Source of the DNA: Trujillonella endophytica
Lineage (GTDB): Bacteria > Actinomycetota > Actinomycetes > Mycobacteriales > Geodermatophilaceae
Direction: 5' to 3'
Length of the DNA: 64,000 nt
NCBI RefSeq assembly: GCF_900110555.1
Contig: NZ_FOEE01000001.1
Span: 248,001 to 312,000 of the forward strand
Positions 1 through 64,000 of the stretch are shown one piece after another. The translations under genes were made by a program, and so were the position numbers. Position 1 is the stretch's first letter. Each line of letters opens with the position of its first letter. The notes beneath the pieces are model-generated. The model was given only the letters and a program-made list of their open reading frames with translations. It was not told the DNA's origin and made no database searches.

Positions 1-151
1 CGTCCCGGCGACCACGCGCGCCACGTTCTACGTGCACACCGGCTACGACGACGTCGACGCGCTCGCCGACGGCATCCGGAAGGCGCAGCGGTTCTTCGGT
101 GTTGTGCCTGCCGAGGCGGCCCCGCCGGCCGGACCGACCAGGGAGGCCTGA
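1..151 (+). CDS. sufS: Cysteine desulfurase SufS, C-terminal end (partial)
   Basis: Only the last 49 codons are inside the window; the reading frame begins at base 2 and stops at 149-151. The visible peptide (VPATTRATFYVHTGYDDVDAL, then GIRKAQRFFG) matches the end of the group-II cysteine desulfurases, where the protein substrate-binding end reads 'xRASFYxYNTxEEVDxL'. SufS takes sulfur from cysteine with a PLP cofactor and hands it to SufU for Fe-S cluster assembly. The next gene, sufU, starts 4 bases after the stop, as in the suf operons of actinobacteria. The active-site cysteine and PLP lysine lie outside the window, so activity cannot be judged here. Confidence 0.85.
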   Translation, partial: VPATTRATFYVHTGYDDVDALADGIRKAQRFFGVVPAEAAPPAGPTREA

Positions 152-155
152 GCGC

Positions 156-632
156 GTGCAGCTCGAGTCGATGTACCAGGAGATCATCCTGGACCACTAC
201 CGGAACCCGCACGGCCGCGGCCTGCGCGAGCCGTTCGAGGCCGAGGTCCACCACGTAAACCCCACCTGCGGCGACGAGGTGACCCTCCGGGTGCACCTGG
301 AGGGCGAGACCATCGCCGACGTCTCCTACGAGGGCATGGGCTGCTCGATCAGCCAGGCGTCGGTCTCGGCGATGTACGACCTCGTCATCGGCAAGACCGT
401 GCCGCAGGCCCTGGAGACCGGCGACCACTTCGTGACCCTGATGCAGAGCAAGGGCGACGCGGCGGTGGCCGAGAAGCTCGAGGACGAACTGGAGGACGCC
501 GTGGCGTTCGCCGGCGTCTCGAAGTACCCGGCGCGCATCAAGTGCGCGCTGATGAGCTGGATGGCCCTCAAGGACGCCAGCGCCCGCGCCCTGTCGATCA
601 CCGAGACCACTCCCGCCGGAGGCAAGGCATGA
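156..632 (+). CDS. sufU: Fe-S cluster assembly sulfur-transfer protein SufU
   Basis: 158 residues, the normal size of the SufU family. SufU is a zinc-dependent sulfurtransferase that accepts persulfide sulfur from SufS and passes it to the SufBCD scaffold. The zinc/acceptor cysteines are visible at about residues 38 (NPTCGD), 63 (GMGCSIS) and 130 (IKCALM), with the conserved Asp at 40. The N-terminus contains the family signature MYQEIILDHYRNPHG. The GTG at 156 is used because it follows the sufS stop closely; ATG 171, just before YQEI, is an alternative. The stop overlaps the start of the next gene by 3 bases, indicating translational coupling inside a suf operon. Confidence 0.95.
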   Translation: MQLESMYQEIILDHYRNPHGRGLREPFEAEVHHVNPTCGDEVTLRVHLEGETIADVSYEGMGCSISQASVSAMYDLVIGKTVPQALETGDHFVTLMQSKGDAAVAEKLEDELEDAVAFAGVSKYPARIKCALMSWMALKDASARALSITETTPAGGKA

Positions 633-1018
633 GCCAGGACACCGACGCCACACCCGCGACCGACGGCGCCCCCGCGGAGCTGCCGGCCTACAAGTCGGCG
701 CTGATCGAGGACGTCGAGGAGGCCATGCGCGACGTCGTCGACCCCGAGCTGGGCGTCAACGTCGTCGACCTGGGGCTCGTCTACGGGCTCGACGTCGACG
801 AGAACAACGTCGCCGTCATCGACATGACGCTGACCTCGGCGGCCTGCCCGCTGACCGACGTGATCGAGGACCAGGCCCGCACGGCGCTGACCGGCGGCCC
901 CGGCCCCGGCCTCGTGGACGACATCCGCATCAACTGGGTCTGGATGCCGCCGTGGGGCCCGGACAAGATCACCGACGACGGTCGGGAGCAGCTGCGGGCC
1001 CTCGGCTTCCGCGTCTGA
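629..1018 (+). CDS. sufT: SufT-like metal-sulfur cluster biosynthesis protein (DUF59/MIP18)
   Basis: 129 residues with the DUF59/MIP18 core: an acidic helix (VEEAMRDVVDPELGVNVVDLG) followed by the TLTSAACPLTDVI segment that holds the single conserved cysteine at about residue 72. Members at the end of actinobacterial suf operons help mature Fe-S proteins, probably in cluster delivery rather than assembly. The ATG at 629 overlaps the sufU TGA (630-632), so the two are translationally coupled. The first 30 residues are a low-complexity acidic/alanine tail typical of actinobacterial members. A hairpin at 1031-1061 follows and probably ends the operon. Confidence 0.9.
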   Translation: MSQDTDATPATDGAPAELPAYKSALIEDVEEAMRDVVDPELGVNVVDLGLVYGLDVDENNVAVIDMTLTSAACPLTDVIEDQARTALTGGPGPGLVDDIRINWVWMPPWGPDKITDDGREQLRALGFRV

Positions 1019-1030
1019 GCCGCACCGCAT

Positions 1031-1061
1031 GAGCCGGTCCGCCACCTCGGCGGGCCGGCTC
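1031..1061. terminator. Hairpin between convergent genes
   Basis: Arms 1031-1043 (GAGCCGGTCCGCC) and 1049-1061 pair over 13 bases with one G-T wobble around a 5-base loop. The site lies directly after sufT and overlaps the stop of the convergent membrane-protein gene, so it can serve both directions. There is no U-tract, as is usual for high-GC actinobacteria. Confidence 0.6.
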
Positions 1062-2811
1062 AGCGCATGTCGGCCAGGCGCGCGGCGAACCCGCCGACCG
1101 GGCGCAGCTCCCGCCGGGCGCCGAGGACCAGCAGGGCGACCCCGGCCAGCAGCGCGCCGGCCAGGGGCAGCGGCAGCGACGTGACGGCCAGCCCCGCCGC
1201 CAGCGCCACCGCGGCGCCGGCGCCGACGAGCAGCGGCGTCCGCACGCCCGCGGCCGAGCCGCCCACCATCGCGGCCGCGGCGAGCACCAGCACCAGTAGC
1301 GGCCGTCCGACCCCCGGCTGCACCACCGAGAGCAGGACCGACGGGACGGCGGCCACGAGCAGCCCCGGCCCCCACGCCGGCCAGGAGGCGCCCCGGGTGA
1401 GCTCGGGGCCCGCGGCCAGCAGCAGCCCGGCGGCCGCCGGCAGCGTGTAGGCCTCCAGCGCGGCGCCGCCCGCCGCGGCGGCCGCGGTCCACGCGGCGAG
1501 CACCAGCATGATCACGCCGACCACCCGGGCCGGGGCGGCCTCCCCGGCGTCGCGCTGCCCGAGGACGACGGCCCAGCCCCACGTGGCCGCGCCCTGGACC
1601 GCGAGGGCCGCGGCGAGCTGCCCGCCGGTCCCGGCGGCCACCAGCAGCGCCAGCGCCGCGGCCGCGGCGGCGGCTCCCGCCGCGACGGCCGGCCGGCGGG
1701 TGCCGGGCGCGAGCCGGGCCCCGACGGCCAGGGCGGCGACGTAGAGCGCGGTGAGCAGGCCCGCGGCGGGCGGAGCGGCGAGCAGGCCGGCCGGAACGGC
1801 CAGCAGCACGGCCGCGGCCAGGCACCCGACGGCGGTGGGGACGGCGGCCGGCCGGTCCTCGTGCCGCCGGTGCGCGACCGCGACGGCCGGGAGGGCGGTG
1901 AGCAGGAGCAGGACCGCGAGCTCCCGCCAGGCCGCCGTCCCGGTGAGCTGGACCAGGGCGCACGCGAGCAGGGTCGTGCCGGCGGCGAGGGCGGCGGGCA
2001 GCAGCAGCCCGCGCCGCCAGCCGTCGAGCACCGCCGCGGCAGCAGCGGCCAGCAGCACCCCCGCGTAGCCCGCCACCACCTCGGCACCGGGCCCGGCCGA
2101 GAGGGCGCCGGCGAGCGCTCCGCCCGACACCAGCCCGGCGAGCACCGGCGCGGCGCGGGGCGGGCCCAGCAGCGGGCCGATGTGCGGCTCCAGCCGGGCG
2201 ACCAGGAGCCCGGCCGCCGCGGCGACGGTCAGGCCGGCGGCGGCCATGGCGGCGCTGCCGACGTCGGTCCAGGCTGCGCCGATCCCCGCGGCCACCCCCG
2301 CGATCCACCACGGCGCCGTCGTCAGCAGCGCGATCCGCGCCAGCACCCGGCGGGCGCCGAGCACGACCACCAGCCCGGCGAGGGCGACGGCCAGCACGGC
2401 GCAGGTCCGCGGCACTCCCGCGGCGAGGTTGGCGACCGCGCGCAGCGCGGCCAGTTGCCCGACCGCCCACGCCCCCAGCGGCCAGCTCAGCGGCCCGGGC
2501 TGCAGCCGGGCGACCCCCGCCAGCACCAGCGCCAGCATCGTGGCGTCCGTCGCGCTGCCGTCGAGCAGCGGGCCGCCGTCGTCGACGGCGACCGCGGCGA
2601 GGACGACGGCGGTCGCCGCCAGCGCCTCCCGGGTGCCGAGCAATCCGGATCCCGCGGCCCGTGCCGACAGGACCCCGGCCGCGACCGCCCCGGCCAGCAG
2701 TCCGGCGCGGGCGCCGGGAGCGCTGCCGCCGACGGCGCCCGCGAGCAGCAGCACCGCGCCGACCGCGAGCAGGATCTGCGGCGGCCGGACGCGGGAGGAG
2801 AGGTCCGGCAC
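1060..2811 (-). CDS. Alanine-rich multi-pass membrane protein, SCO7613-type
   Basis: About 583 residues, almost entirely hydrophobic Ala/Leu/Val/Gly helices separated by short Arg/Asp loops, so some 16 or more membrane segments are expected. It looks like a shortened paralogue of the neighbouring 733-residue protein, lacking that protein's zinc-ribbon head. Both match the style of the family annotated 'SCO7613 C-terminal domain-containing membrane protein'; no function is established. A start 22 codons further upstream (ATG 2877) would overlap the neighbour's 3' end. GTG 2811 is preferred because a TAGCGT -10 element (2819-2824) lies 7 bases before it, fitting a leaderless transcript. Family assignment is by composition and pairing, so moderate. 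Confidence 0.65.
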   Translation of the reverse strand: MPDLSSRVRPPQILLAVGAVLLLAGAVGGSAPGARAGLLAGAVAAGVLSARAAGSGLLGTREALAATAVVLAAVAVDDGGPLLDGSATDATMLALVLAGVARLQPGPLSWPLGAWAVGQLAALRAVANLAAGVPRTCAVLAVALAGLVVVLGARRVLARIALLTTAPWWIAGVAAGIGAAWTDVGSAAMAAAGLTVAAAAGLLVARLEPHIGPLLGPPRAAPVLAGLVSGGALAGALSAGPGAEVVAGYAGVLLAAAAAAVLDGWRRGLLLPAALAAGTTLLACALVQLTGTAAWRELAVLLLLTALPAVAVAHRRHEDRPAAVPTAVGCLAAAVLLAVPAGLLAAPPAAGLLTALYVAALAVGARLAPGTRRPAVAAGAAAAAAALALLVAAGTGGQLAAALAVQGAATWGWAVVLGQRDAGEAAPARVVGVIMLVLAAWTAAAAAGGAALEAYTLPAAAGLLLAAGPELTRGASWPAWGPGLLVAAVPSVLLSVVQPGVGRPLLVLVLAAAAMVGGSAAGVRTPLLVGAGAAVALAAGLAVTSLPLPLAGALLAGVALLVLGARRELRPVGGFAARLADMR

Positions 2812-2855
2812 CCTGTCCACGCTAGGGGTCCGGACCGCTCCCGGCAGGCCCGGAG

Positions 2856-5054
2856 TCAGTGCATCTGGGCCACCCACGCGACCGCCTCACGGGCCTGCTG
2901 CCGGCGGCGCTCGTACGTGGCTCCGAGGACCAGCAGGAGCACGCCCACCGTGCCGAGCGTGATCCAGCGGGGCAGCAGCGGTGTGTAGGGCGTCAGCCGC
3001 CCGAGCACCACCCAGGCCAGGGCGCCGGCGCCCAGCAGGAACGGCGCCTGCCGGTGCGTGAGCGTGCCGACGACGGTCGCGGTCGCGGCCGCCGCGACGA
3101 CGAGCACCAGCCGCACGGCCGAGGGCTCCGAGACCACCGCCAGCGCGGACGGGAGCAGTGCCACGCCGACCGCGGCCCCCTCGGCCGCCCACGACGCGGC
3201 GCCGGCCCGCAGCCCGGGCAGCGCGACGAGCAGCAGCCCCAGCGCGGCGGGCAGGGTGTACGCCTCGACCGTCTCCACCCCCGCGCCGCCGACGGCGATC
3301 CAGCTCGCGGCCACCCCGTCGGCGACGGCGAGCGCGACGACGGGCGGGCGGCCGGCGACCAGCCCGTACGCGGCGGCCGCTGCGCCGACCACCGACAGCT
3401 GCACCGCGATCTGGCCCCAGGCCCCGGTGGGCGCGGTGACGAGCACGGCGAGGAGCCCGCCCGCCAGCCCGGCGACCGCGGCCACCGGCTCCTCCGGACG
3501 GTCGGCGCGCGCGGTGGCGATGCCGAAGGCGAGGGCGCCGGTGCCCGCGAGCAGCAGGCCTGCGGCGGCCGGGCCGAGCGCGTTGCCCTCCTCGGCCAGC
3601 AGGAGCGCCGCGAGAGGGGCCGCGAGGGCGGCGCCGACGGCCGGGGCGCGCAACGGCTCCAGCCGGACGGCGGCGAGCGCGGCCGGCACCGCGGCGGCCA
3701 GGACGAGCCAAGCGAGCGCGGCGGGCCGCTCGGCGTCCAGCAGCAGCACCGCTCCGACCAGGGCCAGGGTTCCGCCCGCGGCCGGCGCGGCGGCGCGTAC
3801 GACCGGCAGCCGTTCGAGCAGGACCGCCACGGTCAGCAGCGCGAGGCCCAGGGCGGTGGCGATCACGGGCCCGGCCGGGCCCAGCGCGTCCAGCGAGCCG
3901 GTGGCGGCCAGGCCGGTCGCCCCGGCGGCGACCGCTGTCGGGAAGCCGGAGTCCGGGAACGCCGCCGCGAGCGCGGGGTGCCGGCTCGCGAGCGCCGCGG
4001 CGACCGCGGCGGCCAGCAGGAGACCGGTGGCGGTCCAGGACGGCGCTGGGGAGAACTCCCAGGCGACGACGAGCCCCAGCACCGTGGCCCCGGCCGCCGC
4101 GAGCGCGGCGAGGCCCCGGGCGATCCGCCGCAACTGCGGGCGCAGCAGCGTTGCGGCGAGCACGTCGGCCGCCGCGAGCCCGAGCAGGACCGCCACGCCG
4201 GAGGGGCCCGCCGCCGCCCCCTCGGGCAGGACCAGCAGCGGAACGGGCTGGGCGGCGAGGAGCGCGACCAGCGGCCAGGCGACGGTGCTGCGGGTGAGGC
4301 GGCCCAGCCCCAGCGCGACCGTGGCGACGACGGCGCACGACAGCGCCGTCCACAGCCGCGGCGGTACCTCGGCGGCGCCGCCCAGCCCGAGGGCGTGGGC
4401 CGCCGCGAGGTCGACGGCCAGCAGCGCCGCCCCGGCCCCGGCCAGCGCCTCCTCGGTCGCCCGCAGCCCGCGCCGCGCCGACCGGGCCGAGGCGCCGCAC
4501 AGGGCCGCCGTGACGGCGAGCAGGATCGCGGCCTGCCCGGCGACGCCGAGGCGGTCCCAGGCGACGGCGACGAACGCCACGGCCCCGGCGACCAGCAGCA
4601 GCGCACCCAGCCCGAGCAGCACCTGCTGCGGGCTGAGTCGCCGCGCGGGGGCCGCGTCCCAGGCGGGTGGTGCGTCCCCCGCCGGCGGTGCGTCCCAGGC
4701 GGGCGGTGCGTCCCACGCGGGCGGTGCGTCCCACGCGGGCGGTGCGGCCCCTGCGGCCGGCGGGGCAGGAGGCGGGGGTGGCGGCGGAGCGGCAGCCGGG
4801 GGAGGCGGGGCGGCAGCCGGGGGAGCGGGCGCCGGGAGGCCCATCGGGGTCGCCGCCCGCAGCGTCGCCAGCAGCCGGTCCCGGTCCCGGCCGAGCTCGT
4901 CGATCGTCGCGCCGATGCGGGCCACCACCAGGGCCGCCTCGCCGACGGCCGGCAGCCCGCACGTCGGGCACGGCGCGGGCCCGCTCCCGGCCGCCGGCCG
5001 CCCGCAGACGGGGCAGAGCAGCCAGGGGGGACCGATCGTGCCCGGCGTCGTCAT
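2856..5054 (-). CDS. Zinc-ribbon plus multi-pass membrane protein, SCO7613-type
   Basis: 732 residues from ATG 5054. Domain order: a short zinc ribbon at about 12-32 (CPVCG...CPTCG), a helical stretch (about 37-65), a Pro/Ala-rich linker (about 70-145) with five copies of a PPAWDA-type hexapeptide, then many hydrophobic helices to the C-terminus starting at QQVLLGLGALLLVAGAVAF. This is the architecture of the SCO7613-type membrane proteins found in streptomycetes and Geodermatophilaceae; function unknown, perhaps envelope-related. A GTG 15 codons upstream (5099) could also start the protein, but the zinc ribbon sits naturally near the N-terminus from ATG 5054. It is transcribed ahead of the smaller paralogue downstream, with 44 bases between them. 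Confidence 0.7.
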   Translation of the reverse strand: MTTPGTIGPPWLLCPVCGRPAAGSGPAPCPTCGLPAVGEAALVVARIGATIDELGRDRDRLLATLRAATPMGLPAPAPPAAAPPPPAAAPPPPPPPAPPAAGAAPPAWDAPPAWDAPPAWDAPPAGDAPPAWDAAPARRLSPQQVLLGLGALLLVAGAVAFVAVAWDRLGVAGQAAILLAVTAALCGASARSARRGLRATEEALAGAGAALLAVDLAAAHALGLGGAAEVPPRLWTALSCAVVATVALGLGRLTRSTVAWPLVALLAAQPVPLLVLPEGAAAGPSGVAVLLGLAAADVLAATLLRPQLRRIARGLAALAAAGATVLGLVVAWEFSPAPSWTATGLLLAAAVAAALASRHPALAAAFPDSGFPTAVAAGATGLAATGSLDALGPAGPVIATALGLALLTVAVLLERLPVVRAAAPAAGGTLALVGAVLLLDAERPAALAWLVLAAAVPAALAAVRLEPLRAPAVGAALAAPLAALLLAEEGNALGPAAAGLLLAGTGALAFGIATARADRPEEPVAAVAGLAGGLLAVLVTAPTGAWGQIAVQLSVVGAAAAAYGLVAGRPPVVALAVADGVAASWIAVGGAGVETVEAYTLPAALGLLLVALPGLRAGAASWAAEGAAVGVALLPSALAVVSEPSAVRLVLVVAAAATATVVGTLTHRQAPFLLGAGALAWVVLGRLTPYTPLLPRWITLGTVGVLLLVLGATYERRRQQAREAVAWVAQMH
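4660..4753. repeat. Tandem 18-bp repeat inside a coding region
   Basis: Five consecutive copies of an 18-base unit encode PPAWDA (one copy reads PPAGDA) in the linker of the minus-strand membrane protein. The unit length is a multiple of three, so copy-number change would lengthen or shorten the linker without breaking the frame. Confidence 0.8.
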
Positions 5055-5168
5055 GAGGGCATCGTCGTCGGCCCGCCCGCCGCGCGGGTCACGGCTCACC
5101 CGTCTGTGGACGGCGAAGTGAAGTCGATGTCACCGCCGCTGCGGGGGAGGGAACCGCCGGGGAGCGCC

Positions 5169-5174
5169 TACCCT
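5169..5174 (+). promoter_or_regulatory. -10 element of a leaderless promoter (ABC-F gene)
   Basis: TACCCT lies 7 bases before the GTG start at 5182. With transcription starting about 7 bases after a TAnnnT element in actinobacteria, the mRNA would begin at the start codon. Confidence 0.5.
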
Positions 5175-5181
5175 GGGATCA

Positions 5182-6783
<1,602 letters not shown>

Positions 6784-6825
6784 GCGGGGTGCGAGAGCGC
6801 GGGAGGCCTGCGCCCGGGCACGTCG

Positions 6826-7209
6826 TCAGGCTTCGGACCAGGCGCCGAGCTCGTTGCCGCTCGGGTCGGTGAAGTGGAAGCGGCGGCCGCCGGGGAAGGC
6901 GTAGGGGCCGTCGGTGACCCGCCCGCCGGCGCGCTCGACCGCGGCCACCGTCGCGTCCAGGTCCGCGGAGAAGAGCAGCACCAGCGGGCTCTTCCCCGGT
7001 CGCACGGCGTCGTCCTGCCGGAGGCCGCCGACCTCCTCCGGGCCGCCGGCCGGCCCGCGGATGCCGGCGTAGCCGGGCCCGTAGTCGGTGAACCGCCAGC
7101 CGAACGCCTCGGCGTGGAACCGCTTCGCACGCTCCAGGTCGGTCACCGTCAGCTCGACGTAGTCGATGGTGTGGTGGCGGGGGGAGGGGGTTCCGGTCAT
7201 GCGCGCCAT
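6826..7209 (-). CDS. VOC (glyoxalase/bleomycin-resistance fold) family protein
   Basis: 127 residues with the paired beta-alpha-beta-beta-beta units of the vicinal oxygen chelate fold: HHTIDYVELTVTDLERAKRFH at the start, GWRFTDYGPGYAGIRG in the middle and GRRFHFTDPSGNELGAWSE at the end. The candidate metal ligands are the first His pair and the late Glu of NELGAW. Members range from glyoxalases to antibiotic-binding proteins, so the substrate is not predictable. An ATG three codons in (7200) is an alternative start: a CACGAT hexamer 7 bases ahead could be a -10 element. It has no operon partner. Confidence 0.85.
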   Translation of the reverse strand: MARMTGTPSPRHHTIDYVELTVTDLERAKRFHAEAFGWRFTDYGPGYAGIRGPAGGPEEVGGLRQDDAVRPGKSPLVLLFSADLDATVAAVERAGGRVTDGPYAFPGGRRFHFTDPSGNELGAWSEA

Positions 7210-7388
7210 CGTGTCCCCGGGGTGGGACAGAACCGGCGCCCGGTGCGCGGCGGGGCCTCGCCGCGCGCGCGGGGAGCGGCTGGGTGATCATGTGTCGCGG
7301 GATGCCGTGGTCACCGGGACGGCGGCGCCAAGGGGACGAGCAGCGGTCCCGACCGGGCAGGCCGGACGGCTGCTGACGGAGGGGACTC

Positions 7389-7619
7389 ATGGCCGACACG
7401 AGCACGGCGGACCTCGGCAAGGGCAAGCGCATCACCGGCGGGGACCGCACGTCCCTGGCCGACGAGCTGCGCAAGCGGTACGACGGGGGCGAGAGCATCC
7501 GGTCGCTGGCGACGTCGACGAACCGCTCGTACGGGTTCGTCCACCGGCTCCTGTCGGAGTCGGGTGCGAGCCTGCGCAGCCGTGGGGGAGCGAACCGCAA
7601 CAGCAAGAAGGAGGCGTGA
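7389..7619 (+). CDS. Small HTH DNA-binding protein, Gbn/SCO1839-like
   Basis: 76 residues with a single helix-turn-helix (ELRKRYDGGESIRSLATSTN, then RSYGFVHRLLSESG, about 27-60) and a basic tail rich in Arg, Ser and Asn ending in SKKEA. Its size and the SIRxLA...GRSYGFVHR pattern fit the small actinobacterial nucleoid-associated protein Gbn of Streptomyces, which binds GATC-centred sites; that assignment rests on memory of the family, not on alignment. GGAGGGG lies 6 bases before the ATG, a strong ribosome-binding site consistent with an abundant protein. The stop overlaps the start of the enoyl-CoA hydratase by 4 bases. Confidence 0.8.
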   Translation: MADTSTADLGKGKRITGGDRTSLADELRKRYDGGESIRSLATSTNRSYGFVHRLLSESGASLRSRGGANRNSKKEA

Positions 7620-8395
7620 GCCCGGCGCCCGACGGCTGGGTGCGGACGGCGCGCGAGGGCGCCGTCCTCACCGTCACGCTCGACCGCCCCGACCAGCTCA
7701 ACGCCCAGACACCGGCGACCTGGGCGGCCCTGGCCGCCGTGGGGGCGTCGCTGGACGACGACGTGCGGGTCGTGGTGCTGCGCGGGGAGGGCCGGTCGTT
7801 CTCGGCCGGCCTGGACCGCAGCCTCTTCGGCGCCGACCCCTCGACGCCCGGCGGGCTGGGCGAGCTGGGCCGGATGCCCCCCGAGCAGGCCCAGGAGCGG
7901 ATCCGCTCCTACCAGGGTGGGTTCCGCTGGCTGCGCTCCCCGGGGATCGTCTCCATCGCCGCGGTCCAGGGGCACGCGATCGGCGCCGGGGCCCAGCTCG
8001 CGCTGGCCTGCGACCTGCGGGTGCTGACCGACGACGCCAGCCTCCGGCTGCCCGAGGTGACGCTGGGCCTGGTCCCGGACCTCACCGGCACCAGCACGCT
8101 GGCGGAGCTCGTCGGGTACTCGCGGGCGCTGGAGATCTGCCTGACCGGGCGCCCGGTCCCGGCCGCCGAGGCGCTGGCGCTGGGGATGGCCAACGCGGTG
8201 GTGCCCCCCGAGGGGCTCGACGCCGCGGTGGCCCAGCTGGTGGCGGCGCTGACCGCGCACCCGGTCGGGGCGGTCCGCGAGACCGCGGCGCTGGTGCGCT
8301 CCGCCGTCCGCAACGACCCGGCCGCCCAGGACGCGGCCGAGCGGGCCGCGCAGTCCCGCCGGCTGGCCGAACTGGCGTCGTTCGCCGAGGGCTGA
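7616..8395 (+). CDS. Enoyl-CoA hydratase/isomerase (crotonase) family protein
   Basis: 259 residues of the crotonase superfamily. The oxyanion-hole segments are visible at GRSFSAGLD (about 60-68) and HAIGAGAQLALACDLRV (about 120-136). The family's catalytic acidic positions fall in LRLPEVTLGLVPDLTGT, where Glu and Asp are present. Crotonases act on acyl-CoA thioesters, here most likely as a hydratase or isomerase in fatty-acid or side-chain degradation. GTG 7616 is chosen because it overlaps the stop of the HTH gene (GTGA). A C-terminal helical part (VRETAALVRSAVRN) is complete. Confidence 0.9.
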   Translation: MSPAPDGWVRTAREGAVLTVTLDRPDQLNAQTPATWAALAAVGASLDDDVRVVVLRGEGRSFSAGLDRSLFGADPSTPGGLGELGRMPPEQAQERIRSYQGGFRWLRSPGIVSIAAVQGHAIGAGAQLALACDLRVLTDDASLRLPEVTLGLVPDLTGTSTLAELVGYSRALEICLTGRPVPAAEALALGMANAVVPPEGLDAAVAQLVAALTAHPVGAVRETAALVRSAVRNDPAAQDAAERAAQSRRLAELASFAEG

Positions 8396-8471
8396 CGGCG
8401 GCGGCGGAATCCCCGGTCCCCGGACATGGTTGCCGGGTACCGAGAGAAGAGGAGGTCCGGCCCTGAACAAC

Positions 8472-10352
8472 ATGACCTCCATGGCGGCGATGCGCTCGTT
8501 CCGCCGCGATCCGTCGGTCACCGCGCGGGAGCTGCCCAAGGGCACCGTCCGCCGGGTGCTGGGGATCGCCCGGCCCTACCGGCGTGAGCTGTCCTGGTTC
8601 CTGGTGCTGGTGGTCGGCTCGTCGCTGATCGGCGTGATCACCCCGCTGCTGGCCGGCGACATCATCAACCGGATCGCCTCGCTGCAGGGCAGCGCCGGCG
8701 ACATCGTCCGGATCGCGCTGGTCATCGCCGGTCTGGCGGTCGTCGACGCCGCGATCGCCCTCGGCAACCGCTGGTACTCCTCGCGGATCGGCGAGGGCGT
8801 CATCTACGACCTGCGCTCGCAGGTCTTCGAGCACGTGCAGCGGATGCCTGTCGCGTTCTTCACCCGCACCCAGACCGGCGCGCTGGTCAGCCGGGTCAAC
8901 AACGACGTCATCGGCGCCCAGCAGGCCTTCACCTCGACGCTGTCGGGGGTGGTCTCCAACGTCATCGGGCTGGTGCTCACCGCCGGCGTGATGTTCAGCC
9001 TCTCCTGGCAGATCACGCTGCTGTCGCTGGTCATGGTGCCGCTGTTCGTGCTGCCGGCGCGGCGGATCGGCAAGCGCCTGCAGGAGATCACCCGGGAGTC
9101 CTACGCGCTGAACGCGTCGATGAACGCGACGATGACCGAGCGCTTCAACGTCGCCGGCGCGCTCCTGGTCAAGCTCTTCGGCCGCCCGGCGGTCGAGGCG
9201 GAGGCCTTCCGCGGCCGCGCCGCCCGCGTCCGCGACATCGGCGTCCTGTCGGCGATGTACGGCCGCACCTTCTTCACCGCGCTGACCCTGGTGGCCGCCC
9301 TCGCCACCGCCCTGGTCTACGGGCTGGGCGGGACGCTGGCCTTCAACGGCTCGCTGAGCCCCGGCGACGTCGTCGCCCTGGCCCTGCTGCTGTCGCGGCT
9401 GTACGGCCCGCTGACGGCGCTGTCCAACGTCCGGGTCGACGTCATGAGCGCGATGGTCAGTTTCGACCGGGTCTTCGAGGTGCTCGACCTGCCGCCGATG
9501 ATCCGCGAGGCGCCCGACGCCGTCCCGATCCCGGACGGCGACCGGTCGATCGAGTTCGAGTCGGTGTCCTTCAGCTACCCCGCCGCCTCCGACGTGTCGC
9601 TGCCCTCGCTGGAGGAGGTGTCGCTGCCCGAGCACGGCGGGCCGACGGCGGTGCTGCACGACGTCTCGTTCCGCGTCGAGCCCGGCCGGCTCGTGGCGCT
9701 CGTGGGCCACTCCGGCGCCGGCAAGTCCACGATCGCCAACCTCGTGCCGCGGTTGTACGACGTCACCGGCGGGACGATCCGCGTCGGCGGGGTCGACGTC
9801 CGGCAGGCGACCCTGGCGTCGCTGCGCGACACGATCGGCGTGGTCAGCCAGGACGCCCACCTGTTCCACGACACGATCCGGGCCAACCTGCTCTACGCCC
9901 GGCCGGACGCGACCGACGAGCAGTTGTGGGCCGCGCTGACCGGGGCCCGGATCGCGGCGCTGGTCGGGTCGCTCCCCGACGGGCTGGACACGGTGGTCGG
10001 CGACCGCGGTTACCGGCTCTCCGGCGGGGAGAAGCAGCGGCTGGCCATCGCCCGGGTGCTGCTCAAGGCGCCCGCGGTCGTCATCCTCGACGAGGCGACC
10101 GCGCACCTGGACAGCGAGTCGGAGGTGGCCGTGCAGCACGCGCTGGACACCGCGCTCGCGGGTCGGACGTCGCTGGTGATCGCGCACCGGCTGTCCACGA
10201 TCCGCAGCGCCGACCAGATCCTCGTGGTCGACGACGGTCGCATCGTGGAGTCGGGCACGCACACCGAGTTGCTGGCGCTCGGGGGGCGGTACTCCGAGCT
10301 CTACCGGACCCAGTTCGCCGACGGCGAGCGTCGGACGGTCCCCGCCGCCTGA
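8472..10352 (+). CDS. ABC exporter, fused permease and ATPase
   Basis: About 626 residues. The N-terminal half is an exporter-type transmembrane domain of six helices (about 35-320), followed by an ATPase domain (about 365-620). The ATPase has Walker A GHSGAGKST, Q-loop VVSQDAHLF, signature LSGGEKQRLAIARVLL, Walker B AVVILDEAT and the H-loop VIAHRLST. This is a half-transporter that would dimerise; substrate unknown (lipid, peptide or drug). Start choice is unsettled: GGAGGT at 8451-8456 is 6 bases before CTG 8463 but 15 bases before ATG 8472, so a CTG start giving three more residues is possible. Confidence 0.93.
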   Translation: MTSMAAMRSFRRDPSVTARELPKGTVRRVLGIARPYRRELSWFLVLVVGSSLIGVITPLLAGDIINRIASLQGSAGDIVRIALVIAGLAVVDAAIALGNRWYSSRIGEGVIYDLRSQVFEHVQRMPVAFFTRTQTGALVSRVNNDVIGAQQAFTSTLSGVVSNVIGLVLTAGVMFSLSWQITLLSLVMVPLFVLPARRIGKRLQEITRESYALNASMNATMTERFNVAGALLVKLFGRPAVEAEAFRGRAARVRDIGVLSAMYGRTFFTALTLVAALATALVYGLGGTLAFNGSLSPGDVVALALLLSRLYGPLTALSNVRVDVMSAMVSFDRVFEVLDLPPMIREAPDAVPIPDGDRSIEFESVSFSYPAASDVSLPSLEEVSLPEHGGPTAVLHDVSFRVEPGRLVALVGHSGAGKSTIANLVPRLYDVTGGTIRVGGVDVRQATLASLRDTIGVVSQDAHLFHDTIRANLLYARPDATDEQLWAALTGARIAALVGSLPDGLDTVVGDRGYRLSGGEKQRLAIARVLLKAPAVVILDEATAHLDSESEVAVQHALDTALAGRTSLVIAHRLSTIRSADQILVVDDGRIVESGTHTELLALGGRYSELYRTQFADGERRTVPAA

Positions 10353-10394
10353 CCACTACCGTTCCTCCTGTCCCATCAGACCCAGGGGGAACCG

Positions 10395-10859
10395 TTGACT
10401 TCAGCTCATCCGCAGGACGCGCAGATCCGCGCCCTGTACTCCGCGTTCCTCGAGGCGTGGAACCGGCGCAGCGGCGCGGCGGTCGCGTCCACCTTCGCCG
10501 ACGACGGGGACATCGTCGGCTACGACGGCACGCACACCAGCGGGCGGCTGTCGATCGCCTCGGAGTTGCGCCGCGTGTTCGGCAGCCATCCGACGGCGAC
10601 CTACGTCGGGCTGGTCCGGTCGGTGCGCCAGATCGCGCCGGGCGTCGCCGTCCTGCTCGCCCACGCCGGCGTGATCCCGCCCGGCGAGGAGGACCTGGAC
10701 CCGGTGCTGCACTGCCAGCAGACGCTCGTCGCCGTGGAGGAGGGGCCCGATCGCTGGAAGATCTCGCTCTTCCAGATCACCCCCGTCGCCTTCGCCGGCA
10801 AGCCCGCGGCGCGCGAGGCGCTCACCACGGAGCTGCGCGGCCTGCTCGCCGTCCGGTGA
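10395..10859 (+). CDS. SgcJ/EcaC-type SnoaL-like (NTF2-fold) protein
   Basis: 154 residues with the NTF2/SnoaL cone fold: an initial helix (QIRALYSAFLEAWNRRSGAAV), then the FADDGDIVGYDG segment, helix RLSIASELRRVFGSHP and a curved sheet ending WKISLFQITPVAF. This matches the SgcJ/EcaC group of small proteins often annotated as oxidoreductases without known substrate. The start is TTG 10395, preceded by AGGGGGA at about 10383. The following rhodanese gene begins with a 4-base overlap, so they are probably co-expressed. Confidence 0.82.
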   Translation: MTSAHPQDAQIRALYSAFLEAWNRRSGAAVASTFADDGDIVGYDGTHTSGRLSIASELRRVFGSHPTATYVGLVRSVRQIAPGVAVLLAHAGVIPPGEEDLDPVLHCQQTLVAVEEGPDRWKISLFQITPVAFAGKPAAREALTTELRGLLAVR

Positions 10860-11752
10860 GCGGTCCGGGAGGCGGCGGTCCGGGAGGCGGCCCGGCGGCC
10901 CGGGACGACGTCCTGGTCGGCGCGGTCGCACTGCTGGCCGACACCGGCCGGGTGGTGCTCCTCGACGTCCGCTGGGCCCTCGGTGACGACCGGGGACGGG
11001 AGCGGTACATCGAGGGGCACCTGCCCGCGGCCGTCTTCGTCGACCTGGACGCCGAGCTGGCCGCCCCGCCCGCGCCGGGCGCCGGGCGGCATCCTCTGCC
11101 GTCGTTACAGCGACTGCAGTCCGCGGCCCGCCGCTGGGGCGTCCGCGACGGCGACCGGATCGTGGTCTACGACGACACCGGCGGGCTGGCGGCGGCCCGC
11201 GCCTGGTGGCTGCTGCGCTGGGGCGGGCAGGCCGACGTGCGGCTGCTGGACGGCGGGCTCGCGGCCTGGCGGGCGGCCGGCGGTCCGATCGAGGCCGGCG
11301 ACGTCGTCCCCCCGCCCGGCGACGTGACGCTGCCCGGCGGCGGGATGCCCACGGTGACGGCCGACGAGGCCGCCGCCCTGCCGCGGGGCGGCGGGGTGCT
11401 GCTCGACGCCCGCGCCGCCGAGCGGTACCACGGCGAGGTGGAGCCGGTCGACCCGCGGGCCGGTCACGTGCCCGGTGCCCGGAGTGCTCCGACGACGGCC
11501 AACCTCGCGCCCGACGGCACGTTCCTTCCGGTCGCTGTACTCCGCGAGCGGTTCGCCGCGCTGGGCGCGGTCCCCGGGGCCGAGGTCGGGGTCTACTGCG
11601 GGTCGGGGGTCACCGCGGCCCACGAGGTGGCGGCGCTCGCCGCGGCCGGCGTCGAGGCGGCCCTGTGGCCCGGGTCGTGGTCGCAATGGTCGGCGGACCC
11701 CGACCGGCCGGCCGCGGTCGGCGCCGACCCGAGGATCAGTGCAGCGCCTTGA
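10856..11752 (+). CDS. sseA: Two-domain sulfurtransferase (rhodanese)
   Basis: 298 residues with two rhodanese domains, about 20-145 (inactive N-terminal half) and 165-290 (catalytic). The catalytic loop reads CGSGVTAAHE, with the active cysteine at about 245. The CGSGVT loop is the type seen in 3-mercaptopyruvate sulfurtransferases and SseA-like thiosulfate sulfurtransferases. It transfers sulfur from a thiol or thiosulfate donor to an acceptor such as cyanide or thioredoxin. GTG 10856 overlaps the stop of the preceding gene. Gly-rich residues 2-14 are probably disordered. Confidence 0.9.
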   Translation: MSGPGGGGPGGGPAARDDVLVGAVALLADTGRVVLLDVRWALGDDRGRERYIEGHLPAAVFVDLDAELAAPPAPGAGRHPLPSLQRLQSAARRWGVRDGDRIVVYDDTGGLAAARAWWLLRWGGQADVRLLDGGLAAWRAAGGPIEAGDVVPPPGDVTLPGGGMPTVTADEAAALPRGGGVLLDARAAERYHGEVEPVDPRAGHVPGARSAPTTANLAPDGTFLPVAVLRERFAALGAVPGAEVGVYCGSGVTAAHEVAALAAAGVEAALWPGSWSQWSADPDRPAAVGADPRISAAP

Positions 11753-12050
11753 GCCCGATCACGCAGCCCACGATGCCCGCCACCAGCAGCAGCCGCAGCG
11801 CGCTGACCGGCTCTGCGCCGGTGACCATGCCGATCAGCACCGTCAGCGCGGCGCCGATGCCGACCCAGACCGCGTAGGCGGTGCCGGTCGGCAGCTCGCG
11901 CAGCGCGTAGGCCAGCCCGGCCATGCTGGCCGCGAGCGCGACGACGAAGACCACCGACGGGCCCAGCCGGGAGAGGCCGGCGGAGCGGCCGAGGGCGGTG
12001 GCCCACACCGACTCCAGGACGCCGGACAGGACGAGCATGAGCCAGGACAC
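11736..12050 (-). CDS. sugE: SMR-family guanidinium exporter (SugE/Gdx type)
   Basis: 104 residues and four hydrophobic helices, the standard size of small multidrug resistance proteins. The essential membrane glutamate is at position 13 (LSGVLESVWA), and the WxxGLG-like region of helix 3 reads TAYAVWVGIGAALTVLIG. The upstream guanidine-III riboswitch shows the substrate is very likely guanidinium, exported in exchange for protons by antiparallel or dual-topology dimers. GTG 12050 is chosen as start because GGAGG (minus strand, 12056-12060) sits 5 bases before it and the peptide then begins MSWLMLVLSG as in relatives; ATG 12038 is too far in. The 3' end overlaps the convergent rhodanese gene by 17 bases. 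Confidence 0.93.
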   Translation of the reverse strand: MSWLMLVLSGVLESVWATALGRSAGLSRLGPSVVFVVALAASMAGLAYALRELPTGTAYAVWVGIGAALTVLIGMVTGAEPVSALRLLLVAGIVGCVIGLKALH

Positions 12051-12066
12051 GACAGCCTCCACGGGT

Positions 12067-12107
12067 CGCCGTCTTGTCGCTGTCCGGGTACGGCGCCGCT
12101 CGTCCGG
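12067..12107 (-). promoter_or_regulatory. Guanidine-III riboswitch (ykkC-III class)
   Basis: Read on the minus strand, the 41 bases follow the guanidine-III pseudoknot consensus closely. They run CCGGACGAG, a variable pair, GCGCCGTACCCGG, then ACAAGACGGCG at the 3' end. The class is known to bind guanidinium in a pseudoknot and to raise translation of the downstream gene by freeing its ribosome-binding site. Here the aptamer ends 6 bases before the GGAGG of the SMR gene, the spacing expected for translational control. The match is to remembered consensus and structure sequences, without a covariance search. Confidence 0.9.
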
Positions 12108-12151
12108 GGAGCCGTCGAGGCTCACCCCCATGGTCCCACGCCCGCCGCGGG

Positions 12152-12901
12152 TCAGGCGGAGAAGTGGGTCACCGGCCGCTCCTGCGCGACGCCGTCGAGC
12201 ACCACGTCGACCTTCTCGTCGTAGAAGGCGACCAGACCGGCGATCGGCAGCACCGCCGCGGCCGGGAAGTCGTAGCTCCAGGCGATGTCGGCCGGGCCGC
12301 CGGGCACCGACCAGTAGCCGGTCGTCCGCCCCTTGTACGGGCACTCCGTGCGGGTGTCGCTGGGCACGAGGTGCTCGAACCGGACGTCGGGGCGCGGCAG
12401 GTAGAACCGCGGGGGCAGGCCGGTCTCGAACAGCACCACGGGGGACGACGACTCGGCGAGCACCACCCCGCCCGACTCGATGCGGACCCGGCGCTGCGAC
12501 CGCAGCGCGTCGACCCGGGAGTACGGGTTGCGGGGGTGGACGAAGACCTCCTCGTCCTCCTCGAACCACGCATCCAGGGCCGACCACTCGACGCGCAGGT
12601 GGCCGGCGAGGGGGCCGTCCGCGTAGCACCACCCCGCGGCCGGCCGCTCGACGTCGCCGGCGCGCAGGCCGTACCGCCGGGCGCGACCCAGCGGCCGGTC
12701 CTCGTCGAGGCCCTCGTCGACGAGGACGTCCGGATCGACGTCGGCGAGCGGGACGTGGAACTGCGGATAGGGCGGCCATTCCCAGCCGTACCGGGCACGC
12801 GTGGTGTCGAGGACGACCCGGCCGGCCAGCACCGCACGCACGCGCCGCGGCACAGGCTCGACGGAGCCGACGGGGACGATCGACTGCGGGTAGGCCGGCA
12901 T
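12152..12901 (-). CDS. DUF427 protein with two domain copies
   Basis: 249 residues containing two DUF427 units. The first spans about 20-125 (RVRAVLAGRVVLDTTRARYGWE ... GWCYADGPLAGHLRVEWSALDAWFEE) and the second about 140-240 (VRIESGGVVLAESSSPVVLFETGLPPRFYLP ... CPYKGRTTGYWSV ... IAWSYDFP). The conserved CPYKG-x-TxYW motif of the family is present in the second unit. No catalytic role is established for DUF427; the fold is a small beta structure. It is a single gene on the minus strand ending 101 bases before the SMR start, with the riboswitch between them. Confidence 0.88.
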   Translation of the reverse strand: MPAYPQSIVPVGSVEPVPRRVRAVLAGRVVLDTTRARYGWEWPPYPQFHVPLADVDPDVLVDEGLDEDRPLGRARRYGLRAGDVERPAAGWCYADGPLAGHLRVEWSALDAWFEEDEEVFVHPRNPYSRVDALRSQRRVRIESGGVVLAESSSPVVLFETGLPPRFYLPRPDVRFEHLVPSDTRTECPYKGRTTGYWSVPGGPADIAWSYDFPAAAVLPIAGLVAFYDEKVDVVLDGVAQERPVTHFSA

Positions 12902-12936
12902 GGGCCCGATCCTCGGCGCCCGGGCTGTCTGGTGGC

Positions 12937-12942
12937 TAGCCT
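12937..12942 (+). promoter_or_regulatory. -10 element of a leaderless promoter
   Basis: TAGCCT sits 6 bases before GTG 12949, matching the arrangement seen at several other genes in this window. Confidence 0.45.
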
Positions 12943-12948
12943 CCCCGC

Positions 12949-13338
12949 GTGCCCACCTCCCCGGAGCGCTTCCCGGCCGCCTGCGGACCGGCCCTGGCCG
13001 ACCTGGAACGGACCCGCCCCGGTGCGGTGCGGGTGACGTGGCAGGACGGCCCGGAACCGCTTCTGTGGCTGCAGGACGAGGCGACGCCGAGCGCCGTCGG
13101 GGTCTGGGTCACCGGCATCGCCGGCTCCCCGGAGGAGGTGCGCGAGCTGACCGAGCGGGTCCAGGACGCGGCCGTCGACCTGCTGTGGGGTGCCTGGCCG
13201 GAGTGTCCGGACCACGAGGGCGGCCACCCGCTGGCCGCCGAGGTGCACGACGGCGCGGTGGCCTGGGCGTGTCCGCGCACCGGCCGGGTGGTGGCGCCGG
13301 TCGGCGAGCTGCCGCCGCCGGGAGGGTTCAGCGCCTGA
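12949..13338 (+). CDS. Conserved small protein of unknown function
   Basis: 129 residues, soluble, with no recognised domain. It has an N-terminal half rich in Trp/Leu/Val strands (AVRVTWQDGPEPLLWLQDE, AVGVWVTGI), a helix (SPEEVRELTERVQDAAVDLLWG), and a C-terminal part with two Cys/His pairs (WPECPDHEGGHPL and WACPRTGRVVAPVG). The last resembles the end of small proteins with a single zinc-binding or structural site, but this is inference. The frame has typical GC-rich third positions and a leaderless-type promoter, so it is likely a real gene. Confidence 0.7.
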   Translation: MPTSPERFPAACGPALADLERTRPGAVRVTWQDGPEPLLWLQDEATPSAVGVWVTGIAGSPEEVRELTERVQDAAVDLLWGAWPECPDHEGGHPLAAEVHDGAVAWACPRTGRVVAPVGELPPPGGFSA

Positions 13339-13348
13339 GTCGCCGCCG

Positions 13349-13867
13349 TCAGGCGTTGTCGCAGTTCTCGTCGATCCAGTCGCCGACCCGCGTGAACGCC
13401 GGGCCGACCGTCATCTCGGCGTCGGAGATGATGTCCAGCGCCTGCTGCTCGGCGTCCGGGGCGGCCGGGTCGATCGCGGCCACGGTGTCCCGCAGGCGCA
13501 CGAAGCCGTCCCGCGACTCCGCCCAGTCGTCGGCGATCTCCTCGGGGGGCTCGAGCGCGTCGAACGCGTCCACGGCCTGCTGCAGCGCGGCGACCAGCCC
13601 GTCCACGCCCATGCCCTCGGCGGCGTCGAAAGCCTCGTCCACCTCGCCGAAGACCTCCTCGCCCTCGGTGCAGAACTCCTCGTACTCGCCCCCGCCGGAC
13701 GGCGAGCTGGACGTCGAGGACGAGCTGGAGGAGGAGCTCGAGGAACTGGACGAGCTCGAGGCGCTGCTCCCCGGGCTGGCGGTGCCGTCGACCTCCTCGC
13801 TGCAGGCGGTCAGCACGAGGCCGGTGGCGAGGACGGCGGGCACGAGGATCCGGGTCGGGAGGCGCAC
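13349..13867 (-). CDS. Secreted lipoprotein with a serine-rich linker
   Basis: 172 residues. The N-terminus is a lipoprotein signal (RLPTRILVPAVLATGLVLTAC) with lipobox LTAC, so the mature protein starts at Cys 22 and is anchored to the outer face of the membrane. A run of about 20 serines with a few Thr/Pro/Gly follows (about 36-58). The rest is a mainly helical acidic domain with two cysteines (EEFCTEGEEVFGE ... IDENCDNA) that could form a disulfide. Function unknown. GTG 13867 is preferred over the adjoining GTG 13870 because TAGCGT lies 6 bases before it. It has no partner genes. Confidence 0.8.
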   Translation of the reverse strand: MRLPTRILVPAVLATGLVLTACSEEVDGTASPGSSASSSSSSSSSSSSSSSTSSSPSGGGEYEEFCTEGEEVFGEVDEAFDAAEGMGVDGLVAALQQAVDAFDALEPPEEIADDWAESRDGFVRLRDTVAAIDPAAPDAEQQALDIISDAEMTVGPAFTRVGDWIDENCDNA

Positions 13868-13903
13868 CACCTCACGCTATCCAGCCGCGCGGGTCGCCGC
13901 CCG

Positions 13904-14605
13904 TCATCCCCGGGCGGCGTCGTAGCGGTCCAGCAGGACGGCGGCGATCCGCGCGTCGGGCAGCAGGGGAGCGGTGACGGCGTCGGCGCCCGCACCGGCC
14001 AGCTTGTCCGCGAAGTGCCCGGGCGCCAGCAGGTAGGCGGCGACGACGACCCGCGCGGCGCCCGCCCGCCGGGCGTCCGAGACCGCGTCGGCCACCGGGG
14101 GGCGGGCGGCCGAGCCGTAGCCGGTGGTGACGGGGCCGGCCCAGGAACGCTGGAGAAGGGCGGCGGTGTCCTCGACGTCGGCGACCGATCGCGGATCGCT
14201 GGACCCGGCGGCGGCGAGCACGACCGCGGTGCGGGGATCACGGGGGTCGGCGCCGGCCTGCAGCAGGCGGTCGGCCAGCACCTCGACCAGCCGCGGATCG
14301 GGCCCCAGCGCGCGGGTCGCCACGACGCCGTCGGCCGCGGCGACGGCGTCGGCGATGTCGACGTGCACGTGGTAGCCGCCGGACAGCAGCAGCGGGACGA
14401 CGACGGCGGCCCGGCCCGCGGCGGCCAGCCCGGCGACGACGTCGGCCACCGTCGGCGGCTGGACGTCGACGAACGCCGCGGTGGTGTCCAGTCCCGGCCG
14501 GAGTTCCCGCGCGGCGAGCGCGAGCTCCGCGACCAGGCGCCGGCCGGCGGGGCTGCGGGTGCCGTGCGCGCAGGCGACGAGGACGGGCGGGCGGGTCGCC
14601 GTCAC
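13904..14605 (-). CDS. Sirohydrochlorin chelatase family protein (CbiX-like)
   Basis: 233 residues with the duplicated half-domain of class II chelatases: CAHGTRSPAGRRLVAELA near the start and LAAAGSSDPRSVADVEDTAALL in the second half. The metal-binding histidines are seen in CAHGT, in LSGGYHVHVDI and in AYLLAPGHFADKL. Relatives insert Co2+ or Fe2+ into sirohydrochlorin for cobalamin or siroheme; which metal is used cannot be told. The GTG start overlaps the stop of the SDR gene upstream, so it is the last gene of an acnA-SDR-chelatase operon, though no other tetrapyrrole gene is beside it. Confidence 0.85.
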   Translation of the reverse strand: MTATRPPVLVACAHGTRSPAGRRLVAELALAARELRPGLDTTAAFVDVQPPTVADVVAGLAAAGRAAVVVPLLLSGGYHVHVDIADAVAAADGVVATRALGPDPRLVEVLADRLLQAGADPRDPRTAVVLAAAGSSDPRSVADVEDTAALLQRSWAGPVTTGYGSAARPPVADAVSDARRAGAARVVVAAYLLAPGHFADKLAGAGADAVTAPLLPDARIAAVLLDRYDAARG

Positions 14606-15357
14606 AGCGACCGGGTGACGCCGCCGTCCACGGCGACCATCGTGCCCGTGACGTAGGAGGCGGCGGGGGAGAGCAGGAAGGCGGCCACCCGGCCGAACTC
14701 CTCGGGCCGGCCGACGCGGCGCAGGGGGATGCCGGACTCGGTACGGGCGCGCATCGCGGCGGCGTCGCCGGAGGCGGCCTCGATCTCTGCGATCCGGTCG
14801 GTGGCGACCGTGCCAGGCAGGAGGCCGACCACGCGGATGCCTCGCGGGCCGAGCTCGTCGGCCAGTGCCTTCGCGGTCATGGCCAGTCCGGGCCGGAGGC
14901 CGTTCGAGATCGCCAGGTGCCCGATCGGCTGGCGGACCGAGGTGGAGAGCACGAAGCCGATGCAGGCGCCGTCGGACAGGTGCGGGACGAGGGCCCGCAC
15001 CAGCCGGAGCGGGCCGAGCAGCACGTTCTCCACGCCGTCCCGCCAGGCGCTCTCGGGCGTCTGCAGGATGGTGCCTGGGGCCGGCCCCCCGACGGAGATC
15101 AGCGCGCCGTCGAGCCGGTCGAGCCGCTCCCGCGCCGCAGCGACCAGGCGGTCGGCCGCATCGGCGTCGGCGAGGTCGGCCGGGATGCCGGACGCCGCCG
15201 TCCCCAGGGAGGAGACGGCGGCGTCCACGGAGTCGGGGCTGCGGGCGCTGACCAGCACCCGCGCCCCGTCGTCGACCAGGGCCCGGGCGGCCGCGAACCC
15301 CAGCCCCCGGCTCGCGCCGGTGAGCAGGTACCCGCGGCCGCCCAGACCCAGGTCCAT
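14602..15357 (-). CDS. Short-chain dehydrogenase/reductase
   Basis: 251 residues, Rossmann fold. Cofactor motif TGASRGLGFAAARAL (about 11-25), and Asp of the nucleotide-binding strand at PADLADADA. The NNAG position is changed to ISVGGP. The active-site region has Ser in VLSTSVRQPIGH but reads LAISNGLR where YxxxK would be, so the usual Tyr/Lys pair is not obvious. C-terminal VTGTMVAVDGGVTRSL is typical of the family. The missing YxxxK is notable and could mean a non-standard or inactive member. It starts 7 bases after the aconitase stop and overlaps the chelatase start. Confidence 0.85.
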   Translation of the reverse strand: MDLGLGGRGYLLTGASRGLGFAAARALVDDGARVLVSARSPDSVDAAVSSLGTAASGIPADLADADAADRLVAAARERLDRLDGALISVGGPAPGTILQTPESAWRDGVENVLLGPLRLVRALVPHLSDGACIGFVLSTSVRQPIGHLAISNGLRPGLAMTAKALADELGPRGIRVVGLLPGTVATDRIAEIEAASGDAAAMRARTESGIPLRRVGRPEEFGRVAAFLLSPAASYVTGTMVAVDGGVTRSL

Positions 15358-15364
15358 CAGGCGG

Positions 15365-18193
<2,829 letters not shown>

Positions 18194-18287
18194 TTCTTCT
18201 GCGCCTACCCCTCGCTGGTTGCGCGCGGCGTCCGCGTCGCGCTCGTTGCCACCCCCGATCATCCCAGCCCCCACGCGGTGATGCGCA

Positions 18288-18310
18288 GGTGAGGCCACCC
18301 TTGCCTCACC
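18288..18310. promoter_or_regulatory. Inverted repeat between acnA and the sirtuin gene (possible DtxR/IdeR-type box)
   Basis: Perfect 8-base arms GGTGAGGC and GCCTCACC flank a 7-base centre. Read on the minus strand, AAGGGTGGCCTCACCTG shares about 12 of 19 positions with the actinobacterial DtxR/IdeR/DmdR consensus (TTAGGTTAGGCTCACCTAA). A site 95 bases upstream of acnA would fit iron control of an Fe-S enzyme. It could equally be a site for an unrelated dimeric regulator. Confidence 0.4.
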
Positions 18311-18340
18311 CGTGACCTCGCCCACGCCCCGCGGCCTGCC

Positions 18341-18346
18341 TACCGT
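18341..18346 (+). promoter_or_regulatory. -10 element of a leaderless promoter (sirtuin gene)
   Basis: TACCGT lies 6 bases before GTG 18353. Confidence 0.5.
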
Positions 18347-18352
18347 GGAGGC

Positions 18353-19096
18353 GTGACCGACGCCGTCCCCGACTGGCTGACCGACGCCCGGCGGATCACC
18401 GTGCTGACCGGCGCGGGCATCTCCACCGACAGCGGAATCCCCGACTACCGCGGCCCGGACGGCGTGTGGACGCGCGATCCGGACGCCGAGAAGCTGGTGA
18501 CGCTGTCCTACTACGTGGCCGACGCCGACATCCGCCGCCGGGCGTGGCTCATGCGCCGCGAGCTGGGCATCGGCGACGTCCGGCCGAACGCCGGCCACCA
18601 CGCCCTCGTCGGGCTGGAGCGGGCCGGCCGGCTGCGTGCGCTGGTCACGCAGAACGTCGACGGGCTGCACCAGGCCGCCGGCTCCTCGCCCGGGCTCGTG
18701 CTCGAGGTGCACGGCACCGTGCACCGGGTGGAGTGCCTGGACTGCGGCGACCGGACGACGACGGCGGAGACGCTGGCTCGCGTGGACGCGGGCGAGCCCG
18801 ATCCGGCCTGCCGGGTCTGCGGCGGCATCCTCAAGACGGCGACCGTCAGCTTCGGCCAGGCCCTGGACGGCGCGGTGCTCGACGCGGCGGTCACGGCGGC
18901 GGCCGACTGCGACGTCTTCCTCGCCGTGGGCACCTCGCTGGGCGTGCACCCGGTCGCCGGCCTGACCGACGTCGCGGCCGCGACCGGCGCGCGGGTGGCC
19001 ATCGTCAACGCCGAGCCCACGCCCTACGACGACCTCGCGGACCTCGTCGTCCGCGAGCCCATCGGCACCGCGCTGCCCCGGCTGCTCGCGGCGTGA
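18353..19096 (+). CDS. Sir2-family NAD-dependent protein deacylase
   Basis: 247 residues covering the complete sirtuin core. NAD-binding motifs: [16 protein letters not shown] (about 20-35), [12 protein letters not shown] and [12 protein letters not shown]. Catalytic His is in [14 protein letters not shown]; the zinc knuckle is CLDC ... CRVCGG. Sirtuins remove acetyl or other acyl groups from lysines using NAD+, in bacteria most often regulating acyl-CoA synthetases. An AMP-forming acyl-CoA synthetase is encoded two genes downstream, a suggestive neighbour but not proof. The stop overlaps the following membrane gene by 4 bases. Confidence 0.94.
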
Positions 19097-19515
19097 CGCT
19101 GCTGGCCGTGCACCTGGCGCTGGCCGCCGCCTACGCCGGGTTCCAGTGGACGGTGCGGGCCCTGGTCTACCCGCAGATGACCCTCGTGCCGCCCGAGGCG
19201 TTCCCCGCCTACGAGCGGTCCCACCAGCGGCGGGTGTCCCGGGTGGTGGGGCCCCTGTTCGCCGGCCAGGCCGTCACCACGCTGTGGCTGCTCGTGGACC
19301 GGCCGGCGGGGACGCCGCTGCTCCCGGTGCTGGCCTCGGCGGCGTGCCTGGCCGCCGTCCTCGAGCTGACCGCGCTGGGCGCGGTGCCCCAGCACCGGCG
19401 GCTGGACCGCGGCTGGGACGTCGCCGTCCACCGCCGGCTGGTGCACGTCGACACCCTCCGGGCGCTGACGGCGACCGGCGGCGTCGCGGCGGCACTCTGG
19501 CTGCTGCTCGCCTGA
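19093..19515 (+). CDS. Small membrane protein, DUF1772-like
   Basis: 140 residues with four hydrophobic helices: [46 protein letters not shown] and [15 protein letters not shown]. Conserved-looking polar spots ([28 protein letters not shown]) resemble the DUF1772/anthrone-oxygenase-like family of four-helix membrane proteins; assignment is tentative. GTG 19093 overlaps the sirtuin stop (GTGA), so the two are translationally coupled. Confidence 0.7.
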
Positions 19516-19556
19516 CGGCCGCGTCCGCGACCCCTGCCGCAGCGGCCGTCGAGCAC

Positions 19557-19562
19557 TACCGT
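19557..19562 (+). promoter_or_regulatory. -10 element of a leaderless promoter (acyl-CoA synthetase)
   Basis: TACCGT lies 7 bases before ATG 19570. Confidence 0.5.
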
Positions 19563-19569
19563 CGACGCC

Positions 19570-21102
19570 ATGCGCGTGCCCCTGACGACCCGCGACTTCC
19601 TCGACCGCGCCGAGCTCGTCTACGGCGACCGCATCGGCATCGTGGACGAGCCGGACCAGCCCGCCCCCTCGCTCGGCGACGTGACCTGGCGGGAGGTGGC
19701 CCGGCGCGGCCGCGCCCTGCAGGCGGGCCTGGACGCGCTCGGCGTCGGCGCGGGCGAGCGGGTCGCGGTGGTGAGCCACAACGCGGCGCGGCTGCTCGAG
19801 GTGCTGCTCGCCGTCCCGTCGTCCGGGCGGGTGGCCGTGCCGGTCAACTTCCGCCTGTCGCAGGAGGAGGTGCGCTACATCGTCGGGCACTGCGGTGCCC
19901 GGGTGCTGATGGTCGACCCCGAGCTCGAGACGGCGCTCTCGGGCGTCCCGGCCGAGCACAAGCTGATCATCGGCGAGGAGTACGAGCAGCTGCTCCGCTT
20001 CGACACCGAGCCCGTTCCCTGGGCCGAGCCCGACGAGGACGCCACGGCGACGATCAACTACACCAGCGGGACGACGGCGCGGCCCAAGGGCGTGCAGATG
20101 ACCCACCGCAACGAGTGGGTCAACGCCGTCACCTTCGGCCTGCACATGCAGGTCAGCGACCGCGACGTCTACCTGCACACGCTGCCGATGTTCCACTGCA
20201 ACGGCTGGGGGCTGCCGTACGCGATGGCCGGGGTCGGCGCCCGGCAGGTCGTGCTGCGCAAGGTCGACGGCGCGGAGATCCTGCGCCGGGTCGAGCAGCA
20301 CGGCGTCACCGTGATGTCCGGGGCGCCGGCGGTGTGGAACTCCGTGCTCGACGCCGCCGAGCAGTGGGACGGCGAGATCCCCGGCCGCGACCGGGTGCGC
20401 GTGATCGTGGCCGGCGCGCCGCCGCCGTCGCGGACCATCGCCCGCATCGAGGCGGAGCTGGGCTGGGAGTTCAACCAGATCTACGGCCTCACCGAGACGG
20501 CGCCGCTGCTCACCGTCAACCGCCCGCGGGCCGAGTTCGACGACCTGGAGCCGGAGGAGCGGGCCCGGCGGCTGTCGCGCGCCGGGGTGCCGGCGCTGGG
20601 CACGCGCCTCGCGATCAGCGAGACCGGCGAGGTGCTCGCGCAGGGCAACACCGTGCTCGCCGGCTACTGGGACAACCCCGACGCCACGGGGGAGGCCCTC
20701 GAGGGCGGCTGGTTCCACACCGGCGACGGCGGCACGGTCGACGAGGGCGGCTACCTCACCATCTCCGACCGCAAGAAGGACGTGATCATCACCGGCGGGG
20801 AGAACGTCTCCTCGATCGAGGTCGAGGACGTCGTCTTCAGCCATCCGGCGGTCGCCGAGGTCGCCGTCATCGGCGTCCCGGACGACAAGTGGGGCGAGAT
20901 GGTCACCGCGATCGTGGTGCTGGCCGAGGGCGAGCAGGCAGACGAGGCCGGGCTCATCGCCCACTGCCGCGGAAAGCTCGCCGGCTACAAGGTGCCCAAG
21001 CGGGTGGAGTTCCGCGACGAGCTCGCCCGCACGGCCACGGGCAAGATCCAGAAGTTCAAGCTGCGCGAGAGCTTCTGGGTCGACGCGGGCCGCTCCATCT
21101 GA
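19570..21102 (+). CDS. AMP-forming acyl-CoA synthetase
   Basis: 510 residues of the ANL superfamily. Phosphate-binding motif NYTSGTTARPKGVQMTH (about 160-176), A5 motif QIYGLTETAPLL, A7 GWFHTGDGGTVDEGGYL, A8 RKKDVIITGGENVSS and A10 TATGKIQKFKL with the catalytic lysine. The family activates carboxylic acids with ATP and CoA; length and HCNGWGLPY suggest a medium- or long-chain fatty acid substrate. The A10 lysine is the usual target of reversible acetylation, which fits the nearby sirtuin. The promoter is of the leaderless type, and a strong hairpin follows the gene. Confidence 0.93.
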   Translation: MRVPLTTRDFLDRAELVYGDRIGIVDEPDQPAPSLGDVTWREVARRGRALQAGLDALGVGAGERVAVVSHNAARLLEVLLAVPSSGRVAVPVNFRLSQEEVRYIVGHCGARVLMVDPELETALSGVPAEHKLIIGEEYEQLLRFDTEPVPWAEPDEDATATINYTSGTTARPKGVQMTHRNEWVNAVTFGLHMQVSDRDVYLHTLPMFHCNGWGLPYAMAGVGARQVVLRKVDGAEILRRVEQHGVTVMSGAPAVWNSVLDAAEQWDGEIPGRDRVRVIVAGAPPPSRTIARIEAELGWEFNQIYGLTETAPLLTVNRPRAEFDDLEPEERARRLSRAGVPALGTRLAISETGEVLAQGNTVLAGYWDNPDATGEALEGGWFHTGDGGTVDEGGYLTISDRKKDVIITGGENVSSIEVEDVVFSHPAVAEVAVIGVPDDKWGEMVTAIVVLAEGEQADEAGLIAHCRGKLAGYKVPKRVEFRDELARTATGKIQKFKLRESFWVDAGRSI

Positions 21103-21113
21103 GGGAGCCGATC

Positions 21114-21147
21114 ACCGCCGCCTCACCCCGGAGGGTGAGGCGGCGGT
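21114..21147. terminator. Strong hairpin terminator
   Basis: Perfect 15-base arms 21114-21128 and 21133-21147 (ACCGCCGCCTCACCC) with a 4-base loop CGGA, 12 bases after the acyl-CoA synthetase stop. Confidence 0.75.
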
Positions 21148-21181
21148 CAAGGCGGGCCCGGGAGGCGCCGTTGCCCCGGGT

Positions 21182-22567
21182 GTGAGCACCGGATCCGCGA
21201 CCAGACGAGCGACCCGACGCACCCGCTGGGCGGCCCGGACCGCGGGCACGGGGCTCGCCGCGCTGGTCGTGCTGGGGCTCGCCCCCGGCGTGGCCGGCGC
21301 CGCCCCCGGCGGCTCCGCCGTCGCCGCGGCGCAGGCCGAGCGCGACGCCGCCGCCGCCGAGGTGGGCCGGCTGAGCGCCGAGCTCGCCGCCGCGGAGGCC
21401 GGCGCCGCTCAGGCCGGGCAGAACGCCCAGCTCGCGCTGCAGGACTACCTCGAGACCCAGGCCGCGCTGGAGGCCGCGCGGGCCGCGCAGGCCGCGGCCC
21501 AGGAGGCCGTCGCGCAGGCGGAGGCCGCCCTGTCCGAGGGCCGGTCCGACGTGGCCGACTTCGCCCGTCGCAGCTACATGCAGGGCAGCACGTCGCCCGG
21601 CATCACCGCCCTGATGAGCGCCGGCGGCCCGGCCGAGATGCTCGAGCGCGCCAGCCTGCTCGAGGCCGCGGGCACCCACCGCGTCGACGTCGTCGGCCGG
21701 CTCACCGTGCTGGAGCAGCAGGCCACCGCCGCCGAGCAGCAGGCGACGGTCGCGGCGGAGGAGGCCGTGGCGCTCGAGGCGGAGTCGGCCGCGCAGCTGG
21801 CCGGCGCCGAGGCACAGGAGAGCGCCGCTCGCGCGCAGACCGCGGCCCTCGGCGAGCAGCGCGCGGCCGTCGAGACGCAGCTTGCCGCCGCGGAGGCCGA
21901 GTACGGCCAGCTCTCCGCCCAGCAGCAGGCTGCCCGTCCCGCGCCGAGCGCGCCGTCCCCCGGCGGCGCCGGTGCGGCCGCGCCGGCCGGCAGTGGCCCC
22001 GCCCCGCAGACCGGCAGTGGCCCGGCCGCGCCGACCAGCAGCACCCCGGCGCCCTCCTCGGGCGGCTCCGGCGGCGGCTCCGGCGGCGGCTCCGGTGGGG
22101 GCTCCGGGGGCGGCACCCCCGCCCCCGTGCCCACGACGGTCGGCGCGCCGTCGGCCTCCACCGTGCAGCGTGCGATCACCGCCGCGCGGAGCCAGATCGG
22201 CGTCGACTACTCCTACGGCGGGGGCAGCACCAGCGGCCCCGGGCGCGGCATCGGCGAGGACGCGGACGTCGTCGGCTTCGACTGCTCGTCGCTGACGCAG
22301 TACGCCTACGCGCAGGCCGGTGTCTCCATTCCCCGGACCAGCCGCGACCAGTTCTACCGATTCCGCGACCAGACCGTGGCCCGGGCCGACCTGCAGCCCG
22401 GTGACCTGGTGTTCTGGGGGACCGGCTCGAACTATCAGTCGATCTACCACGTGGCCATCTACATCGGCGGCAACCAGGTGGTCCAGGCGCCGGAGAGCGG
22501 GCAGAAGGTCAAGATCTCGACCATGTGGTGGGGCCAGTACTTCGGCGCCGTCCGCCCGACCGGATAG
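21182..22567 (+). CDS. Secreted NlpC/P60 peptidoglycan hydrolase with coiled coil
   Basis: 461 residues. An N-terminal signal peptide (about 1-42, cleavage near GVAGAAPG) is followed by a long Ala/Gln/Glu-rich coiled coil (about 45-245), then a low-complexity linker with repeated GGGS units (about 285-315) and the NlpC/P60 domain (about 330-461). The catalytic cysteine is in GFDCSSLTQYAYAQAG, and the histidine in IYHVAIYIGG. This is the RipA/CwlO plan: a D,L-endopeptidase cutting peptidoglycan stem peptides, held inactive or localised by its coiled coil. A perfect terminator-like hairpin follows. Confidence 0.92.
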   Translation: MSTGSATRRATRRTRWAARTAGTGLAALVVLGLAPGVAGAAPGGSAVAAAQAERDAAAAEVGRLSAELAAAEAGAAQAGQNAQLALQDYLETQAALEAARAAQAAAQEAVAQAEAALSEGRSDVADFARRSYMQGSTSPGITALMSAGGPAEMLERASLLEAAGTHRVDVVGRLTVLEQQATAAEQQATVAAEEAVALEAESAAQLAGAEAQESAARAQTAALGEQRAAVETQLAAAEAEYGQLSAQQQAARPAPSAPSPGGAGAAAPAGSGPAPQTGSGPAAPTSSTPAPSSGGSGGGSGGGSGGGSGGGTPAPVPTTVGAPSASTVQRAITAARSQIGVDYSYGGGSTSGPGRGIGEDADVVGFDCSSLTQYAYAQAGVSIPRTSRDQFYRFRDQTVARADLQPGDLVFWGTGSNYQSIYHVAIYIGGNQVVQAPESGQKVKISTMWWGQYFGAVRPTG

Positions 22568-22581
22568 GCGATCCCACGGAA

Positions 22582-22612
22582 CAGGGCCCCTGCGCGATGC
22601 GCGGGGGCCCTG
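22582..22612. terminator. Hairpin terminator after the NlpC/P60 gene
   Basis: CAGGGCCCCTGCGC and GCGCGGGGGCCCTG pair over 14 bases with one mismatch around a GAT loop. Confidence 0.75.
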
Positions 22613-22907
22613 GGCGTTGAGGCGTCGGGCAGCCACGGGGGGAGCTGCCCGACGCACCGGCGAGGTTAGCAGCCCTCCCGCCCGACGGGCAGGGGAACGG
22701 CCGTGTCGTGTCGTGTCGCGGCTGTCGGCGACCGGTTCACCCCCCGGTGTAGGACACTGGGCCGGGGACGGGCACGCCGCCCCGTCGCCGGCCTCCGCGA
22801 GGCCGGCATCCGGCACGAGCAGGGAGCGACGTGAGCGAGCTCGCGAGCGAACCAGGGAACGCAGCAGTCGGACGGACGTCGCCGCAGAGCGCCGGCGAGG
22901 TGGCTGC
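22613..22907. other. Non-coding leader of the moxR operon
   Basis: No supported gene in these 295 bases. They hold a triple GTGTC/GTGTC/GTGTC run at about 22703-22717, a 9-base perfect hairpin (22787-22795 with 22799-22807, loop CGC) and a 10-base palindrome GCGAGCTCGC at about 22839-22848. A promoter is likely near 22745-22760 (GTGTAGGACACT), but no clear -35 was found. The hairpin could be a leader structure. Confidence 0.5.
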
Positions 22908-24212
22908 GTGAGCCAGGCCGCCAGCACCTCCTCCGACCTCCCCCAGGGCGCCACGGTCGCCGCCTCCACCGGAGGGCAGCCCGTGCCGCCCGCGGCCGAC
23001 GCCGCCCGTCTCGAGCGCGTGCTCTTCGAGATCAAGCGGGTCATCGTCGGCCAGGACCGGCTGGTGGAGCGGATGCTCGTCTCCCTGCTGGCCCGCGGGC
23101 ACGTGCTCCTCGAGGGGGTGCCCGGCGTCGCCAAGACCCTCGCGGTCGAGACGCTGGCGACGGTCGTCGGCGGCAGGTTCGCCCGGCTGCAGTTCACGCC
23201 CGACCTCGTGCCCGCCGACATCATCGGCACCCGGATCTACAAGTCGGGGCGCGATTCGTTCGACACCGAGCTCGGCCCGGTGTTCGCGAACTTCGTGCTG
23301 ACCGACGAGATCAACCGCGCGCCCGCGAAGGTGCAGTCGGCGCTGCTGGAGGTCATGGCCGAGCGCCAGGTCTCGATCGGCGGGGTCACCCACCCGCTGC
23401 CCGACCCGTTCCTCGTGCTGGCCACGCAGAACCCGATCGAGTCCGAGGGCGTCTACCCGCTCCCCGAGGCGCAGCGCGACCGCTTCCTCATGAAGGTGCT
23501 GGTCGACTACCCGACCCCGGAGGAGGAGCGGGAGATCATCTACCGGATGGGGTCGACCCCGCCGGTGGCCGAGACGGTGCTGGGCCCCGACGACCTGCGC
23601 CGCATGCAGCGCACCGCGTCGCAGGTGTTCGTGCACCACGCGCTGGTCGACTACGTCGTCCGCCTGGTGGTCGCCACCCGCGCCCCGCGCGAGCACGGCA
23701 TGGACGACGTCGCCTCCTGGGTCTCCTACGGCGCCAGCCCGCGCGCCTCCCTCGGCCTCATCGCCGCCAGCCGCGCGCTGGCGCTGATCCGCGGCCGCGA
23801 CTACGTCCTGCCGCAGGACGTCCTGGACATCACCGCCGACGTGCTGCGCCACCGGCTGGTGCTCTCCTACGACGCGCTGGCCGACGGCGTGCCCGCCGAT
23901 CACGTGGTGAAGCGGATCCTGCAGACCGTGCCGCTGCCGCAGGTGACCCCGCGGCAGCGCTCCGGCGGGTTCGGGCCCTCGGCGCCCGGCGGCCCCGCGG
24001 TGCCCGGCTTCGGCGGTCAGGCCCCCCAGTTCGGTCCGGCCGGCCAGCAGCCGCAGTTCGGCCCGCCCGGCCAGGCCTACGCACCCGGCCAGCCGCCGCG
24101 GCCGCAGGTACCCGCCGCCCAGGGCCCGGGCGGGCTCGGCGCCCCCGGGAGCCCGGGTACTCCGCAGGTGCCGGGCGCCAACGGCTACGGGCGCGGGCCG
24201 CAGTCGGCGTGA
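22908..24212 (+). CDS. MoxR-family AAA+ ATPase
   Basis: 434 residues. AAA+ core with Walker A LLEGVPGVAKTL (about 66-77), Walker B VLTDEINRAP, sensor 1 VLATQNPIESEG and the arginine finger region EAQRDRFLMKV; residues about 350-434 are a Pro/Gly/Gln-rich tail. MoxR ATPases work as chaperones with VWA-domain proteins to mature or insert metal into enzymes, or to support the cell envelope. The next two genes encode a DUF58 and a VWA protein, the standard partners. GTG 22908 is chosen since GAGGTGG lies about 6 bases before it and the peptide then starts just upstream of the ATPase domain. Confidence 0.94.
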   Translation: MSQAASTSSDLPQGATVAASTGGQPVPPAADAARLERVLFEIKRVIVGQDRLVERMLVSLLARGHVLLEGVPGVAKTLAVETLATVVGGRFARLQFTPDLVPADIIGTRIYKSGRDSFDTELGPVFANFVLTDEINRAPAKVQSALLEVMAERQVSIGGVTHPLPDPFLVLATQNPIESEGVYPLPEAQRDRFLMKVLVDYPTPEEEREIIYRMGSTPPVAETVLGPDDLRRMQRTASQVFVHHALVDYVVRLVVATRAPREHGMDDVASWVSYGASPRASLGLIAASRALALIRGRDYVLPQDVLDITADVLRHRLVLSYDALADGVPADHVVKRILQTVPLPQVTPRQRSGGFGPSAPGGPAVPGFGGQAPQFGPAGQQPQFGPPGQAYAPGQPPRPQVPAAQGPGGLGAPGSPGTPQVPGANGYGRGPQSA

Positions 24213-25318
24213 GGCTGCGGCGCAGGGCGGCCGCGGCGGCGCCGCCCGGTCAGGACGCTCCCGAGGCGCCCCGCGACGAGGCGCCGGTCGAGGCCGGCGA
24301 GGAAGGTACCGACCCGGTCCCGGACGACGCCGCGGTACCGGCGGCGGAGGCCTGGCGTGCCCCGACGCCGGGGTCCGGGGTGGACCCGGGCCGGGGCGAC
24401 GGCGCCCCGCCCAACTTCGCGGAGGGGCCGGCCGACGTGCTCCTGCAGCGGCTGGAGCTGACCATCCGGCGGCGCCTGGACGGGCTGCTGCAGGGCGACC
24501 ACCACGGGCTGGTGCCGGGCTCGGGCACCGAGGCCGGTGACTCGCGGACCTACCACCCCGGCGACGACGTCCGCCGGATGGACTGGCACGTGACGGCGCG
24601 CACCCTGGTGCCGCACGTCCGGGAGACCATCGCCGACCGCGAGCTGGAGACCTGGGCGGTGGTGGACCTCTCCGCCAGCCTGGACTTCGGCACCGCGAAC
24701 TGCCAGAAGCGCGACCTCGCGATCGCCGGCCTCGCGGCCGTCAGCCACCTCACCGTGCGCGGGGGCAACCGGCTCGGCGCGATCGTCACCACCGGTGAGC
24801 GGATCGACCGCTACCCGGCCGCCTCCGGCCGGCTGGCCGCCGACCGGCTGCTGCGCTCGGTCGTGGCGACCCCGCGGGCCGAGGGGGGACGCCGCGGCGA
24901 CCTCGCCGCCGCGCTGGAGACGCTGCGCCGGCCACCCCGCCGGCGCGGCCTGGTGGTGGTCGTCTCCGACTTCCTCGGCGACAGCGACTGGGAGCGCCCG
25001 TTCCGGCTCCTCTCGGCCCGCCACGAGCTGCTGGCCATCGAGGTCGTCGACCCCCGAGAGCTGGAGCTGCCCGACGTGGGGCTGCTGACCGTCGTCGACC
25101 CGGAGACGGGGGAGACCCTGGAGGTGCCCACCGGCGACGCGGAGTTCCGCGCCCGGTTCGCCGCCGGCGCCGCCGCTGAGCGCCGGACGATCGCGCGGGC
25201 GCTGCGCCGCGCCGGCGCCGGGCACCTGCAGCTGCGGACCGACCGCGACTGGCTCATGGACGTAGTCAGGTTCGTCGCCGACCGGCGACGGGCCGGCAGT
25301 GGAGGGGCATCCCGATGA
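24209..25318 (+). CDS. DUF58 protein of the MoxR system
   Basis: 369 residues. A disordered Ala/Pro-rich head (about 1-70) leads into the DUF58 domain, with its signature GSGTEAGDSRTYHPGDDVRRMDWHVTAR at about 110-135. A VWA-like fold follows (WAVVDLSASLDFG, RGLVVVVSDFLGD); the metal site is degenerate (DLSAS instead of DxSxS with full Thr). It has no predicted membrane segment here, unlike many DUF58 proteins with N-terminal helices. GTG 24209 overlaps the moxR stop, and the VWA gene start overlaps its own stop, so the three proteins are co-translated. Confidence 0.92.
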   Translation: MRLRRRAAAAAPPGQDAPEAPRDEAPVEAGEEGTDPVPDDAAVPAAEAWRAPTPGSGVDPGRGDGAPPNFAEGPADVLLQRLELTIRRRLDGLLQGDHHGLVPGSGTEAGDSRTYHPGDDVRRMDWHVTARTLVPHVRETIADRELETWAVVDLSASLDFGTANCQKRDLAIAGLAAVSHLTVRGGNRLGAIVTTGERIDRYPAASGRLAADRLLRSVVATPRAEGGRRGDLAAALETLRRPPRRRGLVVVVSDFLGDSDWERPFRLLSARHELLAIEVVDPRELELPDVGLLTVVDPETGETLEVPTGDAEFRARFAAGAAAERRTIARALRRAGAGHLQLRTDRDWLMDVVRFVADRRRAGSGGASR

Positions 25319-26268
25319 CGTTGCAGTCCCCGGCGTGGCTGCTCGGGCTGCTGGCGGTGGCGGCGCTGGTGGCGCTGTACGTCGTCCTCCAGTTCCGCCG
25401 CAAGAAGTACGCCGCCCGCTTCACCAACGTGGCGCTGCTGGGCACCCTGGTGCCCAAGCGGCCCGGCTGGAAGCGGCACGTCGCGTTCGCGATGGTGGCC
25501 CTGGCCCTGGGCGTGCTGATCGTCTCCCTCGCGAAGCCCAGCACCGAGGTGCGGGTGCCGCGGGAGCGGGCGACCGTCGTGATGGCCGTCGACGTGTCGA
25601 TGTCGATGGAGGCCACCGACATCGAGCCCACCCGGTTCGAGGCGATGCAGGTGGCGGCGAAGGAGTTCGTCGACGTCCTGCCCGAGGAGATCAACCTCGG
25701 CCTGGTGGCGTTCTCCGGCACCGCGACGACGCTGGTCACGCCGACCACCGACCGGGGCCAGGTGCGCGCGGCGATCGACAACCTGGAGCTGGCGGAGGCC
25801 ACCGCGATCGGCGAGGCGGTGTTCACCTCGCTGCAGGCGATCGCGAACTTCCAGTCGGCGCTGGGGGAGACCGAGGAGGAGGTGCCGGCGCGGGTGGTGC
25901 TGCTGTCCGACGGCTCCAACACCGTCGGCCGGAGCACCACGCAGGCGATCGACTCCGCCGTCGACGCCGCCGTGCCGGTCTCCACGATCGCGTTCGGCAC
26001 CGACTACGGCAGCGTCGAGATCGAGGGCGAGTCCGTGCCGGTGCCGGTCGACCGCGCGGCGCTGGAGGAGATCGCCGAGGAGACCGGCGGCAGCTACAGC
26101 GAGGCCGCCAGCGCCGAGGAGCTGGAGGAGGTCTACTCCGACCTCGGCAGCCAGATCGGCTACACGACCGAGCCGCAGGACGTCAGCTACTGGTTCGTCC
26201 GCGGCGGCGTGCTGCTGGCGATGCTCGGCGCCGTGATGAGCCTGCTCTTCACCAGCCGCCTCCTGTGA
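25315..26268 (+). CDS. Membrane VWA-domain protein (BatA-like)
   Basis: 317 residues. Two N-terminal helices (about 6-24 LLGLLAVAALVALYVVL and 57-74 AFAMVALALGVLIVSLA) flank a short basic loop, then a VWA domain (about 84-290) with an intact MIDAS (DVSMSMEATD, later Thr, and LLSDGSNTVGRS). A final helix at about 291-312 anchors the C-terminus. This is the BatA pattern: a membrane-bound VWA protein that partners a MoxR ATPase. The ATG overlaps the DUF58 stop, and a perfect terminator follows. Confidence 0.93.
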   Translation: MTLQSPAWLLGLLAVAALVALYVVLQFRRKKYAARFTNVALLGTLVPKRPGWKRHVAFAMVALALGVLIVSLAKPSTEVRVPRERATVVMAVDVSMSMEATDIEPTRFEAMQVAAKEFVDVLPEEINLGLVAFSGTATTLVTPTTDRGQVRAAIDNLELAEATAIGEAVFTSLQAIANFQSALGETEEEVPARVVLLSDGSNTVGRSTTQAIDSAVDAAVPVSTIAFGTDYGSVEIEGESVPVPVDRAALEEIAEETGGSYSEAASAEELEEVYSDLGSQIGYTTEPQDVSYWFVRGGVLLAMLGAVMSLLFTSRLL

Positions 26269-26273
26269 ACGAC

Positions 26274-26312
26274 AGGGGGGCCCGCGGACGAACTCGTCCG
26301 CGGGCCCCCCTG
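26274..26312. terminator. Strong bidirectional terminator
   Basis: AGGGGGGCCCGCGGACGA and its complement flank a short ACTC-type loop; the stem of about 17-18 pairs lies between the convergent VWA and glycosyltransferase genes. Confidence 0.85.
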
Positions 26313-26370
26313 CCCCCTCTCAGGGTCCCACCGCGAGCGCGTGAGTGGTGGGGGGCGAGGGGGTCCTTCG

Positions 26371-27852
26371 TCAGACCGAGAAGCCCTTCTGGCGCCGGAG
26401 CAGCTTCTTGATCATGAAGACCGTCTGCAGCACGGTGACCAGGTAGAGCACCGGCCAGCCGATCGACAGGATCGCGGACTGGACGTCGACGCTCTGCTGG
26501 CCCCACGCGTAGATGAGCACGCAGAACGTGACGACGGCGCAGACCGCGGGCATGACGTACGCCGAGCCCCGGCCCTTCTCCGCCGCGGCCTGGGCGGCCC
26601 AGTTGTCCTTCTCCGACCGCGACAGGAACTGCACCCACGCGCTGACGAAGTGCCCCATCCGGATCCACATGTAGAACTCGGCCGGGGCGAACAGGAACGC
26701 GTAGAGCAGGTCCGAGGCGCTCTTGTCGTGCATGGCGAGCGCGATCCGCAGGTTCAGCAGCGTGGCCACCGCCGGCGGGATCAGCCAGATCGGGTTGAAC
26801 ACGAAGGCGTCGATCGACATCGCGGCCGCCAGCAGCAGCAGGAACGACATGCGGGTGCCGATGTTGAAGACCATCGAGATGTTCTCGTACCAGCGCAGCC
26901 GCAGGTTCGGGTGCAGCGGCTGGCCCTTGGTGTCGCCGCGCTGGCCGGGCCAGAGCAGGTCGATGCCGCCGAAGTTCCACTTCACCTGCTGGCCGTGCAG
27001 GGCCCGCAGGGTGGTCATCGGCCCCACGAAGGCACGGGCCCGGGCGCTGATCTTCGTGTTGAAGCCGGCGTCCTTGATCTGCAGCGAGAGCTTGGAGTCC
27101 TCGACCTCGGAGTCGCGCACCCACGGGGCGGTCTGGTGGTTGCGGTACATGACCATCTCCAGCGCGCGGACGCTGAAGAGGCTGCACTGGCCGCCGAGCA
27201 CGGCCATGTTCCGGCCGCGCACGAGGTTGTCCATGTTGAAGCCGGCGAACTGGGCGCGCTGCCCGGCGACGAGGAACTTCGCCATGGCGCCCTTCACCTT
27301 GGTCTTGTCGAAGGTGTAGATCGCCGACAGCCCGCCGATCCGCGGGTCGGTGACCATCTCCTTCTCCAGCCACTCGACGCAGTGCCGGTCGAGGGTGGTG
27401 TCGCCGTCGACGCCGAGGATGTAGTCGTAGCCGCGGCTGACGAAGTAGCCGAAGTTGAGCGCGCCGACCTTCTTGTCCGGGTTCTCGCCGATGTCGTGGA
27501 TGTGGACGACGGTGTGGTACGCCTCGCCCTTGACGACCCGGAAGTGCTCGCCGGCGAACTGCTGGGCGATCTCCGGGGTGTCGTCGTCGGTGTTGTTGAT
27601 GATCACGTGGATCGCGTCCGGCGGACGGGTCTGCGCGAGCAGCGAGGTGAGGACGTCGGCGATCGTCGACTCCTCGTTGTACGCCGGGATGATGCAGCTG
27701 ATCGTCGCGGTGCGGCGCTGCTCGTCGGCGGCGGAGCCACCGAACTCGGCGGGCACGAGCGAGCTGATGTCGGGGACGTTGGAGTCCCCGCGGGCGAGCA
27801 GGGTGACGCGGTCGGTGGCCCGCCGCATGCCGTGGACGACGAGCTCGGTCAC
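26371..27852 (-). CDS. Family-2 membrane glycosyltransferase (cellulose-synthase-like)
   Basis: 493 residues. The GT-A domain (about 45-290) shows ISCIIPAYNEESTIAD, the DxD-type motif GVDGDTTLD, and the catalytic base region VRDSEVEDSKLSLQ. The place of the QxxRW motif reads GQQVKWNFGG, so the Arg is Lys. Four or five hydrophobic helices follow (about 310-350, 360-385, 430-480). This is the plan of processive synthases that make and export a polysaccharide such as cellulose, PNAG or hyaluronan; the product is not predictable. It is the second gene of a two-gene operon after a lipoprotein, with a 4-base overlap. Confidence 0.88.
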   Translation of the reverse strand: MTELVVHGMRRATDRVTLLARGDSNVPDISSLVPAEFGGSAADEQRRTATISCIIPAYNEESTIADVLTSLLAQTRPPDAIHVIINNTDDDTPEIAQQFAGEHFRVVKGEAYHTVVHIHDIGENPDKKVGALNFGYFVSRGYDYILGVDGDTTLDRHCVEWLEKEMVTDPRIGGLSAIYTFDKTKVKGAMAKFLVAGQRAQFAGFNMDNLVRGRNMAVLGGQCSLFSVRALEMVMYRNHQTAPWVRDSEVEDSKLSLQIKDAGFNTKISARARAFVGPMTTLRALHGQQVKWNFGGIDLLWPGQRGDTKGQPLHPNLRLRWYENISMVFNIGTRMSFLLLLAAAMSIDAFVFNPIWLIPPAVATLLNLRIALAMHDKSASDLLYAFLFAPAEFYMWIRMGHFVSAWVQFLSRSEKDNWAAQAAAEKGRGSAYVMPAVCAVVTFCVLIYAWGQQSVDVQSAILSIGWPVLYLVTVLQTVFMIKKLLRRQKGFSV

Positions 27853-28529
27853 TGGGAGACCTCCTGGAGGAGCGGCAGCTCGAGGGTGTCGAGCACGGTC
27901 TGGCGGTAGTAGCGCGAGGAACCCGGCTCGGTCTCGACGAGCAGGTCGAACTGGACGTAGAGGGTCACCGCGTCGGCCGACGCGGCGGACTCGGGCACGG
28001 TGAACGCGGTGCTGTAGCTGAACGGCGGCATGAGCGCGAACTCGCCGCGGTCCTCGACGGCGACCGTGCGGGTGGTGCCGTCGTCGGCGGTGACCACGAA
28101 GCGGGTGACCAGCACCTCGGTCTCGCCGTCCCCGCCCTCGACGTGCGAGGCGAGCTGGATGGTCTTGTCGCCGGTCGCCGTCCAGGTGGTGGCGTCGTCG
28201 GTGGTCCAGTAGTCGATGACGACGGTCTGGGCCCCCGCGGCCAGGACCCGGGTGACCGAGCCGCTGTCGAGGTCACCGGCCGGGCGGGCCGGCGTCTCGG
28301 GGACCCCGGCGACCACGGCGGCGGTGGTCGCGGCAGTGGGCTCGGCGGCGGTGCGCTCGGCGGCCGGCTCGGCAGGGTCCGCGGACGACGCGGAGTCGCC
28401 GCCGAGATCCGGGCTCATGCTGACGTCGGGCCAGGAGCAGCCGGCGAGGCCGGCGGTGAGTGCGAGTGAGATCCCCAGCGTGGCGGCCCTTGGCCCCAGC
28501 CGCCCGGATCCGGACATGCGTCGGTACAC
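27849..28529 (-). CDS. Lipoprotein paired with the glycosyltransferase
   Basis: 226 residues. Signal peptide about 8-31 (RAATLGISLALTAGLAGC) with lipobox LAGC, so it is a lipid-anchored extracytoplasmic protein. An Ala/Thr/Pro-rich linker (about 32-80) precedes a beta-rich domain of about 145 residues (TVVIDYWTTDDATTW, EVLVTRFVVTADDG, VTLYVQFDLLVETEPG). No family was recognised. GTG 28529 is chosen because GGGGGG is 4 bases before it; ATG 28517 is an alternative. Coupling to the glycosyltransferase suggests a role in polymer export or surface retention, by context only. Confidence 0.8.
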   Translation of the reverse strand: MYRRMSGSGRLGPRAATLGISLALTAGLAGCSWPDVSMSPDLGGDSASSADPAEPAAERTAAEPTAATTAAVVAGVPETPARPAGDLDSGSVTRVLAAGAQTVVIDYWTTDDATTWTATGDKTIQLASHVEGGDGETEVLVTRFVVTADDGTTRTVAVEDRGEFALMPPFSYSTAFTVPESAASADAVTLYVQFDLLVETEPGSSRYYRQTVLDTLELPLLQEVSQ

Positions 28530-28539
28530 GAATTCCCCC

Positions 28540-28625
28540 CGTGTCGATCGATTGACCGCACACGGAGAGGAAACGGCGCTGTCCCCCAACTGCGGCCGTC
28601 ACCGAGTGTGGGGATCCCACACGGT
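28540..28625. promoter_or_regulatory. Two inverted repeats upstream of the lipoprotein-glycosyltransferase operon
   Basis: One repeat pairs CCGTGT with ACACGG around 28540-28565. A second, 28601-28625, is a 25-base imperfect palindrome built on ACCG, GTGTGG and CCACAC, CGGT with one mismatch. Both lie 10-100 bases before the operon start on the minus strand, where operators are expected. No known regulator consensus was recognised. Confidence 0.4.
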
Positions 28626-28697
28626 CAGCGGGGGACTCTCCACCCGTTCAGGCGAGCAAGGTCCGCCGCGCGGGTGAGGCGCCGGTCACGCAGACGC

Positions 28698-28728
28698 CCC
28701 GGCCGGTCACTCGACGTGACCGGCCGGG
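28698..28728. terminator. Hairpin terminator after qor
   Basis: CCCGGCCGGTCAC and GTGACCGGCCGGG form a perfect 13-base stem with loop TCGAC, 6 bases beyond the qor stop on the minus strand. Confidence 0.75.
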
Positions 28729-28734
28729 TGCGTT

Positions 28735-29706
28735 TCAGCGACGAGGGTCGAGGACCAGCTTGCCGGTGGTGCGGCGCGAGCGGATGTCCTGGTGGGCCTC
28801 GCGCACGGCCGACAGCGGGTAGCGGCCGCCGATCACCGGGCGCAGGTCGCCGGCCTCGACGAGCTGCAGGAGCTCGGTCATGGCGTCGTCCATCATCTCG
28901 GGTCGGGCCATGCAGTGGGCCAGCCAGAAGCCGATGACGGCGCGGCTGCGCTGCATCAGGGCGCCCGGGGGCACGGCCGGGGTCTCCTGCCGCGCGGCCA
29001 TGCCGTAGGTGACCAGCCGGCCGAAGGGAGCGAGGGCCGACAGCGAGCCGGAGAAGACGTTGCCGCCGGTCATCTCGAGGACGACGTCGACCGGCTTGCC
29101 GCCGTTGGCCTCGCGCAGCGCGGCGGCGAACGCCTTCGGGTCGTCGTCGGCCAGCGCGGGGTCGACGGTGGCGTCGGCGCCGAGCTCCTGGGTCAGCGCG
29201 CGCTTCTCGGGGCTCGAGGCGGTGGCGATGATCCGCCCCGCGCCCCAGCGGCGGGCGAGCTGGACGGCCAGCGTGCCGACGCCGCCCGCTCCCGCGATGA
29301 CGACGACGGTCTCGCCGGCGGCCAGGTGCGCGCTGGTGCGCAGCAGGTGCCAGGCGGTCGCGCCCTGGAGGACGACGGCCAGCGCCTGCTCGTCGGAGAC
29401 GCCGTCGGGGACCGGCCAGGTAAGCCGCGGGTGGGTGGCCGTCCGCTCGGCGTAGCCGCCGCCGTCGAGCAGGCCCACCACCCGCGGGCCCCCGCCGGCG
29501 GGGGTGCCGACGAACTCGGCGCCCGGGATCAGCGGCAGGGTCTGCGGCGCCAGGTAGGAGTTCTCGGCCTGGTGGGTGTCGGCGTAGTTGACGCCGGCGG
29601 TGGCGACGTCGAACAGCTGCTCGCCGTCCCCGGGGACGGGGTCGGGCAGGTCGACGACGTTCAGGACCTCGGGTCCACCGAACTCGGTGATCTGAACTGC
29701 GCGCAT
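28735..29706 (-). CDS. Zinc-independent quinone oxidoreductase (MDR family), intact copy
   Basis: 323 residues, full length for the quinone oxidoreductase branch of the medium-chain dehydrogenases. N-terminal catalytic fold starts MRAVQITEFGGPEVLNVVDLP; the Rossmann motif is VVVIAGAGGVGTLAVQLA (about 138-155), and LQGATAWHLL is the usual family motif. The structural and catalytic zinc cysteines are missing, so this is an NADPH-dependent, zinc-free enzyme reducing quinones or enones. Two broken copies of its first 38-46 codons lie upstream at 32.6 and 34.6 kb (see those entries). ATG 29706 starts the protein; a terminator follows. Confidence 0.93.
   Translation of the reverse strand: MRAVQITEFGGPEVLNVVDLPDPVPGDGEQLFDVATAGVNYADTHQAENSYLAPQTLPLIPGAEFVGTPAGGGPRVVGLLDGGGYAERTATHPRLTWPVPDGVSDEQALAVVLQGATAWHLLRTSAHLAAGETVVVIAGAGGVGTLAVQLARRWGAGRIIATASSPEKRALTQELGADATVDPALADDDPKAFAAALREANGGKPVDVVLEMTGGNVFSGSLSALAPFGRLVTYGMAARQETPAVPPGALMQRSRAVIGFWLAHCMARPEMMDDAMTELLQLVEAGDLRPVIGGRYPLSAVREAHQDIRSRRTTGKLVLDPRR
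29639..29694. repeat. Direct repeat core, copy A (inside the intact qor)
   Basis: These 56 bases encode about codons 5-23 of qor. They recur without change at 32652-32707 and with one substitution at 34629-34684, all in the same orientation. Inside the core, AGGTC and GACCT form a small inverted pair 13 bases apart. Confidence 0.95.
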
Positions 29707-29873
29707 GGAGAGGACGCTAGGGGACGACGCCGGCGCGACGGTACGCGGCCGAGCGCCGCCCCAGATCCTCTGCGGAGGCGCTCGGGCCAGGGGTCCTCTC
29801 GCCACGGCGAGCGCACTGCAGTTCCTCGTCGACGTATGGTTCGCGCCCCATGTGCGGTGGCAACCGTCGTACG
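29707..29873. other. Junction upstream of qor
   Basis: No gene supported. This is the border between the intact qor and the first accessory module; no integrase, tRNA or inverted repeat was seen. Confidence 0.4.
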
Positions 29874-29889
29874 TCGAACGTATGTTCGA
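29874..29889. promoter_or_regulatory. LexA-binding SOS box
   Basis: TCGAACGTATGTTCGA is a perfect 16-base palindromic match to the actinobacterial LexA consensus TCGAAC-N4-GTTCGA known from mycobacteria. It lies 86 bases before the possible gene at 29976 on the plus strand and 167 bases upstream of qor on the minus strand, so either could be DNA-damage inducible. The plus-strand gene is closer. Confidence 0.8.
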
Positions 29890-29975
29890 TACATGCCACC
29901 GACGCGACCACTGCTGCACGGTTGCTCCCGCCATGGGCGCGCGCCCGAGGTGTCGGATCTCGCCGGGAGTGCGTC

Positions 29976-30368
29976 ATGACGATGTCGACACTGCATCGGC
30001 CCCGGGAAGGCGCCCGTTTCGTCCTCTACGACGCCGGGCGGCAGCACACGCCACCCATCCCCGTGCCGCGCGAGATCGACGAGGACCTGCCGGCGGGCTG
30101 GCGGCGCGACCCGGCGCACCCCCGCCGCGTCCACCTGCCGGACCCGGGCCGTTGTCCGCACGGCTCGTTCCCCCGGTACGCGGCGCGGAACTGCTGTGCT
30201 CGCGGTCGGGGGACCGCGGACGTCGGACCGGCGGTCGCTCGCCAGCCCCATCGGGCCGCTTGCCGGGCGGTCGGCGGCGCCGTCGACGATCTGGGCTGGG
30301 GCCCACGATCACGGGCTTCGAGCGCGTCCGGTCCGAGGAGTGTGCTGGCCGAACACCGTGCAGGGTGA
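29976..30368 (+). CDS. Possible LexA-controlled small protein, unknown
   Basis: 130 residues, unrecognised. The first 60 residues look like a real folded protein (EGARFVLYDAGRQHTPPIP, EIDEDLPAGWRRDPAHPRRV, RCPHGSFPRY) with a basic, proline-rich character. From about residue 68 the sequence turns into Arg/Ala/Gly-rich text typical of a shifted frame. The gene may therefore be frameshifted or end early. Support comes mainly from the LexA box 86 bases upstream. ATG 29976 is chosen over the ATG at 29850, which would place the LexA site inside the gene. Confidence 0.35.
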   Translation: MTMSTLHRPREGARFVLYDAGRQHTPPIPVPREIDEDLPAGWRRDPAHPRRVHLPDPGRCPHGSFPRYAARNCCARGRGTADVGPAVARQPHRAACRAVGGAVDDLGWGPRSRASSASGPRSVLAEHRAG

Positions 30369-30615
30369 CGACGAACGGCGGGCGTTCAGCCGCTCCGGGT
30401 CAGGGCGACACGAGCCGAGCCCCACCGCGACGTCGACATCCGGCCAGGCCTGGAAGCGCGCCGCTGCTGGAGGTCGCCGACGGGGCGGACAGGCGGCAGC
30501 AGCGATCCCGGCAGGCAGCCGTCCATCTGGCGTCGCGTCGACCGGCACCGGTGAGGAATGGGGGTGAGGCCATGACCTCGTCACGCGCGAACGTCGTTCC
30601 GGCCGGTCCCGCCGG
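30369..30615. other. Non-coding stretch before relZ 3' end
   Basis: 247 bases in which no frame gives a convincing protein on either strand. It may contain decayed remains of the preceding small gene. Confidence 0.4.
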
Positions 30616-32352
30616 TCAGCCGCCGGCGAGCCGCTGCAGCCGGGTGGCCAGCGCGGTCCGCCGGTCGGCGTTGCCGTGCAGGTCCACGTACCGCTGCCCG
30701 AAGCTTGCCAGCAGCGTGTCGTCCAGCCGGCGCACGGCACCCGGGGGGTAGCGGTAGTCCATCCGGGCGGTGATGCCGCTGTCGTCGGCGCCGCGCAGCA
30801 CCTCGCCCAGCTCCACCAGGCTGGTCACGCCCAGTTCGAGCAGCAGGCCGGAGATCCAGGTGTAGTGATCCGGGCGCGACCAGCCGGCGTCGGCGTACTG
30901 CCCGGCCAGGAACGCAGCCAGCTCTCGGGGCGCGATCCGGGGGTCGTCGGAGTCGGTGTCGTCGGTCTCGTCGCCGGGAACTGGTGCCCGAAGGCGCTCG
31001 CGGATCGCGGTGAACTCCCGATCGGCCAGCTCCAGCAACCCGGCGGCGAGAGTGAACCGGCGGTCGAACTCGGAGGCGTGCTCGTCCGGCACCGTGCCCT
31101 TGTAGCGGATGTCGTGCTCGAACTCGGCCCAGGCATGCTGCAGCACAGTGCGCACCTGCACCTGCACCACGCGTCCGGCCAGCTCCGGCAGCTCGGCCGC
31201 CCGACCCGGGTCCACGCCGATCAGCAGGTGCCGGCTGGAGTAACCGAACCGGCCCTGCTGCGCGGTCCGCCGCCCCATGTCGCGGTCGTCGATCACCCGC
31301 ACCTGCGCAGCGAGCAGCTCGGCGACCGCCTCCACGTCGCTCTGCACGTAGGTGATCACCCGCACGCCGATCTGGTCGGTGATCTCCCGCGCCGGGTCTG
31401 GATAGACAGGCACGCCGTCGACCTCGCGAGCCGCCTTCTCCGCGAACGAGGCGATGGTCTTGGTCCGCCCGGTCACCGACAGGTAGTTGATCCCGGCGTC
31501 GTCGAGCACCTCGGTGACGAGCGCGAGCGCCCGCGCCCCGGCGACCAGGGTCTCGGGCCGGCCGTCGGCGAACGCCTGGATGGCCTGCTGCACCGGGTCG
31601 GGCGGGGGAGCGGTCACCCGGGGGCCGGGCTCCAGGTCCGGCGGCAGGGTCGGGGTCACGATGGCACCGCCGGCCGCGTCGCCGTAGACGGTCACCTCGC
31701 CCGGGCGCCGGACGGCGATCCATCCCACGTAGGCGCACACGACGGCGTCGACCTGGTCCTCCGCCACTCGTAGCTCGCTCTTGCGGGTGGCGGCCTGCAC
31801 CTGCTGGCGCAGCGCGGCGAACGGTGCACCGAGGTCGAGCTCGACCACCGCGCCGAGGAGGTCGATGAGCAGCAGCAGCTCCGTGCGCATCTGCTCGAGC
31901 ACCCGGCCCGGCTTGTTCTTGTACTTCAGCGTGCGGCCCAGCCGGAACAGCGCCACCGTCGCCGCATGCGGGTAGACCTCGATCGCCCGGCGGTCGCGGC
32001 CCGAGCGGGGGTCGAGGTCCAGCCGTAGGCGCCGGCCGATCCGCCCTCCGCGGGTGTCGCCGTCGGTGAACTCCGGTTTGCCGGTGTTCGTGGGGTGCGC
32101 TCCGGCCTGGAACCTCGCGAAGTCGGCGTTCAGCGCCCGTTCGGCGGCCCGGTTCCCGGTGGCGTTGGTGACCACCAGCGGGGCGTCGATCGCCACGATG
32201 CACGGGCCGGCGGTGAACGGGGCCAGCGCGGTCTCGATCTGCTCGTCGGTGCGCACCGCGCTGACGTGCACCAGCCGGCCGTCGTCGTCCAGCACGGCGA
32301 GGCCGGTGGGTTGCTTGAGCCCCCAGGCGAGGTCGATCCCGATGTGCTGCAC
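30616..32352 (-). CDS. relZ: RelZ-like fusion: DUF429 (RNase-H-like) plus (p)ppGpp synthetase domain
   Basis: 578 residues. Domain 1 (about 1-215) is DUF429, an RNase-H-like fold, with acidic residues in HIGIDLAWG, VAIDAPLVV and AEDQVDAVV. A Pro-rich linker leads to domain 2 (about 255-420), a RelA/SpoT synthetase domain: TGRTKTIASFAEKA, ITDQIGVRVITYV, GRFGYSSRHLLIGV and VVQVQVRTVLQHAWAEFEHDIRYKG. A helical C-terminal part follows (about 425-578). The same order is known from Mycobacterium smegmatis RelZ (MS_RHII-RSD), reported to combine RNase HII and (p)ppGpp synthesis. The residue usually Glu in the ExQxRT motif is Gln here. GTG 32352 makes the protein begin at VQHIGIDLAWG, as expected for the fold. 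Confidence 0.82.
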   Translation of the reverse strand: MQHIGIDLAWGLKQPTGLAVLDDDGRLVHVSAVRTDEQIETALAPFTAGPCIVAIDAPLVVTNATGNRAAERALNADFARFQAGAHPTNTGKPEFTDGDTRGGRIGRRLRLDLDPRSGRDRRAIEVYPHAATVALFRLGRTLKYKNKPGRVLEQMRTELLLLIDLLGAVVELDLGAPFAALRQQVQAATRKSELRVAEDQVDAVVCAYVGWIAVRRPGEVTVYGDAAGGAIVTPTLPPDLEPGPRVTAPPPDPVQQAIQAFADGRPETLVAGARALALVTEVLDDAGINYLSVTGRTKTIASFAEKAAREVDGVPVYPDPAREITDQIGVRVITYVQSDVEAVAELLAAQVRVIDDRDMGRRTAQQGRFGYSSRHLLIGVDPGRAAELPELAGRVVQVQVRTVLQHAWAEFEHDIRYKGTVPDEHASEFDRRFTLAAGLLELADREFTAIRERLRAPVPGDETDDTDSDDPRIAPRELAAFLAGQYADAGWSRPDHYTWISGLLLELGVTSLVELGEVLRGADDSGITARMDYRYPPGAVRRLDDTLLASFGQRYVDLHGNADRRTALATRLQRLAGG

Positions 32353-32576
32353 GGGGTCAGCTTGCCCTGCCCCGCACGTCGTCGGGGCTCGTCCCGCGGA
32401 GTCTGCCCGGCGGGTGCGTGTGACCGTCTGCTCGAGGTCGTTCGGACGAGCGCCGTTCCACTGGCCTGATCGCGGGGGAGCCAGTGACCGCATCGCCGAC
32501 CAGCACGTCGTGGCAGCGACGGGGATGCGCGCGGGCTGCGTCGCGCACGCGAGGTGTCTCAGGTCAGTTGCGAGAC
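32353..32576. other. Gap holding a solo inverted repeat
   Basis: No gene supported in this 224-base stretch upstream of relZ. Its right edge carries the inverted repeat TGTCTC (32555-32560) and GAGACA (32572-32577), 11 bases apart, which looks like one end of an insertion sequence. No transposase frame is present. Confidence 0.4.
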
Positions 32577-32577
32577 A
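32555..32577. repeat. Solo inverted repeat, possible insertion-sequence end
   Basis: TGTCTC-N11-GAGACA. On the minus strand it directly truncates the second qor fragment: the frame runs into the repeat and stops at a TGA inside it. The style resembles terminal repeats of actinobacterial insertion sequences, from memory; a second end was not found. Confidence 0.4.
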
Positions 32578-32718
32578 ACCGGTGGTGGGTGTCTGCGACA
32601 TTGACGCCGGCGGCCGAACCGTCGACGAGCTGCTGGCCGTCCCCGGGCACCGGGTCGGGCAGGTCGACGACGTTCAGGACCTCGGGTCCACCGAACTCGG
32701 TGATCTGCACGGCTCGCT
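32577..32718 (-). pseudogene. Broken qor 5' end, copy B (codons 2 to about 46)
   Basis: Translating the minus strand gives RAVQITEFGGPEVLNVVDLP, continuing through DPVPGDGQQL and GVNVADTHH, clearly the first 46 codons of the quinone oxidoreductase at 28735-29706. The ATG has become CAG, the part after codon 24 has drifted (EQLFDVATAG is now QQLVDGSAAG), and the frame is cut at codon 47 by an inverted repeat. The central 56 bases are still identical to the intact gene. It lies 6 bases beyond the stop of the downstream-reading SpoIIE gene. Confidence 0.9.
32652..32707. repeat. Direct repeat core, copy B
   Basis: All 56 bases are identical to 29639-29694, in the same orientation, 3013 bases further on. 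The bases either side differ at many positions. Confidence 0.95.
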
Positions 32719-32723
32719 GGAGG

Positions 32724-34430
32724 TCAGGTCAGGGCTTGGCCCCCGGTGAGGTTCGCCGTTCCCGCCCCCTCGCTGTCGCCGCTGCCACTGCTGGTGGCCC
32801 CGCCGGCCGTCTTGACGTCGCAGCGCTTCCCGGCCGGCGTCGTCCAGGACTCCGGGGCGTCGGCGCGCGACGTCGTCCAGCGCAGCGCGAGGAGGACGGT
32901 GTCGTCCGTCGCGCCGTCGGCGGTGAGTGTCCGCATCACCTGGTCGACGATCCCGTCCAGTGGCGCTCCGTCCGCGGACACCACGGCGTCGTGCAGTCGG
33001 GCCAGCCCGGTGTCGATGTCCTCGCCGCGGCGCTCGATCAGTCCGTCGGTGAACGCCAGCAGCGTGCCCGCGGGCGGCAACGCCAGTTCGGTGGCCGCCG
33101 GCGGAGCGGGCGTCTCCACGCCGACCGGTGGCGCTACCGGGCAGTCGAGTGTCCGGGCGCGGCCGCCGGTGACCAGCAGCGGAGGGAAGTGCCCGGCACA
33201 GACCAGTCGCAGCCGGCCGGCGTGCGAGTCGAGCTCCCCGATGAGCACCGTGGCGAACTGGTGATCCGTGTTCACGTCCAGCAGCCGATGCAGCTTGGCG
33301 ACCACCGTGGCGATGTCGTCGCCCTGGGCGAGGTAGGCGCGGACGGCGAACCGCAGCGAGGCCATCGTGGTGGCCGCCGGCAGCCCGCGGCCGGAGATGT
33401 CGCCCACGACGAACACGCAGCATCCGGGCCCGCGAGGGATCAGGTCGAACCAGTCTCCGCCGACGTCGAGCTCGTCGACGCCCGCGACGTAGCGGGCGGC
33501 GATCTCCAGCCCGTCCATGCGCGGTACCTCGGGCAGCATCGCGTGCTGCAGGGTGCCGGCGATGGAGCGCTGCTGCTGATAGAGCCGCTCGTTGTCCGCC
33601 GCGAGCCGCTCGGCGACCGCCTGCCGCCGGGACAACGCCGTGACGCCGGCGGCGCCGGCCACGGCCAGCGCGCTCCCTGCCCCGAGCACGATCCAGGGCA
33701 GTGCGGTGGACAGCGGACTGGTCAGTGGCTCCGGCGCAGCCCCGACGACGGTGAGCACGGTGTCGCCGAACGGCAAGGTGGCCGTCTGGGTCTGTCCGCC
33801 GATCGGCGCTGGGGCGGTGGAGAGCAGCAGCTGGTCCGCCACCGTGGTCCGGCCCAGGTAGACGGCGAAGTCCAGCCCGCCGAACGCGGCGTCGTCCGGG
33901 TCCGTCGGCTGAGGTTCCGGCGACACGACGGACTCGGCGTAGACCACCAGCCCCGCCCCGTCCCGCGGCATCACAGCGACCGCCAGCCGATCCGTGTCAC
34001 CGGGCAGGATCCCGGCCACGGCCAGCTGGGCGTCCGGCATCAGCCCGGTGAAGAAGGACGACTCCAGGCCGCCGTCGGGCAGCCGTGGTTCCTCGCCCGC
34101 TGTGGCCAGCAGCTCCGCCGGCCCATCGCCCGTCCGCAGCAGGGACAGGGAGGCGAACGTCCCGGCCGGGCTGATCCGGCCGGCCGCGAACCGCTCGAAG
34201 GGCTCGGTCGCGGCATCGGTCGCCATCGCTACCTGTCCGGCGTCGACGAGCTGCACCTGGAGGAGGGAGACGCCGCCACGGAGCACGCTCGCGGCCTGCT
34301 CCACCTGCCGGTCGAGCAGGTTCTCGTTGGCATCGGCCTCGACCCGCCAGGCGAGCCACGCGAGGACCGCCGTGATCGCGAGGACCCCCACCGCGACGAG
34401 CGCGCCGATCCGGCGAGGGCTGCGGGTCAT
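32724..34430 (-). CDS. Membrane sensor SpoIIE-type (PP2C) phosphatase
   Basis: 568 residues. One helix at about 8-27 and a second at about 245-270 enclose an extracytoplasmic sensor region (about 28-244). A signalling helix (about 272-305) leads into the PPM phosphatase domain (about 310-515), with its metal-binding acids in LDVGGDWFDLI, FVVGDISGRGLPAA and GATDDTVLLAL. Such RsbU/RsbP-type proteins dephosphorylate STAS anti-anti-sigma factors to release a sigma factor. About 50 extra low-complexity residues follow (ending GGQALT), and the stop lies next to qor fragment B, suggesting the original end was lost at a junction. ATG 34430 has TAGCCT 10 bases before it. Confidence 0.9.
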   Translation of the reverse strand: MTRSPRRIGALVAVGVLAITAVLAWLAWRVEADANENLLDRQVEQAASVLRGGVSLLQVQLVDAGQVAMATDAATEPFERFAAGRISPAGTFASLSLLRTGDGPAELLATAGEEPRLPDGGLESSFFTGLMPDAQLAVAGILPGDTDRLAVAVMPRDGAGLVVYAESVVSPEPQPTDPDDAAFGGLDFAVYLGRTTVADQLLLSTAPAPIGGQTQTATLPFGDTVLTVVGAAPEPLTSPLSTALPWIVLGAGSALAVAGAAGVTALSRRQAVAERLAADNERLYQQQRSIAGTLQHAMLPEVPRMDGLEIAARYVAGVDELDVGGDWFDLIPRGPGCCVFVVGDISGRGLPAATTMASLRFAVRAYLAQGDDIATVVAKLHRLLDVNTDHQFATVLIGELDSHAGRLRLVCAGHFPPLLVTGGRARTLDCPVAPPVGVETPAPPAATELALPPAGTLLAFTDGLIERRGEDIDTGLARLHDAVVSADGAPLDGIVDQVMRTLTADGATDDTVLLALRWTTSRADAPESWTTPAGKRCDVKTAGGATSSGSGDSEGAGTANLTGGQALT

Positions 34431-34585
34431 GGCGCCTCGGAGGCTACCGGCCGTCGTGCCGGTCCGGCGCCGTCTCGCCCGGAGGCGGCGCACCGTGTCC
34501 AGTTCGGGACGGCGTTCCTGTCGAGCGCCTGACCCCGAGGCCCCAGCTCGTCCTCGCCGGCCGGAGCAGGGCCGGACCGCGCGCC

Positions 34586-34696
34586 CTCGGCGGTGGCGAC
34601 GTCGAACAGCTGCTCGCAGTCGGGGACCGGGTCGGGCAGGTCGACGACGTTCAGGACCTCGGGGCCACCGAACTCGGTGATCTGCACGGCACGCAT
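34586..34696 (-). pseudogene. Broken qor 5' end, copy C (codons 1 to about 37)
   Basis: From ATG 34696 the minus strand reads MRAVQITEFGGPEVLNVVDL, PDPVPD, CEQLFDVATA and then leaves the qor sequence completely. Compared with the intact gene there is a 3-base deletion near codon 27. The ATG is kept and the frame stays open to 34427 but encodes nothing recognisable after codon 37. It lies between the two SpoIIE phosphatase genes. Confidence 0.9.
34629..34684. repeat. Direct repeat core, copy C
   Basis: 55 of 56 bases match 29639-29694 (one T to G change), same orientation, 1977 bases after copy B. Confidence 0.95.
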
Positions 34697-34790
34697 GCCT
34701 CGACCGCAGGTCCTCGGTCCCCGCGCGGCCCGGGTGGAGCGGTGGGCGGGGTCCTCAGGACGTCCTGCCCGGAGCCGGAGGGCTCCCGGC

Positions 34791-36113
34791 TCAGGCCAGG
34801 ACCGTGCCGGCCGGCACCGCGCCGGCCAGGCCGCGGGCGAGCTCGTCGTCCCGCGGCGGCCCGTTCCACTCGACCATCAGCAGCGACGCGTCGTCGGTGG
34901 TGCGGCCGCCGCGGCCGCGGAGCAGCGCGTGCGAGAGCAGCCGGACCGTCTCGGCCGGCGGCAACTGGTGCAGGGCGTTGTCCTCGATGAACTCGCGCAG
35001 CCGCTGCTCGCCGAACTGGGCGCCGTCGGGCAGCCGTTCCTCGACCACGCCGTCGGTGAAGAACAGGATCCGGTCCCCGGGCTCGAGCTGGGCGGAGTGC
35101 AGGGCCGGGACGGCGTCGCTCAGGCCCACCGGGCGGGATACCGGCCCGGCCAGTTCCTGGATCACCCGGCCGCCGCGGATCACCAGGCCCGCGGGGTGGC
35201 CGGCGTTGATCCAGCTCAGCCGGCCGGTCGTCGTGTCCAGCCGCCCGATGAGCGCCGTGGCGAAGCGCCCGGGGAACGAGCCGGCCATGACCGAGTCCAT
35301 CTCGACGTAGATGTCGGGGAGGTCGCTGCCGCTGAGCCGGCCGTGCCGGTAGGCGGCGATGAGCAGGGTCGCCATGGTGGCGGCCTCGACGCCGTGCCCC
35401 ATGGCGTCGAACACGGCCAGGTGCAGGGTGTTCTCGTCGAGGGAGTAGTCGAAGCTGTCGCCGCCGACGTCGTAGGCGGGCTCCAGCGCGCCGGCGAGGG
35501 CGATGTCCGGGGTCGTCATCACCAGCGGCGGCAGCATCTGCCACTGCAAGTGGGCGGACAGGCTCATCGGGGCCGACATCCGCGTCCGCGCGAAGGTGTC
35601 GGTGTACCCGGACTTCGTGACGATGAGGTCCGCGGTGAGACCGGCCAGCCGCTGGGCCAGCCGGCGGTCGTTGTCGTCGACCTCCGGGAGGGTCAGCGCC
35701 AGGACGCCGACGCGGTCGGAGCCGTCGAGCATCGGGACGTACAGCCGCACGGAGCCGTCGGGTTGCGGCACCTCGCAGCGGTGATCGGTGCGGAACGCCT
35801 GTCCGGCCGGGGTGGTGGCGATGTCCGCCGGCTCGCCGACCAGGCCGCGGCCGGCCAGCGGGCGGAGGACGGCGTGCTCGAAGTCCTGCAGGTAGATCGT
35901 GACGTCCCGGCCGCCCATCTCGGCGATCTCCTGGGCGACGAGGGGACCCACCAGCCGGGGCGGCATGAGGTGCGCGCGGTCGAGCAGCGAGCCGAGCAAC
36001 CGCTCGCCCAGGCTCTCGCCCCGGGAGCGCCCGTCGGGATCGGTGAAGCCGAGTCCGGCGAGCGAGTTGCGGGGGGCGGTGTGCGGGGTCATTCGTGTCT
36101 CGTGCTCTGTCAT
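34791..36113 (-). CDS. GAF-like sensor SpoIIE-type (PP2C) phosphatase, cytoplasmic
   Basis: 440 residues with no membrane helix. The N-terminal half (about 50-190) looks like a GAF-type sensor (DVTIYLQDFEHAVLRPL, GSVRLYVPMLDGSDRVGVLALTL). The PPM phosphatase domain (about 215-425) has acids in DVGGDSFDYSLD, AVFDAMGHGVEAA and RTTDDASLLMVEW, so it should be active. It would regulate a STAS anti-sigma antagonist; candidates in the window are the STAS proteins at 37.3 and 47.7 kb. ATG 36113 has AGGG close upstream; ATG 36092 is the alternative. It is not clearly in an operon with the membrane SpoIIE gene, being separated by qor fragment C. Confidence 0.9.
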   Translation of the reverse strand: MTEHETRMTPHTAPRNSLAGLGFTDPDGRSRGESLGERLLGSLLDRAHLMPPRLVGPLVAQEIAEMGGRDVTIYLQDFEHAVLRPLAGRGLVGEPADIATTPAGQAFRTDHRCEVPQPDGSVRLYVPMLDGSDRVGVLALTLPEVDDNDRRLAQRLAGLTADLIVTKSGYTDTFARTRMSAPMSLSAHLQWQMLPPLVMTTPDIALAGALEPAYDVGGDSFDYSLDENTLHLAVFDAMGHGVEAATMATLLIAAYRHGRLSGSDLPDIYVEMDSVMAGSFPGRFATALIGRLDTTTGRLSWINAGHPAGLVIRGGRVIQELAGPVSRPVGLSDAVPALHSAQLEPGDRILFFTDGVVEERLPDGAQFGEQRLREFIEDNALHQLPPAETVRLLSHALLRGRGGRTTDDASLLMVEWNGPPRDDELARGLAGAVPAGTVLA

Positions 36114-36271
36114 CCCTGCCCGCTCGTCGGCCCGCGCCGGATCGCGGCCCCCGCACTGTGCCGGGGCGCCACCGGCGGGGGCAAGAGTCTGGCCGCTGCG
36201 GCGCGCGGGCGCGGCGTGATGCGCGTCATGGCATCCCGCCGCGGGTGGCTGCGGGGAGGTGCCGAACCGCG

Positions 36272-36625
36272 TCAGGCGACGTCGGTGCGGGCGTCGGCCA
36301 GGTACTCGCGGACGGCGGTCTCGGGGACCCGGAAGGAGCGGCCCACGCGGACGGCGGCCATCTCGCCGCCGTGCACGAGCCGGTACACCGTCATCTTCGA
36401 GACGCGCATGATCGCCGCGACCTCGGCGACGGTGAGGAACGAGACGGCGGGGCGCGGAGCCGGCCGCTGGACCATCGGGGCGACGCCCTGCTGCGGGCGG
36501 GCGCCGGCCGGCACGAGGCGTCCCCCCTGCTGCGGCCAGCCCGCGGCGGGGCGGGCGACGGGGCGCTGGCCGTAGGCGGCCGGACGGGCGAGGAGGGGAG
36601 CGGGGGAGCGCTGGGGCAGGGTCAC
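36272..36625 (-). CDS. HTH (excisionase/MerR-like) DNA-binding protein
   Basis: 117 residues. A Pro/Arg-rich head of about 60 residues is followed by a winged HTH of the excisionase type at about 62-110: FLTVAEVAAIMRVSKMTVYRL, then VHGGEMAAVRVGRSFRVPE. The HTH is close, from memory, to the mycobacterial protein Rv0500A and other small conserved actinobacterial regulators of the BldC kind. Targets are unknown. GTG 36625 is chosen because an AGAGGA sequence lies upstream. It is transcribed away from the 400-base region that carries a palindrome. Confidence 0.82.
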   Translation of the reverse strand: MTLPQRSPAPLLARPAAYGQRPVARPAAGWPQQGGRLVPAGARPQQGVAPMVQRPAPRPAVSFLTVAEVAAIMRVSKMTVYRLVHGGEMAAVRVGRSFRVPETAVREYLADARTDVA

Positions 36626-37026
36626 GGGAGGTCCTCTCGGTGGCGGGCCACGGGGGGCGCTCGACCGGTTCGGTGATCCGGCGACGGTGCGCGTCCGTGC
36701 TGGCACTCAACGTAAGGGGACCGACCCGTCACAGGGCAGGACAGTGCGGACGAGAGGAAGCGGACCGCTTCGTCACATGTTGCCCGTGCGCACGGCGGGG
36801 ACGCTGCGATGCCCGAGGTGACAGGCGTGACGGGCGAGCCGGCCGACCGGACGCCCCGCCGACGCCGGCCGTGCGCGCGGTGACCTCGGTCACCCCCACG
36901 CGGACGGGCCTCACCCCTGGGAGCGGTGCGGGCCCGCCCTGGCTACGGGAGCGGGAGCCGGCCGCCGATGCGAGGAGGCAGGCGCGGCGTCGTCGCCGAG
37001 CCGCCAGCAGGGAACGGGGGAGCACC
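36626..37026. other. Divergent promoter region
   Basis: No gene is supported in these 401 bases between two divergent genes. The region contains the 16-base palindrome at 36879-36894 and an AT-richer stretch around 36708-36720 (CACTCAACGTAAGG) that may be the promoter of the HTH gene on the minus strand. Confidence 0.5.
36879..36894. promoter_or_regulatory. Palindrome GGTGACC-TC-GGTCACC
   Basis: A perfect 7-base inverted repeat with a 2-base centre, 133 bases before the plus-strand gene at 37027. It fits a dimeric regulator site; the binding protein is unknown. Confidence 0.45.
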
Positions 37027-37315
37027 GTGATCGTCCGGAACAGGGCCGTGAGCCCGGCCAGCGCGCTGACCGTGATGGGCGAGGTCGCCGACGTCCTCGA
37101 CCACCGCAGCACCACGGGCCGCCCGTCGGTCACCACCGCGGTCTCCGATCGCGTCGCCCTGGGCATCGCGGACATGTTCCGCAGCACCACGCCGTCGGGT
37201 CAGGTGCTCGAGCGGTTCGCCCGCACGGGAACGGCCGACAGCGCTGCGCTCATCGAGGCCTGCCGGGTCGAGCAGGGCTACGCCTCCGCGGAGGGGCACG
37301 CCGCGCTGTACTGCC

Positions 37316-38461
<1,146 letters not shown>

Positions 38462-38462
<1 letters not shown>

Positions 38463-39241
38463 TGAGCGGCACGGGTCTGCTGGCGGGGAAGAAGATCCTG
38501 GTCACCGGGGTCCTCACCGAGGCGTCGATCGCGTTCGCCACGGCACGCATCGCGCAGGATCAGGGCGCCACGGTCGTCCTCTCCAACTACGGCCGGACGC
38601 TGTCGCTGTGCCGCCGGATCGCCAAGCGGCTGCCGCAGGAGCCACCGGTGATCGAGCTGGACGTCACCGACCCCGAGCACCTGGCCACGCTGGCCGACCG
38701 GCTGCGCGAGCAGGGCTTCGACAGCCTCGACGGCGTCGTCCACTCCATCGGCTTCGCTCCGCAGGAGGCCATGGGCGACGGCTTCCCCGAGGTCGCGTGG
38801 GAGCACGCCGCGACCGCCTTCCAGGTGTCCACCTGGTCGCTGGCCTCCCTCACCCAGGCGTGCCGGCCGCTGTTCGGCGAGAAGTCCTCGGTGGTCGGGC
38901 TGACCTTCGACGCGTCGGTGGCCTGGCCGGTCTACGGCTGGATGGGCGCGGCCAAGGCCGCCCTGGAGTCCACCTCCCGCTACCTCGCCCGCGAGCTCGG
39001 CCCCGAGGGCGTGCGCGTCAACCTGGTGGCCGCCGGGCCGCTGCGCAGCATGGCGATGAAGTCGATCCCCGGCTCGAAGCAGTTCGAGGAGGCGTGGGAG
39101 GGGCGCGCGCCGCTGGGCTGGTCGGTCACCGACACCGAGCCCGCCGGCAAGGCGGTCGTCGCGCTGCTGTCGGACTGGTTCCCCGCCACCACCGGCGAGA
39201 TCGTGCACGTCGACGGGGGATTCCACGCCGTCGGCGTCTGA
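38462..39241 (+). CDS. inhA: Enoyl-ACP reductase FabI/InhA type
   Basis: 259 residues of the FabI/InhA class of SDR. Cofactor region KKILVTGVLTEASIAFATA; catalytic pair in YGWMGAAKAALE, matching InhA Tyr158 and Lys165; NLVAAGPLRSMAM and LLSDWFPATTGEIVHVDGG complete the match. It performs the last reduction in each FAS-II cycle with NADH. In mycobacteria the enzyme makes mycolates; members of the likely host family lack mycolic acids, so here it should serve ordinary fatty acid synthesis. It is coupled to fabG1 by a TGATG junction and followed by hemH. Confidence 0.93.
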
Positions 39242-39268
39242 GCGCATCCGCCGCGGCGCCGACGGAGA

Positions 39269-40399
39269 ATGACGGTCGTGCCCCTCGCGACCGACGTCGA
39301 CATCCATCCCGGCCAGGCCCCCGACGACGATCCGTCGCTCGCCGTCCGCAACAACGGCGGCGCCGCGCCGGCGGCCCGGCCCGCGCCGCCCGGCCGCCGC
39401 GAGGCGCTGCTGGTGCTCTCCTTCGGCGGCCCCGAGGGGCCCGACGACGTGCTGCCGTTCCTCGAGAACGTCACCCGCGGCCGCGGCATCCCGCCGGAGC
39501 GGCTGGCGGCCGTCGCCGAGCACTACCTGCACTTCGGCGGCGTCAGCCCCATCAACGGGCAGAACCGGGCGCTGATCTCGGCGGTGGAGGCCGACCTGCG
39601 GGCCGCCGGCGTGGACCTGCCGGTGTACTGGGGCAACCGGAACTGGGTGCCCTACGTCGAGGACGCCTGGCGGCAGATGGCCGACGACGGCATCGAGCAC
39701 GTCTACGTCTTCGCCACCTCGGCCTACGCCTCGGCGTCCGGCTGCCGCCAGTACCACGAGGACATCGCCCGGGCCCGCGCCGTGCTGGGGCCGGGTGCGC
39801 CCACCGCGGAGAAGCTGCCGCACTACTCCGACGCTCCCGGGTTCGTGCGCGCGAACGCCGAGGCGCTGGCCGCCGCCCTCGACCGGCTGCCGCCCGAGGT
39901 GCGCGGCAGCGCACGGCTCGTCGCCACCGCCCACTCCGTCCCCGAGGCCATGGCGGCGGTCGCGGGGCCGGACGGCGGGGCCTACCAGCAGGAGTTGCTC
40001 GCCGCGGCGAGGGCCGTCGTGGACGCCGTCGACCCCGGCCGGCCCGTCGACCTGGTCTGGCAGAGCCGCAGCGGCCCGCCGTCGGTGCCGTGGCTGGAGC
40101 CCGACGTCAACGACCACCTGCGCGCCCTGGCCGCTGCGGGGGAGACCGCGGTCGTCGTCCTCCCGGTGGGGTTCGTCAGCGACCACCTCGAGGTCGCGTG
40201 GGACCTGGACACCGAGGCCCGGGAGACGGCGGCCGAGCTCGGGCTGACGTTCGTCCGGGCCGGGACCGCGGGCACGCACCCGGCGTTCGTCGCGACCGTG
40301 CGGGAGCTGCTCGAGGAGCGCCGCGCGGGCGGCCCCCCGCGGCTGGGCACGAACTGTCCCGCGGCCTGCTGTTTCGTGGCGCGGCCCGCCCGCCGTTGA
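39269..40399 (+). CDS. hemH: Ferrochelatase/coproporphyrin ferrochelatase
   Basis: 376 residues, start ATG 39269. The chelatase motifs are LVLSFGGPEGPDDVLPFLENVTRG (about 44-67), HYLHFGGVSPINGQN, VYVFATSAYASASGCRQY (the S-x-Y site), VATAHSVPEAMA (catalytic His) and DLVWQSRSGPPSVPWLEPDV. In actinobacteria this enzyme inserts iron into coproporphyrin III. The C-terminal GTNCPAACC and its cysteines probably bind a [2Fe-2S] cluster, as in other actinobacterial ferrochelatases. GTG 39278 is an alternative start, having GAGAAT 7 bases before it. This is the third gene of fabG1-inhA-hemH. Confidence 0.95.
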   Translation: MTVVPLATDVDIHPGQAPDDDPSLAVRNNGGAAPAARPAPPGRREALLVLSFGGPEGPDDVLPFLENVTRGRGIPPERLAAVAEHYLHFGGVSPINGQNRALISAVEADLRAAGVDLPVYWGNRNWVPYVEDAWRQMADDGIEHVYVFATSAYASASGCRQYHEDIARARAVLGPGAPTAEKLPHYSDAPGFVRANAEALAAALDRLPPEVRGSARLVATAHSVPEAMAAVAGPDGGAYQQELLAAARAVVDAVDPGRPVDLVWQSRSGPPSVPWLEPDVNDHLRALAAAGETAVVVLPVGFVSDHLEVAWDLDTEARETAAELGLTFVRAGTAGTHPAFVATVRELLEERRAGGPPRLGTNCPAACCFVARPARR

Positions 40400-40455
40400 T
40401 CATCGGCAGGTGGTGGCGGGTGACCGGCGGGTCGGCAGCCACCTGCCGATGATCA
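40397..40455. terminator. Long-loop inverted repeat between convergent genes
   Basis: Perfect 17-base arms 40397-40413 (TGATCATCGGCAGGTGG) and 40439-40455 with a 25-base loop. The left arm begins at the hemH stop codon. It can act as a bidirectional terminator for hemH and the convergent gene; the long loop is unusual. Confidence 0.6.
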
Positions 40456-40462
40456 CGGGAGG

Positions 40463-41197
40463 TCAGCGGGGGACGGCGTTGTAGGCCGCGGCCAGCGCCT
40501 CGCGGACGGCGTCCGACAGCGGCCGCAGCGCCTCGTCCCGGGCGGCGGCCTGGGCGGTGGTGACGGCGGCGCCGGGCGCGTCGGTCCTGGCCAGGTCGAG
40601 CACCCGGGCCAGCCGCTGCCCGCGCGCCAGCACCGACAGGGCGAGCGGGTCGGTGTCGTCCGGCAGGCCGGGCGCCTGCGCGGCCCGCGCCATCCCGGCC
40701 AGCAGCGTGGGCACCTCGGGGTGCCAGCGGGCGAGGTCCAGCGAGGCCAGCGTGCGCGCCGCGTCGGTGACGGCCAGGTCGAGGGCGCCGGACGCCGCCC
40801 GCAGCGTGCCCTCGACCGGGGGCGGGGCGAGGCGCCCGGCCAGCGGGAACGCCGTCCACGCCACCATCTCCGCGCCCACCGGCCGCGGCACCAGCGCCAG
40901 GGCGACGCCGACAGCAGCCTGGCCGGCCTCGAGTGCCTGCTCGGTCAGGCCCGGCGCGCGCGGCAGCCCGCGGACGTCGCCGGGCACCGGCAGCACCAGC
41001 GAGAACCGGCGCTCGCCCAGCGCGCGCAGGGCGGCCAGCGCCTGCCCGAGGGGCACCGCGCCCTCCGTGCCGGGCAGGCCGGTGACGGAGGCGGCGGCGT
41101 CGCCGGTCAGCGCATCGAGGGTCTCGTCGAAGGAGCAGCGGCCCGCGAGCCAGGCGGTGGCCCAGGCGGCGAACCTGCCGGCGGGGAGTTCGTGCAC
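40463..41197 (-). CDS. Conserved protein of unknown function
   Basis: 244 residues, Ala/Leu-rich and soluble, no recognised family. The start has FAAWATAWLAGRCSFDETLDAL; the centre has FSLVLPVPGDVRGLP and AEMVAWTAFPLAGRLAPPPVEG; the end is helical (LARVLDLARTDAPGAA, DEALRPLSDAVREALAAAY). It may be a paralogue of small actinobacterial proteins of the same length with a GDVRGLP core; this is a guess. GTG 41197 gives a compact protein starting VHELPAGRFAAW. It is a single gene convergent with hemH. Confidence 0.72.
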   Translation of the reverse strand: MHELPAGRFAAWATAWLAGRCSFDETLDALTGDAAASVTGLPGTEGAVPLGQALAALRALGERRFSLVLPVPGDVRGLPRAPGLTEQALEAGQAAVGVALALVPRPVGAEMVAWTAFPLAGRLAPPPVEGTLRAASGALDLAVTDAARTLASLDLARWHPEVPTLLAGMARAAQAPGLPDDTDPLALSVLARGQRLARVLDLARTDAPGAAVTTAQAAARDEALRPLSDAVREALAAAYNAVPR

Positions 41198-41300
41198 GCC
41201 CGCGAGGCTACGGCGGGCCGCGCCGGCGCCCGGGCAACGGTCGCGCAACGTGATCGTCCGGGCGGTACCTGGCCGGCGCCGCGGATGCGAGAGTGGCCAG

Positions 41301-41744
41301 GTGGACCCCTGGTTGGTGTGGCTGATCGCCTCGGGCCTGTTCGTGGCCGGCGAACTGGCCGGCGGCGACCTGTTCCTCCTCATGCTCGGCGGCGGCGCGC
41401 TGGGTGGGATGACCGTGGCGCTCCTCGGCGGCCCCGTCGTCCTCCAGCTGGCCGCCTTCATCGTCGTCAGCGCCCTGCTGCTGGCCCTCGTGCGACCGCT
41501 GGCCAAGCGGCACCTGCTGGACCGGACGCCGGAGCAGCTCGACGGCGTCGCCCGGCTGATCGGCCGCACCGCCCGGGTCAGCCAGGCCGTCGACGGGCAC
41601 GGCGGCCGCATCCTGCTGGGCGCCGACGAGTGGACCGCCCGCAGCCAGTACGGCGGCGAGACCTTCCCCGTGGGGGCCACCGTGCGGATCCTCCAGGTCG
41701 ACGGGGCGACCGCCGTCGTGGGCGACGCGCTGGAGCTCGAGTGA
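41301..41744 (+). CDS. NfeD-like membrane protein (short form)
   Basis: 147 residues. Three hydrophobic stretches (WLVWLIASGLFVAGEL, LFLLMLGGGALGGMTVALL, VVLQLAAFIVVSALLLALV) are followed by the OB-like C-terminal NfeD domain (about 85-147: GVARLIGRTARVSQAV, WTARSQYGGETFPVGATVRILQVDG). Short NfeD proteins form membrane complexes with the SPFH protein encoded next to them. GTG 41301 starts the protein; the SPFH gene begins 34 bases after its stop. Confidence 0.88.
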   Translation: MDPWLVWLIASGLFVAGELAGGDLFLLMLGGGALGGMTVALLGGPVVLQLAAFIVVSALLLALVRPLAKRHLLDRTPEQLDGVARLIGRTARVSQAVDGHGGRILLGADEWTARSQYGGETFPVGATVRILQVDGATAVVGDALELE

Positions 41745-41778
41745 TGTCCCGATCCGTCCCGACCGAGGGAGTTCTTCC

Positions 41779-42996
41779 GTGACCCCTGCGCTGATCGCGC
41801 TGCTCGTCGTCGCGCTGGTGGTGGCGTTCGTGATCGCCAAGAGCGTGACGATCGTCCCCCAGGCGCAGGCCAAGGTGGTCGAGCGGCTCGGCCGCTACAG
41901 CCGCACCCTCTCCCCGGGCCTGTCGATCCTCGTGCCGTTCATCGACCGCGTGCGCGCCACGATCGACCTGCGCGAGCAGGTCATCTCGTTCCCGCCGCAG
42001 CCGGTGATCACCGCGGACAACCTGCAGGTCGGCATCGACACCGTCCTCTACTTCCAGGTGACCGACCCGCGGCTGGCGGTCTACGGGATCGCGAACTACA
42101 TCACCGGCATGGAGCAGCTGACCACCACGACGCTGCGCAACGTGGTCGGCGGGCTGAACCTCGAGGGCGCACTCACCGGGCGCGACGGGATCAACAGCCA
42201 GCTGCGGTCGGTGCTCGACGGCACCACCGGTCCGTGGGGCCTGCGGGTCGCGCGGGTGGAGATCAAGGCGATCGACCCGCCGGCGTCCATCCAGGACTCG
42301 ATGGAGAAGCAGATGCGCGCCGACCGCGACAAGCGGGCGATCATCCTGACGGCCGAGGGCGCCCGGCAGTCGGCGATCACCACCGCCGAGGGGCAGAAGG
42401 CCGCCGCGATCCTCTCCGCGGAGGGGAAGAAGCAGGCCGCCATCCTCGAGGCCGAGGCCGAGCGGCAGAGCCGCATCCTGCGGGCCGAGGGCGAGCGGGC
42501 CGCCCTGTACCTGCAGGCGCAGGGGCAGGCGAAGTCGATCGAGACCGTGTTCCAGGCCATCCACGACGGCAAGCCCGACCAGGGGCTCCTGGCCTACCAG
42601 TACCTGCAGACGCTGCCCAAGATCGCCCAGGGCGACGCGAACAAGATGTGGATCGTGCCCAGCGAGTTCAGCAAGGCGCTGGAGGGGCTGGCGCGGCTCG
42701 GCGGCGCGGACGCCGACGGGCAGTCCTGGATGGACGTCGGACCCTCGGCCGACGGCGCCCGCCCGGCGCGGGAGATGGACACCAGCGATTGGTTCGAGTC
42801 CCAGCTTCCCCCGGCGGCCGCGCAGCCCGAGGCCAGGATCGAGATGACCAGCATGGCCGACACGATGCCGGCCGTGCCCTCGCCCACGCTGCCGCCGACG
42901 GACTCGATGGCGCACACGGCCGCCGCGGAGGCCGAGGAGGCCGTGTCGATGCCGGAGATCCCGCCACCGCCCCCGCAGGCGCCCCCGCGGCAGTAG
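41779..42996 (+). CDS. SPFH/Band-7 membrane protein
   Basis: 405 residues. An N-terminal membrane segment (about 2-22 LIALLVVALVVAFVIA) leads into the SPFH domain (about 25-200: SVTIVPQAQAKVVERLGRY, SLRTxxL-type core with REQVISFPPQPVITADN), then an Ala/Glu coiled coil (about 200-270: ARQSAITTAEGQKAAAILSA) and a disordered Pro/Met/Asp tail. This is a stomatin/QmcA-type scaffold that oligomerises at the inner face of the membrane and organises lipid microdomains. NfeD precedes it in the same operon, as in many bacteria. A hairpin terminator follows. Confidence 0.9.
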   Translation: MTPALIALLVVALVVAFVIAKSVTIVPQAQAKVVERLGRYSRTLSPGLSILVPFIDRVRATIDLREQVISFPPQPVITADNLQVGIDTVLYFQVTDPRLAVYGIANYITGMEQLTTTTLRNVVGGLNLEGALTGRDGINSQLRSVLDGTTGPWGLRVARVEIKAIDPPASIQDSMEKQMRADRDKRAIILTAEGARQSAITTAEGQKAAAILSAEGKKQAAILEAEAERQSRILRAEGERAALYLQAQGQAKSIETVFQAIHDGKPDQGLLAYQYLQTLPKIAQGDANKMWIVPSEFSKALEGLARLGGADADGQSWMDVGPSADGARPAREMDTSDWFESQLPPAAAQPEARIEMTSMADTMPAVPSPTLPPTDSMAHTAAAEAEEAVSMPEIPPPPPQAPPRQ

Positions 42997-43001
42997 CCGC
43001 A

Positions 43002-43036
43002 GCGGCGACCGGGACCGCGGTGGTCCCGGTCGCCGC
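43002..43036. terminator. Bidirectional hairpin terminator
   Basis: GCGGCGACCGGGACC and GGTCCCGGTCGCCGC form a perfect 15-base stem with a 5-base loop, between the convergent SPFH and sigF genes. Confidence 0.85.
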
Positions 43037-43047
43037 CGCCGGGGTGC

Positions 43048-44052
43048 TCAGTCCTTGAGCAGGCCCTCGCGGAGCTTGGCGAGCGTCTGGCTGAGCAGCC
43101 GCGACACGTGCATCTGGGAGATGCCGATGTCCGCGGCGATCTGCGACTGGGTCATGTTGCCGAAGAACCGCAGGATGAGGATCCGCCGCTCGCGGGCCGG
43201 GATCGTGGCCAGCAGCGGCTGCAGCGACTCCCGGTACTCCACGCCCTCCAGCGCCGCGTCCTCCTCGCCGAGGGTGGCGGCGAGGGTGGGGGAGTCGTCG
43301 TCGCCGGAGAGCCGCTCGTCGAGGGAGCTGCTGCGGTAGGCGTTCGCGACCGCGAGGCCCTCCAGCACCTCCTCGCGCGGGATGCCCAGGTGCTGGGCGA
43401 GCTCACTGGGCGTCGGCGCTCGGCCGTTCTTCTGCGCGAGCTCGCCGACGGCCGAGTTCAGCGACAGGTGCAGCTCCTGCAGCCGCCGCGGCACCCGCAC
43501 CGACCAGCCCTGGTCGCGGAAGTGCCGCTTGATCTCGCCGGTGATGGTCGGGACGGCGAACGAGAGGAACTCCACCCCGCGGGTCGGGTCGAAGCGGTCG
43601 ATGGCCGCGATGAGCCCCAGCGTGCCGACCTGCAGGAGGTCGTCGAACGGCTCGCCGCGGTTGCTGAACCGGCGGGCGAAGTGCCGGACCAGCGGCAGGT
43701 GCTCCTCGACCAGGATCTCTCGCAGCCGCTCGCGCCGCGGGTCGTCCTTCTCCAGCGTGGCGAGCTCGGCGAACAGCGGCGCCGTCCGCTCCGCGCGCCG
43801 GCGGTTGTCGGACACGGGGACGACGTCCTCGGCCCGCGGCGCCGGGACGACGGGGACGTCGTCGTCGGGCGCGACGGGCACGTCGACGGCTGCGTCGACC
43901 TCGTCGGCGTCGGTCTCCCCGCCGGCCTCGACCTCGGCCTCGGCCTCGACCTCGACGTCGTCCTCGGCCCGGTCGGCCGTGGGCACGGTCTCGTCCCCGC
44001 GCAGGGTCTCCTCCTCGGCGGTCGTGTTCCCGGTGGCGGCCCCCGGGGTCAC
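43048..44052 (-). CDS. sigF: Stress sigma factor SigF (SigB/F/G group)
   Basis: 334 residues from GTG 44052. An acidic head of about 95 residues is unusual (TAEEETLRGDETVPTADRAE, and Val/Asp/Glu repeats). Region 2 at about 115-185 (HLPLVRHFARRFSNRGEPFDDLLQVGTLGLIAAIDRFDP), region 3 at about 190-255, and region 4 with the HTH at about 290-330 (MTQSQIAADIGISQMHVSRLLS). Group-3 stress sigma factors of this type are kept silent by RsbW/UsfX-type anti-sigma factors and released by STAS antagonists. The start overlaps the usfX stop, as in the mycobacterial usfX-sigF operon. The acidic head may be an autoinhibitory or protein-binding region. Confidence 0.92.
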   Translation of the reverse strand: MTPGAATGNTTAEEETLRGDETVPTADRAEDDVEVEAEAEVEAGGETDADEVDAAVDVPVAPDDDVPVVPAPRAEDVVPVSDNRRRAERTAPLFAELATLEKDDPRRERLREILVEEHLPLVRHFARRFSNRGEPFDDLLQVGTLGLIAAIDRFDPTRGVEFLSFAVPTITGEIKRHFRDQGWSVRVPRRLQELHLSLNSAVGELAQKNGRAPTPSELAQHLGIPREEVLEGLAVANAYRSSSLDERLSGDDDSPTLAATLGEEDAALEGVEYRESLQPLLATIPARERRILILRFFGNMTQSQIAADIGISQMHVSRLLSQTLAKLREGLLKD

Positions 44053-44543
44053 CGAGCGACCGAGACGTTTCGGTCCGGGCCACCGACCGGGGTCGGGTGC
44101 TGGCCCGGGAGGAACTTGTCCACGGAGATGAGGGCCACCGCGGTGGCGGCGCCGTTGCCGGCCGGGACCTCCGCCTGCGTGGCGGGCCGGGCCTCGACGC
44201 CGTCGACGAGGGTCTGCAGCACCGCCCAGCCGAAGCCGTCGCGCGGAACGTCGGTGCCCTCGGCGGTCGGCACCCAGGCGTCGATGTGCAGGCCGGTGCG
44301 CGTCGTCTCGAACACGACGGTCAGCGGCTCCTCCGGCAGCCCGATCGCCGCGAGCGTGGCGCACGCCTCGTCGACGGCCAGCCGCAGGTCCTCGACCGAG
44401 TCCAGGTCGTAGTCCATCCGGATGGCGAGGTCACCGGCCATCGCCCGCACCGCGGGCAGCTGGGTCGGCGTGGTGGGTACCCGCAGTTCCAGCCGTTCGG
44501 CCCGCCGTCCGTCCTGCGCAACGGCACCCCTGCGATCCACCAT
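44049..44543 (-). CDS. usfX: Anti-sigma factor UsfX/RsbW type
   Basis: 164 residues. The GHKL ATP-binding fold of the RsbW family is seen at about 45-130 (DLDSVEDLRLAVDEACATLAAIG, TVVFETTRTGLHIDAWV, DGFGWAVLQTLVDGVEARP). The N-box, usually ExxxN, reads EACAT here, so the Asn that coordinates Mg is a Thr; mycobacterial UsfX likewise lacks it (EVCTR). The protein probably binds SigF and is controlled by a STAS antagonist, with doubtful kinase activity. ATG 44543 is chosen; it ends overlapping the sigF start (GTGA). The pair is transcribed divergently from the multi-domain SpoIIE gene at 44.7 kb. Confidence 0.9.
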   Translation of the reverse strand: MVDRRGAVAQDGRRAERLELRVPTTPTQLPAVRAMAGDLAIRMDYDLDSVEDLRLAVDEACATLAAIGLPEEPLTVVFETTRTGLHIDAWVPTAEGTDVPRDGFGWAVLQTLVDGVEARPATQAEVPAGNGAATAVALISVDKFLPGQHPTPVGGPDRNVSVAR

Positions 44544-44747
44544 GCGTCGTTGCTCCCTCGTCCTTCGTCTCGACCGGCCACCGTGGCGGCGCCGGTTCCG
44601 GTCCCATCCTGCCCGAGAACCGCGGCCGGCCGGCGGCACGGGCGACCCGGACGGGCGCCGAGGAGAGGACGTACCCGTGCCGCCCGGCGGCAAACCACCC
44701 GCTCGCACCGGTTACCGGACCCCGGGCGCTGGTATCCCTCGCCCGTG

Positions 44748-46589
44748 ATGGACACCAGCCCGGGCGCCCCGTCCGCCGACGGCTCGCCCGCCGATGGCGT
44801 CCCGACCGCGTTCGTGGCAGCTCTCGAGCACGCCCCGGCGGCGATGTACTGCCTCGCCGGCGCCGGGCTGGCGCCGGTGTGGGCGAACGCGCGCGGCCGC
44901 GCGCTCGGCACCGACCGGTCGGCGCTGCCCCGGGTGGCCGGCCGGCCCGTGATCGAGCTGGCCGAGCAGGTCCTGCGCAGCGGCCGGACCGAGACCGTCA
45001 CCGGCCTGCTGGGCGCCGACGGGGGCCCCGCGGCCACGCTGGTCGTGCAGCCGCTGTCGGTCGCCGGTGAGCCCGGCGTGCTGCTGGTGCTCGAGGCGCG
45101 CGGTCCCGACGACGGCGCGTCGGGCGGCGACCTCGTCGAGCAGGCGCAGTCCGCGCTGCTGCCGCCCTTCCTGCCGCTGCTGCCCGACATCCGCCTCTCC
45201 GGCAGCTACGACAGGGCGACGTCCGTGGCCGCGGCCGGTGGCGACTGGTACGACGCCGTCCCCCTCGGCGGCGGCCGGCTCGCGCTCGTGATCGGTGACG
45301 CGGTGGGCGCCGGGATGCCGGCCGCCGGGGCCATGAGCCGCCTGCGCGGCGCGATGCGCTCCAGCGCGCTGCGCGATCCGTGGCCGGCGGCCGTCGTGAC
45401 CGCGCTGGACGAGTTCGCGGCGCAGATGGACGACGTCGAGGGCGCGTCGGTGTTCTTCGGCGTCCTGGAGGGGAGCACCGGGCGGCTGACCTACGCCGCC
45501 GCCGGCCACCCCGCCCCGCTGCTGGTCGACCGCGACGGGCGCACCACGTTCCTCCCGCTGGTGCCGCGCCCGCCGCTGGGCAGCGTGCCCGGTACCCGCA
45601 CCGAGGTCTCGCAGACCGTGCTGGAGCGGGGCGCCACGCTGGTGCTGTTCTCCGACGGTGCGGTCGCCGCCGGCGGCTCCCCGCCCACGCAGGGCCTCTC
45701 CCACCTCGGGGAGGTGGCGCGCTCGGTGGTCGCCGGCACCGACCCGCGCGAGGACATCGGCTCGGCCGAGCTCGCCGCCGCGATCGCCGCGCTGCTCCCC
45801 GCCCCCGCGAGCCGGCCGGACGACGTCGCCGTCCTGGTGGCGCACCGGCTCGCCGTCGCGCCCGCGACGCTGGGGGTCGACCTGCCGGCGGTCCCCGCGT
45901 CCCTGCCCGCGATCCGCCGGCGGCTGGGCGCGTGGCTGGACCACCTGGGCATGGGCGAGCAGGACCGGGTCGGGGTCATGGTCGCGGTGGGGGAGGCGGC
46001 GGCGAACGCGGCGGAGCACGCCTACTCCGGCTCCGAGCCCGGCCCGATGCACGTCTCGGCCGCGGTCGATCCCGACGGCGTGCTCACCGTCACCGTCCGG
46101 GACGAGGGCACCTGGCGGCCGCCGGACCGCGACCCGGGCAGCCGGGGCCGCGGGCTGCTGATCATGCGGCAGCTCGTCGACGGCGTCGTCCTGCAGGGCG
46201 AGCGCGGCACCACGGTCACGCTGCGCCTGCGCCTGCGCCGGTCCCCCGACGCGGAGGCCCAGCATCCGCCGGCCGGGGGTTCTGCCGCGGTGGTCGTGGA
46301 CCGCAGCGGCTCCCGGCCCGTCGTCCGCGTCACCGGCGAGCTGGACCTGACCAGCGCGGAGCAGCTGCGGATCCGCCTGCTCGAAGCCAGCCACGGCGGC
46401 ACCGGCCGGGTCGAGCTGGACCTCGTCGGCGTGACCCTGTTCAGCAGCGCCGCCGTGCGGGTGGTCCTCGCGATGGCGCGGATCGCGCGGGACGAGGGCT
46501 GGCAGCTGGTCGTGCACGCCCCCGAGGGCGGGGTCACCCGGCACGTGCTGGAGATCAGCGGGCTCGCCGGGCTGGTCGACATCCGCTGA
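44748..46589 (+). CDS. Multi-domain regulator: PAS-like, SpoIIE (PP2C), HATPase and STAS
   Basis: 613 residues combining four modules. N-terminal PAS-like domain (about 20-120: TAFVAALEHAPAAMYCLAG, EPGVLLVLEARG). SpoIIE phosphatase (about 130-370), metal acids in AAAGGDWYDAVPLG, IGDAVGAGMPAAG and RPDDVAVLVAH. HATPase kinase (about 380-500) with N-box VAVGEAAANAAEHAYS, whose Asn is present, and GRGLLIMRQLVDGV. STAS (about 510-613: RPVVRVTGELDLTSAEQLR, VTLFSSAAVRVVL, two serines at the site). It packs phosphatase, kinase and antagonist in one chain, so it could switch SigF through a self-contained phosphorylation loop. ATG 44748 used; GTG 44745 is adjacent. Confidence 0.9.
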   Translation: MDTSPGAPSADGSPADGVPTAFVAALEHAPAAMYCLAGAGLAPVWANARGRALGTDRSALPRVAGRPVIELAEQVLRSGRTETVTGLLGADGGPAATLVVQPLSVAGEPGVLLVLEARGPDDGASGGDLVEQAQSALLPPFLPLLPDIRLSGSYDRATSVAAAGGDWYDAVPLGGGRLALVIGDAVGAGMPAAGAMSRLRGAMRSSALRDPWPAAVVTALDEFAAQMDDVEGASVFFGVLEGSTGRLTYAAAGHPAPLLVDRDGRTTFLPLVPRPPLGSVPGTRTEVSQTVLERGATLVLFSDGAVAAGGSPPTQGLSHLGEVARSVVAGTDPREDIGSAELAAAIAALLPAPASRPDDVAVLVAHRLAVAPATLGVDLPAVPASLPAIRRRLGAWLDHLGMGEQDRVGVMVAVGEAAANAAEHAYSGSEPGPMHVSAAVDPDGVLTVTVRDEGTWRPPDRDPGSRGRGLLIMRQLVDGVVLQGERGTTVTLRLRLRRSPDAEAQHPPAGGSAAVVVDRSGSRPVVRVTGELDLTSAEQLRIRLLEASHGGTGRVELDLVGVTLFSSAAVRVVLAMARIARDEGWQLVVHAPEGGVTRHVLEISGLAGLVDIR

Positions 46590-46648
46590 GCGGGTGACCG
46601 TCGTCCCCCTGCGGTTTGGGGAACGGCGGCGGTGCGCATCCAGCGGGG

Positions 46649-47656
46649 GTGAGACTGCGCCGGAGTGACGTGCACGGGGTCGGCTGGCGGCGCCGGCGCG
46701 CCGGCCGGGGGTTCGCTTACCACGACGAGGACGGCGCGCTCATCAAGGACGAGCGGGTGGACCGGCTGCGGGCCCTGGCGATCCCGCCGGCCTGGAAGGA
46801 CGTCTGGATCTGCCCGTGGCCCAACGGGCACATCCAGGCCACCGGGGTCGACGCGGCCGGCCGGCGGCAGTACCGCTACCACGACCAGTGGCGCGCCCGC
46901 CGGGACGCGGAGAAGCACGAGCGGGTGCTGGAGATCGCCTCCCAGCTCCCCGACGTCCGCGACGAGGTGGTCGCGGCGCTGCGGACGCGCGGGCTCAACC
47001 GCGAACGCGTGCTCGCCTGCGCCATCCGGCTGCTGGACCTGGGGGCGTTCCGGGTCGGCAGCGAGCAGTACGCCGAGGACAACGGCACGTACGGCCTCGC
47101 CACGCTCCGCCGCGAGCACGTCTCCGTCCGCGGCGAGCGGACCTACTTCTGCTACACCGCCAAGGGCGGCCTCCAGCGGGAGGTCGAGATCACCGACCGG
47201 CCCACGGCGACGGTGGTGCGCACCCTGCTGGAGCGGCCGGAGGACACGGGGGAGGAGCTCCTCGCCTACCAGGTGGACGACGGGTCGTGGCGAGACGTCA
47301 CCAGCACCGAGATCAACGCCTACCTCAAGGAGATCAGCGGCGCGGAGATCACCGCCAAGGACTTCCGCACCTGGACGGCGACCGTGCTGATGGCCGCGCG
47401 ACTGGCCGAGGCCCCGCCGCCGCGCTCGAGGACGGGGCGCAAGAAGGTGATCAGCACGGCGTACAAGGCCGTGTCGGAGCAGCTGGGGAACACGCCGGCG
47501 GTGTGCCGGGCCAGCTACGTCGACCCCCGGGTGGTCGACCGGTTCGAGCACGGCGAGACGGTGGCACCGGCGCTCCGGGAGGCCGCCGGGGCCGAGGGCG
47601 ACCGGGACGCGCAGCGGGCGCTGGAGGCGGCGGTCTGCCGGCTGCTGCACGCCTGA
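46649..47656 (+). CDS. DNA topoisomerase IB (poxvirus/eukaryotic type)
   Basis: 335 residues. N-terminal fold starts RLRRSDVHGVGWRRRRAGRGF; the catalytic domain (about 100-330) shows RERVLACAIRLLDLGAFRVGS, GNGTYGLATLRREHV, TAKGGLQREVEI, AKDFRTWTATVLMA, and the tyrosine in CRASYVDPRVVDRFE near residue 290. Type IB enzymes relax supercoils by a 3'-phosphotyrosine nick without ATP. GTG 46649 is chosen since the RLRRSDVHG start matches relatives. A perfect terminator follows. Confidence 0.93.
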   Translation: MRLRRSDVHGVGWRRRRAGRGFAYHDEDGALIKDERVDRLRALAIPPAWKDVWICPWPNGHIQATGVDAAGRRQYRYHDQWRARRDAEKHERVLEIASQLPDVRDEVVAALRTRGLNRERVLACAIRLLDLGAFRVGSEQYAEDNGTYGLATLRREHVSVRGERTYFCYTAKGGLQREVEITDRPTATVVRTLLERPEDTGEELLAYQVDDGSWRDVTSTEINAYLKEISGAEITAKDFRTWTATVLMAARLAEAPPPRSRTGRKKVISTAYKAVSEQLGNTPAVCRASYVDPRVVDRFEHGETVAPALREAAGAEGDRDAQRALEAAVCRLLHA

Positions 47657-47659
47657 ACG

Positions 47660-47691
47660 CGACGAGGCCCCGCCGGAGCGGGGCCTCGTCG
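47660..47691. terminator. Bidirectional hairpin terminator
   Basis: CGACGAGGCCCCG and CGGGGCCTCGTCG (13 pairs) with loop CCGGAG, between the convergent topoisomerase and STAS genes. Confidence 0.85.
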
Positions 47692-47722
47692 TCGGTGCGT
47701 GCGGGCCGGACGGCCCGCGGGG

Positions 47723-48121
47723 TCAGCGTGCGCTGCCGTCCACGATGGTGAACAGGTCGATGAGACCGGTCACCTCGAGCGGCCGGGTGACCGCGCGGGT
47801 GGTGGCGACGAGCCGGAGCTCGACGTCGCGGCTGCGCGCGGACTTCTGCGTCTCCACGAGCACGGCCAGACCGGCGGATCCGAGGAACTGGACGCCGGAC
47901 AGGTCGATCACGAGCTCGCGGGGCTGCTGCTCGAGCTGGGTGTCCAGCGACGAACGGAGGACCGGCGCGGTGAAGGTGTCCACTTCGCCGACGACCGTCA
48001 CCGTGACGACGCCGTCCTCACCGGTGGTGGTGGAGAGCGTGATCACGTCGTCGAAGGGGGCCTCGGTGCCCTCGGTGGACACGTCGGGCTGCCCCTCGGC
48101 GGGCAGGTCGGGGGTGGTCAC
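47723..48121 (-). CDS. STAS anti-sigma factor antagonist
   Basis: 132 residues. A 40-residue flexible head is followed by a STAS domain (about 42-130: GVVTVTVVGEVDTFTAPVLRSSL, LVIDLSGVQFLGSAGLAVLVETQ). The phosphorylation serine lies in FLGSAGLAVL. When unphosphorylated, such proteins bind the anti-sigma factor and free the sigma factor. Three SpoIIE phosphatases in the window could act on it. GTG 48121 has GAGAGGAG upstream; a second GTG 12 codons earlier (48157) is the alternative. Confidence 0.88.
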   Translation of the reverse strand: MTTPDLPAEGQPDVSTEGTEAPFDDVITLSTTTGEDGVVTVTVVGEVDTFTAPVLRSSLDTQLEQQPRELVIDLSGVQFLGSAGLAVLVETQKSARSRDVELRLVATTRAVTRPLEVTGLIDLFTIVDGSAR

Positions 48122-48384
48122 GGGCTGGCTCCTCTCAACGGCTGTGCTCGGCGGCACGGCCGCGGGATCACTCTAGTGCGTGGGGACGCCGGGGTCGGCG
48201 CCCCTGGGCTCGTGGCCCGTCCGGTACGTCGACCGCACCGGGTTGCCCGGCACGGTACGCGCGGCTGCCTGCTCAACCGCGGATACAACGTAGACAACCG
48301 CTCGGGGGGCCGCCAACCCGCCCCGACACCGGGTCCACCTGCACGCAGCGGTCCACCGGACCGCACCCCGCCGAGACCGAGCCC
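48122..48384. other. Intergenic region upstream of the STAS gene
   Basis: 263 bases without a supported gene. A relatively AT-rich segment at about 48275-48300 (minus strand TTGTCTACGTTGTATCC) may be a promoter of the STAS gene, but no certain -10 was defined. Confidence 0.35.
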
Positions 48385-48798
48385 TCAGCCGTCGATCACG
48401 TGCATCGCGGCCTCTTCCGGACCCTCGCCGCCGGCCGGCTCGTCGGCCGTGGCCTCGACGTCGTCGGCCGTGCTGTTCGTGCCGGAGTCCGACGACGGCG
48501 AGGTGGAGGCGTCCTGCTCGAGCTGCATCGTCGCGCGCTGCGGGTCCTCGGCGGCCCGGGCGCCGGACTGCACGTCGGGCACCTCGCGGTCCAGCCGCCC
48601 GGTGAGCGACTCGCCCTCTGCCTGCTCGAGCGCGGTGGTGCCGAAGTCCGTGGAGGCGCCGGCCCGCTCGCCGGGCAGCGGGGCGAACTCCGGGTCCTCG
48701 TTCCAGGTCTGGGTGGGCGAGTCGTCCTGCGAGACCTCGGGGATGCCCTCGTCCTCGGGGTGCACGTCGCGGGCGGTCTGGCCCTCGGGCGTGGTCAT
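48385..48798 (-). CDS. DUF5709 acidic protein
   Basis: 137 residues, strongly acidic and low in hydrophobic residues, likely disordered. It has a DDSPTQTWNEDPEFAPLPGE start and ALEQAEGESLTGRLDREVPDV in the middle, in line with the DUF5709 family common in Geodermatophilaceae and relatives. The rest is Ala/Asp/Glu/Ser-rich. No function is known; the family is often near stress genes. It has no operon partner. Confidence 0.8.
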   Translation of the reverse strand: MTTPEGQTARDVHPEDEGIPEVSQDDSPTQTWNEDPEFAPLPGERAGASTDFGTTALEQAEGESLTGRLDREVPDVQSGARAAEDPQRATMQLEQDASTSPSSDSGTNSTADDVEATADEPAGGEGPEEAAMHVIDG

Positions 48799-48974
48799 GG
48801 GGTGCTGCCTCCTCCTGCGCGCGCTGTCGCGCTGCGTCGTCGGCGGCCGGTCGATCCGACGGCCGCGGTCCCTCCCCGCCTACCCGCCCGCGTCCGGACC
48901 ATGCGGCCGGCCGGGAGCCCGCCCCGTCGACGTCGCATGGGTCGGAGCCGGCGCGGGCGGGTAGCGCGCTGCCC

Positions 48975-49553
48975 ATGGCGATCGGGAAAGACCTGCAGCG
49001 GGCCGCGGCCCCGTTCCGGCGATGGGCACGCGTCCAGGGGCGGGAGTACTCGCAGGGCGAGGCGCGACCCCTGGCCGGGGACCTCGGCGCGATGGGCGTC
49101 TACCTGGGGCTGGTCACCGCCGGTGCCGCCGCCGTCCGCGCCTCCGGCCGCGAGCTGCCCGACCGGATCCCGCCCGGCGACGCCGCGCTCCTCGCCGTCG
49201 CCACGTTCCGGCTGGCCCGCCGCATCGCCAAGGACCCGGTGACGGCGCCGCTGCGCGCACCGTTCACGTCGTTCCAGGGGCCGTCCGGCCACGCGGAGAT
49301 CGCCGAGGAGGTGCGCGAGCACGGCGGGGCCAAGCACGCGGTCGGCGAGCTGCTCACCTGCCCGTTCTGCCTGGCGCAGTGGGTGGCGACCGGCCTGGTG
49401 TTCGGCTATGCGACGGCGCCGAAGGCCACCCGGCTGGCCGCGCTGACGATGACGCTGGTGGCTTCCTCCGACGTCCTCCAGTTCGCCTACGACGCCATCC
49501 AGAACGGCGGCCTGGAGCCGGCGCCCAAGGACGAGCCCCAGGGCGTCGCCTGA
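48975..49553 (+). CDS. DUF1360 membrane-associated protein
   Basis: 192 residues. A basic head (KDLQRAAAPFRRWARVQGREYSQG) is followed by a hydrophobic helix (LGAMGVYLGLVTAGAAAV), the DUF1360 core (AALLAVATFRLARRIAKDPVTAPLRAPF), then GELLTCPFCLAQWVATGLVFGYATAP with its CPFC pair, and a final helix. The CPFCxxxW pattern is the family hallmark; function unknown. It precedes the Ku gene by 108 bases on the same strand but is not coupled to it. Confidence 0.85.
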   Translation: MAIGKDLQRAAAPFRRWARVQGREYSQGEARPLAGDLGAMGVYLGLVTAGAAAVRASGRELPDRIPPGDAALLAVATFRLARRIAKDPVTAPLRAPFTSFQGPSGHAEIAEEVREHGGAKHAVGELLTCPFCLAQWVATGLVFGYATAPKATRLAALTMTLVASSDVLQFAYDAIQNGGLEPAPKDEPQGVA

Positions 49554-49661
49554 GCGCGTCCTCCGTACGGGGGAGGGGCGCTCCCGTCGACCTGCCGGAC
49601 GTCGCCCTCCCGGCCTACGCTGCGGGTTCGGCGGTCAGGTGGGGGCGGGAGGAGGCGCGGC

Positions 49662-50684
49662 GTGCGGTCGATCTGGCGGGGTGCGGTCTCCTTCGGGCTG
49701 GTCAGCATCGGCGTGAAGCTCTATTCCGCGACCGAGGACAAGGACATCCGCTTCCACCAGGTGCACGCCCCCGACGGCGGGCGGATCAAGTACAAGCGGG
49801 TCTGCTCCATCGACGGCGAGGAGGTCGAGTACTCCGAGATCGCCAAGGGCTACGAGCTCCCCGACGGGCAGCTGGTGATCCTCACCGACGAGGACTTCGA
49901 CGACCTGCCGCTGTCCACGCGCCGGGAGATCGACGTCCTGCAGTTCGTGGACCAGGACGAGATCGACCCGATCCACTTCGAGAAGACCTACTACCTCGAG
50001 CCCGACGGCCCGGCGGTGCGCCCGTACGTGCTGCTGCGCGACGCGCTGGCCAACGCCGGCCAGGTCGCCATCACCAAGATCGCCCTGCGCCAGCGGGAGT
50101 CGCTCGCCGCCCTGCGCGTGCGCGACGACGTGCTCGTGCTGCACACCATGCGCTGGCCCGACGAGATCCGCCGTCCCGACTTCGGGTTCCTCGACGAGGA
50201 CGTCACCGTCCGGCCGCAGGAGCTGCAGATGGCCGAGGCGCTCATCTCCTCCATGACCGGCGCGTTCGACGCGGGCGAGTTCACCGACGACTACCGCGAG
50301 GCCATGACGGCGCTGCTGGAGGCCAAGCAGTCCGGCGGCGAGGTGCAGCCGGTGCCCGAGACCGCGGACCCCGGTGCCGCCGTCGTCGACCTGATGAGCG
50401 CGCTGCGCCGCAGCGTGGAGAAGGCCCGCGGCGGCAGCGCCGACGAGGACGAGCCGGCTCCCGCCCGCCGCGCCCCGGCCAAGAAGGCGACGGCGCCGCG
50501 CAAGGCCGACGCCGCCGACGACACCGCCGAGGACGCCGACGAGGCCCCGGCGAAGCGGACGGCGAAGAAGGCGCCCGCAGCGAGGACGCCGGCCAAGAAG
50601 GCGCCCGCGAAGAAGACCACCGCCGCGAAGAAGACGGCCACGGCCGAGAAGGCCCCGGCCAAGCGGACCCGCCGCAGCGCCTGA
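49662..50684 (+). CDS. ku: Ku protein for non-homologous end joining
   Basis: 340 residues. The Ku core occupies about 1-255 (RSIWRGAVSFGLVSIGVKLYSATEDKDIRFHQVH, GGRIKYKRVCSIDGEEVEYSEIAKGYEL). The remainder is a Lys/Ala-rich tail with repeated KKAPAKK-like segments, typical of actinobacterial Ku; it adds DNA binding and ligase recruitment. Ku homodimers thread onto DNA ends. The ligase and polymerase genes follow at once on the same strand. Confidence 0.96.
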   Translation: MRSIWRGAVSFGLVSIGVKLYSATEDKDIRFHQVHAPDGGRIKYKRVCSIDGEEVEYSEIAKGYELPDGQLVILTDEDFDDLPLSTRREIDVLQFVDQDEIDPIHFEKTYYLEPDGPAVRPYVLLRDALANAGQVAITKIALRQRESLAALRVRDDVLVLHTMRWPDEIRRPDFGFLDEDVTVRPQELQMAEALISSMTGAFDAGEFTDDYREAMTALLEAKQSGGEVQPVPETADPGAAVVDLMSALRRSVEKARGGSADEDEPAPARRAPAKKATAPRKADAADDTAEDADEAPAKRTAKKAPAARTPAKKAPAKKTTAAKKTATAEKAPAKRTRRSA

Positions 50685-50685
50685 G

Positions 50686-51666
50686 GTGGTCCGACCCGAG
50701 CCGTCGCCCGTCCCTGCGCCGATGCTCGCCATCCCCGGCGAGCTGCCCCCGGCCGGCGAGGACGACCGCTGGGGCTACGAGTTCAAGTGGGACGGCGTCC
50801 GCGCCGTGTCCCTGGCGCGCGCCGGCCGGGTCGGGCTGTGGGCCCGCAGCCGCACCGAGATCACCGTCCGCTACCCGGAGCTCGCCCGGCTCCCGGCCGC
50901 CCTCGCCGGGCGGGACGCCGTGCTCGACGGCGAGGTGGTGGCCCTGGACGACCTCGGCCGGCCGGACTTCGGCGCCCTGCAGGGCCGGATGCACCGCACC
51001 GGCCCCGAGGTGCGGCGGATGGCCGCGGCCGCGCCCGTCACCTACCTGGTCTTCGACCTGCTCGCCCTCGACGGCGTGGACCTCACCGGGCTGCCGTACG
51101 AGCAGCGCCGCGCGCGCCTGGACGAGCTGGCCCCGTCGGGGGAGCGGTGGGCGAGCACCCCCTGGTTCCGCGGCGGCGGGGCCGACGTGCACGCCGCCAG
51201 CCTCGAGAACGGGCTGGAGGGCGTCGTCGCCAAGCGGCTGGACAGCCTCTACCGGGCGGGCGTGCGGGCGCCGGAGTGGCGCAAGGTCAAGCACGTCCGG
51301 ATGCAGAGCGTCGTCGTCGGCGGCTGGCGGCCCGGCCAGGGCCGGCGCGCCGGCGGTGTCGGGTCGCTGCTGGTCGGGGTGCACGACGACGACGGCCGCC
51401 TGGTCTACGCCGGGCACGTGGGCACCGGGTTCACCGACGCCGCGCTGCGGGAGCTCGACGGGATGCTCACCGCCCGCAGCGCCCCGCCCTTCGCCGACGC
51501 ACTGCCCCGCGAGGTCACCCGGGACGCCCGCTGGGCCGAGCCGGAGCTGGTCGGCGAGGTGGCCTTCGCCGGGTGGACGGCGGACGGCCGGATGCGGCAC
51601 CCCTCCTGGCGCGGGCTGCGCGACGACCTGGAGCCCGAGGAGGTGACCGAGGAGTGGCAGGCGTGA
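50686..51666 (+). CDS. ATP-dependent DNA ligase (NHEJ ligase module)
   Basis: 326 residues: an adenylation domain with the catalytic lysine 34 in YEFKWDGVRA and motifs RSRTEITVRYPELARLP, LDGEVVALDDLGRPDF, ENGLEGVVAKRLDSLYRAGVRAPEWRKVKH, then an OB domain (VGGWRPGQGRRAGGVGSLLVG). This is a LigD-type ligase module standing alone, without the polymerase or nuclease domains found in one-chain LigD. It seals breaks held by Ku. GTG 50686 starts one base after the Ku stop. The stop overlaps the polymerase gene by 4 bases. Confidence 0.93.
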   Translation: MVRPEPSPVPAPMLAIPGELPPAGEDDRWGYEFKWDGVRAVSLARAGRVGLWARSRTEITVRYPELARLPAALAGRDAVLDGEVVALDDLGRPDFGALQGRMHRTGPEVRRMAAAAPVTYLVFDLLALDGVDLTGLPYEQRRARLDELAPSGERWASTPWFRGGGADVHAASLENGLEGVVAKRLDSLYRAGVRAPEWRKVKHVRMQSVVVGGWRPGQGRRAGGVGSLLVGVHDDDGRLVYAGHVGTGFTDAALRELDGMLTARSAPPFADALPREVTRDARWAEPELVGEVAFAGWTADGRMRHPSWRGLRDDLEPEEVTEEWQA

Positions 51667-52589
51667 GCCGGCAGCGGGTGCGGATCGACGGGCGCCAGCT
51701 CGAGGTGTCGAACCTGGAGAAGGTGCTCTTCCCGGAGGTGTCGTTCACCAAGGCGCAGGTGATCGACTACTACGTCCGGATCGCGCCGGTGCTGCTGCCG
51801 CACCTGTCCGGCCGGCCGGTGACGTTCACCCGCTGGCCCGACGGGGTCGAGGGGCAGGCGTTCTTCGAGAAGAACAGCGCCCGGCACGCGCCCGACTGGG
51901 TCCGCCGCGTGACCATCCCGAGCCCCGGCAGCAGCACGGGCCGCGAGACGCTCGACATGGTCGTGCTCGAGACCGTCGCCGACCTGGCGTGGGCGGCCAA
52001 CCTGGCGGCCCTGGAGCTGCACGTGCCGCAGTGGCAGATCGGCGGCAAGCGGCAGCCGACGCTCCCCGACCTGCTCGTGCTCGACCTCGACCCTGGGCCC
52101 GAGACCGGTATCGCCGAGTGCTGCCGGCTCGCCGAGCGGCTGCGGGCGCGGCTGGTCGCCGACGGGCTGGACCCGGTGGTCAAGACCTCGGGCTCCAAGG
52201 GCATGCAGGTGTACGCCCCGATCCGGGTGAACGACCGCGAGCACCCCAGCCGGTACGCCAAGGCGCTGGCCCAGGAGCTCGCCGCCGAGACGCCCGACCA
52301 GGTCGTGTGGCGGATGGAGAAGGTGCTGCGGCCGGGCAAGGTGCTCATCGACTGGAGCCAGAACAACCCGGCGAAGACCACGGTGGCGCCCTACTCGCTG
52401 CGGGCCCGGCCCGACGCGACCGTCTCGACCCCGATCGGCTGGGACGAGGTGGACGCCGTGAACGCCGGCGCCGATCCGGGGCTGCTGCGCTTCCGCACCG
52501 AGGACGTGCTGCACCGCGTCGAGGACTACGGGGACCTGTTCGACGTCGCCGACCGCACCCGCTCCCGGCTGCCCGACGTCGCGGCCTGA
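51663..52589 (+). CDS. NHEJ polymerase (LigD polymerase-domain protein)
   Basis: 308 residues of the primase-polymerase (AEP) superfamily: VSNLEKVLFPEVSFTKAQVIDYYVR, FFEKNSARHAPDWV, LLVLDLDPGPETG with the metal-binding DLD, TSGSKGMQVYAP, and MEKVLRPGKVLIDWSQNNPAKT. It fills gaps with ribo- or deoxynucleotides during end joining. In many bacteria the same domain is fused in LigD with ligase and phosphoesterase; here Ku, ligase and polymerase are separate and no phosphoesterase domain is found. GTG 51663 overlaps the ligase stop. Confidence 0.94.
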   Translation: MSRQRVRIDGRQLEVSNLEKVLFPEVSFTKAQVIDYYVRIAPVLLPHLSGRPVTFTRWPDGVEGQAFFEKNSARHAPDWVRRVTIPSPGSSTGRETLDMVVLETVADLAWAANLAALELHVPQWQIGGKRQPTLPDLLVLDLDPGPETGIAECCRLAERLRARLVADGLDPVVKTSGSKGMQVYAPIRVNDREHPSRYAKALAQELAAETPDQVVWRMEKVLRPGKVLIDWSQNNPAKTTVAPYSLRARPDATVSTPIGWDEVDAVNAGADPGLLRFRTEDVLHRVEDYGDLFDVADRTRSRLPDVAA

Positions 52590-52672
52590 CGGGGGGCGGA
52601 GCCCGCCCTCCTCACCCCCGCGGGTGGCCGCGTCCGGCGGGGGCGGATCGGTCCGGCGGGGGCTCTGGGACG

Positions 52673-53563
52673 ATGGCCGCCGTGCTCGCCCCCGCTCCGC
52701 ACGACCCCAGCACCGCCGACGCCGGCCGCCTCGTGGTGCGCTGCCCCGACCGGCCGGGCATCGTCGCCGTCCTCTCCCGGCTGCTCGCCGACGTCGGGGC
52801 GAACATCACCGACTCCCAGCAGCACTCGTCCGACCCGACCGGGGGCACGTTCACCCTCCGCCTGGAGTTCGTCCTCGCCGACCTGGCCGAGCGCCGGCGC
52901 CAGCTGGAGGGCGCGCTGGACCTGCTGGCGCGGCAGTGGCAGATGACCTGGCGGCTCACCGAGGCGGCGCACCGCCCGACGGTGGCGATCTTCGTGAGCC
53001 GGACCGACCACGTCCTCCAGGAGCTCATCTACCGCGTCCGCGCCGGGGACCTGCGCGCCGACATCACCGCCGTCGTGTCCAACCACCCCGACCTCGAGCC
53101 GGTGGCCCGCACGGCGGGCATCCCGTTCCACCACGTGCCGGTCACGCCGGGCACGAAGGAGCAGGCCGAGGCACGCGCGCTGGAGATCGTGGGGGACGCC
53201 GACCTCGTGGTCCTCGCGCGCTACATGCAGATCGTGTCGGCGGACTTCTGCGGTCGCTTCCCGGAGCGGCTGATCAACATCCACCACAGCTTCCTGCCGG
53301 CCTTCGTCGGCGCGAATCCGTACCAGGCGGCGCACGACCGCGGCGTGAAGCTCATCGGGGCGACGGCGCACTACGTGACCCCGGAGCTCGACGCCGGCCC
53401 GATCATCGAGCAGGAGGTGGCCCGCGTCGACCACCGCGCCACCGTGGAGGACATGCGCCGGGTCGGCCGCTACGTCGAGCGCCAGGTGCTCGCCCAGGCC
53501 GTGACCTGGCACGTGGAGGACCGGGTCATCGTGGAGGGCGACCGCACGATCGTCTTCGCGTGA
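52673..53563 (+). CDS. purU: Formyltetrahydrofolate deformylase
   Basis: 296 residues. An ACT domain (about 18-95: RLVVRCPDRPGIVAVLSRLLADVGANITDSQQ) is joined to a formyltransferase-like domain with INIHHSFLPAFVGANPYQAAH, GVKLIGATAHYVTPELDAGPIIEQEV and the catalytic Asn/His/Asp. PurU hydrolyses 10-formyl-THF to formate and THF, tuning one-carbon supply for purines. ATG 52673 is used, though GTG 52682 with GACGAT 7 bases before it could be a leaderless start. It is a single gene. Confidence 0.95.
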   Translation: MAAVLAPAPHDPSTADAGRLVVRCPDRPGIVAVLSRLLADVGANITDSQQHSSDPTGGTFTLRLEFVLADLAERRRQLEGALDLLARQWQMTWRLTEAAHRPTVAIFVSRTDHVLQELIYRVRAGDLRADITAVVSNHPDLEPVARTAGIPFHHVPVTPGTKEQAEARALEIVGDADLVVLARYMQIVSADFCGRFPERLINIHHSFLPAFVGANPYQAAHDRGVKLIGATAHYVTPELDAGPIIEQEVARVDHRATVEDMRRVGRYVERQVLAQAVTWHVEDRVIVEGDRTIVFA

Positions 53564-53658
53564 GGGCCGCCCCGGTGACCGTGCAGCCGTGGCACGGCGC
53601 GGCCCCGCGGTCGGCGGCGCGGCTCCACCCCCGGATCGGGTCCGGCGAAGGGGTGAGA

Positions 53659-53699
53659 TCTCCCCGTCTCTTTTGACCGGATCAAGAAAAGCGGGGAGA
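53659..53699. promoter_or_regulatory. Promoter with overlapping Fur-type operator
   Basis: Perfect outer arms TCTCCCCG (53659-53666) and CGGGGAGA (53692-53699) enclose an AT-rich, imperfectly symmetric centre (TCTTTTGA ... TCAAGAAAA). The -35 TTGACC (53673-53678) and -10 GAGACT (53696-53701), 17 bases apart, lie inside it, and ATG 53709 is 7 bases past the -10. An operator over the promoter of a Fur gene suggests autoregulation, as for FurA/CatR. Confidence 0.65.
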
Positions 53700-53708
53700 C
53701 TGGTCGGG

Positions 53709-54152
53709 ATGGACACGACCTGGACGACCCGGCTGCGCGACTCCGGCCTGCGCGTCACGCGCCCGCGGCTGGCCGTGCTCGACGTCCTGGGCGCCCACCC
53801 GCACGCCGACGCCGACACGATCGTCACCGCGGCCCGCGCCGCGCACCCGACCCTGTCGCCGCAGTCGGTCTACGGCGTCCTGCAGGCCCTCGTCACCGCG
53901 GGGCTCGCCCGCCGCGTCGAGCCTGCCGGCGCCCCCGCGCTCTTCGAGCTCCGCGTGGGCGACAACCACCACCACCTCGTGTGCCGGGCCTGCGGCGTCG
54001 TCGTCGACGTCGACTGCGCCGTCGGCTACACCCCGTGCCTGACCCCGTCGGACGCCTCCGGCTTCGTCGTCGACGAGGCCGAGGTCGTGTTCTGGGGATT
54101 CTGCGCGGACTGCCGGGCTGATACCGCGGAGAGCGCGCCCGCCCAGGGGTGA
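53709..54152 (+). CDS. Fur-family metalloregulator (FurA/CatR-like)
   Basis: 147 residues. Winged-helix DNA-binding half (about 5-85: LRDSGLRVTRPRLAVLDVLG, LSPQSVYGVLQALVTAGLARRVE) then the dimerisation/metal half with DNHHHLVCRACGVVVDVDC and a C-terminal CADC; the cysteines make the structural zinc site and the His cluster the regulatory site. Actinobacterial relatives (FurA, CatR) sense iron or peroxide and usually sit beside a catalase gene; none is here, the next gene being a convergent PAC2 protein. It therefore acts on distant targets and on its own promoter. Confidence 0.93.
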   Translation: MDTTWTTRLRDSGLRVTRPRLAVLDVLGAHPHADADTIVTAARAAHPTLSPQSVYGVLQALVTAGLARRVEPAGAPALFELRVGDNHHHLVCRACGVVVDVDCAVGYTPCLTPSDASGFVVDEAEVVFWGFCADCRADTAESAPAQG

Positions 54153-54177
54153 GCGGGCCGGGCGGGGCGCCGTCGCC

Positions 54178-55140
54178 CTACTCCCCGCGGCGCTTCTCCT
54201 GCTCGGCCAGGAAGCGCTCGAACTCGTCGGCGATCTCCTCGCCGCTGGGCACCTGGCCGCTGCTGCCCAGCAGGCCGGTGTCGCCGTGCGCGGTGGTGAA
54301 GTCGTCGTACTGCTGCTCGAGCGCCGCGACGACGGCGGTGTTCTCCGGCGAGCGGCCGATCTGCTCGTCGACCTCCGTGCGGTTGGCCTCGGCCGCCTCG
54401 CGCAGCGCCTCGGTGGGCAGGTGCAGACCGGTCAGCCGGGACAGGTGCTCGAGCAGGGTCAGCGACGCCGCCGGGTAGGTGGCCTGGGCCAGGTAGTGCG
54501 GCACGTGCGCGGCGATCCCGTAGGCGTCGACGCCGGCCTCGCCCATCCGCAGCTCCAGGAGCGCGCCCACGCTGCCGGGGATGCGCACCTGACCCCAGTA
54601 CACGGGGTAGTCCTCGATCAGCTGCCGCCGGGTGGCGTGCGCGGTCAGGGTGACCGGCCGGGTGTGCGGCACGGGCATCGGGATGGCGTGCAGCGCGGCC
54701 ACGGAGGTCACCCCCAGCCGCTCGGCGAGGTCGCGGACGGCGGCGACGAACCGCTCCCACGCGAAGTCCGGCTCGGCGCCGTGCAGCAGCAGGAACGGCT
54801 CGCCCGCGTCGTCCTCCAGCGCGTACAGCACGATCTCGGGGAGCGTGGCGTCGGCGTAGCTGTCGCCGGTGAAGGTCATCCGCGGCCGGTGCGCCCGGTA
54901 GTCGACCAGGGCGTCGGCGTCGAACCGGGCGATCGCCTCGTGCGGCAGGCTGGCCAGCAGGTGCGCCCCGGCGAGGGCGCCGGACCGTGCGGCGTCGAAG
55001 TCGCCGGCCAGGTCGTGCACCAGCACCAGCCCGCGGCGGGCCGCGGCCGGGTCGGCGTGCTGCGCCAGCGCGCTCTCCCGGTCCAGGAAGGGCGAGGCCG
55101 TGGGCAGGAGCTCCACGAGATCCTCAGGTAGCTGCGGCAC
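54178..55140 (-). CDS. PAC2-family protein
   Basis: 320 residues with the PAC2 (proteasome-assembly chaperone 2-like) fold: LVLVHDLAGDFDAARSGALAG, HRPRMTFTGDSYAD, LALHAIPMPVPHTRPVTLTAHAT and GIAAHVPHYLAQATYPAASLTLLEHL. The C-terminal part is acidic and helical (about 245-320: TEVDEQIGRSPENTAVVAALEQQYDDF). PAC2 proteins in actinobacteria are widespread, and their role is unproved. GTG 55140 has GAGGAG 6 bases before it. It may be in an operon with the permease upstream, 79 bases away. Confidence 0.88.
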   Translation of the reverse strand: MPQLPEDLVELLPTASPFLDRESALAQHADPAAARRGLVLVHDLAGDFDAARSGALAGAHLLASLPHEAIARFDADALVDYRAHRPRMTFTGDSYADATLPEIVLYALEDDAGEPFLLLHGAEPDFAWERFVAAVRDLAERLGVTSVAALHAIPMPVPHTRPVTLTAHATRRQLIEDYPVYWGQVRIPGSVGALLELRMGEAGVDAYGIAAHVPHYLAQATYPAASLTLLEHLSRLTGLHLPTEALREAAEANRTEVDEQIGRSPENTAVVAALEQQYDDFTTAHGDTGLLGSSGQVPSGEEIADEFERFLAEQEKRRGE

Positions 55141-55219
55141 GGGTGCTCCTCGGATCGATGACGTCCTCTGCGCCAAGCCCGCGGCGGGGGCCGGCATTCC
55201 CCATGGTCCCCCGGTCGGG

Positions 55220-56536
55220 TCAGCGCGCGGAGCCCTCCTCGGGGGCGGGACCGCTGTCGTCCGGTCGTCCGACGTGCTCGGCGGCGAGCGTGGCCCCGTT
55301 CCCGTCGTCGACCACCTGGGTCTGCATGCCGGCGCCGTCCACCTCCGGTGATCGGCCGTCGAGCTCGTCGCGGACGTATCGGTAGATCACGGCGATCAGC
55401 GCGGCCACGGGCACCCCCAGGAAGGCTCCGGTGATGCCGGCGAGGCTCGTGCCGGCCGTCACGGCCAGGATGACGATCGCGGGGTGCAGGTTGAAGCCGC
55501 GGCCCTGGATGATCGGCTGCAGCACGTTGCCCTCGATCTGCTGCACCACCAGCACGATGACCAGCACCGCCAGGGCGACGCCCCAGCCCTCGTCGACGAG
55601 CGCGATGAGGACGGCGAACGCGCCCGCGACGAACGCCCCGATGATCGGGACGAACGCCGCGAAGAACGTGATCACGGCCAGCGGCAGCACCAGCGGGACG
55701 TCGAGGATCCACAGCCCGACACCGATGAAGAACGCGTCGATGAACCCGACGTAGGCCTGCTGGCGGATGAACTCGGACAGCGTCGTCCAGGTCTTGGCCG
55801 ACAGCGCGGCGACGTGCGGCGCGGCGCGGCGGCCGGTCTGCGCGCACAGCCACGGCACCCAGCGCGGCCCGTCCTTGAGGAAGAAGAAGCACAGGACCAG
55901 CGCCAGGACGATGTTGATCAGCGCGTTGCCGATCGCGGTCGCCCCGGTGGCCGCGTAGCCGGCGATGTCGCCGGCCCGGCCCTGCAGGGTGGCGATGGCG
56001 TCGTCCACCGCGTCGTCGATCTGCTCCGGGTCGACGTTGAACGGCGGGCCCTGCACCCACTCCTGGACGTCGCGCAGCCCCTCCCCGACCTGGTCGGCGA
56101 GGGTCTCCACCTGGTCGACGACCTGGGGGGCGATCACGGCGATGATCCCGCCGAAGACGCCGATCGCCGCGAGCACCACGACCGCGGCGGCCAGCGCCGG
56201 CGGCCACCCGTGCCGGCGCAGGAAGCGCGTGGGCGGCCAGAGGACCGTCGTGATCAGCAGCCCCATCACGATCGGCAGCAGGATCACCCACAGCGCGCCG
56301 AGGACCTCGCCCAGCACGTAGATCGCCAGGACGATCAGCAGCACCTCGGCCGAGCCGATCGCGAGCGCGCGGATGCCGCGCTGCAGCCTGGGTCCGCGCT
56401 CGTCCGACGGAGCGGGCGCCGAGGTGGCGGCGCCGGGGACGTCGGTGAGCGCGTGCGGGCTGTTGGCGGGGGTGGTCGTGGCGGGGGCGTCCCCGGGCCC
56501 GGACCGACGCGACGGGAGCAGCCTCATGGTCGTCAT
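55220..56536 (-). CDS. AI-2E-family transporter (YdiK/PerM type)
   Basis: 438 residues with eight hydrophobic helices in the AI-2E pattern: EVLLIVLAIYVLGEVLGALWVILLPIVMGLLI near the start, an Ala/Val stretch, and the paired C-terminal motifs VPLVLPLAVITFFAAFVPIIGAFVAG and NVLQPIIQGRGFNLHPAIVILAVTAGTSLAG. The first 45 residues are a Pro/Ala head and the tail is acidic. The substrate is unknown despite the family name. ATG 56536 is used, ATG 56527 is alternative. A second family member is at 59.5 kb. Confidence 0.9.
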   Translation of the reverse strand: MTTMRLLPSRRSGPGDAPATTTPANSPHALTDVPGAATSAPAPSDERGPRLQRGIRALAIGSAEVLLIVLAIYVLGEVLGALWVILLPIVMGLLITTVLWPPTRFLRRHGWPPALAAAVVVLAAIGVFGGIIAVIAPQVVDQVETLADQVGEGLRDVQEWVQGPPFNVDPEQIDDAVDDAIATLQGRAGDIAGYAATGATAIGNALINIVLALVLCFFFLKDGPRWVPWLCAQTGRRAAPHVAALSAKTWTTLSEFIRQQAYVGFIDAFFIGVGLWILDVPLVLPLAVITFFAAFVPIIGAFVAGAFAVLIALVDEGWGVALAVLVIVLVVQQIEGNVLQPIIQGRGFNLHPAIVILAVTAGTSLAGITGAFLGVPVAALIAVIYRYVRDELDGRSPEVDGAGMQTQVVDDGNGATLAAEHVGRPDDSGPAPEEGSAR

Positions 56537-56602
56537 CGCAGCACACACCGCGTCCGTGCACCGGACGACCGCCGGGGGCGTCGCCCTTCCGTGACCTCGC
56601 AC

Positions 56603-56608
56603 TACCGT
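56603..56608 (+). promoter_or_regulatory. -10 element of a leaderless promoter
   Basis: TACCGT is 7 bases before ATG 56616. This favours 56616 over the GTG at 56607, which overlaps the element. Confidence 0.5.
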
Positions 56609-56615
56609 GATCGGC

Positions 56616-57083
56616 ATGCCCAGGACCGCCACCGCCGACCGGGTCGACCGGGCCGCGCTGCTCGACTTCCTCCGCCCCCGCCACAAGGCCGTGCTGCTGA
56701 CCAGGCGGGGCTCCGGCGGTCCCCAGCTCTCCCCGGTCACCTTCGGGGTGGACGCCGGCGGCCGCGTCGTCGTCTCCACGTATCCGCAGCGGGCCAAGGT
56801 GGCCAACGCCCGCCGCGACCCCGCCGTCTCGCTGTGCGTGCTCTCCGACGACTGGGACGGCCCGTGGGTCCAGGTCGACGGGACGGCGGAGGTGCTGGAC
56901 CTGCCCGAGGCGCTGGAACCGCTCGTCGAGTACTTCCGCTCCATCAGCGGCGAGCACCCCGACTGGGACGAGTACCGCGCGGCGATGGCGAAGCAGGGCA
57001 AGTCCCTGCTGCGGATCACCCCGGACCGCTGGGGACCGGTCGCCACCGGCGGCTTCCCCGCCGAGGTGCTCGACAAGCTCTGA
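56616..57083 (+). CDS. PPOX-fold F420/FMN-dependent oxidoreductase
   Basis: 155 residues of the split beta-barrel: LLDFLRPRHKAVLLTRRGSGGPQLSPVTFGVDAGGRVVVSTYPQRAKVANARRDPAVSLCVL, with the cofactor-binding SPVTF and TYPQRAKVANARRDP segments, and a helical YFRSISGEHPDWDEYRAAM that caps the pocket. The pattern of TYPxRAKxxNxRRDP suggests an F420-dependent member, common in actinobacteria; the substrate is unknown. ATG 56616 is chosen from the promoter position. Confidence 0.85.
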   Translation: MPRTATADRVDRAALLDFLRPRHKAVLLTRRGSGGPQLSPVTFGVDAGGRVVVSTYPQRAKVANARRDPAVSLCVLSDDWDGPWVQVDGTAEVLDLPEALEPLVEYFRSISGEHPDWDEYRAAMAKQGKSLLRITPDRWGPVATGGFPAEVLDKL

Positions 57084-57104
57084 GGCTTGCCGCAGTCTCG
57101 CGGG

Positions 57105-57584
57105 ATGCCCTTCGTGCTCGCCGTGGCCGCGAACGGGGACCCCGTGGTGGTCGCCGACGCGGCGGCCGCCGTCGACCGGGTGCTGCAGCTGGTGCGGAGC
57201 GGGCGCGGGCCGATCGGGGTGGGCGCCGGGCCCGTGACCCGGACGCGGGGCCGCGCCGAGGGGCCCGCCGTCCTCGCCGCGGGAACGGCGCTGGCGGCGG
57301 CGGCCCGCCGGCCGGGGCGGGTGGCGGTGCGCGGCGTCCGACCGGGGGAGGCGCTGGACGCCCAGGCCGTGCTCGCGGCGCTGGCCGTCCTCGTGGGCCG
57401 GCGCAGCCCGGCGGCGTGGGCGGCGGCCGACCTCCTGGCCGCCGGCCGCACGCAGGCCGCGGCGGCGACGGAGCTGGGCGTCAGCCGCCAGGCGGTCGGG
57501 CAGCGGCTGGCGGCCGGCGGCTGGGAGCTCGAGTGCGAGCTGCGCCCCACCGCGGCCCGGCTGCTCGCCCGCGCCGAGGCCTGA
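57105..57584 (+). CDS. Small protein with a C-terminal HTH, unknown
   Basis: 159 residues, Ala/Arg-rich. The N-terminal part (FVLAVAANGDPVVVADAAAAVDRVLQLVR) and VTRTRGRAEGPAVLAAGTALA have no recognised fold. The C-terminal AADLLAAGRTQAAAATELGVSRQAVGQRLAAGGW resembles a helix-turn-helix of about 25 residues near 118-142. CAGTCT 6 bases before ATG 57105 could be a -10 element; TTG 57087 is alternative. The helix-turn-helix suggests a regulator, otherwise unassigned. Confidence 0.6.
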   Translation: MPFVLAVAANGDPVVVADAAAAVDRVLQLVRSGRGPIGVGAGPVTRTRGRAEGPAVLAAGTALAAAARRPGRVAVRGVRPGEALDAQAVLAALAVLVGRRSPAAWAAADLLAAGRTQAAAATELGVSRQAVGQRLAAGGWELECELRPTAARLLARAEA

Positions 57585-57596
57585 CCGGCCCGCCGG

Positions 57597-57612
57597 TCAC
57601 CGCGCGCGGTGA
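57597..57612. repeat. 16-base palindrome TCACCGCG-CGCGGTGA
   Basis: A perfect inverted repeat 13 bases after the HTH-like gene's stop and 54 bases before the next gene. It could be a short hairpin terminator or an operator. Confidence 0.45.
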
Positions 57613-57665
57613 TCATGCGGCGGTGAGAATGGGCCGGTCCCGTCCGGTCGGCCCTGGAGGCCTGC

Positions 57666-58226
57666 GTGTCCGAGTCCACTTCCCCCGGGTCCACAGCGTC
57701 CGGCGGGATCCGCCACGCCGACCTGCTGGGCATCTACGTCAACGACCACATGGCCGCGGCCACCGGTGGCGTGGAGCTCGTCTCCCGGATGCTGTCGCGG
57801 CACCGGGGGACGGCGTACGAGCCCCACCTGGAGATGCTGCTCGACGAGCTCCGCGAGGAGCGGTCGGCCCACGTGTCCATGGCCGGGGCGCTGGGCATCC
57901 CGGTGCGGACGTACAAGCAGCTGGGCACCTGGGTGGCGGAGAAGCTCTCCCGCGCCAAGCTCAACGGGCGCCTGCTCACGCGCTCCCCGCTCAGCGACCT
58001 CGTGGAGTTCGAGTTCATCGCCACCGCCGTCCTCGCCAAGCGCGCCGGCTTCGAGACGCTGCTGGAGCTCGCCGCCGTCGAGCCGCGTCTGGACCGCGCG
58101 CTGCTCGAGCGGCTCGTCGCCCAGGCCGACGACCAGCACCAGTGGCTCGCCGACGCGCGGCGCGAGGTGGCCGCGCAGCTGTTCGGCGGCAGCGCGGGCG
58201 CCGCCGACCGGGCCGCCGACACCTGA
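57666..58226 (+). CDS. Predicted helical (ferritin-like) protein of unknown function
   Basis: 186 residues, nearly all helix, soluble. Its parts: IRHADLLGIYVNDHMAAATGGVELVSRML, YEPHLEMLLDELREERSAHVSMA, LLTRSPLSDLVEFEFIATAVLAKRAGFETLLEL and ERLVAQADDQHQWLADARREVA. The Glu and His spacing in helices (HLEMLLDELREE, EFEFIATAV, ADDQHQWL) resembles a four-helix bundle of the ferritin-like kind, maybe metal-binding; no family assignment is possible. GGAGG lies 6 bases before GTG 57666. It precedes the dienelactone hydrolase by 31 bases. Confidence 0.68.
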   Translation: MSESTSPGSTASGGIRHADLLGIYVNDHMAAATGGVELVSRMLSRHRGTAYEPHLEMLLDELREERSAHVSMAGALGIPVRTYKQLGTWVAEKLSRAKLNGRLLTRSPLSDLVEFEFIATAVLAKRAGFETLLELAAVEPRLDRALLERLVAQADDQHQWLADARREVAAQLFGGSAGAADRAADT

Positions 58227-58257
58227 GCCGCCCGGCCGCCCTGGTAGGGAGGGACCC

Positions 58258-59022
58258 ATGTGCCACGACGCCGACAGCCGCCCGCCCGCCCCGCCGCGCT
58301 CCGGTGAGGTCGCCGAGCGCGGTCTGCTGACGCTCACCTCGCCCGACGGCACCGAGTTCGACGCCGCCTTCGCCGCGCCGGCCGGCGAGGCCGCCGCGGG
58401 GGTGGTGGTGCTGCCCGACGTCCGCGGCCTGCACCCGTACTACGTCGCGCTGGCGGAGCGGTTCGCCGAGGCCGGCTTCCCGGCGGTGGCCATCGACTAC
58501 TTCGCCCGCACCGCGGGCCGGGCCGAGCAGGGCGTCCGCGACCAGGACTTCGACTGGAAGGCGCACGTGCCGCAGGCGACCGCCGAGGGGATCGACGGCG
58601 ACACCTCCGCGGCGATCGCCTACCTGCGCGAGCGCACCCGGCCCGGCCTCCCGGTGATCACCGTCGGCTTCTGCTTCGGCGGCAGCAACGCCTGGCGCCA
58701 GAGCGCGGGCGCGCTCCCGCTGGCGGCCACCGCCGGCTTCTACGGCCGGCCGCAGATGGTCGGGGAGGCCGCGGCCTCGGCGCGCCTGCCGGTGCTCATG
58801 CTCATCGCCGGCGACGACATGGCGACGCCGGTGGCCGACCAGCTCGCGCTCGCGGACACGATGCGGTCTGCCGGCGCGGAGGTCGAGACCGCCGTCTACG
58901 ACGGCGCCCCGCACTCGTTCTTCGACCGCGCCTCCGACCAGTGGGCCGAGGCCTCCGCGGACGCCTGGCGGCGCGTCCTGGCGCTGCTGGACCGGATCGG
59001 CGACGGCGGGCCGGCCGCGTGA
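58258..59022 (+). CDS. Dienelactone hydrolase family protein
   Basis: 254 residues, alpha/beta-hydrolase. The nucleophile is a cysteine in VGFCFGGSNAWR (about 140), the family hallmark. The aspartate is in AGDDMATPVADQL and the histidine in DGAPHSFFDRAS. Other features: VVVLPDVRGLHPYYVALAERFAEAGF and AIDYFARTAGR. Members hydrolyse dienelactone or other esters; the substrate is unknown without an aromatic-degradation cluster. GGGAGGG precedes ATG 58258. It ends overlapping the ankyrin gene start. Confidence 0.9.
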   Translation: MCHDADSRPPAPPRSGEVAERGLLTLTSPDGTEFDAAFAAPAGEAAAGVVVLPDVRGLHPYYVALAERFAEAGFPAVAIDYFARTAGRAEQGVRDQDFDWKAHVPQATAEGIDGDTSAAIAYLRERTRPGLPVITVGFCFGGSNAWRQSAGALPLAATAGFYGRPQMVGEAAASARLPVLMLIAGDDMATPVADQLALADTMRSAGAEVETAVYDGAPHSFFDRASDQWAEASADAWRRVLALLDRIGDGGPAA

Positions 59023-59444
59023 CGGGCCCGGCGGGTGGAACCGGTCCGGTGGGGGGCATCGACCCCGAGGTGATCGAGCTGGCGCACCGGGTCTTCGACC
59101 TGGCCCGCGACGGGCGCGCCGAGGAGCTGGCGGCCTACGTCGATGCCGGCGTGCCCGCGAACCTCACCAACGACAAGGGCGACACCCTGCTGGTCCTCGC
59201 CGCGTACCACGCCCATGCCGATGCGGTCGCGGCCCTGCTGGCGCGCGGCGCCGACCACGGGCGGGCCAACGATCGGGGGCAGACGGCGCTGGCCGCCGCC
59301 GTCTTCCGGCAGTCGGCGGAGATCGTGCGCCTCCTGCTCGACGCCGGGGCCGATCCCGACGCCGGGGGACCCAGCGCCCGCGACACCGCCACCTTCTTCG
59401 TCCTGCCGGAGATGGCGGCGCTGCTGGACGGCGGGGGCCGCTGA
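59019..59444 (+). CDS. Ankyrin-repeat protein
   Basis: 141 residues with about three ankyrin repeats: DGRAEELAAYVDAGVPANLTNDKGDTLLVLAAYHAH, DAVAALLARGADHGRANDRGQTALAAAVFR and SAEIVRLLLDAGADPDAGG. It is a protein-protein interaction scaffold, partner unknown. GTG 59019 overlaps the hydrolase stop (GTGA), so the two are made together; the ankyrin protein may act with the hydrolase or regulate it. Confidence 0.9.
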   Translation: MTGPAGGTGPVGGIDPEVIELAHRVFDLARDGRAEELAAYVDAGVPANLTNDKGDTLLVLAAYHAHADAVAALLARGADHGRANDRGQTALAAAVFRQSAEIVRLLLDAGADPDAGGPSARDTATFFVLPEMAALLDGGGR

Positions 59445-59539
59445 CGCCCGTCGCGGCCGTGACACCCTGAAGAGGGGCGGCGGCGCACCGTCCGCCGAGC
59501 GAGCGGCGCGGGCGCCGCGCGGGGGAGAGCGGAGAACGA

Positions 59540-61015
59540 ATGGTGGCCCGACCCGAGCTGCCGGGGGAGCGGTCCCGACGGGGACGCGGTCTCGCCCCCG
59601 CTCGCGCTGCCGACGCCGCCGTGGAGGCGCGACGGGCCGGTGACGCCCCGGGCGCCGACTCCCTGGGGGCCGCCGCCGCCGAGGCCGCCGACGCAGACAC
59701 CTCCGTGGCCGAGGCCGCCGCCGAGGAGGCCACCGGGCCCGAGGCGTCCGGCCCCGAGGGGGTCGGCCTCGAGGTCGCCGGCCGCCAGGCCGAGACGGGC
59801 CCACCGGGCGCCGGCGCGGCCGCGATCCCCGAGTCCCCCGGCGGCCTGCCGCGCTGGCTGGTGCTGCTGGTCGGGGGAGCGGCGGCCACCATCGCCCTGG
59901 GCGGCATCCGGACCCTGGCCTGGCTGATCGCACCGGTGCTGCTGGCGCTGGTCATCGTCGTCGCGCTCATGCCGGTGCAGCGCTGGTTGCTGCGGCACGG
60001 CTGGCCGCGGTGGGCCAGCGCCTCGGTGCTGCTGCTGCTGGTCTGGGCGGTCCTGCTGTCGTTCGTGGCGCTGCTGGTCGTCTCCGTGGCCCAGCTGGCC
60101 GCGCTGCTGCCCGACTACGCGCCCGAGTTCAACCGCCTGCTGGAGTCGGTGCAGGAGGACCTCAACGACGCCGGCGTCGTCTCCGGCCAGCTGTCGGACC
60201 TCCTCTCCGAGATCGACTACGGCCAGCTGGTGGGCGTGGCCACGGGGCTGCTGTCCAGCCTCACCGAGGCCGCCTCCACGCTGCTGCTCCTGCTCTCGGC
60301 CCTGGTGTTCCTCGCCATCGAGTCCGGCGGCTTCGGGCGGCGCCTCGCGCTGATCGCCGGCGAACGCCCGCACCTGCTCATCGCCATGGGGCTGTTCGCG
60401 CGCGGCACCCGCAGCTACCTGCTCGTCAGCACCGTCTTCGGCTTCGTCGTGGCGGTCGGGGACACCATCGCCCTGGCGATCATCGGCGTGCCGCTGCCGC
60501 TGCTGTGGGGCCTGCTGTCGTTCATCACGAACTACGTCCCCAACATCGGCTTCGTGCTGGGGCTGCTGCCCCCGGCGCTGCTGGCCCTGCTCGACGGCGG
60601 CTGGTCGGACATGTGGGCGGTCGTCATCGTCTACGCCGTCCTCAACTTCGTCATCCAGACGCTGATCCAGCCGCGCTTCGTGGGCGACTCGGTGGGCCTG
60701 TCGATGACGGTCACCTTCGTCGCCCTGCTGTTCTGGGGCTGGGCCCTGGGCGCCCTGGGTGCGCTGCTGGCCATCCCCCTGACCCTGCTGGTCAAGGCGC
60801 TCCTGGTCGACGTCGACCCGCGCGGTCACTGGCTGGACGCCCTGCTGCGCGAGGAACCCCGGGCCCCCCGCACCAGCCGGGCGCGCCAGCGCGCCCAGGC
60901 CCGCCGCGCCGCGCTCGCCTCGGTGCGGGCCCTGCACGTCCCGCGGCCGCACGTGCCCCGGCCGGGGCGGCGCGGACAGGCCGGTGAGGCGCGGAGCGAG
61001 AACCCCGAGGACTGA
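59540..61015 (+). CDS. AI-2E-family transporter, second copy
   Basis: 491 residues. A long Ala/Glu/Pro-rich cytoplasmic head of about 100 residues is followed by AI-2E helices (LPRWLVLLVGGAAATIALGGI, VLLALVIVVALMPVQRWLL, ASVLLLLVWAVLLSFVALLVV, then TEAASTLLLLLSALVFLAI and STVFGFVVAVGDTIALAIIGVPLPLLWGLLSF). The C-terminal tail is basic (RTSRARQRAQARRAALASV). It has the same family as the permease at 55.2 kb but a very different tail. The substrate is unknown. ATG 59540 is used. Confidence 0.88.
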   Translation: MVARPELPGERSRRGRGLAPARAADAAVEARRAGDAPGADSLGAAAAEAADADTSVAEAAAEEATGPEASGPEGVGLEVAGRQAETGPPGAGAAAIPESPGGLPRWLVLLVGGAAATIALGGIRTLAWLIAPVLLALVIVVALMPVQRWLLRHGWPRWASASVLLLLVWAVLLSFVALLVVSVAQLAALLPDYAPEFNRLLESVQEDLNDAGVVSGQLSDLLSEIDYGQLVGVATGLLSSLTEAASTLLLLLSALVFLAIESGGFGRRLALIAGERPHLLIAMGLFARGTRSYLLVSTVFGFVVAVGDTIALAIIGVPLPLLWGLLSFITNYVPNIGFVLGLLPPALLALLDGGWSDMWAVVIVYAVLNFVIQTLIQPRFVGDSVGLSMTVTFVALLFWGWALGALGALLAIPLTLLVKALLVDVDPRGHWLDALLREEPRAPRTSRARQRAQARRAALASVRALHVPRPHVPRPGRRGQAGEARSENPED

Positions 61016-61062
61016 GGTAGACACAGCAGGCCCGCGTCCCCCTGCCCGGAGGTTCCCGCCCC

Positions 61063-61482
61063 ATGCTGGCCAGCATCGGCTACGCCGTCGCCTACACCGG
61101 CGTGGGCCTCGCGCTGCTCGTCCTCGGCTTCTTCGCCCTCGACCTGCTGACCCCCGGGCACCTGGGGCGCCACATCTACGAGCACCGCTCGATCAACGCG
61201 GCGATCACCCTGGCGGCGGGCTTCCTCGGCCAGGGGGTGATCGCCTTCGCCACCATCTGGACCAACGCGACCAGCGGGTTCGGCGAGGCGCTGGGCTACA
61301 CCGTGGTCTTCGGCGTGCTCGGGGTGCTGCTGCAGGCCGTCGCGTTCGTGGCACTCGACCTGGTCGCGCCCGGCCGCCTCGGTCAGCACCTCACCGAGCC
61401 GGACTTCCACCCCGCCAGCCTGGTCAGCGCGGCGGCGCAGCTGTCGGTCGCGGCGATCATCGTCGCCAGCATCTGGCCGTGA
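61063..61482 (+). CDS. DUF350 membrane protein
   Basis: 139 residues with four hydrophobic helices: IGYAVAYTGVGLALLVLGFFALDLL, SINAAITLAAGFLGQGVIAF, LGYTVVFGVLGVLLQAVAFVALDLV and VSAAAQLSVAAIIVASIW. It matches DUF350 in size and pattern; function unknown. It follows the AI-2E gene by 47 bases on the same strand and may be co-transcribed. Confidence 0.85.
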   Translation: MLASIGYAVAYTGVGLALLVLGFFALDLLTPGHLGRHIYEHRSINAAITLAAGFLGQGVIAFATIWTNATSGFGEALGYTVVFGVLGVLLQAVAFVALDLVAPGRLGQHLTEPDFHPASLVSAAAQLSVAAIIVASIWP

Positions 61483-61594
61483 GCGCCACGCCCGGGGACC
61501 AGCGCGCGTAGGCCGGTTCCGCGGCCGTACCGTGTCGGTCGAGCCTCAGCGAGACGACCCGGCGCCGTGTGGTGCCGGCAGGAGAAGGAGTGAC

Positions 61595-62356
61595 ATGACC
61601 GACGCACAGAGCCGCGTGGCGATCGTGACCGGCGCGGCCCGTGGCATCGGCGCAGCGACCGCGATCCGCCTGGCCGCCGACGGGTACGCCGTCGCCGTGG
61701 TGGACCTGGAGGAGGCGGCGGGCAAGAGCACCGTCGAGGCGATCGAGGCCGCCGGCGGCCGCGCGCTGGCCGTCGGGGCCGACGTCAGCGACGCCGACCA
61801 GGTGGCCGCCGCCGTCGACCGCATCGCCGCCGAGCTCGGCCCGCCGCTGGTGCTGGTGAACAACGCCGGCGTCCTGCGCGACAACATGCTGTTCAAGATG
61901 TCCGACAGCGACTGGGACATCGTCATGAACGTGCACCTCAAGGGTGCCTTCCTGATGTCCCGCGCAGCCCAGAAGCACATGATCGACGCCAAGTGGGGCC
62001 GGATCATCAACCTGTCGTCGACCTCGGCGCTGGGCAACCGCGGGCAGGCCAACTACTCGACGGCCAAGGCCGGGCTGCAGGGCTTCACCAAGACCCTCGC
62101 CATCGAGCTCGGCAAGTTCGGCGTCACCGCCAACGCCGTCGCCCCCGGGTTCATCCAGACCGAGATGACCAAGGCGACCGCTGACCGGCTCGGCGTCGGC
62201 TTCGAGGACTTCATCCAGTTCAACGCGTCGCAGATCCCGGTGGCCCGCGTCGGCCAGCCCGAGGACATCGCGCACCTCGTGTCGTTCTTCGCCAGCGAGG
62301 GCGCCGGATTCGTCTCCGGCCAGGTCGTCTACGCCGCGGGTGGCCCCCGCAACTGA
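61595..62356 (+). CDS. 3-oxoacyl-ACP reductase-type SDR (FabG-like)
   Basis: 253 residues. NADP motif TGAARGIGAATAIRLAA (about 13-29), NNAGVLRDNMLFKM (about 87-100), Ser in NLSSTSALGNRGQ and YSTAKAGLQGF catalytic Tyr/Lys. The overall pattern fits FabG-type reductases, possibly of fatty-acid or PHB metabolism (second copy next to fabG1 at 37.8 kb). GGAGAAGGAG is 8 bases before ATG 61595. A perfect hairpin terminator follows. Confidence 0.9.
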   Translation: MTDAQSRVAIVTGAARGIGAATAIRLAADGYAVAVVDLEEAAGKSTVEAIEAAGGRALAVGADVSDADQVAAAVDRIAAELGPPLVLVNNAGVLRDNMLFKMSDSDWDIVMNVHLKGAFLMSRAAQKHMIDAKWGRIINLSSTSALGNRGQANYSTAKAGLQGFTKTLAIELGKFGVTANAVAPGFIQTEMTKATADRLGVGFEDFIQFNASQIPVARVGQPEDIAHLVSFFASEGAGFVSGQVVYAAGGPRN

Positions 62357-62369
62357 CGGCAGGTTCCGT

Positions 62370-62402
62370 GAGGGCCCGGACGGCGATGCCGTCCGGGCCC
62401 TC
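62370..62402. terminator. Strong hairpin terminator
   Basis: Perfect 15-base arms GAGGGCCCGGACGGC and GCCGTCCGGGCCCTC around loop GAT, 14 bases after the FabG-like stop. Confidence 0.85.
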
Positions 62403-62424
62403 GGCGTTCCCGGGTGCGACACGC

Positions 62425-62449
62425 TGCACACGCTGAAAGATTGCGTGCA
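62425..62449. promoter_or_regulatory. Possible TetR operator
   Basis: TGCACACGC and GCGTGCA form an imperfect inverted repeat, followed by direct CTGAA repeats to 62468, in the 20-45 bases before the TetR start at 62469. TetR regulators commonly repress themselves through such sites. Confidence 0.45.
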
Positions 62450-62468
62450 CTGAAGCGAATGTGCTGAA

Positions 62469-63092
62469 GTGGTCCCCGTGACCGGACCGGGGCTGCGCGA
62501 GCGCAAGAAGGCCGACACCCGGGCGGCGCTGGCCCGCGCGACGCTGCGGCTGGCCCGGGAGCAGGGCTGGGCCGAGGTCACGGTCGAGCAGATCGCCGCG
62601 GCGGCCGACGTCTCCTCCCGCACGTTCTTCAACCACTTCTCCTCCAAGGAGGAGGCCCTCCTCCAGCCCGCCGGGGCCGAGCCCGGGCGGTTCGCGCGGC
62701 AGCTGGCCGAGCAGCCCGCGGCGCTGCCCGCCCGCGAGGCGGCCCGTGCCGTCCTGCGCGCCGGGCTCGCCGAGATCGCCGCGGACGAGGACGGCGGCGG
62801 CTGGCGGGTCCGCATGGAGGTCATCGGCAGCGATCCGGCGCTGCTGGCCCGCGCCGTCGAGGTCAGCACCGCGGGGGAGCGGGAGATGGCCGAGGCCCTC
62901 GCCCGGCGCGCCGGGCAGGACCCCGACCGGGACCTGGAACCGGTGCTGCTGGCCGCGGTCCTCGGGGCCGCCCTCCGCGTCACGCTGGTCCGCTGGGCGT
63001 GCGCCCCGGGTCCGGTCGATCTGCCCGCGCTCTTCGACGAGGCCGTCGAGCTCGTCGCCACCGGCCTGCCCGGTCCCGCCGCGCTCTCCTGA
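62469..63092 (+). CDS. TetR-family repressor
   Basis: 207 residues. N-terminal HTH (about 15-60: LRERKKADTRAALARATLRLAREQGW, VTVEQIAAAADVSSRTFFNHFSSKEEALL). The remaining helices form the ligand-binding domain. It probably represses the multidrug efflux gene that follows 79 bases downstream, and itself. GTG 62469 has a GAATGT 6 bases before it; GTG 62478 is alternative. Confidence 0.9.
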   Translation: MVPVTGPGLRERKKADTRAALARATLRLAREQGWAEVTVEQIAAAADVSSRTFFNHFSSKEEALLQPAGAEPGRFARQLAEQPAALPAREAARAVLRAGLAEIAADEDGGGWRVRMEVIGSDPALLARAVEVSTAGEREMAEALARRAGQDPDRDLEPVLLAAVLGAALRVTLVRWACAPGPVDLPALFDEAVELVATGLPGPAALS

Positions 63093-63171
63093 CCCGCCCG
63101 GCCCCGCCCCGCCGGCCGTGCAGGCGCGCGGCCGACCGACACCATCCAGCACCACGAACCGAGGAGCACCC

Positions 63172-64000
63172 GTGTCCGCGATGGCCGATCCCGCCGCCCC
63201 GACGAGCCCGGCGGACGACGGCCCGCCGGCGGCGATGACCCGCCGGGAGGTGCTGTCGGCGCTGTCCGGCCTCTTCATGGGCATGTTCGTCGCCATCCTG
63301 GCGGCCACCATCGTCACCAACGCCCTGCCGACGATCATCCCCGAGCTCGGGGGCAGCCAGTCGGTCTACACCTGGATCGTCACCGCCGAGCTCCTGGCCA
63401 TGACCGCCACGGTGCCGCTGTGGGGCAAGCTCGCCGACCTCGTCGACCAGAAGCTGCTCATCCAGCTGTCGTTCGCGCTGTTCCTGGCCGGCTCGCTGCT
63501 CGCCGGGCTCTCGCAGGACACCACGATGCTCATCCTCGCCCGCGTGCTCCAGGGCGCCGGAGCCGGTGGCCTCACCGCGCTCGTGCAGATCGTGATGGCG
63601 GCGATGATCCCGCCGCGCGAGCTGGGCCGCTACGCCGGCGTCTTCGGCGCCATCTTCGCCGTCGGCACCGTCGCCGGGCCGCTCATCGGCGGCGTCATCG
63701 TCGACACCTCCTGGCTCGGCTGGCGCTGGTGCTTCCTGTTCGGCGTCCCCTTCACGGTGGCCGCGATGGTGCTCATCCAGCGCACGCTGAACCTGACCGC
63801 CGTCCGCCGCCGCGAGGTGCACGTCGACTGGCAGGGTGCGCTGCTGCTCACCGCCGGCGTCAGCACGCTGCTCATCTGGGTGACGCTGGCCGGCAACGAC
63901 TTCGACTGGATCTCCACCCCGACCGCGCTCATGGTCCTCGGCAGCGTCGTCCTGCTGGCGCTGGCCGTGCTGGTCGAGGCGCGCTCGCCGGAGCCGGTGA
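63172..64000 (+). CDS. MFS multidrug efflux transporter, DHA2 type (partial)
   Basis: The first 276 residues of a DHA2 (14-helix) MFS protein, cut by the window end. Helices: LSGLFMGMFVAILAATIVTNALPTI, TAELLAMTATVPLWGKLADLVDQKLL (motif A region), LARVLQGAGAGGLTALVQIVM, and VFGAIFAVGTVAGPLIGGVIVDTSWLGWRWCF (motif C). These proteins export drugs with protons. GAGGAG is 5 bases before GTG 63172. It is downstream of the TetR gene on the same strand, as in drug-resistance pairs. Confidence 0.9.
   Translation, partial: MSAMADPAAPTSPADDGPPAAMTRREVLSALSGLFMGMFVAILAATIVTNALPTIIPELGGSQSVYTWIVTAELLAMTATVPLWGKLADLVDQKLLIQLSFALFLAGSLLAGLSQDTTMLILARVLQGAGAGGLTALVQIVMAAMIPPRELGRYAGVFGAIFAVGTVAGPLIGGVIVDTSWLGWRWCFLFGVPFTVAAMVLIQRTLNLTAVRRREVHVDWQGALLLTAGVSTLLIWVTLAGNDFDWISTPTALMVLGSVVLLALAVLVEARSPEPV

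Follow-up and report, generated by a model that had tools for sequence, protein, structure and literature searches.

The 5′ end of a quinone oxidoreductase gene as a probable docking site for recombinase-free cassettes in the Geodermatophilaceae

Why should the first codons of a quinone oxidoreductase gene (qor) recur twice more upstream of that gene, with other genes in between? We addressed this question in a 64,000-nt stretch of Trujillonella endophytica DNA (the window; Table 1). A repeat search recovered the family of three same-strand copies that the original prediction had described (29570-29704, 32583-32717, and 34560-34694), with spacings of 3013 and 1977 and identities to copy A, the present-day 5′ end, of 87% and 71%. 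Sequence comparison likewise agreed that a 56-base core is identical in copy B and differs at one base in copy C, and that both displaced copies have decayed—copy B, complete up to an exact junction, has lost its start codon, and copy C, although its ATG remains, has one codon fewer and also lacks its 3′ part and junction. No further 5′ fragment gave a profile match above threshold in 34700-38200. A search of the organism's own genome returned seven matches (the three copies, a 100-nt match of 75% at another place, and three others that were marginal, with E 9e-4), which, together with the control segments described below, rules out chance or ordinary paralogy as the source of the repeats.

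Table 1. Features of the qor locus; all coordinates are positions in the 64,000-nt Trujillonella endophytica window
Feature	Position	Strand	Remarks
qor, quinone oxidoreductase family	28735..29706	-	Pfam ADH_zinc_N / ADH_N; codon 46 is the predicted insertion point
Copy A, present-day qor 5′ end	29571..29706	-	136 nt, ATG to ...CACCA
Putative crossover point in qor	29571/29570		Edge of copy A; breakpoints of mosaic qor genes among close relatives have their median at nt 132
Palindrome TCGAACGTATGTTCGA	29874..29889	.	Upstream of qor; presumably SOS/LexA-type
DUF429 + RelA/SpoT fusion gene (DUF429-RelA)	30616..32355	-	A-B cargo; 579-aa conserved part; Pfam
24-nt half-site CCGGTTGTCTCGCAACTGACCTGA, module end	32559..32582	-	Directly after copy B; consensus pattern with 2 mismatches
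Copy B, displaced qor 5′ end	32583..32739	-	Profile positions 10-167, E 9e-33
SpoIIE-type phosphatase gene	32724..34493	-	B-C module cargo; Pfam SpoIIE 3.5e-41
Copy C, displaced qor 5′ end	34588..34700	-	Profile positions 27-142, E 1e-24
Second SpoIIE gene	34791..36710	-	Outside copy C, within the qor-fabG interval; Pfam
fabG-like gene	37614..38462	+	Proposed ancestral qor neighbour

The fragments do bound modules, although the description of these as one-gene units holds imperfectly for A-B, which exceeds one standard module by ~0.9 kb. This extra stretch, between the DUF429-RelA gene and copy A, contains the SOS-type box and small ORFs, is partly common to two congeners (G001 and G002), and holds no recognisable qor fragment; elsewhere, a qor 5′ end starts at most 80 nt from the end of the DUF429-RelA gene in 9 of 19 copies. 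Palindromes like that of the window, which we take to be an SOS/LexA-type motif, lie at -207 in G002 and at -1289 in G001.

Displaced 5′ ends are common across the Geodermatophilaceae, where manual reading of the match listing identified a clear qor orthologue in 96 of 112 genomes. Extra qor 5′ ends were found upstream in 55 of 93 qor loci, 108 of them on the same strand as qor and one on the opposite strand, with up to 12 displaced copies in one genome and, for the most part, 1.4-6.5 kb (10th-90th percentile) between one copy and the next. The 5′ profile thus gave 109 extra matches in the 93 loci, whereas the controls gave 2, 1, and 0 (three other segments of qor) or 1, 0, and 1 (5′ ends of three genes nearby). 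The remaining 38 loci were without any fragment; in 17 of the 19 such loci with fabG in view, 2.3-14.2 kb separated the two genes. Gene order was not fixed among the related genomes—qor adjoins different modules or none, fragments accompany the modules, and the module ends fall at one fixed base.

That base lies in codon 46. Exactly there, after ...CACCA, 60 of the 108 displaced fragments stop, and copy A is drawn to the same end base; the other 48 miss it by profile match, being truncated, deleted, or slightly extended. Beyond it follows a common motif that is not part of qor, CCGGCTGTCGnnnAACTGACCTGA, and among 71 copies a single base is present in at least half of the copies at 20 of the next 24 positions. 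The motif pattern, allowing at most 3 mismatches, occurred 34 times across 108 family genomes, 23 of which contained it; 28 of these occurrences were on the qor contig, upstream of qor and on its strand, at distances of up to ~42 kb; the reversed pattern had no matches in the genomes listed, and the motif itself had none in the 247 genomes of other families in a 298-genome sample of the order. In the window, this junction, CACCA followed by CCGGTTGTCTCGCAACTGACCTGA, spans 32559-32587 at the far end of copy B, and it is this, rather than the 56-base core, that is the diagnostic feature. The suggestion that the core is a recombination site did not survive, as the core is conserved coding sequence and the sharp edge sits at codon 46, the predicted insertion site. 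Across 73 aligned junctions, one inverted-repeat axis stood out at 0.468, the runner-up scoring 0.317 (mean of 40 axes 0.259, sd 0.051); on the best axis the native qor site scored 0.296. Since the discontinuity is 1 bp off this symmetry axis, any overlap is limited to 2 bp; conserved positions continue to +24.

Empty sites, mosaic genes, and movement between genera add to this picture. Two genomes (G062 and G037) have an empty site, with qor and the fabG-like gene 108 and 113 bp apart; the same gap measures ~38.6 kb in G026. In 27 of 47 close pairs, some of which have genomes in common, the first part of qor was discordant, with a median breakpoint at nt 132; 17 of these 27 breakpoints fell at nt 114-132 and 10 outside. 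As in target-restoring islands, a displaced fragment and a regenerated gene mark the two ends. The DUF429-RelA gene, present in 30 of 108 genomes and on the qor strand in all 19 copies at surveyed qor loci, is 94.7% identical between genera at the DNA level versus 82.7% for the body of qor, and the more similar of the two in 93 of 93 pairs. Its left junction was found at the place expected from comparison in only three of the 19 copies (the window, L083, and L097); in three others (L089, L117, and L124) the left end is present but additional sequence lies inside it, and in the remaining copies the left boundary is degraded or not recognisable. Within genus g2, qor 5′ ends beside this module were more alike than random (52 of 5000 draws reach the observed value), and across all genera, with one copy missed by the distance cut, weakly so (146 of 2000 draws). 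The cargo is otherwise highly diverse: 304 genes fell into 203 families, none found in more than 10 of the 55 fragment-bearing loci, and 123 of the 304 were on the qor strand.

Taken together, the common end and its motif, the empty sites, the mosaic breakpoints, and the module common to different genera lend good support to site-specific insertion of cassettes at codon 46, each probably bringing a new 5′ end for qor. We propose, with a probability of roughly 0.85, that qor serves a Geodermatophilaceae cassette system as its docking gene on the chromosome. A cassette would be a circle in which the cargo lies between the 24-nt half-site and a spare 5′ end of qor (the ribosome-binding region plus 46 codons), the circle closing as ...CACCA/CCGGCTGTCG. 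Recombination between such a circle and chromosomal qor after ...CACCA would insert the cassette, fuse its 5′ end to the body of qor—which would stay whole and presumably functional—and leave the old 5′ end at the far end with the half-site now behind it. Repeated insertion in this direction would generate an array of modules parted by displaced 5′ ends, of which copy A is proposed to be the latest to arrive. The original prediction of repeated entry of DNA at the 5′ end of qor, which would receive a new one each time, is supported, whereas a strict outward order of age is not: decay showed no gradient with distance from qor along the arrays (rho -0.06, p 0.51). The process may be active today; no circle or live excision was seen.

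Which enzyme recognises the codon-46 site is the question that this raises. Consistent with the earlier remark that the window lacks an integrase, two local HMMs found no tyrosine or large serine recombinase there, and an HMM search of 93 qor loci, 20 of them with extensions, found none either; the positive controls (30/30 and 29/30) were training sequences and so show only that the models work. A tyrosine recombinase carried by the modules was rejected on the outcome of this search. An enzyme would presumably act in trans. One possible, if somewhat doubtful, source is a large serine integrase of a phage or other mobile element. Attachment sites of these enzymes have a 2-bp overlap at the symmetry axis and half-sites of ~20-25 bp, which fits the overlap and the conservation to +24 at qor, but single-strand exchange by a tyrosine recombinase gives an identical junction. 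Large serine integrases occur in 55 of 108 family genomes and showed no association with arrays (present for 32 of the 55 array-bearing loci and 20 of the 38 others, p=0.67, counting family genomes outside the integrase sample as having none), and 7 of 10 array-bearing genomes tested had no Resolvase-domain match. A serine integrase near a gene resembling replication-relaxation genes (G030, G068, and G018) was a candidate driver, given that in the first two genomes its contig also has qor fragments, but the stretch around it that was searched contained neither a qor fragment nor the motif. As to sources, viral contigs had no match to the exact motif, and plasmids and phages yielded no qor N-terminus; six viral-contig loci encode distant qor-like N-termini (41-50% identity).

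Host XerC/XerD, or single-strand exchange of the integron type, is an unlikely second candidate. Among 30 of 62 matches compared, two tyrosine-recombinase families with at least 72% identity, taken for XerC and XerD, were present in 6 of 6 array-bearing genomes examined, and in a score for dif-like arms the junctions reach the 95th percentile of random windows. However, each of the six genomes also has a member of a third and looser family of integrases (~33-47% identity), that of G004 adjoining a tRNA-Lys gene, and the native qor site, which is without the motif, scores nearly the same as the junction (-0.71 versus -0.51; random -6.44, dif 27.7). The resemblance therefore comes from qor coding sequence, and a dif-like (Xer) site was rejected.

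We also think it improbable that integrase-encoding islands of the dusA/prfC kind entered many times at the 5′ gene end and later lost their integrase genes. The target logic is the same, island sequence replacing the 5′ end in passages on dusA (PMC4482086), and many fragments are truncated; against this, neither a tyrosine or large serine recombinase nor a widely distributed gene family was found at the loci searched, successive copies are closely spaced, and losing the integrase every time yet retaining the half-site seems unlikely. Homologous recombination alone, between ~150-bp qor 5′ repeats and with gene conversion shaping the 5′ ends, is very unlikely, since it would neither join unrelated cargo to one 24-nt motif at one base nor create an inverted-repeat site, even though the repeats offer usable homology, conversion could account for the identical core of copies A and B, and cargo shuffling would need no dedicated enzyme. 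It may still help to spread the modules that, in our reading, arrive by insertion at codon 46.

If correct, this reading would explain how single genes, including candidates for defence, are collected and exchanged throughout a family of soil actinobacteria by way of one chromosomal port. With no integrase beside the port, the arrays would escape island finders that rely on integrases, and displaced 5′ ends of genes are predicted to mark cassette arrays elsewhere, a simple bioinformatic signature. As a genetic tool, too, a small cassette that needs no recombinase of its own and repairs the gene it targets could be useful.

Among the best-ranked literature matches listed, nothing described qor as a cassette site, and we compared the arrays with five known systems. 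Farrugia et al. (2015; PMC4482086) describe dusA-associated genomic islands, which likewise target the 5′ end of a coding gene, replace it with an island-borne one, and carry highly varied cargo; the one feature common to all those islands is the integrase, whereas the qor modules, for which no element-encoded integrase was found in the window, loci, or extensions, are small and form arrays of displaced copies. The composite SCC islands at rlmH/orfX of staphylococci resemble them in serial insertion at one gene end, with repeated attachment sites separating the elements, but use the 3′ end rather than the 5′ end. SCC elements normally encode Ccr serine recombinases, and no large serine recombinase of this type was found at the qor loci. 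The pdif/IMEX modules, which use host XerCD, also lack a recombinase of their own, but the target at qor is not dif. Integron-like elements at rulB carry an integrase and interrupt that gene, unlike the qor modules. With these they share the use of one gene as a hotspot of site-specific insertion (PMC4542609). Sedentary chromosomal integrons share an array of small, varied, recombinase-free cassettes with a common recombination site at one fixed place; they differ in that the qor arrays adjoin no integrase gene (no IntI-type gene in the loci searched), have cargo in mixed orientation, and have their docking point within a protein-coding gene, which each insertion would restore. Integron attC sites are characterised by folding as single-strand hairpins, whereas what was observed for the qor site is an inverted repeat in the sequence. 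Because no moving enzyme was found beside the modules, they look like an unrecognised gene-capture platform, and we tentatively suggest, at somewhat less than even odds, that they represent an undescribed functional counterpart of integrons, one whose capture site is a protein-coding gene, rebuilt by each cassette, and whose recombinase is of an unrecognised kind or a repurposed host enzyme.

The three copies of the qor 5' end that the original prediction described in the window—the present-day end (A) and displaced copies B and C—are present, and a search of the rest of that genome, G000 of genus g1, returned one 75% match over 100 nt plus three marginal ones. A protein search of 112 Geodermatophilaceae genomes recovered a clear qor orthologue in 96 and none in 16, and we read 93 of these loci (the window and fetched stretches L062-L153), each up to ~18 kb upstream of qor; G029, G035 and G040, whose contigs start at or near qor, were omitted, and several further loci are short at contig ends. 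Using a profile of 30 nt upstream plus the first 240 nt of qor (E <= 1e-3), we found extra 5' copies in 55 of the 93 loci, 108 on the qor strand and one opposite. Control profiles from three later segments of qor gave 2, 1 and 0 extra matches in the same 93 loci, and those from the 5' ends of three flanking genes (built from 22, 26 and 25 loci) gave 1, 0 and 1. Twenty additional stretches, 19 of them upstream extensions, held more displaced copies, and genome G087 has 12 within ~50 kb up to the contig end, including one match of just 48 nt.

Displaced qor 5' fragments by genus
Genus	Loci	Loci with fragments	Fragments
g1	3	1	2
g2	23	15	34
g3	12	5	9
g4	25	18	30
g5	1	1	2
g9	9	2	3
g10	18	13	28
g11	1	0	0
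g12	1	0	0

Sixty of the 108 displaced copies end at one common base in codon 46 (after ...GCC GAC ACC CAC CA). Beyond this junction, 20 of the next 24 positions have the same base in 50% or more of 71 copies (those whose match ends at the junction or at most 4 positions past it, decayed copies having been removed beforehand), with the consensus CCGGCTGTCGnnnAACTGACCTGA; a second form of the motif resembles TGTCGTGAGACCTACCTGAG. A pattern of 26 fixed bases, allowing up to 3 mismatches, has 34 matches spread over 23 of the 108 family genomes searched, while the reversed pattern under the same settings gave 0 matches among the genomes listed. Most of the 34 matches (28) lie upstream of qor, on its contig and strand. 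Of the remaining six, two are on G030 C3, one on G068 C48 and three on two G101 contigs, and these contigs may or may not adjoin qor. Among 298 genomes sampled across the order, the 12 with a match all fall within the 51 Geodermatophilaceae, and the exact degenerate form was found in a contig database on 8 contigs, all labelled as this family (records very near the window were perhaps omitted).

Two genomes, G062 and G037, show the empty site: a divergent fabG-like gene, the proposed ancestral neighbour, lies only 108 and 113 bp from qor, respectively. In the other 25 loci with fabG in view, 2.3-17.4 kb separates the two genes, and 17 of these loci have no fragment. The qor gene itself is mosaic: of 47 close pairs (93% identity or more past nt 200; genomes recur in several pairs, and the pairs are not independent), 27 fall below 87% identity across nt 1-136. 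Fitting one breakpoint to each of these discordant pairs places it at a median of nt 132 (quartiles 119.5 and 132): 17 of the 27 breakpoints lie between nt 114 and 132, and the remaining ten are at 29 (twice), 84, 91, 186, 219, 285, 594, 633 and 891. Pairwise distances in the first 136 nt track those in the rest of qor least closely (correlation 0.24, against 0.27-0.50 for other segments). The best reading of these patterns is that small cassettes inserted serially and site-specifically at codon 46 of qor, and in this form the original prediction of repeated DNA entry at the qor 5' end is supported.

The gene between copies A and B, a DUF429-RelA fusion, was found in 30 of 108 genomes. All nine g9 genomes (G078-G086) encode a version 76-80% identical to that of the window, ~255-292 kb from qor in the four where both share a contig. 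The 21 genomes outside g9 comprise 18 with the fusion in qor loci or an extension, G030 with it on a contig also bearing qor fragments, and G018 and G068 with it on contigs where no qor was seen; G012, outside the 108-genome sample, likewise has it at qor. All 19 copies in qor loci or extensions are oriented like qor. Across 17 copies, identity of the fusion DNA exceeds that of the qor body both between genera (94.7% vs 82.7%; higher in 93 of 93 pairs) and within them (95.0% vs 88.7%; 42 of 43). The g9 copies suggest that this was formerly an ordinary resident gene, captured as a qor-linked module. In G010 the gene is broken across two reading frames, probably as a decayed copy within an array.

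Coordinates of features at qor loci and of large serine integrases
Feature	Sequence	Position
Perfect SOS/LexA-type palindrome	window	29874-29889
DUF429-RelA fusion	window	30616-32355
Second SpoIIE gene	window	34791-36710
Helix-turn-helix ORF	window	36272-36706
Broken DUF429-RelA gene (G010)	L089	1806-3655
Large serine integrase	L280	3747-5222
Large serine integrase	L284	9349-10824
Large serine integrase	L285	9326-10786

The palindrome lies upstream of qor with small ORFs, and similar palindromes precede qor in the two congeners (G002 at -207, G001 at -1289). The second SpoIIE gene, between copy C and fabG, is perhaps an older module; no recognisable qor fragment lies beyond it, and the helix-turn-helix ORF overlaps it.

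Cargo is diverse: a purpose-built gene finder recovered 304 genes in 203 families from the 55 fragment-bearing loci, 158 families being single and the widest reaching 10 and 9 loci. Scans of 150 representatives, out of 182 families with at least 100 aa, gave Pfam matches to 166 families (MFS and NAD-binding on top, four members each), PADLOC matches to 79 (mostly one member each among the matches listed, which include CBASS cyclase, E2 and NucC, Pycsar cyclase, PDC-S44 and RmrA) and PHROGs matches to 65, at least two named transposase. No integrase was among the matches listed, the best 25 families of each scan. Cargo of several loci thus includes PIN and TIR domains as well as matches to anti-phage models (CBASS, Pycsar, PDC-S44, RmrA).

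HMMs trained on 30 tyrosine recombinases and 30 large serine integrases from Geodermatophilaceae had no match in the 93 qor loci and 20 further stretches, the window included, in agreement with its predicted lack of an integrase. Matches in stretches L280, L284, L285, L286 and L297 were limited to genes from the training set itself, and no qor fragments were found there. A Resolvase-domain match was absent from 7 of 10 array-bearing genomes tested. In three genera a large serine integrase located near a contig end has a replication-relaxation-like gene nearby; in G030 and G068, contigs with that integrase also hold qor fragments, tens of kb off.

One inverted-repeat axis stands out across 73 junctions, that between positions -1 and 0 (CACC^A|CC): it scores 0.468, where 40 axes average 0.259 (sd 0.051). 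The native qor site scores 0.296 on this axis, so a displaced copy has a fuller site. Because C at +1 (90% of copies) and +2 (77%) is already module-like, exchange would occur at or left of position 0. Serine integrases use a 2-bp overlap and standard tyrosine recombinases one of 6-8 bp; the exchange point appears compatible with the former, or with single-strand exchange by a tyrosine recombinase, and incompatible with the standard tyrosine overlap if that is placed symmetrically about the axis. Integrons, SCC elements and dusA-type islands each have a recombinase of their own as a defining feature, and since no tyrosine or large serine recombinase was found at the qor loci searched, classing the arrays as any of these goes too far, although the qor cassette system functions like all three.
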